A DNA stretch of 48,611 bases from Phycisphaerales bacterium. GTDB lineage: Bacteria > Planctomycetota > Phycisphaerae > Tepidisphaerales > Tepidisphaeraceae. The position numbers and the translations under genes were made by a program. Below are positions 1 through 48,611 of the stretch, piece after piece. Where the stretch lies: the NCBI GenBank assembly GCA_020853095.1, contig JADYZN010000070.1, positions 1-48,611 of the forward strand, read 5' to 3'. Within the stretch, counting starts at the first letter, position 1. Each line of letters starts with the position of its first letter. The notes beneath the pieces are model-generated. The model was not told the origin of the DNA. It did no database searches and saw nothing but the letters and a program-made list of their open reading frames with translations.

Positions 1-2
1 AA

Positions 3-122
3 AACGAGTGCAGCATCTACACGATCGGCCTGATCATGCTCCAAAAAATCGACGCCACCGCGGCACAGGCCTTTGCCGCCGTCTTACGGCTATCCGAAGC
101 GGTCTCGCCAAAGTGGGGATGA
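3..122 (+). CDS. 3' end of an unidentified protein (partial)
   Basis: An open frame enters from the left edge and ends at TGA 120-122, giving about 39 residues. The translated stretch contains a hydrophobic run (YTIGLIMLQ) and an alanine-rich helix-like tail. I do not recognise the family. The stop codon lies inside the left arm of a perfect 14-bp inverted repeat (114-127 / 145-158), so coding sequence runs directly into a structured element. This is what the 3' end of a small mobile element or a gene with an overlapping terminator would look like. The start is outside the window, so length and function cannot be judged. Confidence 0.35.
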   Translation, partial: NECSIYTIGLIMLQKIDATAAQAFAAVLRLSEAVSPKWG

Positions 123-158
123 GTCAGCACAACCAAACATCGCACTGACTCATCCCCA
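114..158. repeat. 14-bp perfect inverted repeat, third copy at 261-274
   Basis: TGGGGATGAGTCAG at 114-127 is exactly complementary to 145-158, leaving an 17-nt loop. A third copy, with one mismatch (TGGGGATGAATCAG), occurs in direct orientation at 261-274. The hairpin may terminate the preceding partial gene, since TTTTCT follows it, or the motif may be the terminal repeat of a small mobile element. Confidence 0.6.
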
Positions 159-195
159 GTTTTCTCGCCTTGTGGTTGATTGAATGCATAAAACA

Positions 196-230
196 GCCCA
201 AGCCCGTAACACGCGGGCTTGGCTTATTTT
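196..230 (+). terminator. Probable Rho-independent terminator
   Basis: CCAAGCCCG (198-206) pairs with CGGGCTTGG (214-222) around a 7-nt loop and is followed by CTTATTTT. It lies between the partial gene at the left edge and the tRNA gene. Confidence 0.6.
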
Positions 231-286
231 AGGCGCATCACGCCAAGCTATCCCGAAAAATGGGGATGAATCAGCCGCTGCACCGC

Positions 287-313
287 TTGCATTCACCGGA
301 CAGTGCTTATAGG
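287..313 (+). promoter_or_regulatory. Possible tRNA-Gly promoter
   Basis: TTGCAT (287-292) and TATAGG (308-313) are separated by 15 bp, and the tRNA begins 17 nt after the -10-like box. The spacing is slightly short for a sigma-70 promoter, so this is tentative. Confidence 0.4.
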
Positions 314-330
314 ATAAACATACAATCTTC

Positions 331-402
331 GCGGGTGTAGCTCAGTGGTAGAGCGTCACGTTGCCAACGTGAATGTCGAGGGTTCGACCCCCTTCACCCG
401 CT
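331..402 (+). tRNA. tRNA-Gly (anticodon GCC)
   Basis: A full cloverleaf folds from the sequence. The acceptor stem GCGGGTG (331-337) pairs with CACCCGC (395-401), followed by discriminator T402. The D-arm is GCTC...GAGC, the anticodon stem TCACG/CGTGA flanks the loop TTGCCAA with anticodon GCC at 363-365, and the T-loop is TTCGACC. No CCA is encoded, so it must be added after transcription. The gene reads GGC and GGT glycine codons. It stands alone, with a terminator immediately after it. Confidence 0.97.
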
Positions 403-409
403 CTTTTCC

Positions 410-437
410 AACCCCCTTGCCAGAGGGGGTTTTTTGT
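410..437 (+). terminator. Rho-independent terminator after tRNA-Gly
   Basis: ACCCCC pairs with GGGGGT around a short loop and is followed directly by a run of T residues, ending the tRNA transcript. It is close to the 3' end of the converging Dabb gene (stop at 471). Confidence 0.8.
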
Positions 438-470
438 TGCCAATCGCCGCTGGATTCGTCGATCGTCGTT

Positions 471-770
471 TTATTTGAAGTCATAGACCAGTATCCGCTG
501 CCAGTGGGATTTGTATTTGGCGAGGTATTGCTGGTGCAGTTCGTGGGGTTGATAGGCATCCAGGCCGGCCTGGTCATCGAGGATGACGCACAGGCCGACG
601 TCGTAGGTATTGTCCACCACATCCCGCGGGGTCATGGCCGGCCGGCCGGACCAGAGATGGCGGACGGAGGGGATTCGGCTCAGGTCGGCGTGCGCATCGT
701 CGATCATCCGTTGACGCACTTCGGGCGGGGTTTGGGGTTTGAACCAGAAAAAGACGGCGTGAATCAACAT
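471..770 (-). CDS. Dabb (stress-responsive alpha/beta-barrel) family protein
   Basis: A 99-residue protein matching the Dabb fold. It has the typical start (MLIHAVFFWFKP), a central strand containing SVRHLWSGRP, and the family-like segment YDVGLCVILDD followed by an H-x2-Y-L-type helix (HQQYLAKYKSHW). Dabb proteins are small ferredoxin-like dimers; bacterial members mostly lack an assigned substrate. ATG 770 was chosen over longer in-frame starts because GGAG lies 7 nt upstream and the N-terminus then fits the family. It is monocistronic, downstream of the GGDEF gene on the same strand. Its function in this organism is unknown. Confidence 0.85.
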   Translation of the reverse strand: MLIHAVFFWFKPQTPPEVRQRMIDDAHADLSRIPSVRHLWSGRPAMTPRDVVDNTYDVGLCVILDDQAGLDAYQPHELHQQYLAKYKSHWQRILVYDFK

Positions 771-825
771 CGTAAAGCTCCGCAAATTGTTCGGCGAAAG
801 TATAGCTCCAACGCCTATTTTGCTA

Positions 826-936
826 TAGAGCCTATCCGGATGATTGACATGCCGCCCAAGTGGAGAATGCCGCCGGTCAGGGCGGCTTTGTCGGTCCTGT
901 GAACGCATTGAGAGCGTTGAATCAGGCTCTGTCTAA
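826..936. repeat. Short element with ends shared with 48355-48478
   Basis: TAGAGCCTAT (826-835) and AGGCTCTGTCTAA (924-936) bound a segment that contains the hairpin GCCGCC(869-874)/GGCGGC(881-886). The same two end sequences, in the same order and orientation, recur at 48355-48364 and 48466-48478. The inner sequences differ. The ends are partly complementary (AGAGCCT/AGGCTCT), as in a miniature inverted-repeat element. It sits between the Dabb gene and the GGDEF gene. Confidence 0.4.
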
Positions 937-1931
937 TTTGCCACGGGTACGGCCGCGCCCTGTTGGGTATGAATGCGGTTTCGGCCGCCGTCCTTGGCTT
1001 TGTACAAGGCCGCGTCGGCCAGGGCGACCAACTGGTCGGCGTGGGCCGGTTTGTTGGACGACAGCGAACTGACCCCCACCGACATCGTGACGCCGTTTGG
1101 CCGATGCAACAGCGGGGCCGAGGCCGCGAGATATTCTTCGCGGATGCGCTGGGCGACGCGGGCGGCTTCATCGGCGTTGGCGTGCGGCAGCAGCAGCACG
1201 AACTCATCGCCGCCATATCGGGCGGCCACGTCCATCCGCCGCATGTTGGCCGCGATCACCTTGCCGGCCATCACCAGCAACTGATCCCCCACCTGGTGGC
1301 CATATCCGTCGTTGAGCTGCTTGTATCCATCCAGATCGATCATGGCGCACGACAGGTCGCTGGGGTAACGTTGCGCCTCGGCGAACAGTTGATCCAGCAC
1401 CCGGCTGAAATGTCGTCGGTTGTACAGGCCGGTCAGCGGGTCGGTGGCGGCCAGTTCCTCCACGCGCAGCAATGATTCTTCAAGCTGGGTGTTTTTTTCT
1501 CGCACTTCCGTCAGCGCCGCCTCCAGCTCCTGGCGAAGCGAATCGTTTTCGCGCATGACCTTGGCGACCGTGAGGCTTTTTTCGACAACAAGAGGGATGG
1601 TGAACAGATAATCGCCGAATTTGACGACGTAATCGGTGGCACCCTTGCGGATCGCCTCGGCCGCGAAATGGCCCACGTTTTCGCCGGTGACCATGATGAC
1701 CGGTGTGGCGCAGCGCTGGCGGATTTCGGCCAGCAAATCCATCCCGTTGGCGTCCGGCAGGTTGTAATCGGTCAAAATCAGGTCGAACGACCCCAAATCC
1801 TGCGTCAAGGCGGCCTTGCGGCTGCCGGCGCCGGTGACGGTGTCACGCCCGAAATAATCTTCGAGCGTCTCGCGAATCAGATCCAATTGATCCGCATCAT
1901 CTTCAATGACCAGGAGCTTGAGCTTCTGCAC
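933..1931 (-). CDS. Response regulator with GGDEF domain (probable diguanylate cyclase)
   Basis: 332 residues. Residues 1-125 form a receiver domain with the acidic pocket (IEDD), phosphoacceptor D55 (LILTDYNLPD), VTG and K104. A coiled coil (about 120-160) links it to a GGDEF domain (about 163-325). The active-site loop RYGGDEF is intact at 240-244, and the inhibitory I-site RRMD (231-234) lies the expected five residues upstream, so product inhibition by c-di-GMP is predicted. Phosphorylation of the receiver would drive GTP to c-di-GMP synthesis. GTG 1931 is preferred because AAGAAGG precedes it and the receiver starts at once; a TTG at 1979 would add 16 residues. It is the third gene of a kinase-receiver-GGDEF cassette, so the histidine kinase upstream is the likely phosphodonor (inference). 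Confidence 0.93.
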   Translation of the reverse strand: MQKLKLLVIEDDADQLDLIRETLEDYFGRDTVTGAGSRKAALTQDLGSFDLILTDYNLPDANGMDLLAEIRQRCATPVIMVTGENVGHFAAEAIRKGATDYVVKFGDYLFTIPLVVEKSLTVAKVMRENDSLRQELEAALTEVREKNTQLEESLLRVEELAATDPLTGLYNRRHFSRVLDQLFAEAQRYPSDLSCAMIDLDGYKQLNDGYGHQVGDQLLVMAGKVIAANMRRMDVAARYGGDEFVLLLPHANADEAARVAQRIREEYLAASAPLLHRPNGVTMSVGVSSLSSNKPAHADQLVALADAALYKAKDGGRNRIHTQQGAAVPVAN

Positions 1932-2029
1932 GAAAAGGCCCTTCTTTATCCCTGAGGCGACCCTCCGGGCCGCCGACAATCATGATCTACGATACATCGT
2001 CCATCCGGACAAACGACGATCCACCTCTC

Positions 2030-2539
2030 CTATCGCCGACACGCCCGCGCCGGAAGATGACGATCGGGATACTGATGGATCGTCAGCCAATAACTGGTGC
2101 TGGCCAGCACGGTTCGCAGGAACTGCTCGGCGTTGGCGGGCTTGAGCGTATAACTGTTGGCCCCGTTGTCCGCGGCGAGTTTCATCTGCTGTTCGTCGCT
2201 GACGCCGGTCATCATCACCACCGGAATGTCCCGCAGTTCGGGCGACGCCTTGATCTGACGAAGCACTTCCTGGCCGTCGGTTTCGGGCATTTCGATGTCC
2301 AGATAGATCAATCCCGGCCGCGGGGCGTTGGCATACCGGCCGCGCCGGTGCAGAAATTCCATCGCTTCCTTTCCGTTGGAGACCTCGAAGACCGAGTTGC
2401 TCACCTTGCACTCGGCGATGGCGTCGCGGATCAGCATCCGGCAATCGGGATCGTCATCGACCAGCAGAATCGTGATCGACGGCATCTCCTGCTTGGGTTT
2501 GTTCGCGGGAGCGGGTTTGGTCGGGGTCAACGTCATCAT
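2030..2539 (-). CDS. Single-domain response regulator (Rcp1-like)
   Basis: 169 residues, essentially a lone receiver domain. The acidic residues VDDD (27-30), phosphoacceptor D81 (LIYLDIEMP), VMMTG and the conserved lysine in LKPAN are all present. The long loop between the acidic pocket and D81 (FLHRRGRYANAPRP) is typical of Rcp1-type regulators that partner phytochrome-like or HAMP histidine kinases. There is no output domain. ATG 2539 overlaps the TGA of the kinase gene (ATGATGA), so the two are translationally coupled and probably form a cognate pair. It may act as a phosphate shuttle or sink to the receiver-GGDEF protein encoded next. Confidence 0.93.
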   Translation of the reverse strand: MMTLTPTKPAPANKPKQEMPSITILLVDDDPDCRMLIRDAIAECKVSNSVFEVSNGKEAMEFLHRRGRYANAPRPGLIYLDIEMPETDGQEVLRQIKASPELRDIPVVMMTGVSDEQQMKLAADNGANSYTLKPANAEQFLRTVLASTSYWLTIHQYPDRHLPARACRR

Positions 2540-4245
2540 GATACGGTCTCCAATGTTTTGTCTTGAACTGATGTCCGGATCGCGGTCGATTTGCCCTGCA
2601 ATGCCGATACGAACTGCCCATTGATCGTGAAACGGAACGTGCTGCCCTGTCCGGGAGAGCTTTGCACCCAGATCGTGCCGCTGTAGGTTTCGATGATGCT
2701 TTTGACGCTGGCCAGGCCGACGCCTTTTCCCGAAATCTGCTGCGAAGCGGCCTGTTTGCCGCGACGAAAGACGTAAAAGATTTTGTCGGCTTCCTCCGGA
2801 TCGATCCCCATACCGGTGTCGCGAACGTAAAATTCCGCCTCGGATTGGCGCATCTCGCACCCGACGTGAATTTCGCGAATCTCCCCTTCGCCCATGTATT
2901 TGATGGCGTTGTCGATCAGGTTTTGAAACACCTGCCGCAAACGGGATCGTTCGCAATTCAACACCGGAAGCCGACCGTCGATGACCAGCTCGATTTGCTT
3001 GTCCTTCAGGTCGTTTTCAAAGATGTCCCCCAGGTCCTGGACCAGCCCCTGAATCTCAACCGGCTCCATCTTCTGGCGGCGGGTTTTGATGCGCGACAAT
3101 TCCAGCAATTCGGCGATCAGCCCGGTCTCCACTTCGACGTTCTTCTGGATGCGCTCCAGCCGATGAATCACATCCTCGTCAAACTGCCCGCGATATTTCA
3201 TCATCAGCATCGTCGCCATGCCGGAGATGTTGCGCAGCGGCGCATTCAGATCGTGCGACACGGCCCGCAGAAAATCCTCCTTCTCCGCGATCTCCGCGCT
3301 CAAACGTTTATTGGCGACCACCCATTGCGCGGTGCGCTGATCGATTCGCTGTTCCAGGTCCTGATTGGCCCGTTCCAGGTCCTGTTGCTGGCGATGAACG
3401 GTCTTGACCATTTCGTTGAACGACCGCGCCAGCGTGCCGATGACGTCCGGCCGGTGGATCGCCACCTGGGTCGACAATTCGCCCCCGGCGATCTTGTCGG
3501 CCGCGCAGACCAGTTGGCGGATCGGATGAAAGATTCGATGCACCAGCGCGAACACGATCGGAAGGCTCAGCATGAACACCGCGCCGCCGATCAAACTCAC
3601 AAAGATGTTGGTGCGTTTGAGATGTTCCTGCTGGCTGAATTCGGACCGGCTCACCGAGACGTACCCGATCAAACGGGTTCCGGCCTCTCGCGTGGCCGAA
3701 CCCAACCCTTCCTTTTGTGTCTGCGTCAATCGCAACACCGGCGCCGTCACCTGGGCATAATTGCCGATCACCGGCGATGAGCCATGCACCACCTGCATCA
3801 GCCGTTGCGTGTTCTGTTTGATCCTCGGCAGCAACCCCGGATCGTGAATGGCGTAATCCGGGTCCTGACAGGCGAACGAGATCGGATTGCCGGATGCATC
3901 ATAAAACGCCACCGAAACGATCTCGCGATTTTTGAGCAAATCCTTGCCAATTCGCGTCAATTCCGCGATATCATTTTCTTCCAGCGGCGTCTCGCTGGCC
4001 CTGGCCAGCGTCTGGGCGATTTCGGCGGACGTTTCGCCCATGACGCGATCGAACATTCGGCGCGTTTCACCGGCGAACAGGATATAGCTGCCGGCCAGCG
4101 CCAACAGCAGTAAAAAAGCGAAGCTCAGGATCAATTTCCCCTGAAGTCCGATCCGCGCGCTAAACCGACGAAACCGGCTGGTCCGCTCTTCCCACGAGCG
4201 GATCACCGGCTCATAACTGACCTGGTTGGGCGGTACTCGGTTCAT
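2536..4245 (-). CDS. Membrane sensor histidine kinase (HAMP-HisKA-HATPase)
   Basis: 569 residues. TM1 is about 37-57, followed by a periplasmic sensor region (about 58-212), TM2 (about 213-238), a HAMP domain (about 240-292), a coiled coil, and a HisKA dimerisation helix with phosphorylatable H331 in AVSHDLNAPLRN. The HATPase domain has the N-box (QNLIDNAIKY, N445), DTGMGID and GKGVGLASV. The N-x-P-L-R form of the H-box is common in kinases paired with Rcp1-like receivers. ATG 4245 is preceded by GAGAA; an upstream ATG at 4275 lacks a ribosome site. It heads the signalling cassette and is divergent from the acetyltransferase at 4355. The signal it senses is unknown. Confidence 0.93.
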   Translation of the reverse strand: MNRVPPNQVSYEPVIRSWEERTSRFRRFSARIGLQGKLILSFAFLLLLALAGSYILFAGETRRMFDRVMGETSAEIAQTLARASETPLEENDIAELTRIGKDLLKNREIVSVAFYDASGNPISFACQDPDYAIHDPGLLPRIKQNTQRLMQVVHGSSPVIGNYAQVTAPVLRLTQTQKEGLGSATREAGTRLIGYVSVSRSEFSQQEHLKRTNIFVSLIGGAVFMLSLPIVFALVHRIFHPIRQLVCAADKIAGGELSTQVAIHRPDVIGTLARSFNEMVKTVHRQQQDLERANQDLEQRIDQRTAQWVVANKRLSAEIAEKEDFLRAVSHDLNAPLRNISGMATMLMMKYRGQFDEDVIHRLERIQKNVEVETGLIAELLELSRIKTRRQKMEPVEIQGLVQDLGDIFENDLKDKQIELVIDGRLPVLNCERSRLRQVFQNLIDNAIKYMGEGEIREIHVGCEMRQSEAEFYVRDTGMGIDPEEADKIFYVFRRGKQAASQQISGKGVGLASVKSIIETYSGTIWVQSSPGQGSTFRFTINGQFVSALQGKSTAIRTSVQDKTLETVS

Positions 4246-4354
4246 GGTTCGATTCTCGGCCGCTTTCACTCTCATCGTCGCGCCGGCGAGGTGGGTTAAG
4301 TGCCTTACAAGGGAAAAGTCGCCCCAAGGCGTCAAATTGTCGCAGGATTGGCTT

Positions 4355-5179
4355 ATGGGACTCGCTAACAGACCTGAACCCGACACTCCCCTTTCACTGG
4401 CGGAATTTCTGGACCGCCACGCCGACGCCGCCTGGCCGTCGGCCGAACGACAACCGGCCGGGCCATGGATGTTGCGGGCCGCCTCCGGAGTCACACAGCG
4501 CGCCAACAGTGTTTTGACCAGCGGGCCTGCGCTGATGGATTCTTGCGATTTGAACGATTGGATCGCGTCAGCGGAGTCTTTTTATGCGGATCGTTGGCTG
4601 CCGACGATTTTTTATCTTTCACCGGCGGCCGTGCCGGGCAATCTGAGCCGGGAATTGGAACAACGCGGCTATCAAATTCAGGAATCGGCCGAAGTCTGGA
4701 CCGCGCCGGCGGATCGGCTGTTGCAAACAACGCCGCCGGAACATGCCCACCAAATCACCCTGTCCAACCACCCGGATGCGGGGTGGATCGATTGCGCCTT
4801 CGATGAGCCGATCCAGCGCCGCCGCATTCACCAGCAAATCGTCCAGTCCATCAAACGCCAGCGGGTGTTCGCCTCCATCCGCCAGGGCAACTTGACGGTG
4901 GCCTGCGGGCTGGCGGTCACGGCCGAGGGTTGGACCGGCCTGTTCTGCATGCACACCCACCCGGCCCATCGCCGTCAAGGCCATGCGGCGGCCATCTTAA
5001 ACACCCTGGCCCGATGGTCGATTCAACACGATGCGCCGAACATCTACCTGCAACTGGTCGCCGGCAATCTGCCCGCCCGGCGGCTGTATCAACGCGGCGG
5101 GTTTCTGTTTGCCTATCCGTTTTACTTCTGGAGCAAAAACCGGATGGACAAGCCCGACCTGCGCCAGGCTCTGCGCTAA
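4355..5179 (+). CDS. GNAT-family N-acetyltransferase
   Basis: 274 residues. The C-terminal half carries the acetyl-CoA pyrophosphate-binding motif in HPAHRRQGHAAAIL, followed by the family ending NLPARRLYQRGGF. The N-terminal half is a degenerate GNAT-like lobe, so the protein resembles tandem-GNAT enzymes with one active site. ATG 4355 is favoured because the family-like sequence begins after it. Its stop overlaps the stop of the converging lipoprotein gene by 4 bp (CTAA read as TAA on one strand and TAG on the other). The substrate (a protein N-terminus or small amine) cannot be deduced. Confidence 0.85.
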   Translation: MGLANRPEPDTPLSLAEFLDRHADAAWPSAERQPAGPWMLRAASGVTQRANSVLTSGPALMDSCDLNDWIASAESFYADRWLPTIFYLSPAAVPGNLSRELEQRGYQIQESAEVWTAPADRLLQTTPPEHAHQITLSNHPDAGWIDCAFDEPIQRRRIHQQIVQSIKRQRVFASIRQGNLTVACGLAVTAEGWTGLFCMHTHPAHRRQGHAAAILNTLARWSIQHDAPNIYLQLVAGNLPARRLYQRGGFLFAYPFYFWSKNRMDKPDLRQALR

Positions 5180-6384
5180 TCCACCCCTTTCACGCGAATG
5201 TCGATGAGCGTCGATCGTTGCAATCGGGCGGGAATCACCACCAGCACGCTCCCATCCTCCAACCGCTCCCACTGGTCCACCAGTCGGCCTTCAACCGTGA
5301 CCTGCACCTTGCCATCGGGCAATCCGGCGATTTCCAACACCGGCAACACCAACCTGGCCGTGCGCGGCGTCATCCGGACCTGCAACCTCCAACCCGCGGC
5401 GGTCAACTGATACGCCCCAAGACATTCGTTGTACCCATCGTGGTTCGCATCGCCACGGGTGGATCGGTTGAGTTTCCCCCCTTCATCCAGCACCTGCACC
5501 TCGGCCGGGTCATCATGCTGTTGGGCGATTGCCTGTCCATACCGCTCCATCGAACCCATCGGCCGATAATTTCCATCCCAATACGCCCGCCCATCGGGAT
5601 AGATGCACAGGGTCTTGGTCTTGTCTTCCGATACAAACAACGCGCGCAAGGCATTGACCTGCTGAATGACCCATCCGTTGGGCGCCGATTCGGGTGTCTC
5701 CAGAGCGAACCGGAATCGCCCGGGCGCATCCCCATCAATCGCAAACCCCCGACGAATGATCCTCCAACCCTCCAATCCAGAGCCATCGGTCGTGCTGTCC
5801 ACCAGAACCCGGCGGTTGTCCACCAACGTCACATCATCCAGATGAATCGCCGCCGAACCTTCCGGCCGAAGTTGCAACACGCCCGCCGGCGCATCGCGAT
5901 CCACGCCGGTCAGATCGACGAACAAAGCCGTCCATTGCCGCGCGGGAATCGGAACGGCCCGGCCACCCCACGATTTGCCGCCGGACCAATAGGCCACATG
6001 AATGATCAGGGGTTGATCGGCAAATACAAACGCACCCGCCAGCGTCCATTCACCGATGTCTTTTCGCCCCCGCAACAATGATGACAGCTTGATGTCGATC
6101 TGTCTCGTCCCGCCGGGCAAAAACAGGCCGCATTGGCCCGCGTGAGCGATTCGGGCATCCACCTGTCCGGCCGCCGGATCGCCAACCACAAAGGCCCGGT
6201 CCGACTCGGATTCAAAACTCAACAGCACATCGTATCGGGTCCACCGCGATTGCGGATCCAATCGACGAAGTTGCATGCCGATGGGTTCGGGGGTGGCGGT
6301 CTTTTTATGGCTGGCCGAACAACCGGCCATGGCCATCAATGCCAGGAGAATTCCCCCCCACCGCCAACGTTGGGATCGCTTCAT
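5176..6384 (-). CDS. Putative lipoprotein of unknown function
   Basis: 402 residues with a lipoprotein signal peptide: KRSQRWRW, a hydrophobic core, then the lipobox MAGC. The mature part is beta-rich. It has segments resembling carbohydrate-binding or jelly-roll modules: a region of about 60-190 ending in LHLDDV-type text (AIHLDDVTLVD), a central Asp-rich loop (RGDANHDGYNE) that resembles a dockerin-like or EF-hand calcium loop, and a C-terminal beta sandwich. ATG 6384 is preceded by GGGGAAA. It is the last gene of the importer operon, 12 bp after the binding-protein gene, so a role in substrate capture at the cell surface is plausible but unproven. I do not recognise a named family. Confidence 0.8.
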   Translation of the reverse strand: MKRSQRWRWGGILLALMAMAGCSASHKKTATPEPIGMQLRRLDPQSRWTRYDVLLSFESESDRAFVVGDPAAGQVDARIAHAGQCGLFLPGGTRQIDIKLSSLLRGRKDIGEWTLAGAFVFADQPLIIHVAYWSGGKSWGGRAVPIPARQWTALFVDLTGVDRDAPAGVLQLRPEGSAAIHLDDVTLVDNRRVLVDSTTDGSGLEGWRIIRRGFAIDGDAPGRFRFALETPESAPNGWVIQQVNALRALFVSEDKTKTLCIYPDGRAYWDGNYRPMGSMERYGQAIAQQHDDPAEVQVLDEGGKLNRSTRGDANHDGYNECLGAYQLTAAGWRLQVRMTPRTARLVLPVLEIAGLPDGKVQVTVEGRLVDQWERLEDGSVLVVIPARLQRSTLIDIRVKGVD

Positions 6385-6396
6385 CGTTTCCCCTGA

Positions 6397-7359
6397 CTAT
6401 GGATTGACAAAACATTCGCCTGCCGGCGGCGGGCTGGAGATTTTTTTCAACTGTTGAAGCTGGCCGATCAGGGTTTGCCAGCGTTCGTTGGACATCGTGC
6501 CCAGGCCGTGCTCGCGGGTTTCATCCGTTTCGATCAACGGTTTCTGGGCCTCGGCGGCGTCGGCGAACGTCCGGGCATCCATCTCCTTGTTCAACTGGCC
6601 CATCGTCGCATTGGCGGCCATGGGATCGTCCAGGTAGTTTTGCCATCCATCTCGCGTGGCGGCGATGAAATTTTCCACGGTTTTGCGGTTGTTCTTCAAA
6701 TAATCGCCCCGCGTCACCACGATGCCGGCATACGGATTGAATCCCGAATCGGCGATCAGAAAGACCCTGGGGTCGGCCCCCTGCTTTTTGGCGGCCAGCG
6801 GCTCGGCCGTGATGAAACATTGCTGTGAAAAATCGGGCGATGCCATGAACCGCACGATGCTGTAATCATACGGCACAACCTGCACGCGCACCGGGGCGTA
6901 TTTTTTCTCCAGATAATTCACGTACGCCAACCCCGGCTGCACCGCCAGCGTGCCCGGATTCCGCAGCACGTCGCCGATCTCCTTCAATCCACGGGAAGCG
7001 TGGGTCATGATCCCCTGCGGGTTGGTCTGATAGACCGCGAACAACGCCACGATGTCGATCCCCTGGCTGCGTGCGGTCACGATTTCATCGGCCGCCATGA
7101 TGCCGAACTGCGTCTTGCCGGCCGCCACCAGTTGGGTGACGTGTTCCGGGGCCGATTCAATCGTCACATTCAGGCCGTGGTTCTTGTACAACCCCTTGTC
7201 GCGCGCCTCATAAAACCCGCCAAACTCCGGCTCCGGCTTCCAGTTCAAAATCAGTTTCACGGGCGTCTGTCCGCCGGTCGATGTCGCGGATGGATCCGAT
7301 GGGCCTTTGCCACACCCCGACAACATCAGAAAAATCAGGAACAGGGAAACGTATTTCAC
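6397..7359 (-). CDS. ABC transporter substrate-binding lipoprotein, NMT1/SsuA type
   Basis: 320 residues with a lipobox (LSGC, Cys16). The mature protein begins KLILNWKPEPEFGGFYEARDKGLYK, the standard opening of NMT1/THI5-like and SsuA/TauA binding proteins, followed by GLNVTIES and FGIMAADEIVTARSQG. The family binds alkylsulfonates, taurine, nitrate or the thiamine precursor HMP-type compounds. The residues seen do not decide between them. GTG 7359 is chosen because AAGGAG lies 6 nt upstream. It sits 27 bp after the permease gene in an importer operon and would deliver its ligand to that permease outside the cytoplasmic membrane. Confidence 0.92.
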   Translation of the reverse strand: MKYVSLFLIFLMLSGCGKGPSDPSATSTGGQTPVKLILNWKPEPEFGGFYEARDKGLYKNHGLNVTIESAPEHVTQLVAAGKTQFGIMAADEIVTARSQGIDIVALFAVYQTNPQGIMTHASRGLKEIGDVLRNPGTLAVQPGLAYVNYLEKKYAPVRVQVVPYDYSIVRFMASPDFSQQCFITAEPLAAKKQGADPRVFLIADSGFNPYAGIVVTRGDYLKNNRKTVENFIAATRDGWQNYLDDPMAANATMGQLNKEMDARTFADAAEAQKPLIETDETREHGLGTMSNERWQTLIGQLQQLKKISSPPPAGECFVNP

Positions 7360-7386
7360 GAAGGTCTCCTTCCGTTGGATCGAATT

Positions 7387-8157
7387 TCATCGCGCTGAGG
7401 CGTGCCAGCGCCGCAATATCCAATACCCGCTGAAATTCACGATGGCAAACAAGGTCAATCCCAGCAGCGAGGCCGCCGCCACGGCCGCGAAAACCAGCGG
7501 CGTTTGCAGATTCCGGCTGGCCGATTGCACCAGCAACCCCAGCCCCTGCTGGTCGAACGTGCCGGCGACGAATTCCCCCACCACCGCCCCGATCACCGCC
7601 AGTCCTGATGCGATCCGCAACCCCGTAAACACGTTCGGCATCGCGGCCGGCAGTTTCAATTTGAACAACGTCCGCAGCGGGCCGGCGTCATACAGGCGAA
7701 ACATGTCCCGCAATCCGGGATCCACCGACCGCATCCCCGCCAGCGTGTTGGCGATCACCGGAAACAACGAAACGATGAACGCCGACACCGTCACCGAAGC
7801 CAACCCATACCCCAGCCACAACACCAGCAACGGCGCGATCGCCACCAGCGGAACCGTTTGCAGAAACACCGTGAACGGATAAAACGCCCGCTCGATCCAT
7901 TTCATGCTCGACAGGGCCGTGCCGGCCGCCACGCCGATCAGCGCGCTCAGGCCAAACCCCAGCACCGCTGCCGCGGAAGTGTGGGCGGTGGCCGTCATCA
8001 GGTCGGCCGACCGGTCCACCACGGCGCGAAAAATATCGCTGGGCGCGGGCACTTTCCATGCCGGCACGCCTAGCCGCCGCACGATCAATTCCCACAGGGC
8101 GTGCAGCAGCACGAACGTCACCAGCGGCGGCCAGATCACCTGCCACGATCGTCGCAT
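7387..8157 (-). CDS. ABC transporter permease, SsuC/TauC family
   Basis: 256 residues with about six membrane segments. The cytoplasmic EAA-like loop is recognisable around residues 155-185 (DPGLRDMFRLYDAGPLRTLFKLKLPAAMPNVFTGLRIASGLAVIGAVVGEF), and the ending GEFV...GLG is typical of the SsuC/ThiX group. Its ATG abuts the TGA of the ATPase gene (TGAATG), so translation is coupled. It provides the membrane channel for the importer; specificity follows the binding protein and is unknown. Confidence 0.93.
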   Translation of the reverse strand: MRRSWQVIWPPLVTFVLLHALWELIVRRLGVPAWKVPAPSDIFRAVVDRSADLMTATAHTSAAAVLGFGLSALIGVAAGTALSSMKWIERAFYPFTVFLQTVPLVAIAPLLVLWLGYGLASVTVSAFIVSLFPVIANTLAGMRSVDPGLRDMFRLYDAGPLRTLFKLKLPAAMPNVFTGLRIASGLAVIGAVVGEFVAGTFDQQGLGLLVQSASRNLQTPLVFAAVAAASLLGLTLFAIVNFSGYWILRRWHASAR

Positions 8158-8937
8158 TCAGGCCGCCCCCCATTCCAGCGCCTTGTACAACACCCGGCAC
8201 TCCTTCATGAACGCCGGCTCGGTGCGCATCCAGACGCCGCGCGTTTCGGGCAAATCGATCCGATGGTCCAGGATGATCCGGCCGGGCCGGCGCGTCATCA
8301 CAATCGCCCGGCTCGACAGATACGCCGCCTCGTGAACCGCATGGGTGACGAACAACACCGTCATTCGGCGCTCCCGCCACAATTCGTACAACTGCTGATC
8401 GAGCATCTGGCGGGTCAGTTCATCCAGTGAACCAAACGGCTCATCCATCAACAGCAATTCCGGCTCGGTCACCAGCGCCCGCGCCAACGACACCCGCATC
8501 CGCATCCCCCCCGACAACTGGTTGGGATACCGCCGGCTCGCATCGGCCAGTCCAACCCGTTCAATCGCCGCCAAGGCCGTCGATCGCCGCTTCGATTTGG
8601 CTTCCCCCCGCAACTCCAATGGCAATGCCACGTTGTCAATCACGTTGCGCCAGGGCATCAGATGAGGGTCTTGAAAAACGTAGGCGATGCCGCCGCGCGG
8701 CGGCAACCCGTTTGGCCCCACCCGAACGCTTCCATCATTGGGACGATCCAACCCCGCCACCATCCGCAGCAGCGTCGATTTGCCGCACCCCGACGGCCCC
8801 AGAATGGCCAGAAACTCCCCGGCCTGCACGGTTAAATCCAGCTTCTCCAGCGCCAGCACGCCCCCTTCAAATCGCCGCGTGACCGATCGCAACGATACGG
8901 CCAGCGCCTCCCCTTCGATCTGAACCGATTCGGTCAT
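8158..8937 (-). CDS. ABC transporter ATP-binding protein, SsuB/TauB family
   Basis: 259 residues with all nucleotide-binding motifs: Walker A GPSGCGKST, Q-loop FQDPHLMPW, signature LSGGMRMRVSLARAL, Walker B LLLMDEPFGSLD and the switch histidine in FVTHAVHEA. The HLMPW Q-loop and PFGSLD D-loop are typical of nitrate/sulfonate/taurine importers. It starts 3 bp after the preceding unknown gene and is directly followed by the permease gene. It powers uptake by hydrolysing ATP on the cytoplasmic face. Confidence 0.95.
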   Translation of the reverse strand: MTESVQIEGEALAVSLRSVTRRFEGGVLALEKLDLTVQAGEFLAILGPSGCGKSTLLRMVAGLDRPNDGSVRVGPNGLPPRGGIAYVFQDPHLMPWRNVIDNVALPLELRGEAKSKRRSTALAAIERVGLADASRRYPNQLSGGMRMRVSLARALVTEPELLLMDEPFGSLDELTRQMLDQQLYELWRERRMTVLFVTHAVHEAAYLSSRAIVMTRRPGRIILDHRIDLPETRGVWMRTEPAFMKECRVLYKALEWGAA

Positions 8938-8940
8938 AGG

Positions 8941-9630
8941 CTACATCGCCGATTGGGTCGGCTGCGCCCGCGAAGTCAGCCGCTGCAACAGCCGGTTGCG
9001 CGCATCCGCGGGCGAAAAACGACGGGTCATCAAGTGCATTGATTCCAGCCCCCGAACGGTCGACAGCATAAACCCCGCATGATCCAGCACTTCCGGCCAA
9101 CGTTCATCCTCGGTGTCGTTGATGTCCAGCAGCACGTCAACCAATTCCTCGGCCACGCTGAATATCCGCAGGCGGACCTCCTGATCAAGCCCGACCGCCT
9201 GATCGCCGCACAACGCGGCCAGTCGTTCCAACGACAGGCACAGTCGAACGCTGCCGGCCGTCGTCGCCGGTTCCCGCTGAAATTTCCGGGCTTCGGAAAA
9301 CGCAAACCGCCCTCTCCCCTCCGGCGTGGTCAGGTGTGAAAACACCCCCAGCAGTTCGCCCGACTGCAATGGCCCATCGAGACGAACGACGATTTTCTGA
9401 TCGTCTTCAAGCAACGCCGCCGCCACCTCGCCGATCAACGGCCTCAATTGCGATTGCCGGAACCGTTTGTCGAGGGCCTGGCTTTGTTCATCGTTTTCGA
9501 GAATCAAGATTTCAAATGCGTTGGCATCCGCCGGCCAGACGTAATCAAACCCGCCGCGCGGCCCATGATCGCCCCATGCGGCATTGGACTGGGCCTGCGC
9601 GACATCGAATTGGTTGATGCGGACAATCAT
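8941..9630 (-). CDS. Uncharacterised protein in the importer operon (229 aa)
   Basis: 229 residues, soluble, with no signal peptide or membrane segment. The first half is mixed alpha/beta, ending in a segment rich in acidic residues and LHLTT-like text (GVFSHLTTPEGRGRFAFSEARKFQRE). The second half is strongly alpha-helical (LRLCLSLERLAALCG, LRIFSVAEELVDVLLDIND, FMLSTVRGLESMHLM). I do not recognise the family. It lies 9 bp after the 143-residue unknown gene and 3 bp before the ATPase gene. The whole group therefore looks like one transcript, and the protein may regulate or use the imported compound (inference). Confidence 0.75.
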   Translation of the reverse strand: MIVRINQFDVAQAQSNAAWGDHGPRGGFDYVWPADANAFEILILENDEQSQALDKRFRQSQLRPLIGEVAAALLEDDQKIVVRLDGPLQSGELLGVFSHLTTPEGRGRFAFSEARKFQREPATTAGSVRLCLSLERLAALCGDQAVGLDQEVRLRIFSVAEELVDVLLDINDTEDERWPEVLDHAGFMLSTVRGLESMHLMTRRFSPADARNRLLQRLTSRAQPTQSAM

Positions 9631-9639
9631 GGCTGAATG

Positions 9640-10071
9640 CTATCGGGCGACGGCCGCTCCGAGAGGCTCAAACGTCGCTCCCGGCAGACACGTCACGTTC
9701 ACCATCGCTCCCAGAACTATAGGCCCGTTGACCAGATCAAACGCATCGGGGTCGGCCGGCAGTTCCACGATGATCGGAGCGCCGGCCTGAAGCACGATGC
9801 GGTTGTCGCTGGCCCAGCGAACCCGACCTTGCACAAGCCGGGGCGGCCCATAAATCGGAACAACAAACGTGCCACCGCTGTTGACGGTCCAGATTTTTCG
9901 AGCCTTGACGCGGATCAGACCCTGGATGATGGATGATTCGCCCTGGGATGCGGCCCCTTTGGCCGACTCCAGATATAGCTCATAAGTCGTTTCTACAGGG
10001 GCAAATACAACACGCCCATCGTCGTTGATGGTCACTTTGCCTCGTGCGGGAAAATCGATTTCACTGGCCAT
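9640..10071 (-). CDS. Uncharacterised beta-rich protein in the importer operon (143 aa)
   Basis: 143 residues, starting at ATG 10071, which has a strong Shine-Dalgarno sequence (AGGAGAACC). The sequence is mostly predicted beta strand, with alternating hydrophobic residues (VTINDDGRVVF, TFVVPIYGPPRLVQGRVRW, IVLQAGAPIIVELP, GAMVNVTCLP). It has no signal peptide or recognised catalytic motif. It may be a small beta-barrel or cupin-like domain, but that is a guess. It is the promoter-proximal gene of the importer operon; the 86 bp upstream separate it from the ABC exporter on the same strand. Confidence 0.75.
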   Translation of the reverse strand: MASEIDFPARGKVTINDDGRVVFAPVETTYELYLESAKGAASQGESSIIQGLIRVKARKIWTVNSGGTFVVPIYGPPRLVQGRVRWASDNRIVLQAGAPIIVELPADPDAFDLVNGPIVLGAMVNVTCLPGATFEPLGAAVAR

Positions 10072-10144
10072 GGTTCTCCTATGGGACAATTCGCCGGCTT
10101 ATCAGGTTCTGAGATAGATTCTAAATGCAGGCAACTAAAAGGGA

Positions 10145-10159
10145 AGGGAACGAATCCCT
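10145..10159 (-). terminator. Weak hairpin at the exporter 3' end
   Basis: On the minus strand AGGGA-TTCGT-TCCCT overlaps the TAG stop of the exporter and is followed by TCCCTTTTAG. The stem is only 5 bp, so termination would be partial. Confidence 0.3.
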
Positions 10160-12032
10160 ATTTGGCGGCCAAATCGGCGGCCGGATCATCCGCGGAGCGC
10201 AAAAATCGTGCCAGCCAACCCCCGTTTCGGGCCAGATCGCCCGGCGGGCCGGACTCTGTAATCCGTCCGTTCTGAATCACGTAAACCATATCCGCCTGCT
10301 GAATCAGGCTGGGCCGATGACTGGTCAGGACCGTTGTCCGACCGACCATCAGCCGATCCAGTGCCGCGATGATGGCGGCCTCCGAATCGGGTTCCACGCT
10401 GCTGGTCGGCTCATCGAGCAGCAGAATGGTCGGATTGGCCAGAAACGCGCGGGCGATGCTGATGCGCTGCTTCTGGCCGCCGCTGAGACGGATGCCGCGC
10501 TCCCCCACCCTGGTGTTATAACCATTGGGCAATGAATTGATAAACCCGTGGGCATTGGCGGCCATTGCCGCGCTGACAACCTGTTCCATGGTCGCCTCCG
10601 GGTGGCCGTATCGAATATTGTCCAGGATGCTGTCGTTGAACAAAAACGTCTCCTGTTGCACCAGGGCGAATTGTTTACGCAGGCTTTCCCGTCGAACTTG
10701 ACGCAGATCATGTTCATCCAGCGTGATGATTCCGCCGGTGGGATCATAGAAACGCGGCAGCAGGTTCAGGATCGTGCTTTTGCCCGATCCACTGGGGCCG
10801 CAAAGGGCCACCGTTTGGCCGGGCCGGATGTCCAGCGTGATCTGGTGCAACACCTCCGGCGCGGAATTGGCATATGCTTCGATCGGGTATTGGAAGGAGA
10901 CTTCGCGCAGCGACAACTGCCCGCGCACGGCCGGAAGATCGACCGCATCGGGCGCATCGGGCAGTTCATCGGGCGCGTCGAGGATTTCAAAAATCCGCGT
11001 GGCCGCGGAAAGGGCGCGTTGCACCATGTCGTTGACGCGGGCGAGGGTCTGGATCGGCCCGAATAGCCGCCACCAATAGCCGCGAAACGCCACCAGGTTG
11101 CCGGCGGTGAAACTGTAATCCTTCAGCATGTAATAGCCGCCGACGCCGATCATGAAGACGTTGCTGAAAAATCCCACCACCCGGCTGAATGGGAAAAAGA
11201 GACTGCGGGCGTTGATGGCCTTGATTTGCTGGTCGTAATAAGCCTGTGTCGAATCGTGAAATCGACGGGATTCGGCCTGTTCGCGGCCGAAAATTTTGAT
11301 GACCAGGATGCCCGACAGATTTTCCTGCAACCGCGACGAGATGTCGCCCAGGCGGTTTCGGGTGGCGGCGTAGATGGGGCGGACGTGATTGTTGAAAAAC
11401 CGCAGCAGAAAATAGACCCCGATCAACGGCGCCAGCGAGGCGCTGGCCACCCGCCAGTCGATCATCATCACGATCACCACGGTGATGACCCAGATCAGCC
11501 CTTCGCTGATGATCTGGTCGATGCCGCTGACGATGAACAGTTGCAGTTCATCGACATCGCCCATGGCCCGGCTCATCAGGTCGCCCGTTCGCTGGCGTTG
11601 AAGATACCCCAGGCTCTGGGTTTGCAGTTTGTGATAGACGCGATTGCGCAATTTGAGGATGAATTTCTGGGCGATGCGGTTGAGCAGGTTGGATTCGATG
11701 GTTCCCAGCGCCTCGCCGATCAGATAGACGACGAACATCCAGGCCGTCGAGGAGATCAGCAAATGAAAACGGTCGGTGAGGCGGCCATCGAATGAGAACA
11801 GTTTGCCCAGCCACGATTGATCGGTGGCATGATGGGACAGCACCACCACGTCCGTCACCCATTGCCAGACCAGCGGGGCGAACAACTCGCACGGGGCGGA
11901 CAAAAGCAGCAGGATCAGCCCGATGCCGATCCCAGGCCAATGTGGCCGCAACAACAGCAACAACCGCCGAAAAACCCGTCCGGGACGGCGGGGCGGCGGC
12001 TGGGTGGAATCGGCCGGTTCAAGGTCGCTCAT
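10158..12032 (-). CDS. ABC exporter, fused permease-ATPase (MsbA/type I exporter-like)
   Basis: 624 residues. An N-terminal six-helix transmembrane domain (about 35-340) contains the family marker QRTGDLMSRAMGDVDELQ and LQENLSGILVIKIFGRE. The C-terminal ATPase has Walker A GPSGSGKST, signature RLSGGQKQRISIARAF, Walker B ILLLDEPTS and the H-loop TSHR. The D-loop is unusual: SSVEP rather than SALD, with Glu in place of the usual Asp. Such half-transporters homodimerise and export lipids, peptides or drugs. ATG 12032 was chosen because family similarity begins there; the reading frame stays open upstream across the divergent gene. The substrate is not evident. Confidence 0.92.
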   Translation of the reverse strand: MSDLEPADSTQPPPRRPGRVFRRLLLLLRPHWPGIGIGLILLLLSAPCELFAPLVWQWVTDVVVLSHHATDQSWLGKLFSFDGRLTDRFHLLISSTAWMFVVYLIGEALGTIESNLLNRIAQKFILKLRNRVYHKLQTQSLGYLQRQRTGDLMSRAMGDVDELQLFIVSGIDQIISEGLIWVITVVIVMMIDWRVASASLAPLIGVYFLLRFFNNHVRPIYAATRNRLGDISSRLQENLSGILVIKIFGREQAESRRFHDSTQAYYDQQIKAINARSLFFPFSRVVGFFSNVFMIGVGGYYMLKDYSFTAGNLVAFRGYWWRLFGPIQTLARVNDMVQRALSAATRIFEILDAPDELPDAPDAVDLPAVRGQLSLREVSFQYPIEAYANSAPEVLHQITLDIRPGQTVALCGPSGSGKSTILNLLPRFYDPTGGIITLDEHDLRQVRRESLRKQFALVQQETFLFNDSILDNIRYGHPEATMEQVVSAAMAANAHGFINSLPNGYNTRVGERGIRLSGGQKQRISIARAFLANPTILLLDEPTSSVEPDSEAAIIAALDRLMVGRTTVLTSHRPSLIQQADMVYVIQNGRITESGPPGDLARNGGWLARFLRSADDPAADLAAK

Positions 12033-12062
12033 CAGGGTCAATCTTAGCGAATCTGCGGCAAG

Positions 12063-13637
12063 ATGTGGCCTCTTGCCGACAAAAGAGAGGTGAAAACATC
12101 CGATGTTGAGCAATCGTCGCGGGGGATTCGCCAGGGTCGCACCCAGCGGGGTTGCACCCGGCAGGATCGCACCCAGCAGGGGTTTGTCCTGTTGATCGCG
12201 TTGCTGGCCTTGGCGGCGGCGGGAAAGGCGATTTTGTATGACACGCTGGACCCGGATTGCTTTTGGCATTTGAGGGTGGCTCAGGCGTTGCATCAACAGG
12301 GGATCGGGCCGCTGGTGGATGACCTGTCGTTCGCATCGACCAGGAGACCATGGACCCCCTATTCGTGGCTGGCGGAACTGGGGATGAAAGCCGTGTGGGA
12401 TTTGGGAGGGTATCGGCTGGCGCTGGCGGCGCAGGCGGTCGTGCAGGCGGGGATCGTCGTTGTGTTGGCGATGATCGGCCGTGAGGCGGTGAACCATCGG
12501 CCGGTTCGGGATCGACATCTGGCGATCGTGCTTCTGAGCGCGTTGGGGATGGCGATGATGATCCCCTATTTGAGTTTTCGGCCCGCGACGTTGGCGATTT
12601 TGATGCTGGAGATCATCTTCTGGCTGATCGTTCGGGACAGGCGGATGAATTGGAAGTCCAAATTAATCTGGGCGGCGGTTCCGCTGACGGCCTTGTTGAC
12701 CAACGTTCATCTGTATGTCGTGTTCGTGCCTGCGATCTGCTGCGTGGTCGTGGCGGGTGCGGTTTGGCATCGCCAATGGCCGCTGGCCCGCCGATATGGG
12801 CTGTTGACGGTGGCTTGCGGCCTATCCGGACTGCTGACGCCCATGCTCAAGGGGACGATCCAGGCCGCATGGTTTTATCAACAGGCCGATGCGATGGTGG
12901 ACGGGCCGATCATCGCGGAGATGCGGCCATTTCTGGATGGGCGTGGCGGGTTGATCTTCGGAGCGATCATCCTGTTGCTCATGGCATCGGCCTGGCGGAA
13001 TCGATCTCAACTGGATTTGTCGGATTGGCTGTGGATGGGGTTGGGATGCGTGCTGTTGCTTCGGCTGGGGCGATTCGCACCCTTGTTCGCGATCCTCACC
13101 ATGCCCGCATGGGTGCGGGGATTGACCTTGTTTTCGGACCGCGTGCTGGATCGGCCGGCGCTGCGATGGGCGTTGGCGGGCGTGTTGCTGATTGGATGCG
13201 TGCGGGTGGGGCTGGCGTATCCGCGAACGGGCGACGGCATGGATCAATGGGTCAATCGTCATGGGCCGGACACGCCCGGATATCCCACCTCGGCGGCGCA
13301 GTTCGTGCAAGACCACGTGCATCCGCGCACCGGACACCTGATCAACGAATTCACCTGGGGTGGATATCTGGCATGGAGATTCGGCGGGCAATACCAGGTG
13401 TTGCTGGATGGCCGCACGCAACTGTATTCACAGGAATTCTGGCGGATGGCATATCTGGGAGATCAAGCCTCGCGGTCGCGGTGGCTCAGCTCGATCGCGG
13501 CCGACGCGGCGGTGCTGCCATCGCAACGAAGCGCCTTCGCCCCGATCCTGATCAAACAGGGGTGGACGATCGCCTATCGGGACCCGCGGGCACAGGTTCT
13601 GCTGCCGCCGTCGGCACGGGTCGCGGACACCAACTAA
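12063..13637 (+). CDS. Polytopic membrane protein, GT-C-like
   Basis: 524 residues with about nine or ten membrane segments between residues 40 and 380 and a soluble C-terminal tail. The first loop carries LDPDCFWHLRVA, an acidic motif like that seen in membrane glycosyltransferases of the GT-C type and in related planctomycete membrane proteins. The tail contains LINEFTWGGYLAWRF and VLLDGRTQLYSQEFW, also seen in such proteins. A role in transferring sugars from lipid carriers is suggested, not shown. The start is uncertain: ATG 12063 is only 30 bp from the divergent exporter start, and GTG 12090 is an alternative. Three 15-nt tandem repeats (12136-12180) encode an Arg/Gln/Gly-rich stretch before the first membrane helix. 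Confidence 0.75.
   Translation: MWPLADKREVKTSDVEQSSRGIRQGRTQRGCTRQDRTQQGFVLLIALLALAAAGKAILYDTLDPDCFWHLRVAQALHQQGIGPLVDDLSFASTRRPWTPYSWLAELGMKAVWDLGGYRLALAAQAVVQAGIVVVLAMIGREAVNHRPVRDRHLAIVLLSALGMAMMIPYLSFRPATLAILMLEIIFWLIVRDRRMNWKSKLIWAAVPLTALLTNVHLYVVFVPAICCVVVAGAVWHRQWPLARRYGLLTVACGLSGLLTPMLKGTIQAAWFYQQADAMVDGPIIAEMRPFLDGRGGLIFGAIILLLMASAWRNRSQLDLSDWLWMGLGCVLLLRLGRFAPLFAILTMPAWVRGLTLFSDRVLDRPALRWALAGVLLIGCVRVGLAYPRTGDGMDQWVNRHGPDTPGYPTSAAQFVQDHVHPRTGHLINEFTWGGYLAWRFGGQYQVLLDGRTQLYSQEFWRMAYLGDQASRSRWLSSIAADAAVLPSQRSAFAPILIKQGWTIAYRDPRAQVLLPPSARVADTN
12136..12180 (+). repeat. Three 15-nt tandem repeats
   Basis: The units GTCGCACCCAGCGGG (12136-12150), GTTGCACCCGGCAGG (12151-12165) and ATCGCACCCAGCAGG (12166-12180) follow each other without a gap. 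They lie at the 5' end of the membrane-protein gene. Confidence 0.85.
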
Positions 13638-13639
13638 AA

Positions 13640-13683
13640 AAGACTCCGGGCGGGAAAACATTTTCCCAACCATCCGGAGTCTT
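13640..13683 (-). terminator. Strong nested hairpin terminator between convergent genes
   Basis: AAGACTCCGG (13640-13649) pairs with CCGGAGTCTT (13674-13683). Inside it GGGAAAA (13652-13658) pairs with TTTTCCC (13661-13667). On the minus strand the stem is followed by a T-run (the A-run at 13636-13641), so it ends the MshEN gene. It may also stop the converging membrane-protein transcript. Confidence 0.85.
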
Positions 13684-13702
13684 CATGCGAAATAGTTGCC
13701 CG

Positions 13703-14170
13703 TCACAGCGTTTGGGCGTACTGCGCGATATGGCGCGGCACGGGATAATGTTTCATCAAAAATTCCTGGAGCTGATCCCGCTCGGCGATCACCATGTACA
13801 CCGGGTCTTCGACGCTCCGCGTGGCGAAATTGAGCGCCCGCACCAGATTGTCGGAGTTGGTCGCCATCTGAATTTCGTTCCCCTCCTGATTCAACGGCAA
13901 CAGGTGAAACTGCCACGCCTGGCGGCGGTTGATCCGGCGCAGGCAATCGATCTCGATCTCCTGATCCTCCAGGTCCACCACGCCGGCCAGCCGAAGATAC
14001 TGCTCAACCCACGCATCCTCGATCGCGCTGGGGCTGATGCCATACAACCGCTCGGCCAAATCCCCAAACGGCCGGTGCGACCGCTGTTGCAGGGACAAAA
14101 TGGTGTTCACCTGCGAAGCCGACAGGAGACCCTGTTCGACCAATAATTCTCCGATTCGTATGCCTTTCAC
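13703..14170 (-). CDS. Stand-alone MshEN domain protein (probable c-di-GMP receptor)
   Basis: 155 residues. The N-terminus contains two tandem MshEN motifs, RIGELLVEQGLLSASQ (from R5) and RPFGDLAERLYGISPS (from about R33), each followed by the helix that completes the ~24-residue c-di-GMP-binding motif. In GspE/PilB ATPases this domain precedes the motor; here no ATPase follows and the protein ends after a second alpha/beta lobe (PLNQEGNEIQMATNS...VYMVIAERDQLQEFL). It may be a free c-di-GMP sensor or adaptor. GTG 14170 has GGGAG 5 nt upstream. A diguanylate cyclase is encoded 12 kb away, but no operon link exists. Confidence 0.85.
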   Translation of the reverse strand: MKGIRIGELLVEQGLLSASQVNTILSLQQRSHRPFGDLAERLYGISPSAIEDAWVEQYLRLAGVVDLEDQEIEIDCLRRINRRQAWQFHLLPLNQEGNEIQMATNSDNLVRALNFATRSVEDPVYMVIAERDQLQEFLMKHYPVPRHIAQYAQTL

Positions 14171-14260
14171 GCCTTCTCCCTCTAATTGGGCGACATTTTG
14201 CCGCCCAATTACTATCGGCTTGATCGGTGACGAAATTCGGTGGGATCGAAAGGGTTGTAT

Positions 14261-15511
14261 TCAGGCGAATCGTTCCACCCTGAATGGGGTCGGATCAAAC
14301 GCCGGCGGACGGTCCAATAGCAAATCGGCCGCCAGGCGGGCGGTGCCGGGGGCGGATTGCAGCCCCAGCATCTGATGCCCCGCCGCGATCAGCAGATTGG
14401 GCAGCCGGGGCACGCGCCCGATGATCGGCACGCCATCGGGTGTGCAGGGACGCAGCCCCCGCCAGATTTCCCTGACTTCCAGCGGCTGGGGAAGTTCCAA
14501 TAATCCGGCCGACCCGCGCAAAATCGCATCCACCCGCCCCATGCTCACCGATTCATCCACCCCCACCAGTTCCAGCGTGCCCGCCAGCCGCAGCGAATCG
14601 GCTCGCGGCGTGATCGCGATCTTCCGTTCGATCAGCATCATCGGCACGCTCGGCATCCGGGCCGGCTTGTCGATGATCATCGAATACCCTTTGCCCGACA
14701 AAATCGGCACGCGCACGCCCAGCGTCTTCGCGATGGGCAGCGACCAGGCGCCGGTCGCCAGGATGTATTGATCCGCCTTCATATTGCCATGGTTGGTACG
14801 AACGTGATCAATCGCACCGTTGCGGACCACCAGCTCCAGCAGTTCCGTGCCCGGCAGCAATTGCGCCCCGCCCTTTTGGGCGCGATCGGCCAGATAATTC
14901 ACCGCCGCCAGCGGCTCGGCATGCGCTTCGTTGGGAAAATATGCGCCGCCCAGCACTTTGTGGGCATCCACCGCCGGTTCCAGTTCGTGGACTTGATCGG
15001 GGGTCAGTTGTCGGCCGACGACGCCATTGGAGCCGACCAGATGCAACTCCTCCAGCGTCGCCCGCATCCCCTCGTTGGTTTGCGAAACCATCAGCAGCCC
15101 CTTTTGCTGAAATCCAAAGGCATTGGAGGATTCCTTGTCCCACTGTTGATAGCGGTCCAGGCTGTAGCTCGATATTTCCGTCAGCGCCTTAATGGAACGG
15201 AGCATCTGCTGTTGATTCATGGATCGCATAAATCGCAGCAGCCAGCTCACCAGTGCCATGCTGAACCGAGGCTGGATGTACAGCGGCCCCTGCGGATCGG
15301 CCATCCATTTGAGGGATTTGACCAGCATCCCCGGCATCGGCAATGGCATGGAAAAACAGGGGGTGATCCAGCCGGCGTTGCCATACGAACAACCATGCCC
15401 GATGGGACGTTTGTCGATCAGCGTGACACGCCGGCCGGATCGGGTCAGTTCCTCCGCACAGGAAACCCCGATGATGCCCCCTCCGATGATCAGTACATCC
15501 TGATTGCTCAT
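14261..15511 (-). CDS. dadA: FAD-dependent D-amino-acid dehydrogenase-like oxidoreductase
   Basis: 416 residues of the DadA/DAO family. The Rossmann motif VLIIGGGIIGVSCAEELTRSG opens the protein and binds FAD, followed by the DadA-type segment RPIGHGCSYGNAGWITPC. The C-terminus has WRGLRPCTPDGVPIIGR and GHQMLGLQSAPGTARL, both conserved in the family. The expected reaction is oxidative deamination of a D-amino acid or a similar secondary amine (proline-type), passing electrons to the respiratory chain. The gene stands 15 bp after the TPR-like membrane-protein pair on the same strand. Substrate is inferred only from the family; hydroxyproline/proline racemase genes that sometimes accompany it are absent. 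Confidence 0.88.
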   Translation of the reverse strand: MSNQDVLIIGGGIIGVSCAEELTRSGRRVTLIDKRPIGHGCSYGNAGWITPCFSMPLPMPGMLVKSLKWMADPQGPLYIQPRFSMALVSWLLRFMRSMNQQQMLRSIKALTEISSYSLDRYQQWDKESSNAFGFQQKGLLMVSQTNEGMRATLEELHLVGSNGVVGRQLTPDQVHELEPAVDAHKVLGGAYFPNEAHAEPLAAVNYLADRAQKGGAQLLPGTELLELVVRNGAIDHVRTNHGNMKADQYILATGAWSLPIAKTLGVRVPILSGKGYSMIIDKPARMPSVPMMLIERKIAITPRADSLRLAGTLELVGVDESVSMGRVDAILRGSAGLLELPQPLEVREIWRGLRPCTPDGVPIIGRVPRLPNLLIAAGHQMLGLQSAPGTARLAADLLLDRPPAFDPTPFRVERFA

Positions 15512-15526
15512 AACCTTTTTACCCCG

Positions 15527-16378
15527 TCAAGTTTCAGAATTGGATGCCGCCTGCGGCCACAGTTCCGCCAGGACCGGCCTCTCACGCACCAGTTGCGATG
15601 GATCGATCAGCAGTTGCGCCCTCGCCATCAGCCACGCGGCCCAATCTTCGCGTCCGATTTTTCGGGCGGCCAGCGCCAGCATCGCCTGAGAACGGGCCGC
15701 ACCGCCGGCGGGCATCAGCTCCGCCAGTTGCGCCTTGGCGGCGACGTTGTCGAACATCTCCCGCCACGCGCGGATGCGCCAAAGATAATCCAGTTGCACC
15801 AGTTGCAGATTCATCGCCTCACCCAGCGCCAGCCGCTCCTTGTACAGTCCCGCGATGGCTTCGTACGCCCCGTGCGTGTCATTCATTTCCAGCAAGGAAT
15901 CGGCCAGGATCAACCGCATCGACCGCGACAGCCCGCGCAACGCCCCCAGCCGCTGTCGCAACACCGTGCGCGCCAGCATGGCCGATTCCTGCCAGCGCTG
16001 CTGGGCGTGGCGAAGCATCGCCAGATGATGCAACGACAGCAATTTGGCGGCACGAAAGATGGAAAAACTCCGCAACGCCCCTTCGATCTGCCGTTCGGCC
16101 TCGTCAAAATCCCCCATGGCGATCAATGAAGGCGAACGCGCGGCCAGCCGCGATCCTTTCATGCTCTGATAACTGAGCGCCAGCCAGATCCCGCCGACGA
16201 TCAGCAGCAACATCCCCCCATCCAACCGCGATGAAAACGGGGCCACCCCCACCGCCACCAGCGCCCCCGCCATCAGCCCGACGCGCAGCATCAATCCCAG
16301 CGTCAGATCGCGTCGAAATCGGGAGATGGCCATGTCGGCGCTGAGCATGATCGTTCTATCCGTCTCCATATCCTTCAT
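15527..16378 (-). CDS. Membrane-anchored TPR-like protein (283 aa)
   Basis: 283 residues. Two membrane segments near the N-terminus (LMLRVGLMAGALVAVGVAPF and GGMLLLIVGGIWLALSY) are followed by an all-helical domain with TPR/SEL1-like repetition (GDFDEAERQIEGAL, QQRWQESAMLARTVL, NDTHGAYEAIAGLY). No catalytic motif is visible. Its ATG overlaps the TGA of the upstream gene (ATGA at 16375-16378), and the two proteins share the same layout, so they probably act together. A scaffold or assembly role in the membrane is inferred from the repeats; the actual function is unknown. Confidence 0.8.
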   Translation of the reverse strand: MKDMETDRTIMLSADMAISRFRRDLTLGLMLRVGLMAGALVAVGVAPFSSRLDGGMLLLIVGGIWLALSYQSMKGSRLAARSPSLIAMGDFDEAERQIEGALRSFSIFRAAKLLSLHHLAMLRHAQQRWQESAMLARTVLRQRLGALRGLSRSMRLILADSLLEMNDTHGAYEAIAGLYKERLALGEAMNLQLVQLDYLWRIRAWREMFDNVAAKAQLAELMPAGGAARSQAMLALAARKIGREDWAAWLMARAQLLIDPSQLVRERPVLAELWPQAASNSET

Positions 16379-17274
16379 GCCGCCATCACCGGAACGGGGG
16401 TGGCGGGGTATTTATCCGCCAGCATCGCCACCTCCGGGTAGCGGCGGTTCAATTCCACCGCCGGCGATAGCAACGTGGCATCGCGATAGGCCGCGGCCGC
16501 CTGTTCCGACTGGCCGGCCAGATCATACGCCCGGGCCGCCAGGGCGCACGCATCGGCGAACCGATGGCCCAGTTGGTGCCGAAGCATGTCCCGCCGTCTG
16601 GTGAACAATTCTATCGCCTCGGCCGGATGTCCGGTTTTCACATCCCGATAAATCTCGATCAACGTCAAACCGGCCGATTCATCGCCCGACATCCGCCGAA
16701 GCTCGGAAATCGCCCGGTCGGCGTCCACCAGGTGATCCTCATGCACCATGCTCATCGCACGACCCAGCCGCGCGGCATATCCCGCCGGGCCTTCAAGATG
16801 CAACTCATCCAGCAGATATTCATGGACCGCGATGGCGTCTTCGTAACGATGATAGCGGGCCAGTACGGTGGACAAATAAAGCAACGCCTGGGCGTGGTTA
16901 TATGGATTGAGCATCGGCCGCGAGAGCATCCGGTCCAGCATCGCCGCCGCCGGCTCCCATCGGCGCAGTTGCACCATCTCCTCCAGGGCCATCATTCGGT
17001 TCTGCTCGGCGCGATGGTCGCGAACGGTCAGATACATCACCACCCCCATCACCGCCACCAGCACCACCATCAAAAACGCTGAAATCAATCGCAGCGCGGT
17101 CTGAAAATCAGGGGAATTGTTGCCGGCGATGGTGCTGAACAGGACCAACAACACAAACGCCACCAGCGCGTATCGCATCCAGTTTCGGCGCGGCAGCGGA
17201 TGGCTGCGCTCCAGCAATGTCGGAACGTCCAGAAACGACGGCTCGGAATGCTCTGCGGAATCCTGCTCAGACAC
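16375..17274 (-). CDS. Membrane-anchored TPR-like protein (299 aa)
   Basis: 299 residues. Two N-terminal membrane segments (YALVAFVLLVLFSTIAG and ISAFLMVVLVAVMGVVMYL) precede a cytoplasmic helical-repeat domain (AAAMLDRMLSRP, ARYHRYEDAIAVHEYLL, DLAGQSEQAAAAYRDATLL). The start is GTG 17274; no strong ribosome site is seen. It is coupled to the 283-residue partner by a 4-bp overlap. The similar architecture suggests an old duplication followed by strong divergence, or simple convergence of TPR proteins. Function is not recognised. Confidence 0.8.
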   Translation of the reverse strand: MSEQDSAEHSEPSFLDVPTLLERSHPLPRRNWMRYALVAFVLLVLFSTIAGNNSPDFQTALRLISAFLMVVLVAVMGVVMYLTVRDHRAEQNRMMALEEMVQLRRWEPAAAMLDRMLSRPMLNPYNHAQALLYLSTVLARYHRYEDAIAVHEYLLDELHLEGPAGYAARLGRAMSMVHEDHLVDADRAISELRRMSGDESAGLTLIEIYRDVKTGHPAEAIELFTRRRDMLRHQLGHRFADACALAARAYDLAGQSEQAAAAYRDATLLSPAVELNRRYPEVAMLADKYPATPVPVMAA

Positions 17275-17332
17275 AGGCCATCTACGATATCCGAATTCGC
17301 ATCGAACGTATACGGCGGGCCATTCAAGGATT

Positions 17333-17357
17333 TTTCAGATTTCAGATTTCAGATTCT
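17333..17357. repeat. Short TTTCAGA tandem repeat
   Basis: Three near-perfect copies of TTTCAGA(T) stand in tandem just after the 3' end of the PDZ-protein gene. The same kind of simple repeat is frequent in planctomycete intergenic DNA. Confidence 0.7.
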
Positions 17358-18112
17358 CAGGTCGATGGCCGCGTTAATAATTCGCCAAAATGTTCCCGCC
17401 AGAATTTTTCCGCCTTTGTCTGGCGATCACGAAGCATTTGTTCCAATGGCATCTGGTTGACCTGGACCGGCGTGCCGTCGAGAACCGCCTGGACGCCGAC
17501 AAGCTGGCCCTGGCGGATGATCTGCATATGGATCGTCTGTCCCGCCGCAAACGATTGAATCACCACGCGCAGGTTTTCAAGCGATGAAATCAGCGTCGCC
17601 GGACGATCGGTGATTGCCACGATGATGTCCCCATCCCGCAACGCCTGATATCCGCAAAAACCCGGCATCCGGTCGATGATCACCACCCCCGATCGCTGAT
17701 TGGCGGGTTGCTGATCGCCGGCCGCCAGATTCAATTCGACGACATCCCCCAGCCGCACCCCCAGAAACCCCGCCGTCCGGTTGGCTTCATACGTTTCGCC
17801 CGTCAAAAAAACGTGCACGACGACCTGGTGCAGCGCGACAGCCTGCGCGGGTGACAACGGCAAAAACCCACCCGCCGCGTGCCGCATCGCCTGCAAATCC
17901 GCCCGTTCCAATCCCAGCAATCGCCCAAATGCCTCCTCGCGACGGGCCGAATCCGCATCGTCCAAATCCTTAATCCAATCCCGAATTTGCTCCAACTGCG
18001 CCGTCGGCGCGGATGTGGCCATGGTGGTCGGGACGGTTGTGGCATCGGGGTGTTGCGCGCCTTGCGCACCAATCGCGCACAATCCCGTCAAAATGACAGC
18101 CCGTCGGATCAC
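17357..18112 (-). CDS. Secreted or periplasmic PDZ-domain protein
   Basis: 251 residues with an N-terminal hydrophobic segment (VILTGLCAIGAQGAQ) that looks like a signal peptide, then a helical region, then a PDZ domain at about 113-215. The PDZ carboxylate-binding loop is FLGVR and the core GVVIIDRMPG...ALRDGDIIVAITDRPATLISSLENLRVVIQSFAAGQTIHMQIIRQGQ is well conserved. No protease domain is attached, so it may tether or present a partner. GTG 18112 starts 7 bp after the stop of the kinase-like gene, implying one transcript. What it binds is unknown. Confidence 0.82.
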   Translation of the reverse strand: MIRRAVILTGLCAIGAQGAQHPDATTVPTTMATSAPTAQLEQIRDWIKDLDDADSARREEAFGRLLGLERADLQAMRHAAGGFLPLSPAQAVALHQVVVHVFLTGETYEANRTAGFLGVRLGDVVELNLAAGDQQPANQRSGVVIIDRMPGFCGYQALRDGDIIVAITDRPATLISSLENLRVVIQSFAAGQTIHMQIIRQGQLVGVQAVLDGTPVQVNQMPLEQMLRDRQTKAEKFWREHFGELLTRPST

Positions 18113-18119
18113 GTCTGGT

Positions 18120-19202
18120 TTATCCCTCGGCCGTGTCGATCAGCTTTTGTGCGGAACGCGAAAGCCATTGGACTTTTCGCTGCACCATCTGCAGAAAGCT
18201 CGCCCCTTCCATTCGCCCAAACGATCCCGTGGCGGCAATCGGGAAAACCGCCTCGGCGATCAACGCTTCGATCATCAGCCACGGCAGCGCCTTGATCTCG
18301 GCCTGCGACAGCAGCATGACCTCATCGTATCCCCGCAAAAACCGCTTATATCGGCTTTCGTCGATGTAGTCCGGCCAGCGTGAGACATCCTCCTCCCCGC
18401 CGATAATCGAAAATTGCAGGCAACCGTTGGCCACGTCGATCACACGGGGCAGCAACCGTGCCGCGTCGTAGTCGATCACCGCGACAATGTGATTTTCGCG
18501 AAACAGCATGTTGCCCGGATGCCAGTCGGCATGGGCGATTTGTCGCGGCCAGGTGTCCAATCCCAGCGCATCAACGGTTTTGGCCGCCTTTTGGTAGCTT
18601 TCCAGCAAAAATGCCAGCAACCGGGTCATCTCTCCATCGCCGCTGGACAAGGTGGATGGAATCGCTTTCAACCCCTGTTCGACGGCCGGGGCCTGGTGAT
18701 AGCTGCCGTTGGGCGGCTGCCATTCGGATTTGAAATCGAGCAGCAATTTATGAAACAGCGCCAACACCCGCCCGCTGTCAAAGGTGGCCTCCAAAGTTTG
18801 CGGATAACCCTGGCCGGGAATGTACTCAAACAGCTCGTAGACGTTGTTGCGCCATTGGAGCATCGAATTATTCTCAGCGCGGGTGCCGATCAAATGGGGC
18901 AGTGGAAATTGTTTGCTGGCCAGAAAAAGCTGAAGGGAATGACTGAAGGCGACTTTGAACGGGTCGTCTTTGCCACGGGCGCGACGTTTTAGCAGAAACT
19001 TGCCCTGCTCGCTGGAAACCAGCAGCTTGGGGGCCTTTCTCGAACCGCGCGGGAATTCGATGATGGAATCAATGATCCCGATATCGAAGTTGGACAGAAC
19101 GATGGCTAGTTCTTCGGCGGAAAACTGCTCGCGCTGGCCGGCCTGGCGGGTCTGGCCCGTGCCGGAGACGCCGCTTTGAATCGGTGAGGCGATGGGCTGC
19201 AT
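18120..19202 (-). CDS. APH-fold phosphotransferase (homoserine-kinase/ThrB2- or CotS-like)
   Basis: 360 residues with the aminoglycoside-phosphotransferase fold. The N-lobe lysine is in KFLLKRRA, the catalytic loop is HADWHPGNML (D226, N231) and the Mg-binding motif is VIDYDAA (D244/D246). ATP would be the donor. Substrate is not determined; relatives phosphorylate homoserine, choline, sugars or antibiotics. ATG 19202 has AGGA at the right distance and a good promoter at 19248-19275. It is the first gene of a two-gene unit with the PDZ protein. Confidence 0.85.
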   Translation of the reverse strand: MQPIASPIQSGVSGTGQTRQAGQREQFSAEELAIVLSNFDIGIIDSIIEFPRGSRKAPKLLVSSEQGKFLLKRRARGKDDPFKVAFSHSLQLFLASKQFPLPHLIGTRAENNSMLQWRNNVYELFEYIPGQGYPQTLEATFDSGRVLALFHKLLLDFKSEWQPPNGSYHQAPAVEQGLKAIPSTLSSGDGEMTRLLAFLLESYQKAAKTVDALGLDTWPRQIAHADWHPGNMLFRENHIVAVIDYDAARLLPRVIDVANGCLQFSIIGGEEDVSRWPDYIDESRYKRFLRGYDEVMLLSQAEIKALPWLMIEALIAEAVFPIAATGSFGRMEGASFLQMVQRKVQWLSRSAQKLIDTAEG

Positions 19203-19247
19203 GGAACCGTCCTGAGGACCCGAACCGGATGGTATACCTTCGTTTTT

Positions 19248-19275
19248 ATCATATCGGCCGGGCGGAGTGCGTCAA
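19248..19275 (-). promoter_or_regulatory. Sigma-70-type promoter for the APH-fold gene
   Basis: On the minus strand TTGACG (19275-19270), a 16-bp spacer and TATGAT (19253-19248) precede the ATG at 19202 by about 40 nt. The leader contains AGGA. Confidence 0.75.
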
Positions 19276-19347
19276 TTAGGAATCGGCCTGCCATCGGAGC
19301 ATAAATCCGGGATCAGGCCGGCTTAATTTGTGTCGTCCGGGCGACAA

Positions 19348-19382
19348 ATAAAAAAAGGCGCGGGACATGATCGCCCGCGCCT
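19348..19382 (-). terminator. Rho-independent terminator of fusA
   Basis: AGGCGCGGG (19356-19364) pairs with CCCGCGCCT (19374-19382). On the minus strand the stem is followed by seven T residues, about 25 nt after the fusA stop. Confidence 0.92.
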
Positions 19383-19405
19383 CTGAATGCAACGGAGGGT
19401 CGATA

Positions 19406-21523
19406 TCACCCGACTTCTTCCAGGATCGCTTTCTTGACCTGGGTGGGGACGGGTGAATACTTGAGCGGTTCCATGACCGAACTGGCCCGGCCGGTGGACA
19501 TGGATCGCAATTCGGTGGTGTAACCGAACATTTCACTCAAGGGGACTTCGGCTTCGACGATGCGGGTGTTGCCGCGTTGGTCGCTGTTGACGATCATGCC
19601 GCGGCGGCGATTGAGATCGCCGGTGACGTTGCCGACGAATTCCTCGGGGGTCGTCACCACGACCTTCATGATCGGCTCCAGCAACGTCAGGTCGGCCCGT
19701 GAACAGGCTTCGCGGAAGGCGAGCTGGCCGGCCAGTTCAAAGGCGATCTGCGAGCTGTCCACCTGGTGGTAGCTGCCATCGACCAGCGTCACCTTGACGT
19801 TGATCAACGGATAGTTGGCCAGCACGCCGGTCTTGGCGGCCATGCGGACGCCGTATTCCACCGACGGAATGTATTCCTTGGGAATCGCACCGCCGAAAAT
19901 CTTGTTCTCAAAAGCGACGCCATCCTGCCAGTTGAACTTCTTGAGCACGTCGGCCTCGACACCCGTGCCGTCGAACGGTTCGATGTTGATGACGCAATCG
20001 CCGTATTGGCCGCGACCACCGCTCTGCTTGACGTGCTTGCCGCGCACGTTCTGGGCCGAACCGACGATGGTTTCCTTGTAGGCGACCTTGGGCTTGCCGA
20101 CGACCACGTCCACCTTCATGTCGCGGGTCAGCTTGTTTCGCAGGATTTCAAGGTGCAGTTCACCCATGCCCGCGATGATGGTCTGGCCGGTCTCTTCGTC
20201 GTAATTGGCCTGGAAGGTCGGGTCTTCACGTTTGAGGGTGGTCAGGGCCTCGCCCAGTTTCTGCTTGTCGCCGGCGGTCTTCGGCTCGATCGACATGCTG
20301 ATGACCGGTTCGGGGAACGTCGGACGTTCCAGCAGGATCGGATGATCCGGATCGCACAGCGTGTCGCCGGTGAGGGCTTCCTTGATGCCGATGCACGCCA
20401 CGATGTCGCCGGCTTCGGCGACTTCAAGCGGATTGCGGTCGGCGGCGTGCATCTGGAACATGCGCGAGATGTTTTCGCGCTTGTTGCGGTTGCTGTTGAG
20501 CACGCGGCTGCCCTTGGGCAGCTTGCCGCTGTAGACGCGAACGTAAGTCAGGTCGCCATGCTGGTCGTTGACGATCTTGAACGCCAAGCCGCAGAACGGC
20601 TCGTTGGGATCGGACTTGCGCTCGATGATTTTTTCAGGGTCCTTGATGTCGTGGCCATGAATCGGCGGAAGGTCCAGCGGGCTGGGCAGATAATCAAGCA
20701 CGCCGTCCAGAAGGCGCTGAACGCCGACGTATTTCAGTGCCGAGCCGCAGAAGACCGGGTGCATGTGGAAATTGATCGTGGCCTTGCGGATGGCGGCTTT
20801 CAGTTCGGCTTCGCTGATCTCCTCGCCGGCCAGATATTTTTCGGTCAGGGCATCGTCGGTCTCGGCGGCCTTTTCGATCAGGGTCTGCCGCCACTTTCCA
20901 TAACGTTCCTGCTCATCGGCCGGTATGGGCTTTTCCTCCCATTTGCCGCCACGATCCTTTTCATCCATCGAATAATAGATGGCGATGCCGCGAATCAGGT
21001 CGATGATGCCCCGGAACGTGCTGCTCTGGCCGATCGGAATCTGAACCGCGACGGCCGGCGCCCCCAGTCGCTCGATGATGCTGTTGAAGCTGAAATCAAA
21101 ATCCGCCCCCATCTTGTCCATCTTGTTGATGAAGCACAGACGCGGAACGTGGTATTTGGTGGCCTGGCGCCAGACGGTTTCAGACTGGGCCTCGACGCCT
21201 TCCTTGCCGTCGAAGACCGCGACCGCGCCGTCCAACACGCGAAGCGAACGCTCGACCTCGACCGTGAAATCGACGTGGCCGGGGGTGTCGATCAGGTTGA
21301 TCGTGTGATCCTTCCAGGGACAGGTGGTGGCGGCGGACTGGATGGTGATGCCGCGCTTCTGTTCCTCTTCCAGAAAGTCCATGACGGCGGTGCCTTCGTG
21401 AACCTCGCCCATCTTGTAGGTCTTGCCGGTGTAAAAAAGAATACGCTCGGAGACCGTGGTCTTGCCCGCGTCGATGTGGGCGGCGATGCCAATGTTCCTG
21501 ATCTTGGATAATTCCCGACTCAT
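19406..21523 (-). CDS. fusA: Elongation factor G
   Basis: 705 residues, the normal EF-G length. The G-domain motifs are AHIDAGKT (G1), GITI (G2), DTPGHVDF (G3), [10 protein letters not shown] (G4) and the SALK motif (G5), followed by domains II-V, including the catalytic-tip region near GQYGDC and the C-terminal RSMSTGRAS. It catalyses GTP-dependent ribosomal translocation and, with RRF, recycling. ATG 21523 is preceded by GAGG. Unlike most bacteria it is not next to rpsL, rpsG or tuf; planctomycetes often carry several EF-G paralogues, and I cannot tell from this sequence alone whether it is the main one. A long upstream leader may control it. Confidence 0.95.
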
Positions 21524-21956
21524 ATCTATACCTCGTCAACTTCCGGCCAATGGTCAATGGGTCATGGCCGGCCTGATACACTGAACTATGAACACAATTA
21601 AATTCAATCCACGGCTGAAGCCGCGGCGATCTGTTTGTTCCCGGCGACCGCGATCGTCCTCGGCCCGCAGGGTCCGCTCAGGCTGACCCCTGCTGGGTTT
21701 CGGTCAGCTTGAGCCGCTATGTCAGCTCGATCTTCACGGCCTCTCCGGTTGAACACCCCCACGCAGCATCAGCTTATACGCAAACCAAAGCCGCAAGGTT
21801 GACGCTTCGGCCGACGATAAGAAGATGCGATAATTTATGGATCATCCCACCCCCGTCAAGTGGTTCTCACGCGGTTCTTCGTCGGGACATCTGACCTTTA
21901 CAACACTCCAGCTCGCTGCCCAACATGGGCCTCAAAGCATCGAAAGGACAATTATA
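21524..21956 (-). promoter_or_regulatory. fusA promoter and ~420-nt structured leader
   Basis: On the minus strand TATAAT (21956-21951), with a weak -35 TGGAAA (21979-21974, 17-bp spacer), would start transcription about 420 nt before fusA. The leader holds a 13-bp stem-loop (21676-21688 / 21702-21714, one G-U pair) and a smaller hairpin CCGCGGC/GCCGTGG (21626-21609). The leader could hold an untranslated regulatory element or a separate small RNA. I do not recognise the family: it lacks the hallmarks of tmRNA, RNase P RNA and SRP RNA. Confidence 0.4.
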
Positions 21957-22037
21957 GGCTTGGGGGCCAGAATTTTCCATTAAAAAATTCATCGTGAAAA
22001 TCATCACAAGAATCTTTCTCACAAGGACTTACGCGAT

Positions 22038-22066
22038 TTGACCCGATCTCATTTTGGGCTAATGAT
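22038..22066 (+). promoter_or_regulatory. Possible promoter of the glycoside hydrolase gene
   Basis: TTGACC (22038-22043), a 17-bp spacer and AATGAT (22061-22066) would give a leader of about 110 nt before ATG 22182. The -10 box is imperfect. Confidence 0.4.
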
Positions 22067-22108
22067 CAATTGTATGAGTGCCGATAATTACCTACGGATC
22101 ACATGGTT

Positions 22109-22152
22109 TGGTCGGGCTGTGGCCCATCGTCCAGCGAACTGGTCGGGCTGTG
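22109..22152 (+). promoter_or_regulatory. Direct-repeat operator candidate
   Basis: TGGTCGGGCTGTG occurs twice, at 22109-22121 and 22140-22152, 31 bp apart (about three helical turns), between the candidate promoter and the start codon of the glycoside hydrolase. This is a typical position for a repressor site. Confidence 0.45.
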
Positions 22153-22181
22153 TTGTGTCGCCTCCAGCATAGGAAGTTGGA

Positions 22182-24296
22182 ATGAATCGATTCGGGCTGG
22201 CCGCGGTGCTGATTTTGTTGGTGGGGGTTTGGGTCCAGCCATTGTTCACCGGGGCGGAAGAATCCGCGACAGATCGACGCGACAAATTGTCGGCCCTCTC
22301 ACCCACCACCGTTCCGGCGAGCTTGTCCTTCAACGAGCAGAATTTTTCCGTCGTTCGGGGCAAAGCCGGCTTCTGGCGGCTGGGAAAGGACAAACAAGGG
22401 GTCTGGTGGTTCATCAGTCCACAGGAAAAACTGGAATTTTTGAACACGGTGACCACCGTTCAGCCCTTTCAAACCGCCCGCGATCCGAACGGGCCGGATT
22501 ATGTCTCACAAAACTGGTCGGGAGGCGCAAACGATGATGGGGATCTCAAGCAATGGGCGGCCGCGACGTTGCAACGAATCCATGATTATGGATTCAAGGG
22601 GCTTGGGGCCTGGTCCAATCCGGTTTTCCATGATTTGGATGTGCCGATCAGCCGGGATTTGAACCTGTGGGCCTGGGCACACGGCTCGAAACTGTACAGC
22701 CCGCAATGGATGAAGGCGGCGGAGGAGGCGATCATCGCGCAGGTGGACAGCCTGAAAGGGAACGTCAACCTGGTGGGATATTTTCTGGACAACGAACTGG
22801 ACTGGGGAGATTCGGGGATGGGTCCGGTGAAGTATTTTAATGGCCTGCCCCCCACCGATCCCAATCGCGCGCAGGTCATGCGGGTGATTCGATCCACCTG
22901 GAGCACGCCCGAACAATTCGCGGCCGACTGGAAATTGCCGTTGAAGGACTGGTCGGAGATGGATGGCTGGACCGAACTGCCGCACAAGCCGCAATCGGCC
23001 TATGGCCGTCTGTTCGCGGCATGGTTGTCACACCTGGCGGAGGATTATTTCAAAATCGCCACGGAACTGGTCCGCAAACACGATCCCAACCACCTGATCC
23101 TGGGGGTTCGATTCAAGTCGTTTGGGCCGTTGGAAGTGGTGCGTGCGTCGAAAAATTACACCGATGCGCAATCGCTGAATTATTACGTCAACGATGCCCG
23201 GCTGGATCTTGATTTGTTCCGCATGATGCACGAGCAGTCGGGCCAGCCGATCCTCATCAGCGAGTATTCGTTTCATTCGCTGGATGGGCGGTCGGGCAAT
23301 CGCAACACGGTGGGATTCGCGGCACAGGTGCTGGATCAGCAGGCGCGGGCGGATGGATACCGGCTGTTCACCACCCGGTTGGCGCGGGTTCCATACGTCA
23401 TCGGAGCGGACTGGTTTCAATGGTCTGATGAGCCTCCTTCGGGCCGGCGCAGCGACGGGGAGGATGTGAATTTCGGCGTGGTGGACGTGGACGACCGGCC
23501 ATACCAGACGCTGGTGGCGGCGATCCGCGACACCACGCCAAGGCTAAATCCCCTGCATGGGCAAAGCGCAACCGATCCACAGAAGGATGTCTGGCGCGAG
23601 AGCTTCGCCAGCAAGCCGGCGATGAACGTGCCTTTTTTAAGCCGGCCGATCACGCTGAATGGCGAACTGAGCGACTGGACGCCGGAGGCGAAACTGAGCG
23701 GCATCCGGCATTCACAGACCATCGGGCTGGAACGGTCCAGCCTGCCGATGCCCAACGTGTACCTGGGATGGACCAAGGAGGGGATGTACCTGGGATTGGA
23801 GATTTTCGACAACGACATCTCCGGCGCGCCGGCCAATGGCTGGTGGTGGACCAAGGACAACGTGGAATTGTGGTTCTCCACCCGGCCGGTGACATCCGAT
23901 CAGTTCGCGTATGATGCGAATTGCCAGCAGTTTTTCTTCGTGCCCAATGATTTCAGCACCGGGGCGGCGGGAACGGTGGGCCAATGGCACCGGCCGGGCG
24001 ATGCGCTTCAGGACAACCTCATTCCACATCCCCGGATCAAAAGCAGCGTGCGGATTTTGAACGACCGATACGTCGTGGAGATGTTCATCCCGGCCGATGC
24101 GCTGTACGGATTTGACCCGATCGGCCAGCCGGACATGGCCTTCAACGTCCACGTCCGCAACTTTCAACACGCCACCGATTATTTCTGGTCTGCGCCCAAG
24201 GAAATTCAGACGCAACTGCACCCCGCCACGTGGGGAACGATTCATCTCATGCCGCCGCAGGGCGAATCCAACCTGGTCCGCGCGGAAACCAGATAA
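22182..24296 (+). CDS. Secreted glycoside hydrolase (beta-agarase-like TIM barrel) with CBM9-like module
   Basis: 704 residues with a signal peptide (LAAVLILLVGVWVQP). A TIM-barrel region (about 60-470) contains YFLDNELDWG, where Asn204-Glu205 are the likely acid/base pair of clan GH-A, and ILISEYSFHS with Glu361 as the probable nucleophile. A C-terminal region (about 495-695) begins ITLNGELSDW and continues GWTKEGMYLGLEIFDNDI and WWTKDNVELWFSTR, matching the CBM9-like fold. The enzyme probably acts outside the cytoplasm on a marine or plant polysaccharide; the substrate is not fixed by these residues. AGGAAG precedes the ATG. Convergent with the amidohydrolase gene. Confidence 0.87.
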   Translation: MNRFGLAAVLILLVGVWVQPLFTGAEESATDRRDKLSALSPTTVPASLSFNEQNFSVVRGKAGFWRLGKDKQGVWWFISPQEKLEFLNTVTTVQPFQTARDPNGPDYVSQNWSGGANDDGDLKQWAAATLQRIHDYGFKGLGAWSNPVFHDLDVPISRDLNLWAWAHGSKLYSPQWMKAAEEAIIAQVDSLKGNVNLVGYFLDNELDWGDSGMGPVKYFNGLPPTDPNRAQVMRVIRSTWSTPEQFAADWKLPLKDWSEMDGWTELPHKPQSAYGRLFAAWLSHLAEDYFKIATELVRKHDPNHLILGVRFKSFGPLEVVRASKNYTDAQSLNYYVNDARLDLDLFRMMHEQSGQPILISEYSFHSLDGRSGNRNTVGFAAQVLDQQARADGYRLFTTRLARVPYVIGADWFQWSDEPPSGRRSDGEDVNFGVVDVDDRPYQTLVAAIRDTTPRLNPLHGQSATDPQKDVWRESFASKPAMNVPFLSRPITLNGELSDWTPEAKLSGIRHSQTIGLERSSLPMPNVYLGWTKEGMYLGLEIFDNDISGAPANGWWWTKDNVELWFSTRPVTSDQFAYDANCQQFFFVPNDFSTGAAGTVGQWHRPGDALQDNLIPHPRIKSSVRILNDRYVVEMFIPADALYGFDPIGQPDMAFNVHVRNFQHATDYFWSAPKEIQTQLHPATWGTIHLMPPQGESNLVRAETR

Positions 24297-24325
24297 CCAC
24301 CCTCTTGTGGATCAACATCCTGACG

Positions 24326-24349
24326 AACCCGCGCAAAGCGCTACGGGTT
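24326..24349. terminator. Hairpin between convergent genes
   Basis: AACCCG (24326-24331) pairs with CGGGTT (24344-24349), with an inner GCGC/GCGC stem. It overlaps the stop of the amidohydrolase gene. There is no T-run, so its terminator role is uncertain. Confidence 0.35.
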
Positions 24350-25234
24350 GGATTTGATTGGCACCAGCCGCTGGGCATTCTGGAAATAGATTTTATCCTG
24401 AACGGCTTTGGAGAGGTCGAGCGTTTTGAGGAAGGCCCAGAGATCCTGGCCGTAGAAGTCGCGGGCGAAAAGAAGCCGGTCGGCGTAACGGGTGAGGAAT
24501 TGTTGGGCGTGACCGGGATCGCGCTTGAGGGCGTTGAGGGCGGAACCGGCCGACAGGTCGGCGTACAGGTTGGGATGGCGATCAAACAGGCCATGCAGGC
24601 GGCCACCGGGGGTCAGGGGGCCGGATGGGTAGGCGGAAGGTTCGGTGCGGGCATCGCCGCTGATTTCGCGCCAGAATCCGGGGGCGTGTCCGATGAAGAT
24701 GGTGTCGGGGCAGGCGTCGAGGGCGCGTTCGAGGTTGTCGATGGTTCCGCCAAACCAGAAATTCTGGTAGGCCATTTCGCCCCGCTCATTCATCAGGTAC
24801 GGCACATCCAGATGCAGGACGACCGGGCTTCGGAGCGAGCCGGCGACGCGGAACACTTCCAGGCAACGGGGATCGTCAAACAACATGCGGAATTTCCATT
24901 CGCCGCAAACCCGCGCGCCGTGGATTCGATGGGCGGATTCAAACAATTTGGGCGCCGAGGGCAATGCGGGATTGGGGCAATAACCCAGGATGAATCGGTC
25001 GGGATGGCGGTTGCGGGCCTGCACCAGATCGGCAAGCGGAATGCCGGGGTGGGTTCCATCGGGACGGATGTGGATGGGGTTGAGCAGGCCGTGATATGGC
25101 GGGTTGTCTTCATTGGGGGCGATTTCCCATGAAAGCAGCCATGCCAGTGAAATCTGATGGTCGTCCATGTCGGCGATCAAACCGACATCATCCTTGCCAT
25201 GCCAGAAAACGTGTTGGTGGGTGTCGATGATCAT
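24341..25234 (-). CDS. Amidohydrolase-family metal-dependent hydrolase
   Basis: 297 residues of the amidohydrolase (PF04909-type) TIM-barrel family. The N-terminal metal motif is IIDTHQHVFW (HxH), further ligands are likely in VLHLDVP and FIGHAPGFW, and the final Asp in LLFARDFYGQD. The family hydrolyses or decarboxylates ring or lactone compounds (for example L-rhamnono- or fucono-lactonase-like reactions). ATG 25234 fits the family N-terminus; an upstream in-frame ATG would add 23 unrelated residues. A promoter at 25247-25275 would produce a leader of only a few bases. It is divergent from the isomerase gene and may act on sugars released by the hydrolase. Confidence 0.85.
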   Translation of the reverse strand: MIIDTHQHVFWHGKDDVGLIADMDDHQISLAWLLSWEIAPNEDNPPYHGLLNPIHIRPDGTHPGIPLADLVQARNRHPDRFILGYCPNPALPSAPKLFESAHRIHGARVCGEWKFRMLFDDPRCLEVFRVAGSLRSPVVLHLDVPYLMNERGEMAYQNFWFGGTIDNLERALDACPDTIFIGHAPGFWREISGDARTEPSAYPSGPLTPGGRLHGLFDRHPNLYADLSAGSALNALKRDPGHAQQFLTRYADRLLFARDFYGQDLWAFLKTLDLSKAVQDKIYFQNAQRLVPIKSNP

Positions 25235-25246
25235 ATTGAGGCGAAG

Positions 25247-25275
25247 ATCATCGCATTGAAAGCAGCAATTGACAA
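25247..25275 (-). promoter_or_regulatory. Promoter of the amidohydrolase gene (near-leaderless)
   Basis: On the minus strand TTGTCA (25275-25270), a 17-bp spacer and GATGAT (25252-25247) end 12 nt before ATG 25234, so the mRNA should start about 5 nt ahead of the start codon. Confidence 0.6.
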
Positions 25276-25282
25276 CAAAGGC

Positions 25283-25311
25283 TTGGAGACGAAGGGAAGG
25301 CATCTTACAAT
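25283..25311 (+). promoter_or_regulatory. Promoter of the isomerase-RnfCD unit
   Basis: TTGGAG (25283-25288), a 17-bp spacer and TACAAT (25306-25311) lie about 97 nt upstream of ATG 25408 and back to back with the divergent amidohydrolase promoter. Confidence 0.55.
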
Positions 25312-25407
25312 CCGTCCAGAAATTGCGGACTCCATCCTGGCTTTTCCGTTCTGTTGTGAAAGAGCAGGGCTTTGGAGGATGCGAGGATGTTCATTGGAGA
25401 CTTGGCG

Positions 25408-26232
25408 ATGATGAAACTGGCGGCGTTCGCGGATGAGATTTCCCCCAATCTGGATGAACAGATAAAGGTGTGCGTGGCCAATGGGGTTGAGGCGTTTGAG
25501 CTGCGGGGGGTGAACAATCTCAACGTTCTGGATTTTGACAAGACCTTGCAGCGAGAGATCCGGACGAAATTGAAAGACAATGGCCTTGGCGTGGCGAGCA
25601 TCGGCAGCCCGATCGGGAAGGTGAAGATCAACGAGCCGTTCGGGGCGCATTTTGACCGGTTTAAGATCGCGGTGGATTTGGCGGATTTTTTTGAAGCGCC
25701 GTTCATCCGGATATTCAGTTATTACCCGGCCGACCCAAACGATGACATTCTCAAGCACCGCGACGAGGTGTTGCGCCGGATGCGCGCCAAGGTGGATTAT
25801 CTGGGTGATCGGCCGGTGGTGCTGGTACACGAGAACGAGGCGGACATCTATGGCGAAAAGGTGGCGCAGTGCGTGGACCTGATGAAAAGCATTGATTCGG
25901 CGAGGTTGCGCAGCGCGTTTGATTTTGCGAATTTCGTGGTGGCGGGCGAAAACCCCCTGGAAAACTGGCCAAAGCTCAAACCATATACGGTGCATATCCA
26001 CATCAAGGATGCGCGCAAGTCGGACAAGAAAAACGTGCCGGCGGGCGAGGGGGATGGACAGATCGAGCCGATTTTGTCCGACCTGGGGCGCAGCGGATAC
26101 CGGGGCTATTTGACCATGGAACCGCACCTGGCGATGGCGGGACAATTCCGCGGCCACACGGGGCCGGAACTGTTCAAGATCGCGGTCGATGCGTTGCGCG
26201 CGGTGGCCAACAGGGCCGGAGTGCGGGTTTGA
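25408..26232 (+). CDS. Sugar phosphate isomerase/epimerase-like protein (AP endonuclease 2 fold)
   Basis: 274 residues of the xylose-isomerase-like TIM-barrel family. Markers are KLAAFADEIS at the start, ELRGVNNLN, the metal-binding VLVHENEADIY, AFDFANFV, TVHIHIKDA and the final metal ligand in YLTMEPHL. Members isomerise or epimerise sugars or inositol derivatives with a divalent metal. ATG 25408 has GGAG 8 nt before it. It is the first gene of a plus-strand unit followed by the RnfC- and RnfD-like genes. Sharing a divergent promoter region with the amidohydrolase suggests a common sugar-degradation pathway (inference). Confidence 0.88.
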   Translation: MMKLAAFADEISPNLDEQIKVCVANGVEAFELRGVNNLNVLDFDKTLQREIRTKLKDNGLGVASIGSPIGKVKINEPFGAHFDRFKIAVDLADFFEAPFIRIFSYYPADPNDDILKHRDEVLRRMRAKVDYLGDRPVVLVHENEADIYGEKVAQCVDLMKSIDSARLRSAFDFANFVVAGENPLENWPKLKPYTVHIHIKDARKSDKKNVPAGEGDGQIEPILSDLGRSGYRGYLTMEPHLAMAGQFRGHTGPELFKIAVDALRAVANRAGVRV

Positions 26233-26268
26233 TGGGCCGTTGAAGACTTTCGTAATCTGAGATCGGGC

Positions 26269-27393
26269 ATGAAACGATACCGGCTGCGAATGTCGGGCGG
26301 CCGCATCGGGGAGGAGCGCCACGGCCCGCCGCCCGTATTTGAGGGCATCGCACCCGCAAAACATCAAATGCCTCGTGCATCGGGGATCGCCTGTCCATGG
26401 CCGGCCCCTTCGACACGGGTGCTGGTCGGATGGGTGGATCGGCTGACGGGCGGAGGATTGGGCGCGGATCGGCACGACTGTCCGAACATCCTGGGCCAGT
26501 TGCACCAGTTGCTGACCCGTCCGGTGGACACGGTGTTGTGTTCGCTGATGGATGAGTCGCCGGAAGTGTCGTTGAACGCGGCACTGGCGCACCATTATCC
26601 GGCGGAACTGCTGGCCGGGGTTTGGTTGATGGGGGAACTGACCGGCGCGGCGAATCGGTGGATCGTGGCCGAGGGGGGAACGCGATCCCGATGGCTGGGA
26701 GAGATACGCGAAGGGGCCGCACAATTGCGGTTGAGGTTGATCTGGCTGCGTAACGATTATCCCCAATCGGAAGCGACCGTTCTTCTTTATACGTTATTGA
26801 ACCGGAAATTGCGGCCGAGGCGGCTGCCGACCGAACAGGGCGTGTTGTTGCTGGATGCGGCGGCGGCGGTTGATATCGGGCGAATCGCCTTGTGCGATGA
26901 GCCGGTGACCCTGAGGCCGATGGTTTTCCGGGACCATTCGGCCGGCATCTCGCGGTTTGTTCACGTGCCGGCGGGAATGAAACTGTCCGATGCGATGGCG
27001 GCGGCGAGCCTGAACGCGCATGGGAAGGAATTGCGGGGTGGAAATCTGCTGCGTGATGTGCCAATCGACGCGGAGGCAACGGCGGGATCGGGCGAGCTGG
27101 TGATCCATGCGTACCTGCGCGAACCGATGCGATCGCCCGATTCGTGCATCCGCTGCGGGTGGTGCGTGGAAGGATGTCCGACGCGGATCAACCCCGCGGG
27201 TTTGCTGGAGGCGGCGCAGCGGCGAAACCTGGACCTGGCGGATCATTACGGGCTGGATTCGTGCATTGAATGCGGCATCTGCACGTATGTCTGCCCATCG
27301 CATTTGCCCTTGCTGGAGGGGATTCGACAGTTGCAAAAGCAATCGGACCGGGCAATGAAACAAATGGCCGGCGGATCGGAAAGCACCGGATAA
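26269..27393 (+). CDS. rnfC: RnfC-like iron-sulfur protein, short form
   Basis: 374 residues. The C-terminal third is a ferredoxin domain with two 4Fe-4S motifs, CIRCGWCVEGCP and CIECGICTYVCP, as in RnfC. The middle matches the SLBB/RnfC core (YPQSEATVLLYTLLNRKLRP, LPTEQGVLLLDAAAAVDIGR, EPVTLRPMVF). The N-terminal part is short, and I cannot find the glycine-rich loop that binds FMN and NADH in canonical RnfC. Rnf couples ferredoxin or NADH oxidation to ion pumping across the membrane. Only rnfD follows; rnfA, B, E and G are absent here. The gene overlaps rnfD (TAATG), so they are co-translated. Confidence 0.85.
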   Translation: MKRYRLRMSGGRIGEERHGPPPVFEGIAPAKHQMPRASGIACPWPAPSTRVLVGWVDRLTGGGLGADRHDCPNILGQLHQLLTRPVDTVLCSLMDESPEVSLNAALAHHYPAELLAGVWLMGELTGAANRWIVAEGGTRSRWLGEIREGAAQLRLRLIWLRNDYPQSEATVLLYTLLNRKLRPRRLPTEQGVLLLDAAAAVDIGRIALCDEPVTLRPMVFRDHSAGISRFVHVPAGMKLSDAMAAASLNAHGKELRGGNLLRDVPIDAEATAGSGELVIHAYLREPMRSPDSCIRCGWCVEGCPTRINPAGLLEAAQRRNLDLADHYGLDSCIECGICTYVCPSHLPLLEGIRQLQKQSDRAMKQMAGGSESTG

Positions 27394-28634
27394 TGGACCA
27401 GCAACCCGTGCATACGGACGAATTTTCAAATGGCAATGGAGAGTTGCCGGTGCGGCCGCATTATGTGACGCCCGCCATGTCGAATGCGATACCGACGCTC
27501 CGGCACAGCGGCATGACCATCGGGCGGTTTTTCTGGATGCACGTGCTGGGAGGTGCGTTTCCGGTGGTGGCGGGGTTGATGTTGTTCGGATGGAGGGCGC
27601 TGGGGGTGATCGCGGCGGTGATGGGGACGGCGGCGCTGATGCACCCGCTGTGGCGCCGGATCGGGCCGCATGGCCGGCAGATGCGCTGGTCGCATACGTT
27701 GTGGCTGGCGTTGTTGTTGTCGTTGATGCTGCCGGCGCACCTTTTGAGCGGGGTGGTGGAGGGGGAGTCGAACGTGGCCCTGTGGCCGATGTTGCCGGCG
27801 GCGGGGATCGTGCTGGTGTGGTTCACCTGGCTGCTGGGAGGGGTGGGATCCAGCCGGGTTCATCCGGTAATTTTGACGTATCTGCTGATGGTGGTGTTGT
27901 TTGGACCGTTGCTGGTGCCGCATACGGTGTTGCGGTTTGGCCGGGTGTTTTTGGGGGATGTGAACGATGCGGCCAGAACCGAACAGGTGGTGGCGAAGGA
28001 TCCGTGGAAGCAGACGCGGCCCGCCGATGGGCGTGATGCGATGTGGCGGGAGCCGGCATCGCAGCGGCTGGTCTTTTTCACCAGCGGGCTTCATCCGGCC
28101 TGGATGTCGCTGGAGGGGATGTTGAGGGATCGAATCCCGCCGCTGGAGGATTTGATCATCGCCGGACAACCGGCGCCGATCGGATGCGCCAGCAACGTCG
28201 CGGTGATCGTCGGCGGGTTGTTTTTGCTGTACCGGGGATTGATTGATTTTCGCATCCCGTTGTTGATCTGCCTGGTGGCGTATGGCGCGCTGCTGGTGCT
28301 GCCGATTCCGGTGGTGATCTCCGAAGGAGGCGCGCAATGGCTCTGGCTGGCGGGGCGACAACAGGGCGTGGGGTGGCCGCTGGCGTTGACGTTCGTCAAT
28401 TATGAAATGATGGCGGGGCCGGCGCTGTTCATGGCGTTTTTCCTGGCGACCGCGCCGGCGGTCCGGCCCATGTCGCGTCGGGGAAGGGTTGTTTTTGCGA
28501 TTCTGGTCGGCATCCTGACGGCGGCGATGCAGTTGTATGCCTCGGTGTCGTTCGGGCCTTATCTGGCACTGTTGCTGGTGAGTTTGCTGACGCCGGCATT
28601 GGATCGATTTTTCAGGCCCAGGGCATTGATATAA
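27393..28634 (+). CDS. rnfD: RnfD-like membrane protein without flavinylation motif
   Basis: 413 residues with about ten membrane segments. It matches the RnfD/NqrB family in SSRVHPVILTYLLMVVLFGPL and APIGCASNVAVIVGGLFLLYRGLIDFRIPL, the IG-x-x-S segment near the quinone/flavin site. Canonical RnfD carries a covalent FMN on Thr in an S-G-A-T motif in the loop after the first half; no such motif occurs in residues 184-240 here. The N-terminal 40 residues are cytoplasmic. It is translationally coupled to the RnfC-like gene. Together they look like a minimal electron-transfer module; whether it pumps ions is unknown. Confidence 0.82.
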   Translation: MDQQPVHTDEFSNGNGELPVRPHYVTPAMSNAIPTLRHSGMTIGRFFWMHVLGGAFPVVAGLMLFGWRALGVIAAVMGTAALMHPLWRRIGPHGRQMRWSHTLWLALLLSLMLPAHLLSGVVEGESNVALWPMLPAAGIVLVWFTWLLGGVGSSRVHPVILTYLLMVVLFGPLLVPHTVLRFGRVFLGDVNDAARTEQVVAKDPWKQTRPADGRDAMWREPASQRLVFFTSGLHPAWMSLEGMLRDRIPPLEDLIIAGQPAPIGCASNVAVIVGGLFLLYRGLIDFRIPLLICLVAYGALLVLPIPVVISEGGAQWLWLAGRQQGVGWPLALTFVNYEMMAGPALFMAFFLATAPAVRPMSRRGRVVFAILVGILTAAMQLYASVSFGPYLALLLVSLLTPALDRFFRPRALI

Positions 28635-28649
28635 AGAATCCGGCTTGGC

Positions 28650-28677
28650 TTGTCGCGGGATGGCCGGCCGATATAGT
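28650..28677 (+). promoter_or_regulatory. dxr promoter, predicting a near-leaderless mRNA
   Basis: TTGTCG (28650-28655), a 16-bp spacer and TATAGT (28672-28677) end 9 nt before the TTG start at 28687, so transcription should start within 2-3 nt of the start codon. Confidence 0.65.
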
Positions 28678-28686
28678 GAGCGAGCT

Positions 28687-29856
28687 TTGAGCAAACGAAT
28701 AGCCATTTTGGGATCCACCGGATCGATCGGGACCAACGCCCTGGAGGTGATCGAACACCTTGGGCCTTCCTATCGCGTGACCGCGCTCAGTGCCCACAGT
28801 CAGTGTGATAAGCTGTTGGAGCAGGTTCAGCGCTATCAGCCGGCGGCGGTGACGGTGACGGAAGATGAAGCCTGTCAGCGCGCGATACAAGGACTGAAAG
28901 GAACAGGAGTTAAGGTTTACAAGGGATCGTCCGGGCTGGTGGACATGGTTCGGCGCGGGGATGTGGATGTGGTGCTGGCGGCGATCGTGGGGGCGGCCGG
29001 GTTGCCGGCAGTGTTCGCGGCGGTGGAGGCGGGCAAAGGCTTGGCCTTGGCGAACAAGGAAGCGCTGGTGGTGGCCGGATCGGTGTTGATTCCGATGGCC
29101 CGTGATCGGCGGGTGCCGATTTTGCCGGTGGATTCGGAACATTCCGCGATTTTTCAGGCCATGCAATGCGGGCGGCGAAATGAAATCCGCCGGGCGATCC
29201 TGACGGCCAGCGGCGGGCCGTTTCGCAATGCGCCAGTCGAGAAGATTCAAAATGCCACGCTGGAAGATGCGCTCAACCACCCCACCTGGCGGATGGGCAA
29301 CAAGATCACGATCGATTCGGCGACGATGTTCAACAAGGCGCTGGAACTGATCGAGGCGTGCTGGTTGTTTGATCTGCCGCCAAACCAGGTGGACATCGTG
29401 ATTCATCCGGAATCGGTGGTTCATTCGATGGTGGAATTTATTGATGGGTCGGTGATGGCCCACCTGTCGCCGCCGGATATGCGGACGCCGATCCAGTATG
29501 CCCTGACCTATCCGGAACGGGCCGACGGGATCAGTCGTCGGCTGGATTTGAAACAGGCTTTTTCGCTTAATTTTCAGCCGCCGGACGTTGAGCGATTTCC
29601 CGCACTTCGGCTGGCGTATGATGTGGCGAACAGGGGCGGCACGCTGGGAGCGGTGTTGAACGCGGCCAACGAAGCGGCTGTGGCGGCTTTTACGTCCGGA
29701 AAAATTCGATTTGGCGAGATTTCCCGCATGGTCGAGCTTACAATTGGTGAACACAAGGTTCAGTCGGCCCCCGGACTGGACGATCTTCTGGAAGCGGATC
29801 GCTGGGCCAGGGAAACGGCCAATCGAAGGATCGAAGACACTCTGATTCGGAATTAA
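28687..29856 (+). CDS. dxr: 1-deoxy-D-xylulose-5-phosphate reductoisomerase
   Basis: 389 residues with the complete DXR signature. The NADPH motif is AILGSTGSIG, and the metal and substrate residues lie in PVDSEHSAIFQ and ASGGPFRN, followed by HPTWRMGNKITIDSATMFNKALELIEACWLF and NAANEAAVAAF. It converts DXP to MEP, the committed step of the non-mevalonate isoprenoid pathway, in the cytoplasm. TTG 28687 is preferred: the family begins with KRIAILGSTGS, and the promoter at 28650-28677 lies downstream of the longer in-frame starts. It is followed 3 bp later by rseP, a pairing seen in many bacteria. Confidence 0.96.
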   Translation: MSKRIAILGSTGSIGTNALEVIEHLGPSYRVTALSAHSQCDKLLEQVQRYQPAAVTVTEDEACQRAIQGLKGTGVKVYKGSSGLVDMVRRGDVDVVLAAIVGAAGLPAVFAAVEAGKGLALANKEALVVAGSVLIPMARDRRVPILPVDSEHSAIFQAMQCGRRNEIRRAILTASGGPFRNAPVEKIQNATLEDALNHPTWRMGNKITIDSATMFNKALELIEACWLFDLPPNQVDIVIHPESVVHSMVEFIDGSVMAHLSPPDMRTPIQYALTYPERADGISRRLDLKQAFSLNFQPPDVERFPALRLAYDVANRGGTLGAVLNAANEAAVAAFTSGKIRFGEISRMVELTIGEHKVQSAPGLDDLLEADRWARETANRRIEDTLIRN

Positions 29857-29859
29857 CGC

Positions 29860-31902
29860 ATGGAATGGTTGTCATCCAGCCCGAGCATCATCCTGCTGGT
29901 GTTGGGCTTTGGTTTTGTGATTTTTTTCCACGAGTTGGGTCACTTTCTGGCCGCCAAATGGGTGGGGATCAAGGTGGAGCAGTTTGCGGTGGGGTTTGGT
30001 CAGGCCATTTTGTCGTGGCGCAAGGGGATGGGCGTCAGCATCGGCTCCAGCGGCAAAAAACTGGAGGAGTTGAAACGTCAGGAAGAATCGGGCGTCGCGG
30101 GGATCGACACCGGCCGATATGGAGAGACCGAGTATCGATTGAACTGGATCCCGCTGGGCGGGTACGTCAAGATGCTCGGTCAGGACGATTTGAATCCCAA
30201 TTCGCAGGCGGAAGATCCGAGGGCGTACAATAAAAAGTCGATCGGGGCGAGGATGATCGTGGTGTCGGCCGGGGTGATCATGAACATCATCCTGGCGGCG
30301 ATCGGGTTCATGGTGCTGTTTTTGATGGGGTTCAACGCCCCGCCGGCGGTGGTGGGAAGCATCGCGGCCGGATCGCCCGCACAAAGGGCGGGGTTGCAGG
30401 TTGGGGATCGGATTTTGTATTTCAACGGCGCCTACCAGCACGATTTCACCAAGATCAGCCTGAACGTCGCGTTGGCGCAGCCGGGCATGCCGATCCCGAT
30501 TTACGTTGAACATGCCGATGGTCGGCGCGAACACCTGACCATCGAACCGGAAGCGGACAGCGCAACCCGCGGATTCCTGGGCCTTGGCGTTTCGCCGGCG
30601 ATGGAATTGCGCGGGATCAAGACCAAGGACTCCGCCGCGTTGGAGGAGAGTTTGCGGCTGTCATCGCCGGCGATGTCGGCGGTCAGGCCGGGCGAGCGGA
30701 TCGTCAAGATCAACGGCCTGCCTCTTCCTTCGCTGGAAGCGGCCAACGCCAATTTGAAACATGCCGACCAGGTTCGCCGAAACATTCACTTTTTCGACCA
30801 GGCGATCCAAAGCTCCGGCGGCAAGCCCGTGGAACTGACGCTGGAGGATGCCTCCGGAAAACTGCGCACAACCCAGGTCCACCCGACGTTCGGGATGATG
30901 TTCGGTGCCGATTCGTTGAGTTTTGGCGGAATGGTGCCGCGAACGTCGGTGGTTTCACTGATCACCGAATCGGTGGTGAAAGAGAAAATAGAGCCGGGCG
31001 ACGTCATTTTGGCGGTCAGCGACAGCAGCGGCCAGAAATCCAATCCATCGGCCGAGGAACTGAAGCAATGGCTGGACGAGGCGGGGCATCGGGGCGAAAA
31101 GGTTTCGGTCAAGGTGCTGCGCGACGGGAAAACCCTCGCGTTTGACAACATCACGCTGGGAAACATCGGCAATCGTCATTACGGCCTGGGCGTGGGATTG
31201 GGATTTGATGATCAGCATCCGGTGGTGGCGCAAATCCTGACCGATTCGGCCGCGGCCAAGGCGCAGATTCCGGCCGGGGCGACGTTGACCGCGATCAATG
31301 GCCAGCCGGTGCGAAACTGGTTTGACGTTCAGCGAACGCTGGCTTCGTCCAAGGCGAACCAGCCCATCGAGGTGGCATATGCGGTCGAGGGGGATGAGAC
31401 CCGATCCGCGACGATTGATTTATCCGCCGCGGAATTGACCGACATCCAGTCGCATCGTTACACGCTGCCGCTGTTGTTGCAGGAATTGATCGAACCAAGA
31501 CAGACGAACAACCCGGCTTTGGCGGCCTGGTGGGGCGTGGTGGAGACGCGCGATTTTGTCCTTCAGTTTTACCTGACGCTCAAGCGCATGGTGCAGGGGA
31601 CGATCAGCTACACGAACATGATGGGACCGGTTGGAATCTTCGTCGCCGGGACACATTTCGCGGACAAGGGGACCGACTGGCTGATCTGGTTCCTGGCGAT
31701 GATCAGCGCCAACCTCGCGGTGGTGAATTTCCTGCCGATCCCGATCGTGGATGGCGGGCTTTTCACCTTCCTGATCATCGAAAAAATACAAGGCAAACCC
31801 TTGTCGGCCAGAACCCAGTCCATCGCTCAGATCGTCGGCCTGGCGATCCTGGTCAGCGTCTTCCTGCTGGTGACGTACCAGGACATCACAAGACATCTGT
31901 AA
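29860..31902 (+). CDS. rseP: RseP-type site-2 intramembrane protease with PDZ domains
   Basis: 680 residues, clearly longer than E. coli RseP (about 450). The zinc motif HELGH (H24, E25, H28) is in the first membrane helix and the third ligand D631 is in FLPIPIVDGG near the C-terminus. Between them lie a first PDZ (about 165-230), an extra region with further PDZ-like segments (about 245-520, including DQHPVVAQILTDSAAAKAQIPAGATLTAINGQPV) and helices. The family cuts anti-sigma factors and leftover signal peptides within the membrane. The long insertion is common in planctomycetes. It probably shares its transcript with dxr. Confidence 0.93.
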   Translation: MEWLSSSPSIILLVLGFGFVIFFHELGHFLAAKWVGIKVEQFAVGFGQAILSWRKGMGVSIGSSGKKLEELKRQEESGVAGIDTGRYGETEYRLNWIPLGGYVKMLGQDDLNPNSQAEDPRAYNKKSIGARMIVVSAGVIMNIILAAIGFMVLFLMGFNAPPAVVGSIAAGSPAQRAGLQVGDRILYFNGAYQHDFTKISLNVALAQPGMPIPIYVEHADGRREHLTIEPEADSATRGFLGLGVSPAMELRGIKTKDSAALEESLRLSSPAMSAVRPGERIVKINGLPLPSLEAANANLKHADQVRRNIHFFDQAIQSSGGKPVELTLEDASGKLRTTQVHPTFGMMFGADSLSFGGMVPRTSVVSLITESVVKEKIEPGDVILAVSDSSGQKSNPSAEELKQWLDEAGHRGEKVSVKVLRDGKTLAFDNITLGNIGNRHYGLGVGLGFDDQHPVVAQILTDSAAAKAQIPAGATLTAINGQPVRNWFDVQRTLASSKANQPIEVAYAVEGDETRSATIDLSAAELTDIQSHRYTLPLLLQELIEPRQTNNPALAAWWGVVETRDFVLQFYLTLKRMVQGTISYTNMMGPVGIFVAGTHFADKGTDWLIWFLAMISANLAVVNFLPIPIVDGGLFTFLIIEKIQGKPLSARTQSIAQIVGLAILVSVFLLVTYQDITRHL

Positions 31903-31921
31903 CCGATTTGACCGTGCGCCC

Positions 31922-32530
31922 ATGCAGTCGTGGATCAACGTTTTTCTGAAGCTGTTTTTTCTTCTGACGCCCTTTTTCGTTTTGTCCATGTTCCTGGCGA
32001 TGACCTCGCAATGGGAACGGCGGGCACGCCACATCCTGGCCATCCGGATCACGGCGGCGGTGACGGTGTTGTGCGGTGGATTGCTGCTGTTCGGTGAATA
32101 CGTCTTCTCGATTTTCGGGATCACCATCGACGCCTTTCGTGTGGGGGCGGGGATATTGCTGTTTCTATCCGGATTGTCGTTGTCCCGCGGCGAGGTGATA
32201 CGCCCGGCGAGCGATGAACATGACATTGCCGTGGTCCCCATGGCCATGCCGATCACCGTTGGCCCCGCCACCACCGGCGCGCTGCTGGTGATGGGAGGCG
32301 AGATTACGATGGTTCGGGAGAAATTACTGGTCGGCAGCGCCCTGCTGGCGGCGATATTCTGCGTCGGTCTTCTGCTTTACGTCGCCAGCGAAGTGGAACG
32401 ACACATCAGCCGGACCGGCCTGTCCATCCTAAGCCGGTTGACGGGCTTGATCCTGGCATCCATGGCGGCGCAGATGGTCTTCGAGGGAATCCGAGGCTTG
32501 CTGCACACCCCCATCACGGCTGGACCGTGA
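31922..32530 (+). CDS. MarC-family integral membrane protein
   Basis: 202 residues with six membrane segments. The family markers are FLLTPFFVLSMFLAMT at the first helix, FGITIDAFRVGAGILLFLSGLSL, the conserved AVVPMAMPITVGPATTGALLVM and SRLTGLILASMAAQMVFEGIRGL. MarC (UPF0056) proteins have no agreed function; older links to multidrug resistance were not upheld. ATG 31922 follows the rseP stop by 19 bp, so it is probably in the dxr-rseP transcript. Confidence 0.93.
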   Translation: MQSWINVFLKLFFLLTPFFVLSMFLAMTSQWERRARHILAIRITAAVTVLCGGLLLFGEYVFSIFGITIDAFRVGAGILLFLSGLSLSRGEVIRPASDEHDIAVVPMAMPITVGPATTGALLVMGGEITMVREKLLVGSALLAAIFCVGLLLYVASEVERHISRTGLSILSRLTGLILASMAAQMVFEGIRGLLHTPITAGP

Positions 32531-32568
32531 ACGCGGTGAGCCCAAGGCGTCTTTTTAATGATCGGTAT

Positions 32569-32739
32569 TTACTTGCTTGCGCCGGCCGTGGCCGCGCCGG
32601 TGGCGGCGGGTTTGCGGGCGTCGGGCACGCGGAAGCTGGTCTGGCAGAACTGGCATTTGACCAGTTTGCCCCGTACTTCATCCGGGACCGACAGTATCTT
32701 GCGGCAGCGTAGATTGGGACAGATCAACTGAACCGGCAT
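32569..32739 (-). CDS. Small zinc-ribbon protein
   Basis: 56 residues with two cysteine pairs, CPNLRC and CQFC, around ILSVPDEVRGKLVKC, resembling the MJ0042-type zinc finger found at the N-terminus of many bacterial regulators and membrane proteins. Here the finger is the whole protein apart from an Ala/Thr-rich tail. ATG 32739 has GGGGGGAG upstream. The first pair has four residues between the cysteines instead of two, which may alter metal geometry. It sits 16 bp after the TIGR03790 gene on the same strand. Its role, binding nucleic acid or protein, is open. Confidence 0.8.
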   Translation of the reverse strand: MPVQLICPNLRCRKILSVPDEVRGKLVKCQFCQTSFRVPDARKPAATGAATAGASK

Positions 32740-32755
32740 AGGGTCTCCCCCCGTC

Positions 32756-34462
32756 TTATCGGCCAGTGGGGCCTGAGGCTTGAATGTCGGCCGATTGAGG
32801 TTGAGATTCAAGTCCGATAACGGCTTTTCGCAGGGGATCGGGAAGATCCTCGACTTTCAACGCGGGGTGGTTTTTGTAGGGGTTGTACAGCGGATCGCCG
32901 ATCATCGAGATCATCCAACTGCTGGTGAGCTGGGTTTTCCAATAGACCTCGGCCAGCGTCAATTTGCCGGTGAACAGCAGCGGGAAAAACTCGTCGGCCG
33001 GCGGAAACGCCACCAGGTATGGCTCGGCCACCGCCCCCATCGTCGCCGCGATGCCATCTTCCAGCAGACCGCGCACCCATCCCGACCCCTTGGCCTGATG
33101 CAGCGTCACCAGTTCGAGGCTGGCGATGTGATATCCCACCGCGCCGGGAACGAAACTGCACGCCGGAACGTAGTGCTGAAGCGAATACCACCCGCAATAA
33201 ATCGCCACATCCTGCACGGTGTTGGCGGCCAGCACGTCGGCGTGGGTGTCCAGCACCTGTTTGAGCGACGTTTTGGTGCGGATGATCTCCGAAAGATCGC
33301 GGAGGGTCTGGTCGTATTCCCCATATCCATCGAGCCGCCCATCCTTGATGCGCGGGATGCCGCGCGAGTCGATGACAACCTTTCCGGACAATCCATCCCG
33401 CTCGGCCTTGAGCGATGAGACGATGATGTCCCTGGCGGTTCCCGACTGCGGGCCGTCCAATCGCATCACCATGAGCGTTTTGGGCGCGCCGGCGACCTCG
33501 AACTTGAAATTCAGCGGATTGCGCACCCAGCGGGAACGGTTGTAATAACCCCACCACAGCAGCGACAATTCGCTGTCCAGCGCGGCGACGGTTTCGGTGG
33601 TCTGAAAATATTCCAACTGCCCCTCCAACAGGCGGGCATAACCCAGCAGGCCGAACAATCCCGGAGCCATTTCCCGGCTTTTGTCGCGGGCTTGTGGATC
33701 GTAACGCATCCATTGCAACCGCTGGGCTTCCTCCCTGCCCTGTTGGACCTGCTGGATCATCAGTTTCCACTTTTCACGCTGCTCGTCGGGAAGATTGGGG
33801 TTTTTCAACTCGCTTGCGCCGAACCGCTCGGCGATGTTGGAAACGCCGCCGAGGGCCTGCATCACCTGCACGATCCGGCCGATCAGCTCCGCCCTGCGCT
33901 GTGGGTCCTGGACGGCCGGCAGATGCGAACCCACAACCTGCAGCGCCTGATCGGCCCTGCGGGCCAGGGCGTCAAGGTCATCCTGACGGACGGGGTTGAA
34001 TGATGGATCCAGCGACCGAGCCACGTCTTCAAGCTGGTCGACGACCGGCGAGATCTTCGGGCGAAGCTGGACCATGTCCCGCTTCAGTTGCTCGACTTCC
34101 TTTCGATCATCGGCCGTCAATTGCCGCGATCCGATCCGCAGCGGCATTCCATAGAACGTCACCAGGCATGTGGTTTGCTCATCCAGGTGGTTGCGCAACA
34201 GAAACGCTCGAATCGGCGGCGCCACATCCCGTTCATATTGCTGAAAACTGATCTCCTCGGCGGCCGGCAGGCTGACCGAGACGATGTGATTGGGCGGGAT
34301 GTTGCGGGCCTTGGCGTAAAATTGGGCCAGTTGCTCCCCTTCGGGGACGTTGCGGTTGACCACCAGCACGATCTGCGTGCGATCCAGTGCGCGGGCGATT
34401 TGGGCGGCACTTGATAGAAACAAGGCCGGCAGAATCACAATAACCAGTCGAATCCATCGCAT
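32756..34462 (-). CDS. TIGR03790-family secreted protein
   Basis: 568 residues with a signal peptide (IRLVIVILPALFLSSAAQIARA). The TIGR03790 core is clear: VVNRNVPEGEQLAQFYAKARNIP, HIVSVSLPAAEEIS, TCLVTFYGMPLRI, then ESEL-type text (ALDSELSLLW) and the ending FTGKLTLAEVYWKT...WMISMIGDPLYNPY. The function of the family is unknown; it is found mostly in planctomycetes, acidobacteria and relatives. An insertion of about 150 mainly helical residues (about 115-265) lies between the first and second core parts and makes it longer than most members. Confidence 0.85.
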   Translation of the reverse strand: MRWIRLVIVILPALFLSSAAQIARALDRTQIVLVVNRNVPEGEQLAQFYAKARNIPPNHIVSVSLPAAEEISFQQYERDVAPPIRAFLLRNHLDEQTTCLVTFYGMPLRIGSRQLTADDRKEVEQLKRDMVQLRPKISPVVDQLEDVARSLDPSFNPVRQDDLDALARRADQALQVVGSHLPAVQDPQRRAELIGRIVQVMQALGGVSNIAERFGASELKNPNLPDEQREKWKLMIQQVQQGREEAQRLQWMRYDPQARDKSREMAPGLFGLLGYARLLEGQLEYFQTTETVAALDSELSLLWWGYYNRSRWVRNPLNFKFEVAGAPKTLMVMRLDGPQSGTARDIIVSSLKAERDGLSGKVVIDSRGIPRIKDGRLDGYGEYDQTLRDLSEIIRTKTSLKQVLDTHADVLAANTVQDVAIYCGWYSLQHYVPACSFVPGAVGYHIASLELVTLHQAKGSGWVRGLLEDGIAATMGAVAEPYLVAFPPADEFFPLLFTGKLTLAEVYWKTQLTSSWMISMIGDPLYNPYKNHPALKVEDLPDPLRKAVIGLESQPQSADIQASGPTGR

Positions 34463-34512
34463 GATCGGATGCTATCCCCCCCGCCATCGCATGACAAATG
34501 ATCTTTTGGCCA

Positions 34513-34815
34513 TCACGAGGCGGATTTTGAGGTGGAGACGGTTTGCTGCGCATCGCCGGGAGGCAGTTGTCGTTGCTGCGCCTCCTCAATCAGGTTGACC
34601 AGCGCCTTGATTTCACGCAGCGATTCGGGGCTTCCCCACATCAATACCCAGTCCACGTGCCAGTTGCATCGTTCAAACGTGCAATTTTCCAGGTGATAGA
34701 CCGTCTCGCGCAGGATCAACGTGCAGGCGACAAAACTGCACCGGACAAACGCCTGCCCGCTGATGTAAACGGTCTGATTGACGAAAGATTCACCCTCATG
34801 TTTGGTCAGCAGCAT
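34513..34815 (-). CDS. Small uncharacterised protein (100 aa)
   Basis: 100 residues with an excellent ribosome site (GGAGGTGA). The middle (YISGQAFVRCSFVACTLILRETVYHLENCTFERCNWHVDW) has evenly spaced Cys/Phe positions that resemble one turn-repeat of a right-handed beta-helix or pentapeptide-like solenoid. It is followed by an alpha-helical tail. Too short for a full solenoid. It is cytosolic by appearance and lies 17 bp from the next gene upstream. I do not recognise the family. Confidence 0.75.
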   Translation of the reverse strand: MLLTKHEGESFVNQTVYISGQAFVRCSFVACTLILRETVYHLENCTFERCNWHVDWVLMWGSPESLREIKALVNLIEEAQQRQLPPGDAQQTVSTSKSAS

Positions 34816-34832
34816 CGAATCACCTCCAATGG

Positions 34833-35504
34833 TTAAACGTTGTTTCCACTCTGATCATCCGGCCGGGGATGTGGCGGCGGTGTTGGCGCCATCCCGTGCG
34901 GAGTTGTGCCGTCATACGGATTTTGCGAATAAGGCGGCATCCAATACGGGTTTGAATATTGTCGTGCCGATTGCACCTGCCGAACGTTTTTCACCGCCTG
35001 GATCAGCAACACCATCAGCACGACCAGCAGCACCAGCGGGACGACCATCATGCACAACCCCGCCATCGCCCCCTCCTGGCCGCGTATGACCTGAAGGATG
35101 CCCATCAGAACGTACATCGCTTCCACCAGGATCATCAGCCCCACCAGGATCATGGACGTGACGATCGACCCCATGCCCCCCCGCCGGACAAACAATCCCA
35201 AAATCAGCATCAGCAACGAAGGCAGCGCCAGGATCACCCCCATCGCGATGAACACCCGTTGAACCGGAACCCCCGTCTCCTGTTCCAGCTTTGAAATCGC
35301 CTGCGCCTGTTCCGGCGGCAGTTGGTCCAGCGGATAGGCCCATCCAAACCCGAAAATACAAACGCCCCCCAGCAACATCAATATCCCCAGCACGATCATC
35401 AGCATCCCCGCCCGCCGGGCAGGCGCCTGCGGGTCGGGACCGTAGGGTGAATCACCATACGGCGATGGATAGGAATACGAATACGGATCGGGATATTGAC
35501 TCAC
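34833..35504 (-). CDS. Membrane protein with proline/tyrosine-rich ends
   Basis: 223 residues. The N-terminal 30 residues (SQYPDPYSYSYPSPYGDSPYG) and the C-terminal 40 are Pro/Tyr/Ser-rich, while the middle has four hydrophobic segments (MLMIVLGILMLLGGVCIFGF; VFIAMGVILALPSLLMLILGLFV; IVTSMILVGLMILVEAMYVLMGIL; MVVPLVLLVVLMVLLIQAV). GTG 35504 is preferred over GTG 35555, which lies inside rsmE. It is probably co-transcribed with rsmE. Function unknown; the low-complexity tails suggest protein contacts. Confidence 0.75.
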   Translation of the reverse strand: MSQYPDPYSYSYPSPYGDSPYGPDPQAPARRAGMLMIVLGILMLLGGVCIFGFGWAYPLDQLPPEQAQAISKLEQETGVPVQRVFIAMGVILALPSLLMLILGLFVRRGGMGSIVTSMILVGLMILVEAMYVLMGILQVIRGQEGAMAGLCMMVVPLVLLVVLMVLLIQAVKNVRQVQSARQYSNPYWMPPYSQNPYDGTTPHGMAPTPPPHPRPDDQSGNNV

Positions 35505-35526
35505 ATCTGCCCCGGATACGGAAAAT

Positions 35527-36261
35527 TCATCGACTTGTTCGACGGCCCGACGCACCCCAGCACGCCACCACCGCCGCGGCCGCCACGGCGGCGGTCTCCA
35601 TCCGCAAAATCGTCTCTGTCAGCTTTACCCCCGTCAAGCCATGTTCGTTGAATAATGCGATTTCTTCCGCCGTCCAACCCCCTTCCGGGCCGACCAGTAG
35701 CAGCAATTCCCGATCCCAATCCACCCGTTCCATCGCGCGGGGAATCGGCAGCGCCTCCGGCTCGGTGGATAAAACCCACATCTGCCGATCGGAATAATCG
35801 TGTAAAACTTGGGCGGGTGTGCTCAATGGTTCGATGGACATAACCCCCCGACGGCGGGATTGTTTGGCGGCCTCGGTGGCCAGTCGCTGCCATCGCTGCA
35901 TCTTGTTTTGACCTTCCGGCACAACCACGCTGCGACCGGCCGCCAGGGGAACATAGGCGGATGCGCCCAGCTCACTGAGTTTTTCGATCATCCAGTCGGC
36001 CCGGTTGGCCTTGGGAACCGCCGATGCGATGGTCCATCGCCATGGTGGTTGCTCATCCCGACGCGGCCGGTCCACCTCAACCACCACCCGCCGGCCATCG
36101 AAAGGCTGCAAGACACCGCGTGCCACCGCGCCTGCGTCGTCAAACACCTCCACCTCCGCGCCCGCATCCAGACGCAGAACATCACGCAAATAATGCGACT
36201 GCTCGGCCGACAGCTCCACGCGGCCGGCCTCGATGGATGGAAGATGAATCCTTCGCTTCAC
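35527..36261 (-). CDS. rsmE: 16S rRNA m3U1498 methyltransferase
   Basis: 244 residues with the SPOUT-family ending: LLLVGPEGGWTAEEIALFNEHG and VKLTETILRMETAAVAA. The N-terminal PUA-like part has HYLRDVLRLDAG. It methylates N3 of U1498 in 16S rRNA using SAM. The start is GTG 36261. A promoter at 36269-36296 ends 7 nt before the GTG and no Shine-Dalgarno site is visible, so the mRNA is probably leaderless. Divergent from the Glu-rich membrane-anchored protein gene. Confidence 0.94.
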   Translation of the reverse strand: MKRRIHLPSIEAGRVELSAEQSHYLRDVLRLDAGAEVEVFDDAGAVARGVLQPFDGRRVVVEVDRPRRDEQPPWRWTIASAVPKANRADWMIEKLSELGASAYVPLAAGRSVVVPEGQNKMQRWQRLATEAAKQSRRRGVMSIEPLSTPAQVLHDYSDRQMWVLSTEPEALPIPRAMERVDWDRELLLLVGPEGGWTAEEIALFNEHGLTGVKLTETILRMETAAVAAAAVVACWGASGRRTSR

Positions 36262-36268
36262 GGGACAA

Positions 36269-36296
36269 ATTATCGGAACCCAATCGAAATGGGCAA
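36269..36296 (-). promoter_or_regulatory. rsmE promoter, leaderless
   Basis: On the minus strand TTGCCC (36296-36291), a 16-bp spacer and GATAAT (36274-36269) end 7 nt before the GTG start codon. Confidence 0.6.
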
Positions 36297-36303
36297 GATT
36301 TTA

Positions 36304-36332
36304 TTGCGATGGGGCATCTTGAAAGTTATGCT
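36304..36332 (+). promoter_or_regulatory. Possible promoter of the acidic anchored protein gene
   Basis: TTGCGA (36304-36309), a 17-bp spacer and TATGCT (36327-36332) lie about 90 nt before ATG 36425 and back to back with the rsmE promoter. Confidence 0.45.
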
Positions 36333-36424
36333 AGGCCCCAAGTCGTCCGATAAGGCGTATGGATGCGCCCGGAGCATGGCCGGCGGATAACCGCCCCTCG
36401 CCACGCTCCGTCGTGAAGGAGTCC

Positions 36425-37132
36425 ATGATGGGACAGGCCACACTCGATTTACACGATCCACTTTCCGGCGTTGCCCATGAATCGGCGGCCAGCGCGGATG
36501 ATCTGTTGTCGCAGATGGCCGGCGATGAAATCGATCGACTGTTGGCCGACGCCGATGTCGATTCGTCCGCCGATGTCGTCCAATCGACCGAACCTTCGGC
36601 CCCCATTGTCCAAACCACGCTCGATGAGACAATGGATCAGCCTCCACAGGCCGACCCTCCGACGGCCGAGGCCGACGACGATGAGCTGTTCCAGTCGGAT
36701 GCGCTGGCATTTTCCTCGCCCGATTTGAACGCCCCGGAAATCCAGGCCCAGCTCTCATCTGAACTGGACCAACTGTTCGACACGCTCAACAATCCCGAGC
36801 CGCCCCCGCCGGCCGATCCGCCGGTTGTCGATCAAGCCACCGAACCAACACAATCCAATGCTTCCCCCGCTGAGGTGGAAGCCGCCGGATCGCTCACAAC
36901 CGCCCCATCCATTCAGGAAGAGCAGGCCGCCACGGCCGCATTGCTGGAATCCATCGAACCGACCCATGCTGCCGCACCTTTGCCGGTGTGGCTGCGGCCG
37001 CTGGAATGGCTCAATTCCCCCCTGTCGGGGCTGACCGATTCCGCCCGTTCCGCCCTGGGCAAAGCCGCTCTGATCACCCTCTTCAATGCCCTCGTGATCC
37101 TGGCTTACGTGCTGCTGTTCCGAAAGCATTAG
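36425..37132 (+). CDS. Acidic, disordered, C-terminally anchored protein
   Basis: 235 residues. The first 185 are very acidic and rich in Asp, Glu, Pro, Ala and Thr with no predicted fold except two short helices (SADDLLSQMAGDEIDRLLADAD and IQAQLSSELDQLFDTL). A single hydrophobic segment (LITLFNALVILAYVLLF) lies at the C-terminal end, followed by RKH, so it is tail-anchored with the acidic part in the cytoplasm. AGGAG precedes ATG 36425; a second ATG follows at once. Function is unknown. The repeated LLxxxAxDEIDRLL helix might bind a partner. Confidence 0.75.
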   Translation: MMGQATLDLHDPLSGVAHESAASADDLLSQMAGDEIDRLLADADVDSSADVVQSTEPSAPIVQTTLDETMDQPPQADPPTAEADDDELFQSDALAFSSPDLNAPEIQAQLSSELDQLFDTLNNPEPPPPADPPVVDQATEPTQSNASPAEVEAAGSLTTAPSIQEEQAATAALLESIEPTHAAAPLPVWLRPLEWLNSPLSGLTDSARSALGKAALITLFNALVILAYVLLFRKH

Positions 37133-37151
37133 GCTCCGATCTGAATCCCCC

Positions 37152-37179
37152 TTGCCTGAGGCCCGATGGCGACTATGAT
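37152..37179 (+). promoter_or_regulatory. Promoter of the NuoI-like gene, near-leaderless
   Basis: TTGCCT (37152-37157), a 16-bp spacer and TATGAT (37174-37179) end 9 nt before ATG 37189. Confidence 0.6.
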
Positions 37180-37188
37180 TGAATCACC

Positions 37189-37722
37189 ATGAAGGATTCG
37201 GACGTACTGGTATTGCAGGAACCCAAACTCTCCCTTGCCGACACGTTTTATCTGCCGCAGGTCCTAAAAGGGCTGGGCACGACCATGAAGCACATGCTTC
37301 TGACCCTGGCCGGCACGGATCGGGTCATTCAGTATCCCGAAGAACGGCGGGAGACCATGCCGGTCGTCAAAGGCGGCATGAATCTTCAGTCGTACCGCGG
37401 GGTGCATCGCCTGAACAAGGATGAGGAAGGCCGCGTCAAATGCGTCGCCTGCTTCATGTGCTCCACCGCCTGCCCGGCCAAGTGCATCCACATCGAGGCC
37501 GATGCCTCCCCATGGGAAGACCGCGAAAAATACCCCGCCAAATTCGACATCGACGAGCTGCGCTGCATCTACTGCGGCATGTGCGAAGAGGCCTGCCCGG
37601 TGGACGCCATTGAACTGACCAGCGTCTATGACATCGTCGGCCTGACCCGCCAGGAAATGATCTTCGACAAGTCCAAGCTCCTGAAAATCTACGATGAAAC
37701 GGTCAAGCAGGAGCCGATGTAA
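37189..37722 (+). CDS. nuoI: NuoI-like 8Fe ferredoxin subunit, stand-alone
   Basis: 177 residues with the NuoI layout: an N-terminal helix region (GLGTTMKHMLLTLAG), then IQYPEERR...RGVHRLNKDEEGRVKCVACFMC-STACPAKCI and CIYCGMCEEACPVDAIEL, two complete 4Fe-4S sites. In complex I NuoI carries clusters N6a and N6b. No other nuo gene is nearby, so the protein may complete a complex encoded elsewhere or serve another redox partner. A promoter ends 9 nt before the ATG, so the leader is very short. The stop lies in an 11-nt tandem repeat (AGCCGATGTA-type, 37711-37731). Confidence 0.9.
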   Translation: MKDSDVLVLQEPKLSLADTFYLPQVLKGLGTTMKHMLLTLAGTDRVIQYPEERRETMPVVKGGMNLQSYRGVHRLNKDEEGRVKCVACFMCSTACPAKCIHIEADASPWEDREKYPAKFDIDELRCIYCGMCEEACPVDAIELTSVYDIVGLTRQEMIFDKSKLLKIYDETVKQEPM

Positions 37723-37766
37723 GCCGATGTAGCCAATGTTCGCCGGTTTTACAAACCCCTGCGCGC

Positions 37767-38768
37767 ATGATGAACCATCGACGGCTTTTATTGATCGTCC
37801 CCATCGCTTCGGCCGTGTTATGCGGCTGCGCCCCCAAAAAGCCCCCCACCACCGCCTCCACGCGGCCGGTCGGCATCGACAATTACGTCCAGGCCGTCCA
37901 GTCTTATGACCAGGGCAACAAGGACGCCGCCGTCTCCTCTTTAACTCAAGCCATTCAACAAAACCCCAACCTGACCATGGCCCGCAATTTGCTGGCCAGC
38001 ATTTATCGGGACGATGGGGATTACGCCAAGGCCGCCGACCAATACGAGGCCGTCACGCGGCTGGACCCGTACTGGTGGACCAACCATTACAACTTGGCGT
38101 TGTGTTATCAGTTTCTTGACCGCCTTCAGGCCGCCGCCGCTTCGTATGCCCGCGCGCTCAAACTCAATCCCAACGACATGAAGTCCAACATGAACCTGGG
38201 ATTGGTTTATCTTGGGCTGGGCCAATATGACCAGGCCGCCCAGTATGGCCAGCGAGCCGTCGATCTGGACCCCAAATCCGCCACCGCCCGCGCCAACCTC
38301 GGCATTATTTACGATGCCCGCGGCGAATACACCAAGGCCGAATCCGCCTATCGCCAGGCCCTGGAGTTGGATTCCAGCCAGCAATCGACACTGTTGAACC
38401 TCGGTTCCAACCTCATCATGCAGGGCAAAACCCGCGAGGCGGTCGCCACGTTGCAGCAAGCATTGAAACTGGCCGATACCGCCCTGGCCCGAAAACGGCT
38501 GGGCGATGCATATGCCGCCAACAAGCAATACGATGAGGCCCTCAAGGAATACAACTCCGCCTTGAAGAACAACCCCCGCTATTTCCCGGCCATGAACGAG
38601 ATGGGATTGGTCCTGATCGAACAATACCGTCAGAGCCTCGAACTGGATGAACAGAAAAAGATCGCGGCCGTCGCCATCTGGGAACGAAGCCTGCAAATCC
38701 AGCCCAACCAGCCGCGCGTCCAGCAATGGGTCAGGCAGTGGAGCGAAAAGGAGATGTTCGCCCAGTGA
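37767..38768 (+). CDS. TPR-repeat lipoprotein
   Basis: 333 residues with a lipobox (VLCGC) after a signal helix. Six to seven tetratricopeptide repeats follow (for example YAKAADQYEAVTRLDP, LQAAAASYARALKLNP, YDQAAQYGQRAVDLDP, YTKAESAYRQALELD, YDEALKEYNSALKNNP). TPR lipoproteins such as PilF assemble pili or outer-membrane parts, but nothing here fixes the partner. The stop overlaps the GTG of the pseudouridine synthase gene (GTGA), so the two are co-translated. Confidence 0.87.
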   Translation: MMNHRRLLLIVPIASAVLCGCAPKKPPTTASTRPVGIDNYVQAVQSYDQGNKDAAVSSLTQAIQQNPNLTMARNLLASIYRDDGDYAKAADQYEAVTRLDPYWWTNHYNLALCYQFLDRLQAAAASYARALKLNPNDMKSNMNLGLVYLGLGQYDQAAQYGQRAVDLDPKSATARANLGIIYDARGEYTKAESAYRQALELDSSQQSTLLNLGSNLIMQGKTREAVATLQQALKLADTALARKRLGDAYAANKQYDEALKEYNSALKNNPRYFPAMNEMGLVLIEQYRQSLELDEQKKIAAVAIWERSLQIQPNQPRVQQWVRQWSEKEMFAQ

Positions 38769-39541
38769 CCTCCGTGCCCCGCCGCCGGCCGATGGGGCTG
38801 GAGATCCTCCGTGATGATCCGCATTGGGTGGCCGTGAACAAACCCGCCGGCCTGGCCACCATTCCCGGCCGGGCCGAATCCACCTCGCTGATCGAAAAAC
38901 TTGCCGAACAATTAAACCTGCCGTGGACCGGATCGGCCGACCCTCGCCTGCGGATTGTTCATCGTTTGGACAAAGAGACCACCGGCGTGCTGCTGTTGGC
39001 CAAAGACCTGCCCACCCAACGCCATTTTTCCCATCAATTTCAGAACAATCTGGTCAAAAAAGAATATCTCGCACTGGTTCATGGCCGGCCGGGCCAATCC
39101 GATGGCCTGATCGACGCCCCCATCGCCCCGGACCTTCGTGGCAGCGGCCGGATGACCATTCACCGCCACGGCAAACCCGCCCGCACCGCGTGGAAACTGG
39201 AACAAACCTTCCGCTCCCACAGCCTCATCCGCTGCTTCCCCCAGACCGGCAAGACCCACCAGATCCGCCTGCACATGCGACTGCTCGGTTGCCCGCTGGC
39301 CATCGACCCGCTGTACACCCCAAAACCCGCCGCCCAACCCGCCGGCCTGTATCTGTCAGCCATCAAACGCCATTACCGCCCTTCCCACAAGGACTTGGAA
39401 CGCCCCCTGATCGACCGTCTGACACTCCATGCCGAGCGATTAACCTTCCTCGATCCGCAAGGCCTTGAACAATCGATCCTTGCGCCTCTCCCCAAGGACT
39501 TTCGCGCCGCCCTCCATCAGCTCCACCGACACGGGCGCTGA
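38765..39541 (+). CDS. RluA-family pseudouridine synthase
   Basis: 258 residues. The catalytic motif IVHRLDKETTGVLLLAK contains the essential Asp, and PQTGKTHQIRLHMRLLGCPLAIDPLY is the standard C-terminal family motif. It isomerises uridine to pseudouridine in tRNA or 23S rRNA; the target cannot be assigned. There is no S4 domain, as in the RluA/RluC-short group. GTG 38765 overlaps the TPR gene stop; ATG 38792 is an alternative start that gives a more typical length. Confidence 0.92.
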   Translation: MTSVPRRRPMGLEILRDDPHWVAVNKPAGLATIPGRAESTSLIEKLAEQLNLPWTGSADPRLRIVHRLDKETTGVLLLAKDLPTQRHFSHQFQNNLVKKEYLALVHGRPGQSDGLIDAPIAPDLRGSGRMTIHRHGKPARTAWKLEQTFRSHSLIRCFPQTGKTHQIRLHMRLLGCPLAIDPLYTPKPAAQPAGLYLSAIKRHYRPSHKDLERPLIDRLTLHAERLTFLDPQGLEQSILAPLPKDFRAALHQLHRHGR

Positions 39542-39698
39542 GGCCAGTGTACTCCTGTGCATGGAGGAATATGGACCGAACGAACGAGATCCCACCGCCG
39601 TGCCACGGCTTCAGGAACGATCACAAGAAGAAACGGCTTCGCATTATGAACTACGGCCAAAAACAGAGTCACTACTGATTACCATTTCGGTAGTGTCC
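39542..39698. other. Intergenic region with a weak hairpin
   Basis: Between two convergent genes. An imperfect stem CACTAC/GTAGTG near 39668-39695, followed on the minus strand by TCTGTTTTT, might terminate the T2SSF-N-like gene. No coding signal is seen. Confidence 0.35.
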
Positions 39699-40367
39699 TT
39701 ATCTGTTACGCTCGGCGATCGCGCGCACGCCCTCGAACCCGCTTGCGGCGAGCCTCATGCAGGCGGCGATTGCGAGTAAAACAACGCCTATTGCGGCGGG
39801 GGATATTACAAATGATAAGAATGGTATGAATATCATCGCGGCCTCGTTGATATTTAAGCCGCCTCTCACATATGTGCTGCCGAGCATTCCAGCTAATAGT
39901 ATGAGCACGGCCAAGCAGATGAAGATCCAACCTACAACGGCGACGATGAAAGCAAAGAAACGCACCGAGTTGGCATTTCTGGTTATGTTGGAATAACTCT
40001 CATAACCAATGGGCGCATTCAGCACTGGCGGTATTGTACCGGTCGGCACGGCGGCCGTGGCCGGCATGCGATATTCCAACTTTGGCACGGCGAAATCGGC
40101 GTGTTGTACGCCGCCAGCGGCATGGGCGATTGCCAACAGGTCCGCTGATGAATCAGGCTCGGGAGAGCCAAGACCAGATTTGTTTGTTTCAGGCGCAGCG
40201 TCAACCATCGTCGTCGGTAAGATTGGAGTTTTATCTGGACGAATACTTGAAATGAGTATTCCCCGCCGCTGGGCCTTCGACTCGGCGTCGGCCTGGGTCG
40301 GTGCATCAATGACGCCTCGCACGTTTTTTCCGGTCACACCGTCCGCGCCTTCGAACTTCCACTTCAT
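39699..40367 (-). CDS. Membrane protein with T2SSF-N-like domain
   Basis: 222 residues. The N-terminal 45 residues (KFEGADGVTGKNVRGVIDAPTQADAESKAQRRGILISSI) match the short domain found at the start of GspF/PilC and in many planctomycete proteins. A low-complexity linker follows and two membrane segments close the protein (FFAFIVAVVGWIFICLAVLILLAGML and FIPFLSFVISPAAIGVVLLAIAACM). ATG 40367 has GGGG upstream. The coding sequence is visibly poorer in GC than its neighbours, consistent with recent acquisition. No secretion ATPase or pilin gene is nearby, so a role in type II secretion is unlikely. Confidence 0.75.
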   Translation of the reverse strand: MKWKFEGADGVTGKNVRGVIDAPTQADAESKAQRRGILISSIRPDKTPILPTTMVDAAPETNKSGLGSPEPDSSADLLAIAHAAGGVQHADFAVPKLEYRMPATAAVPTGTIPPVLNAPIGYESYSNITRNANSVRFFAFIVAVVGWIFICLAVLILLAGMLGSTYVRGGLNINEAAMIFIPFLSFVISPAAIGVVLLAIAACMRLAASGFEGVRAIAERNR

Positions 40368-40392
40368 AGACTGCCCCTTTCGAGTTGGCTGA

Positions 40393-40650
40393 TATATTCT
40401 ATCAGATGGCGAAGCGCGTCCAAATTGCTCAGAACTGATTGCCAACACACAAAAGAAGGGCCAATCAAAGAGGTCGGGGGTTAAAGAGAATTCACCGAAG
40501 GTGCAGATTCTCACAATCAGGGGATTGCTCAAGGGGATGGATCGGATCGGGATGCCGCGGACGGGGGATTTGCGGACGTTCCGCAAAGTGCCCATGGCGA
40601 AGAAGGCCGGAAAGCGGGGGCGGGAATTGTTCGATCCGGCGGATGATTGA
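40393..40650 (+). pseudogene. Possible C-terminal remnant of a Mod-type DNA methyltransferase
   Basis: An open frame without a good start ends at TGA 40648-40650. The last 50 codons encode KVQILTIRGLLKG...RIGMPR...FRKVPMAKKAGKRGRELF, resembling the C-terminal tail of type III or N6-adenine methyltransferases, which often end in I-x-T-I-x-x-L-L-x-G ... M-P-x ... F-x-K-A-x ... LF. No catalytic motif remains, so this would be a truncated remnant. The assignment rests on tail similarity only. Confidence 0.35.
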
Positions 40651-40747
40651 AAAGGTTCGCGATGCAGACCCTACGGGATTGTCTTCTCCGTGTCTCGGTG
40701 TCTCTGTGGCACATTCATTCCCACCACGACAACCGGCGCGGCCGCTC

Positions 40748-40753
40748 TTGACA
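40748..40753 (+). promoter_or_regulatory. Possible -35 element of the TDT gene
   Basis: A perfect TTGACA lies 54 nt before ATG 40808. No convincing -10 box stands at 16-18 bp, so only the -35 is claimed. Confidence 0.3.
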
Positions 40754-40807
40754 ACCCGCACCAATTAAGGACATTTTTATCCTTTGCTATTCAAAAGGAA
40801 ACGCCGG

Positions 40808-41860
40808 ATGAAGCGGATTGCGGATAACGTTCGTCGATTGTCGCCGGCGTATTTTGCGCTGGTGATGGCCACGGGGATCATCGGGATCGCGCTGCACCAG
40901 ATTGGCCTTCGAGCGTTGTCCATCGCATTTTTGTCGCTCAATGTCGTGCAATACCTGGTGTTGTGGGTGCTGACGTTGTGGCGGATCATTCGATATCCAA
41001 AAGAGTTCGGCGCGGATTTGATCGGCCATCAATCGGGGCCGGGGTTTTTCACCGTGGTGGCGGGGACGTGCATCCTGGGCAGCCAGTCGATCCTCGTGGC
41101 ACACGCTCATTTTTTCGCATTCTTTCTGTGGGGTTTGGGGATCGCGCTGTGGGTTGCCCTGACCTATTTCATCTTCGCGGCGTTCACCATCAAGGAGAAC
41201 AAGCCCTCGCTGGACCAGGGGATCAGCGGCGCCTGGCTGCTGGCGGTGGTGGCGACGCAGGCCATCGCGGTGTTGAGCGCGCTGTTGGCATCCCGGCTGC
41301 CGCAGCCGGACCGCCTGCACGTCAATTTCCTGGCTTTGTCCATGTGGCTGTGGGGCGGGATGATGTACATCTGGATGATCTCGTTGATCTTTTACCGGTA
41401 CGCCTTTTTTCGATTTTCCCCCAATGACCTCTCCCCGCCCTACTGGATCAACATGGGGGCGATGGCCATTTCCACGCTCGCCGGCGCGCGGCTGATCGAA
41501 AACGCGGCCGATGCCTGGTTTCTCGAATCGCTCCGGCCGTTCATCAAAGGGTTCACCATTTTCTATTGGGCAACCGGCACCTGGTGGATCCCCATGCTGC
41601 TGATCCTGGCGGTCTGGCGTCACGTCTACAAGCGATTCCCGCTGTATTACGATCCGTTGTACTGGGGCGCGGTCTTTCCCCTGGGGATGTACACGGTTTC
41701 GACGCTGGAGATGGACCGCTCGATGCGGCTGGATTTCATGTACGTCCTGCCGCGGGTGTTCATTTACGTCGCGGTGGGGGCGTGGATGCTGACGTTTTAT
41801 GGCATGTTGCGGTCGATTTTCAGAGTCTTTCGGTCAAAACCTGCCCCAATCGACCCGTAG
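40808..41860 (+). CDS. TDT/SLAC1-family membrane transporter (TehA/Mae1-like)
   Basis: 350 residues with about ten membrane helices. The start LSPAYFALVMATGIIGIALH and the segments GPGFFTVVAGTCILGSQ and YYDPLYWGAVFPLGMYTVSTLEM match the voltage-dependent anion channel / C4-dicarboxylate family. Members export anions, malate, tellurite-related compounds or sulfite. ATG 40808 has AAGGAA 7 nt upstream; a TTG at 40784 is unlikely. A clear terminator follows at 41938-41967, so the gene seems to be transcribed alone. Confidence 0.9.
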   Translation: MKRIADNVRRLSPAYFALVMATGIIGIALHQIGLRALSIAFLSLNVVQYLVLWVLTLWRIIRYPKEFGADLIGHQSGPGFFTVVAGTCILGSQSILVAHAHFFAFFLWGLGIALWVALTYFIFAAFTIKENKPSLDQGISGAWLLAVVATQAIAVLSALLASRLPQPDRLHVNFLALSMWLWGGMMYIWMISLIFYRYAFFRFSPNDLSPPYWINMGAMAISTLAGARLIENAADAWFLESLRPFIKGFTIFYWATGTWWIPMLLILAVWRHVYKRFPLYYDPLYWGAVFPLGMYTVSTLEMDRSMRLDFMYVLPRVFIYVAVGAWMLTFYGMLRSIFRVFRSKPAPIDP

Positions 41861-41937
41861 AACGCTTCTTGCCCTCAATGAGCCTATAAACTCCATGGCC
41901 GGGCTTGTGTTTTGGCCCGGATGGATTCATCATTCAA

Positions 41938-41967
41938 CCGGCGGCGTTTTGTGCCGCCTTTTGTTTT
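41938..41967 (+). terminator. Rho-independent terminator after the TDT gene
   Basis: GGCGGC (41940-41945) and GCCGCC (41953-41958) form a stem with loop GTTTTGT, followed by TTTTGTTTT. A second stem CCGGGC/GCCCGG lies just upstream. Confidence 0.8.
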
Positions 41968-41996
41968 GGCATTGAAGCGGAAAGCAGCCATTGGCC

Positions 41997-43568
41997 ATGG
42001 ATCGGAAAATTGAGCCGCCTCCCATGATGGGACAGCCGACGGAACGGGAACCGGGGACCGGGTCAAAATCGGGCAAGCTGGACCGTCGGTACGTCACGGC
42101 CGCCTTGATGCTGGTGATGTCGCTGGCGTCGATGGAACAGACCGTCACCAGCACGGCCATGCCCACCATCATCGGCGAATTGCACGGGCTGGAACATTAT
42201 TCGTGGGTGGCGTCGTTGTATCTACTGGCCGCGACGGTGAGCATGCCGTTGTATGGGCGGCTGGCCGATGCCCTGGGCCGGCGGCGGGTGATCCTGGCAT
42301 CCATCGTGATCTTCTGCTCGGCGTCGCTGGCGGCCGCCTCGGCCCATTCTATGATGCAGTTGATTCTCTTTCGCGGCCTGCAGGGGCTGGGCGCGGGGGG
42401 CATCATGCCGGTGGTGCTGACGATCCTTGGGGATATTTTCACGCTGGAGGAACGGGCGAAAATTCAGGGGCTTTTCAGCATGATCTGGGGTGTGGCGGCG
42501 CTGGCCGGGCCGGCGCTGGGGGCTTTTCTGGTGACGGCGTTCGGGTGGCGTTCGATCTTCTTCGTCAACCTGCCTTTTGGCCTGCTGGGGCTGGTGGTGC
42601 TGATGTGGAAATACCACGATCACGAAAAGCCACATTCCACCGACATGGACTGGCCCGGACTGGTTTCGCTGGCACTGGGCGGATCGGCCCTGTTGGCGCT
42701 GGTCTCGCGCATCGGGCCGGATGGGTGGTCCTGGGGGATGGCCATGGCGTTGCTGGCGCTGACGATCGGATCGACGGTTTATTTTATCCGCAACGAATAC
42801 AGAACCGCCAACCCCATCATGCCGCCCGATTTGATGGTGCAACGGCTGATCGGCCCTTCGATCGTCGGCAGCTTGCTGATGGGGGCGGGTTATCTGTGCC
42901 TGGACACCTACGTCCCGCTCTACGTGCAGGGGGCGCGCGGCGGCGGCGCCACGGCCGCGGCCGGCGTCGTCACGCCGGTGGTGCTGACCTGGGCCATCAG
43001 TGGTTTTTTATCCGCGCCGCTGCTGGTGCGATGGGGATTTCGCAAGGTCGCGCTGGGGGGTTCGGCCTTGATCGTGATCGGGTTCGTGGGGCTGGTGCTG
43101 GGGGCATGGTGGGGCGCATCGCACTGGGCATTGACGGCCGTGCTGTCGATCACGGGGCTGGGACTGGGGCCTTGCTCGATGAGCTACCTGATCGCGGCAC
43201 AGGAGAGCGTCACCTGGCAGCAGCGCGGGATCATCACCAGCGGCATCAGTTTCATGCGCACCATGGGCGGGGCGCTGGGGATCGGCGTGCTGGGGGCGCT
43301 GTTCAACGCGCTGACGGTGCAGAAATTGGAACGATTCCGCTCGCACGGTGTGGACATCGCCCGATTGCTCGATCCTCATGCGGACGTTCGGTTGCCGCCG
43401 GAGATTGTCACCGACGCCCAGCGGATCATCGGGTCGGGGTTGCTGTGGGTCTTCGTGGCGATGATGGTGATGGCGATGATGCAGGTGGGCGTGACGCTCC
43501 TGATGAGCGAACAAAAGACCGACCGGGCCATCAGCCGGCAGGAGGCGATGGAGGCGATGGCGGGATAA
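41997..43568 (+). CDS. MFS multidrug exporter, DHA2 family (EmrB/QacA-like)
   Basis: 523 residues, 14 membrane segments. Motifs: SLASMEQTVTSTAMPTI in helix 1 (motif D1), GRLADALGRRRV (motif A), LILFRGLQGLGAGGIMPV (motif B) and WGVAALAGPALGAFL (motif C), all typical of drug:proton antiporters with 14 helices. It exports hydrophobic compounds using the proton gradient. A TTG at 41991 precedes ATG 41997, but the ATG fits better. No TetR-type regulator lies beside it, which is unusual for this family. Confidence 0.93.
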   Translation: MDRKIEPPPMMGQPTEREPGTGSKSGKLDRRYVTAALMLVMSLASMEQTVTSTAMPTIIGELHGLEHYSWVASLYLLAATVSMPLYGRLADALGRRRVILASIVIFCSASLAAASAHSMMQLILFRGLQGLGAGGIMPVVLTILGDIFTLEERAKIQGLFSMIWGVAALAGPALGAFLVTAFGWRSIFFVNLPFGLLGLVVLMWKYHDHEKPHSTDMDWPGLVSLALGGSALLALVSRIGPDGWSWGMAMALLALTIGSTVYFIRNEYRTANPIMPPDLMVQRLIGPSIVGSLLMGAGYLCLDTYVPLYVQGARGGGATAAAGVVTPVVLTWAISGFLSAPLLVRWGFRKVALGGSALIVIGFVGLVLGAWWGASHWALTAVLSITGLGLGPCSMSYLIAAQESVTWQQRGIITSGISFMRTMGGALGIGVLGALFNALTVQKLERFRSHGVDIARLLDPHADVRLPPEIVTDAQRIIGSGLLWVFVAMMVMAMMQVGVTLLMSEQKTDRAISRQEAMEAMAG

Positions 43569-43596
43569 TGCAAACCGTTTTGATGAAGGCTATAGT
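43568..43596 (+). promoter_or_regulatory. coaX promoter, leaderless
   Basis: TATAGT (43591-43596) ends 6 nt before ATG 43603; ATGCAA (43568-43573) is a poor -35 at 17 bp. Transcription should begin at or next to the start codon. Confidence 0.5.
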
Positions 43597-43602
43597 GACA
43601 AT

Positions 43603-44376
43603 ATGGACATCAATCTTCTAGTGCTGAACGTTGGAAATTCCCGCCTGGCGGTGGGAACTTTTTCGCGCGGTCAGCTTGAATATTCCAACCGCATCCCGCT
43701 CTCGCAGCGGGCCGACTGGTCGGGCAGGATCGCCGAGGCCTGGTCCCGCATCGCCGATTGCGATGACGCCGAAATCGCGGCCGCCGCCGTCAACGCGCCG
43801 ATGATCGAATCGGTTGAGCACGCCGTCCATCAGGCTACCGGCAAATCCATCCAGTGGGTCGGTAGGGAGATTGACCTGCCCATCAAGGTCCTGACCGAAG
43901 ACCCAACCAGGACGGGCGTGGATCGCATCCTGAACGTCGCGGCCGCGTATGAACAGATGCGCAAGGCGTGCGTCGTCGTGGACGCGGGAACTGCCATCAC
44001 GATCGATTGTTGCAACGACCAGGGCGAATTTCTGGGCGGGGCCATCGCCGCGGGGGTGGGCATCTGTCTCGACGGCCTGCATCAGCGGGCGGCCGCGTTG
44101 CCGAAGGTTGAATTGCAAGCCCCGACACAGGTCTTTGGCCTTTCCACCCAGCAGGCGATTCTCAACGGCATCCACCACGGCGTCCGCGGCATGGTCAAGG
44201 AACTGGTGGAAAATTATGCCACGGAACTGGGCCACTGGCCCGACATCATCGCCACCGGCGGCGATGCGGCCAAACTGTTCGAGGGGTGGGAGATGGTTCA
44301 CGCCATCGCCCCCGACCTGACGCTCTACGGCATCGCCCTGGCCTATGCCGAGCATCACATCAAACACCACACCTGA
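43603..44376 (+). CDS. coaX: Type III pantothenate kinase with altered N-terminal motif
   Basis: 257 residues, CoaX length. GVDRILNVAAAY and VVDAGTAITID with FLGGAIAAGV are conserved, as is IATGGDA near the end. The enzyme phosphorylates pantothenate with ATP, the first step in CoA synthesis, and needs a monovalent cation. The first motif normally reads D-V-G-N-T/S and holds a catalytic Asp; here it is LNVGNS, with Asn9. Either the protein tolerates the change, or it is not an active kinase. No Shine-Dalgarno site precedes ATG 43603. The MnmE-like gene starts 8 bp after the stop. Confidence 0.88.
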   Translation: MDINLLVLNVGNSRLAVGTFSRGQLEYSNRIPLSQRADWSGRIAEAWSRIADCDDAEIAAAAVNAPMIESVEHAVHQATGKSIQWVGREIDLPIKVLTEDPTRTGVDRILNVAAAYEQMRKACVVVDAGTAITIDCCNDQGEFLGGAIAAGVGICLDGLHQRAAALPKVELQAPTQVFGLSTQQAILNGIHHGVRGMVKELVENYATELGHWPDIIATGGDAAKLFEGWEMVHAIAPDLTLYGIALAYAEHHIKHHT

Positions 44377-44384
44377 CACTGGAC

Positions 44385-45461
44385 ATGGCCGCCAGCCAAG
44401 CAATGCTGTTGACGCCACCCGGAGCCGCCGCCATCGCGGTGGTTCGACTGACCGGGCCGAGGGTGGAGCCGTTTTTACGGGAACATTTCAATCGCCCCAC
44501 CCCCATCGGCCGGCCCGTTCACGGCCTGTTGCGCGACCATGAAACGATCCTCGACGATCCGGTCATCCTGCGAATCAATGACCTGAGCGCCGATCTGAAT
44601 CTTCACGGCGGGCCGTGGGTCATCCATTCGGTCATGGAACTGGCCGGACGCGAAGGGTTTGAACTGCAAAACCATCTGGAATTGCCTCTGGCCGATTCGA
44701 TGCTGGATGAACAGCAACCGCTGTTGCGCGAGGTGGAATCTCATCTGCCGATGGTCCGAAGCGAATTGGGTCTGCGGGCACTTCTGGCCCAGCCCGGCGC
44801 ATGGCGGGATGTTCACAATTCTTTTGTCCATCTATCCCACGACCAGCAAAAATCGTTCATTCAACATTGCCTGGATGATCGGGCGCTGATCCATCTTCTT
44901 TCCCCCCCCACCGTGGCGATCATCGGATCGCCCAACGTTGGCAAATCGACGCTGGCCAATCAATTGTTCGCCCGTAAACGCTCGATCACGGCCGATCTCC
45001 CCGGAACCACCCGCGACTGGGTTGGCGAAATCGCCGACATCGATGGCCTGCCGGTCCTGCTGGTCGACACCGCCGGCATCCGCCGCACCCCCGACCCACT
45101 CGAACGCGCCGCCATCGACCAAAGTCACCATCAGGCCCGATCGGCCGACCTGGTGTTGATCATACTGAACGCCGCGGTTGCGCCCGATGAACACGAACGG
45201 CAACTGCTGGATCAATATCCGCTCGCCCTGCGCATCATCAACCAGTGCGATCGCCCTTTCACCTGGGATCCGGCCGGATTACACCCTCTGCGCACCATCG
45301 CCACCACCGGCCATGGCGTCGATGCGCTGCGTCATCGAATCGCCGCAACTTTTCAATGTGATGATCTGGAAATTCCCCGCCCGCGCTGGTGGACCGATCG
45401 TCAACGGCAAATCCTGCTGCGCGCCCTGGATGGCCATCCACAGGCGCTGGCGGAGTTATAA
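44385..45461 (+). CDS. Short MnmE-like GTPase lacking the C-terminal CxGK motif
   Basis: 358 residues. The start LLTPPGAAAIAVVRLTGP matches the folate-binding N-terminal domain of MnmE, but this domain is only about 70 residues long. A helical segment follows, then a GTPase domain with GSPNVGKST (G1), ADLPGTTRDWVGE (the K-loop G2), DTAGIRRT (G3) and NQCDRP (G4). The protein ends shortly after the G domain. It lacks the C-terminal helical part and the FCIGK-type cysteine motif needed by MnmE for tRNA U34 modification. It is probably a paralogue with another role. It overlaps the converging gene by 6 bp (TTATAA, giving TAA on both strands). Confidence 0.82.
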   Translation: MAASQAMLLTPPGAAAIAVVRLTGPRVEPFLREHFNRPTPIGRPVHGLLRDHETILDDPVILRINDLSADLNLHGGPWVIHSVMELAGREGFELQNHLELPLADSMLDEQQPLLREVESHLPMVRSELGLRALLAQPGAWRDVHNSFVHLSHDQQKSFIQHCLDDRALIHLLSPPTVAIIGSPNVGKSTLANQLFARKRSITADLPGTTRDWVGEIADIDGLPVLLVDTAGIRRTPDPLERAAIDQSHHQARSADLVLIILNAAVAPDEHERQLLDQYPLALRIINQCDRPFTWDPAGLHPLRTIATTGHGVDALRHRIAATFQCDDLEIPRPRWWTDRQRQILLRALDGHPQALAEL

Positions 45462-46061
45462 CTGCGAACCATCGGGTGATTCGGCCTGTTCGTTGATCTT
45501 CATCGTCGTCGCGACATCCCGCATCAATTCCTCATCCTCGCCCAGTGAATTTCCCGCGCTGCTCAGGTGCAAGATGATCGCATGGCTCGGCCGGACCATC
45601 GCCACCGCCACAAGCTCCCGCTCGGCCACCACCACGCCGCCGGGGCCTCGCACCTGCCGGGCCACGCTCACCATCGTCCCGGTCTGCCCGGCCATCGCGA
45701 TCGGATGTGCCACTCTCGCCGCGGCCGGCGGGGCCAATCCGCTTCGAATGATGAACTCCAGCGGCGTCATCTCATCGCGCACCGGCTGTCGCAACACCGA
45801 CAAAATGCGCGCCCGGCCATCCGACCCTTCCTCCGCCTGCACCAGCAGCACCGGCTCACCCTCGGCCGTGATCGCCCAACCCGACGGCAGCCGCAGGCTC
45901 ACCGGCCCGAAAGCCTCCATCGGACCCAGTTTCAACGCCGATTCAGCGCTTCGATAATGATCCACCAGCGCCGCCAGCCCCACCGTGGCGAACAAGACCA
46001 CCCACAGCGTCGCCTGCATCAAAATCCGTCGCCAGCGGGGATACTGCCACGATCTGGACAT
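45456..46061 (-). CDS. Uncharacterised membrane-anchored protein (201 aa)
   Basis: 201 residues with one N-terminal membrane helix (LMQATLWVVLFATVGLAALV) and a periplasmic beta-rich domain (FGPVSLRLPSGWAITAE, EPVLLVQAEEGSDGRARILSVLR, AHPIAMAGQTGTMVSVARQV, RPSHAIILHLSSAG). The pattern resembles secreted domains that report on surfactant- or toxin-like proteins, without a firm match. GGAGG precedes the ATG. It lies 20 bp after the S41 protease gene on the same strand, so it may assist or be processed by that protease (inference). Confidence 0.78.
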   Translation of the reverse strand: MSRSWQYPRWRRILMQATLWVVLFATVGLAALVDHYRSAESALKLGPMEAFGPVSLRLPSGWAITAEGEPVLLVQAEEGSDGRARILSVLRQPVRDEMTPLEFIIRSGLAPPAAARVAHPIAMAGQTGTMVSVARQVRGPGGVVVAERELVAVAMVRPSHAIILHLSSAGNSLGEDEELMRDVATTMKINEQAESPDGSQL

Positions 46062-46081
46062 GAACGATCCTCCCTCCGGGC

Positions 46082-48331
46082 TTACAACTGCGCCCCGGTC
46101 AATTGCAAACGCAACAACAGCAACGCGGCCGAAAGTTGCGGGTCGCAGGCGAGCGGATCGACCTTTTCCGTGCCGGCAGCGGTGTCCTGGGTCGTGGGGG
46201 CCTTATCCTGCGAGTCGGTATGTTCCCCGCCTGCCGGAGCGCTGTTCGCCTCCCGCAGGATGTCCAGTTCCTGGCGGGCGTCGATGGCGGCGCGCATCTG
46301 GTCGGGGGTCATTTCGATGGTCAAATCGGGATTGACGCCCCAATCCGTCGAGGTCTCCTCGCGATGAATGCACCGGCCGCTGGGCAGGTAATAGTGGCTG
46401 GTGGTCAACTTGACCAGCGCCAAACGGGTGCTGAGGGGAAAGAGCATCTGCACGCTTCCCTTGCCGAAGGTGCGCTCGCCGACGATCAGCGCCCGTTTGC
46501 GATCCTTGAGCGCGCCGGAAACGATCTCGCTGGCGCTGGCCGAATACTGGTTGACCAGCACCACCATCGGCAGATCGCAGTCATCATCATCCTTGCGGGC
46601 GGTGGTGATGCTCGGCGGGTTGGGCGTCTCCCGGTCGGCGTGGGTGCTGACGATCAGGCCGTCACCCAGCAGCTTGTCGCACACCTCGGTGGCCGCCACC
46701 ATCAGGCCGCCGGGGTTGTACCGAAGGTCCATGATGATGCCGCGGGCGCCCTGCGACCGCATCTCATCGACCGCCCGGCTGAAATCCTCGCCGGTGGTCT
46801 TGGTGAAATTGGTGATCCGAACGTAGGCGATCTTCTGTTCCGGATCGACAAAATAGCTCCAGCCGCCGCCGGGCTGGTGTTTCCACCCCTTGATGCTGGC
46901 GACCTTGATCGTCTGACGGCGGATCGTGAAATCCTTCGTCTGGCCGTCGGGGCTTTTGATCGTCAGGCGAACGCGGGTGTTTTCCGGGCCGGTGATCAGC
47001 TTCACCGCCTGCGTCAACGAAATCCCCTTGGTTTTTCGTCCGTCGATGTGGGTGATGATGTCGCCGGCCTTGATGCCCGCCTCATACGCGGGGGTGTCCT
47101 CCAACGGCGTGGCGACCTTCAGATTGCCATCCTCATCGGTCTGGATCTGAATTCCCACGCCGCTGAATTCACCCTGCGTCTGCTTGGTGAAGTCGGCCAG
47201 ATCGCTGGGCCAGATCATGCTGCTGAAAGGGTCCAGCTCGCCAAACGCCCCGTCGGAAAATTCGCTGACCAGCACCTCCTCCGGCAGATTCACCGTGGCG
47301 GCGTTGGCGGATTTCAGTTTGGCCAGCGCATTGCGAAGCACAAGTTGCTCAGACCCTTCATCGGCCTGCCGGGCCTGTTTGTCCAGCTCATCGAGCGTGG
47401 CCAGAAACTCGGCCTTTTTGGATTCATCCTTCAGGCCGGCGAAGGTTTTCCCCAACCCTTCGGTCGTGATCAACGCCCGCAGGCCATTGATTCCACCCTC
47501 CATCAGTGTTTTATAACTCACCTCGCGATAATATTGCTCGCGCACGTCCACCAGCGCATCCCAGAGCATATCCGACCGAACGCCGCGCAACGTTTCGGTC
47601 CAATCGGTCATGATTTCGGCATCGGCCTCATCGTCCGCCGGTTTGGTGGCCGGTTGGGTGGCGGGGCTGGTGGTCGGCTTGAGCAGTTGATCCACCGCGT
47701 CGCGTTCCTTGCTTTCGGCCTCCCGAAGCGCGTGGAATTCCTCCGGCGTGTACATCGCGATCAACCGGACGTGCCGGGTGGCGGCCTTGAGCCGATCCTT
47801 CCAGTGCGGGTTGGAGGGTTCAACCGATGCCAGGTCGGAATAGACCCGCAACGCCTTGATCCACTGGTGCGCCTCCTCGTACTGTTTGGCCAGCGTGGAC
47901 GTGGTCTGGATCAGGTTTTTGACCCACGGTTCATTGGCGAAGGCCGCCTTGTCATCGGCCAGCCCATACGCCCGTGCGGCCACGTCAATCGCGTAGCTGT
48001 CCTTGAAATGTTCCAGCAGCAGATGAACCTCATCCACCGCCTTTTGATATTGCTTCTGGCGTTCGGCCGCGAAGGTGTCGTGCTGGACCTTGAATTGTTC
48101 AACCCATCGGGCCATCAGCGTGGTGGCCGGATCGTGGGCCTGCCGTGCGGCCTTGTTGATCAGCTCGCTGGCGACGCCAAAATCGCCCCCCCGCAGCGCG
48201 ACAAACGCCTCGCTTTTAAGCTGATTGGTCGATGCAAGCTCATCGCCACCGCGGGCGATCTGCGTTCCCAGCGCCATCGCCCCGGCCAGCGCGATTATCA
48301 CCCACCGTCCATGATTCAGCAGTCGCCTCAT
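46082..48331 (-). CDS. S41-family carboxy-terminal processing protease
   Basis: 749 residues with a signal peptide (WVIIALAGAMALGTQIARG). A helical N-terminal region (about 35-340) resembles TPR-type folds. A PDZ domain follows (GEFSGVGIQIQTDEDGNLKVATPLEDTPAYEAGIKAGDIITHIDGRKT), then the protease core with NQYSASASEIVSG (Ser599) and GERTFGKGSVQ (Lys624) as the Ser/Lys dyad. It trims or degrades proteins outside the cytoplasm from their C-termini. The long N-terminal extension and Thr/Pro linker (about 220-240) are additions to the plain CtpA layout. The 201-residue gene follows in the same direction. Confidence 0.94.
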   Translation of the reverse strand: MRRLLNHGRWVIIALAGAMALGTQIARGGDELASTNQLKSEAFVALRGGDFGVASELINKAARQAHDPATTLMARWVEQFKVQHDTFAAERQKQYQKAVDEVHLLLEHFKDSYAIDVAARAYGLADDKAAFANEPWVKNLIQTTSTLAKQYEEAHQWIKALRVYSDLASVEPSNPHWKDRLKAATRHVRLIAMYTPEEFHALREAESKERDAVDQLLKPTTSPATQPATKPADDEADAEIMTDWTETLRGVRSDMLWDALVDVREQYYREVSYKTLMEGGINGLRALITTEGLGKTFAGLKDESKKAEFLATLDELDKQARQADEGSEQLVLRNALAKLKSANAATVNLPEEVLVSEFSDGAFGELDPFSSMIWPSDLADFTKQTQGEFSGVGIQIQTDEDGNLKVATPLEDTPAYEAGIKAGDIITHIDGRKTKGISLTQAVKLITGPENTRVRLTIKSPDGQTKDFTIRRQTIKVASIKGWKHQPGGGWSYFVDPEQKIAYVRITNFTKTTGEDFSRAVDEMRSQGARGIIMDLRYNPGGLMVAATEVCDKLLGDGLIVSTHADRETPNPPSITTARKDDDDCDLPMVVLVNQYSASASEIVSGALKDRKRALIVGERTFGKGSVQMLFPLSTRLALVKLTTSHYYLPSGRCIHREETSTDWGVNPDLTIEMTPDQMRAAIDARQELDILREANSAPAGGEHTDSQDKAPTTQDTAAGTEKVDPLACDPQLSAALLLLRLQLTGAQL

Positions 48332-48354
48332 GCAAACGCCCTTTCTGTATGAAT

Positions 48355-48478
48355 TAGAGCCTATGGACTGAAAACCCGCAGGTCAAATGCACGGGAATCA
48401 AGCGAATTCAGCCGATCCGCGCACCCACCTTGATCAAGACGCTCGCGGCGGAACAAAGTTCTCTTAGGCTCTGTCTAA
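48355..48478. repeat. Second copy of the TAGAGCCTAT ... AGGCTCTGTCTAA element
   Basis: TAGAGCCTAT at 48355-48364 and AGGCTCTGTCTAA at 48466-48478 match the ends of the segment at 826-936. The spacing is 111 bp here and 98 bp there. The inner sequences differ. It lies just upstream of the S41 protease gene. Confidence 0.4.
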
Positions 48479-48497
48479 AAACCCCGCGGCCTCGCGA

Positions 48498-48596
48498 CGG
48501 CTCGGAACCGCCTTGGCCGCCAGGCGTCACCGTGAGAACCGGGTCCTCAGACCCTTCGAGCGGTGACAACGACGCGGACGAGGCGGTTCCGAGCCG
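48498..48596. repeat. Nested inverted repeat (16-bp outer stem)
   Basis: CGGCTCGGAACCGCCT (48498-48513) is exactly complementary to 48581-48596. Inside, GTCACCG (48526-48532) pairs with CGGTGAC (48561-48567), and GGGTC-CTCA-GACCC (48541-48554) forms the tip. GCGTC (48524-48528 region) and GACGC (48571-48575) can add pairs. The whole folds as a single long interrupted hairpin. Confidence 0.7.
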
Positions 48597-48611
48597 CCTT
48601 CGGTAGGCCCG

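Follow-up and report, generated by a model that had tools for sequence, protein, structure and literature searches.

The window, by which we mean the whole 48,611-nt stretch of Phycisphaerales DNA that was analysed, carries on its forward strand a gene for an RnfC-like protein (positions 26269-27393, a 374-aa ORF) and directly behind it a gene for an RnfD-like membrane protein of Pfam family PF03116 (27393-28634, a 413-aa ORF with 10 predicted transmembrane (TM) helices). Stop and start codons of the two genes overlap in a TAATG at 27391-27395 of the same strand, as the original prediction had read this junction. The RnfC-like product is a soluble iron-sulfur protein that lacks the NADH/FMN loops, and RnfB was not seen next to the pair in the window.

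Upstream, and separated from the RnfC gene by 36 nt, lies a TIM-barrel sugar isomerase/epimerase-like gene (PF01261; 25372-26232, forward strand, start uncertain) that has conserved H/E/D residues and is linked to RnfC in Tepidisphaeraceae. Downstream on this strand, dxr (1-deoxy-D-xylulose-5-phosphate reductoisomerase; 28645-29856, forward strand, start about 28690) and rseP follow closely. The originally proposed transcript shared with the isomerase-like gene would fit the 36-nt gap, but dxr and rseP are closely spaced on this strand as well; dxr is probably not part of the RnfC-RnfD module. Divergent from the TIM-barrel gene, an amidohydrolase-like gene (PF04909) occupies 24341-25303 on the reverse strand and is kept in a genus-mate (L025).

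Cluster motifs and flavin sites of the two proteins

The best NCBIfam match of the RnfC-like protein was rnfC (TIGR01945; E 9e-31), far below the cut-off of that model, and RsxC was also among the best matches. Two CxxCxxCxxxCP motifs for 4Fe-4S clusters are present, CIRCGWCVEGCP at residues 293-304 (27145-27180, forward strand) and CIECGICTYVCP at residues 332-343 (27262-27297, forward strand), and all eight cluster cysteines are invariant in an alignment of 12 family members, which bears out the claim that both motifs are kept. The loss of the NADH/FMN loop was likewise confirmed: the G-x-G-G-A-x-F-P loop was found in none of 30 orphan relatives versus 28 of 28 canonical planctomycete RnfC proteins, and no intact NADH loop turned up. 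An N-x-x-E-C-E-P type motif (the E-C-E-P loop) was found in 6 of the 30 orphans, the window protein not among them, versus 28/28 canonical proteins, and GGPMMG in 0/30 versus 27/28. A partial ETEPYLT-like motif is kept in families f103, f108, f107 and f116 and is missing in the family of the window.

AlphaFold models of RnfD and RnfC were built from family alignments (pLDDT 81 and 85). The RnfC model matched Azotobacter vinelandii RnfC with a Z score of 30.2 over 344 residues (3.5 Å), NuoF and NqrA being next in structure at Z about 19-20. The RnfD model matched A. vinelandii RnfD at Z 34.8 over 311 residues (2.6 Å), and the next best matches, at Z 12-14, were to AmtB and to urea channels. In profile searches the RnfD-like protein scored 104 bits with PF03116 and 59 bits (E 4e-16) with its best NCBIfam match, rnfD (TIGR01946), again far below the cut-off; a Pfam search of the protein gave PF03116 alone, without a fused PF00175 NAD domain. 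The RnfD/NqrB fold with ten predicted helices agrees with the earlier statement that the membrane core is retained. Judged by profiles and models together, both proteins are divergent but genuine relatives of RnfC and RnfD.

The S-G-A-T motif, whose absence from RnfD had been pointed out, proved overly strict because most canonical planctomycete RnfD proteins read D-x-x-T-x-A-T/S at this site, for example DAVTRATPL or EAVTQATPL. A strict pattern recovered this broader flavinylation motif in 26 of 30 canonical proteins, and inspection by eye raised the count to all 30, since the remaining four read EAVTQATPL- or GAVTRATPL-like at the equivalent position. The motif was not found in the loop of any of 39 orphan RnfD proteins, nor was an intact flavinylation Thr, so that the absence claimed for the window extends to the broader motif. 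In the window, the stretch of the periplasmic TM5-TM6 loop beside the expected motif site lies at 28098-28130 (forward strand). The same loop carries W205 in 38/39 and P249 in 37/39 orphans, at positions that are gapped or differently occupied in canonical proteins.

The riboflavin ligands of Vibrio cholerae NqrB are T162, N200, N203 and D346 (PMC10643135). Each of them is conserved in 30 of 30 canonical proteins, and in the aligned window protein all four are replaced: T162 by L105 (27693-27707 on the forward strand, a stretch that also encodes H101, canonically Ser), N200 and N203 by S154 and H157 (27852-27863, forward strand), and D346 by A354 (28452-28454, forward strand). At the N203 position none of the 39 orphans has Asn, 28 have His and 6 have Gln; N200 is likewise replaced in the orphans. 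Counted along the alignment, N203 and D346 correspond to N123 and D249 of Acetobacterium woodii, where the mutations N123A and D249A abolish activity (PMC11889175). The loss of the riboflavin site is graded and most complete in families f1, f5 and f104, because other families retain part of it: T162 is kept in f108, f116 and half of f103, and D/E346 in f103, f108, f110, f3, f116 and f107.

Conservation of the pair and of its neighbours

The window genome (3.6 Mb, 96% complete) was searched with the families of the other subunits, and control genomes gave matches in each of these searches. No matches were obtained genome-wide for RnfA/E and NqrD/E (PF02508), for the FMN_bind proteins RnfG/NqrC (PF04205) or for the ApbE flavin transferase (PF02424), and PF03116 matched the window RnfD copy alone. 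The absence of rnfA, rnfE and rnfG first noted for the flanking DNA therefore extends to the whole genome, in which none of NqrC, NqrD, NqrE, RnfA, RnfE and RnfG was found; on the zero matches to PF02508 and PF04205 we reject the possibility that RnfA/E and RnfG are hidden elsewhere in it.

The named relatives of this genome are Tepidisphaeraceae and Phycisphaerales MAGs. RnfD orthologues occur in 22 of the 26 genomes of the order. Of 397 genomes sampled across Phycisphaerae, 110 carry orphan-type RnfD (counted by hand at E up to about 1e-24), and RnfA/E is absent from 74 of these 110; in families f1, f103, f104 and f5, RnfA/E was found in none of the orphan-bearing genomes. The two-gene pair is conserved well beyond the window: of 20 loci sampled from nine other families, 18 carried it, and in most sampled loci of the ten families RnfC and RnfD are adjacent on one strand. 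The orphan RnfD proteins of all ten families share one side of a branch that separates them from canonical RnfD with a support of 100/100, in a tree whose rooting is not established. Among 392 sampled Planctomycetota, the orphan profile gave near full-length matches (>90 bits) in Phycisphaerae only. Divergent RnfD-like proteins also occur in other planctomycete classes (families f54 and f86; L157 1351-2646 and L158 222-1568); their short flanks contained no RnfC, and the flavin motifs looked for were absent from them.

Between the window and a genus-mate, dN/dS (NG86) was about 0.21 for RnfC and about 0.22 for RnfD, compared with 0.10-0.14 for dxr, rseP and the TIM-barrel gene. By this measure both genes are constrained by purifying selection and evolve faster than housekeeping genes.

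Within Tepidisphaeraceae, RnfC adjoins RnfD in 13 genomes, and both are present but apart in four more (G023, G005, G004 and G018). Where the two genes are separated, a genome often still retains both, as in these four and in G631 and G712. In G021, RnfC is present and RnfD was not found. Conversely, RnfC was not found in G008 (94% complete), G015, G007 and G022, all of which have RnfD, nor in G014, where RnfD lies at a contig edge; neither gene was found in G003, G002 and G006. Several of the assemblies without RnfC are incomplete. In two loci the pair is unusual. At L043 9636-11633 (G017), RnfC and RnfD seemingly lie in one frame with a single TAG between them, possibly through readthrough, fusion or a sequencing error, and at L039 8317-10452 (G019) each gene is in two pieces and one break shows an ambiguous residue, so that an assembly error is probable.

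Of the 18 RnfC loci in the family, about 15 have the TIM-barrel gene upstream of RnfC, and in four of these RnfC and RnfD are apart. The TIM-barrel gene stands beside RnfD in three genomes without RnfC (L037, L038 and L042); in the other families sampled it is not linked to the pair. Four to five family loci have dxr after RnfD (the window, L025, L038 and L043, with a distance of about 1.9 kb in L029), and one has ispH. This ispH (LytB, PF02401; L030 10521-11468) follows the orphan RnfD at a distance of 44 bp in the complete G005 genome, at the place that dxr has in the window and its relatives. Neighbours in other families are unrelated (acetate kinase, ScpB, dihydroorotate dehydrogenase, sulfatase), and no donor or acceptor gene conserved across families was found beside the pair.

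A candidate two-subunit redox module and its rivals

The pair shares with the Rnf complex (RnfABCDGE, ferredoxin:NAD+ oxidoreductase) the RnfC and RnfD folds, the C-D gene order and two 4Fe-4S motifs. It differs in that its genome lacks RnfA, RnfE, RnfG and ApbE and in that the two proteins lack the covalent FMN motif, the riboflavin ligands and the RnfC NADH/FMN loops. In Na+-NQR, NqrB shares the RnfD fold and NqrA is a relative of RnfC that also has no FMN/NADH site; NqrA, however, has lost the iron-sulfur clusters whose motifs the window RnfC keeps, and NqrC, NqrD and NqrE are missing from the window genome. Of the systems described, the two-subunit NQR/RNF-like one comes closest. It too is partial and is built on an NqrB/RnfD-like membrane protein without the flavinylation Thr, but it has an NqrC/RnfG-like flavoprotein partner and a fused PF00175 NAD domain and is found mostly in Actinobacteria and CPR (PMC8238504, PMC10979944). 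The RnfC-RnfD combination differs from it in having no flavoprotein subunit and, as partner of the membrane protein, an RnfC that carries two 4Fe-4S motifs. We found no description of such a pair in Phycisphaerae in the open-access papers searched.

Our tentative preference is for a non-pumping membrane redox module of two subunits. The window pair has lost the NADH, FMN and riboflavin sites and yet keeps both RnfC 4Fe-4S motifs, a pattern that suggests electrons moving singly between a carrier in the cytosol and a membrane-side acceptor other than that of Rnf. Beyond the observed folds, losses and conservation, we infer the following electron flow, with its donor and acceptor. RnfC would dock under RnfD as in Rnf, and a soluble cytosolic one-electron carrier would give electrons to, or take them from, the RnfC clusters; because the hydride site is gone, this carrier would most likely be ferredoxin-like. 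Electrons would run through both [4Fe-4S] clusters and on to a remodelled site in RnfD, and RnfD would link them to a partner on the membrane side. The likeliest partner would be a quinone or some other cofactor in the old riboflavin pocket, in which His or Gln takes the place of Asn203. RnfC and RnfD can be regarded as direct redox neighbours because the RnfD riboflavin of the Rnf complex gives its electrons to the proximal RnfC cluster without an intermediate (PMC12174285). Since the switching subunits are missing, the module would not be expected to pump Na+ or H+.

Because T162, N200, N203 and D346 are all replaced and the A. woodii mutants at the positions of N203 and D346 are inactive (PMC11889175), RnfD may hold no redox cofactor at all. 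It is also conceivable, although unlikely, that its pocket has been rebuilt around His (H157, often with H101) to hold a different cofactor such as heme b, or a bound quinone, fed by the RnfC clusters. The pair would then be a flavin-free transmembrane redox device, and the NqrB/RnfD fold would host a kind of electron-transfer chemistry new to it. Because four, possibly five, genomes keep RnfD without a detectable RnfC, RnfD must act alone or with another partner there. The original prediction of a stripped-down membrane electron-transfer unit therefore holds for its structural part, a stand-alone pair without RnfA/E/G, but its electron-transfer part can be put only conditionally because the riboflavin ligands are gone and RnfC was not detected in those four to five genomes.

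The main rival, which we consider rather improbable, takes RnfD as a non-redox membrane anchor or channel-like scaffold and RnfC as a tethered iron-sulfur sensor or as a donor to a soluble enzyme. Every canonical flavin ligand is changed in the window RnfD, its fold is of the ammonium/urea channel type, as the second-best structural matches indicate, and the His residues at 101 and 157 of the former riboflavin pocket may recall the His-lined Amt pore. The sequence identity to these channels is about 7-14%, and by family the protein groups with RnfD. Against this rival, several other families keep part of the riboflavin site (T162 and D/E346 in f108 and f116, D346 in f103 and f110), and ten conserved helices are not obviously needed by a pure anchor. 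A further reading appears doubtful. It sees in RnfC and RnfD the conserved half of a larger assembly, with further subunits that are non-homologous to RnfA/E/G and encoded elsewhere in the genome. The conserved periplasmic TM5-TM6 loop of the orphans could dock a new partner, but the families share no gene beside the pair, and within the own family only the TIM-barrel gene and, at some loci, dxr recur.

The positions of dxr and ispH are a weak lead towards isoprenoid synthesis, and the pair might feed electrons to the iron-sulfur enzymes IspG and IspH of the MEP pathway. Since dxr is adjacent in none of the nine other families sampled, the link may reflect inherited gene position only, and we give this function very little credence. 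Even harder to sustain is the idea that the pair is left over from a lost Rnf operon and is decaying, which the loss of key cofactor sites and the failure to find RnfC in some genomes might suggest; decay was rejected on the basis of dN/dS values of about 0.2 for both genes and of their conservation, with orthologues in most genomes of the order, eight invariant cysteines and a deep branch that spans ten families.

Models of Rnf and Na+-NQR describe pumps of six subunits in which flavins are essential. As far as can be read from the genomes, a group of Phycisphaerae keeps RnfC and RnfD under selection without RnfA/E/G, and neither protein has the residues known to bind flavin or NADH. That a bacterial class keeps C and D in this form suggests that the RnfC-RnfD half may live independently. 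The pair is a caution against annotating an 'Rnf complex' from single subunits, and it provides a natural test of the role of RnfD without flavins.
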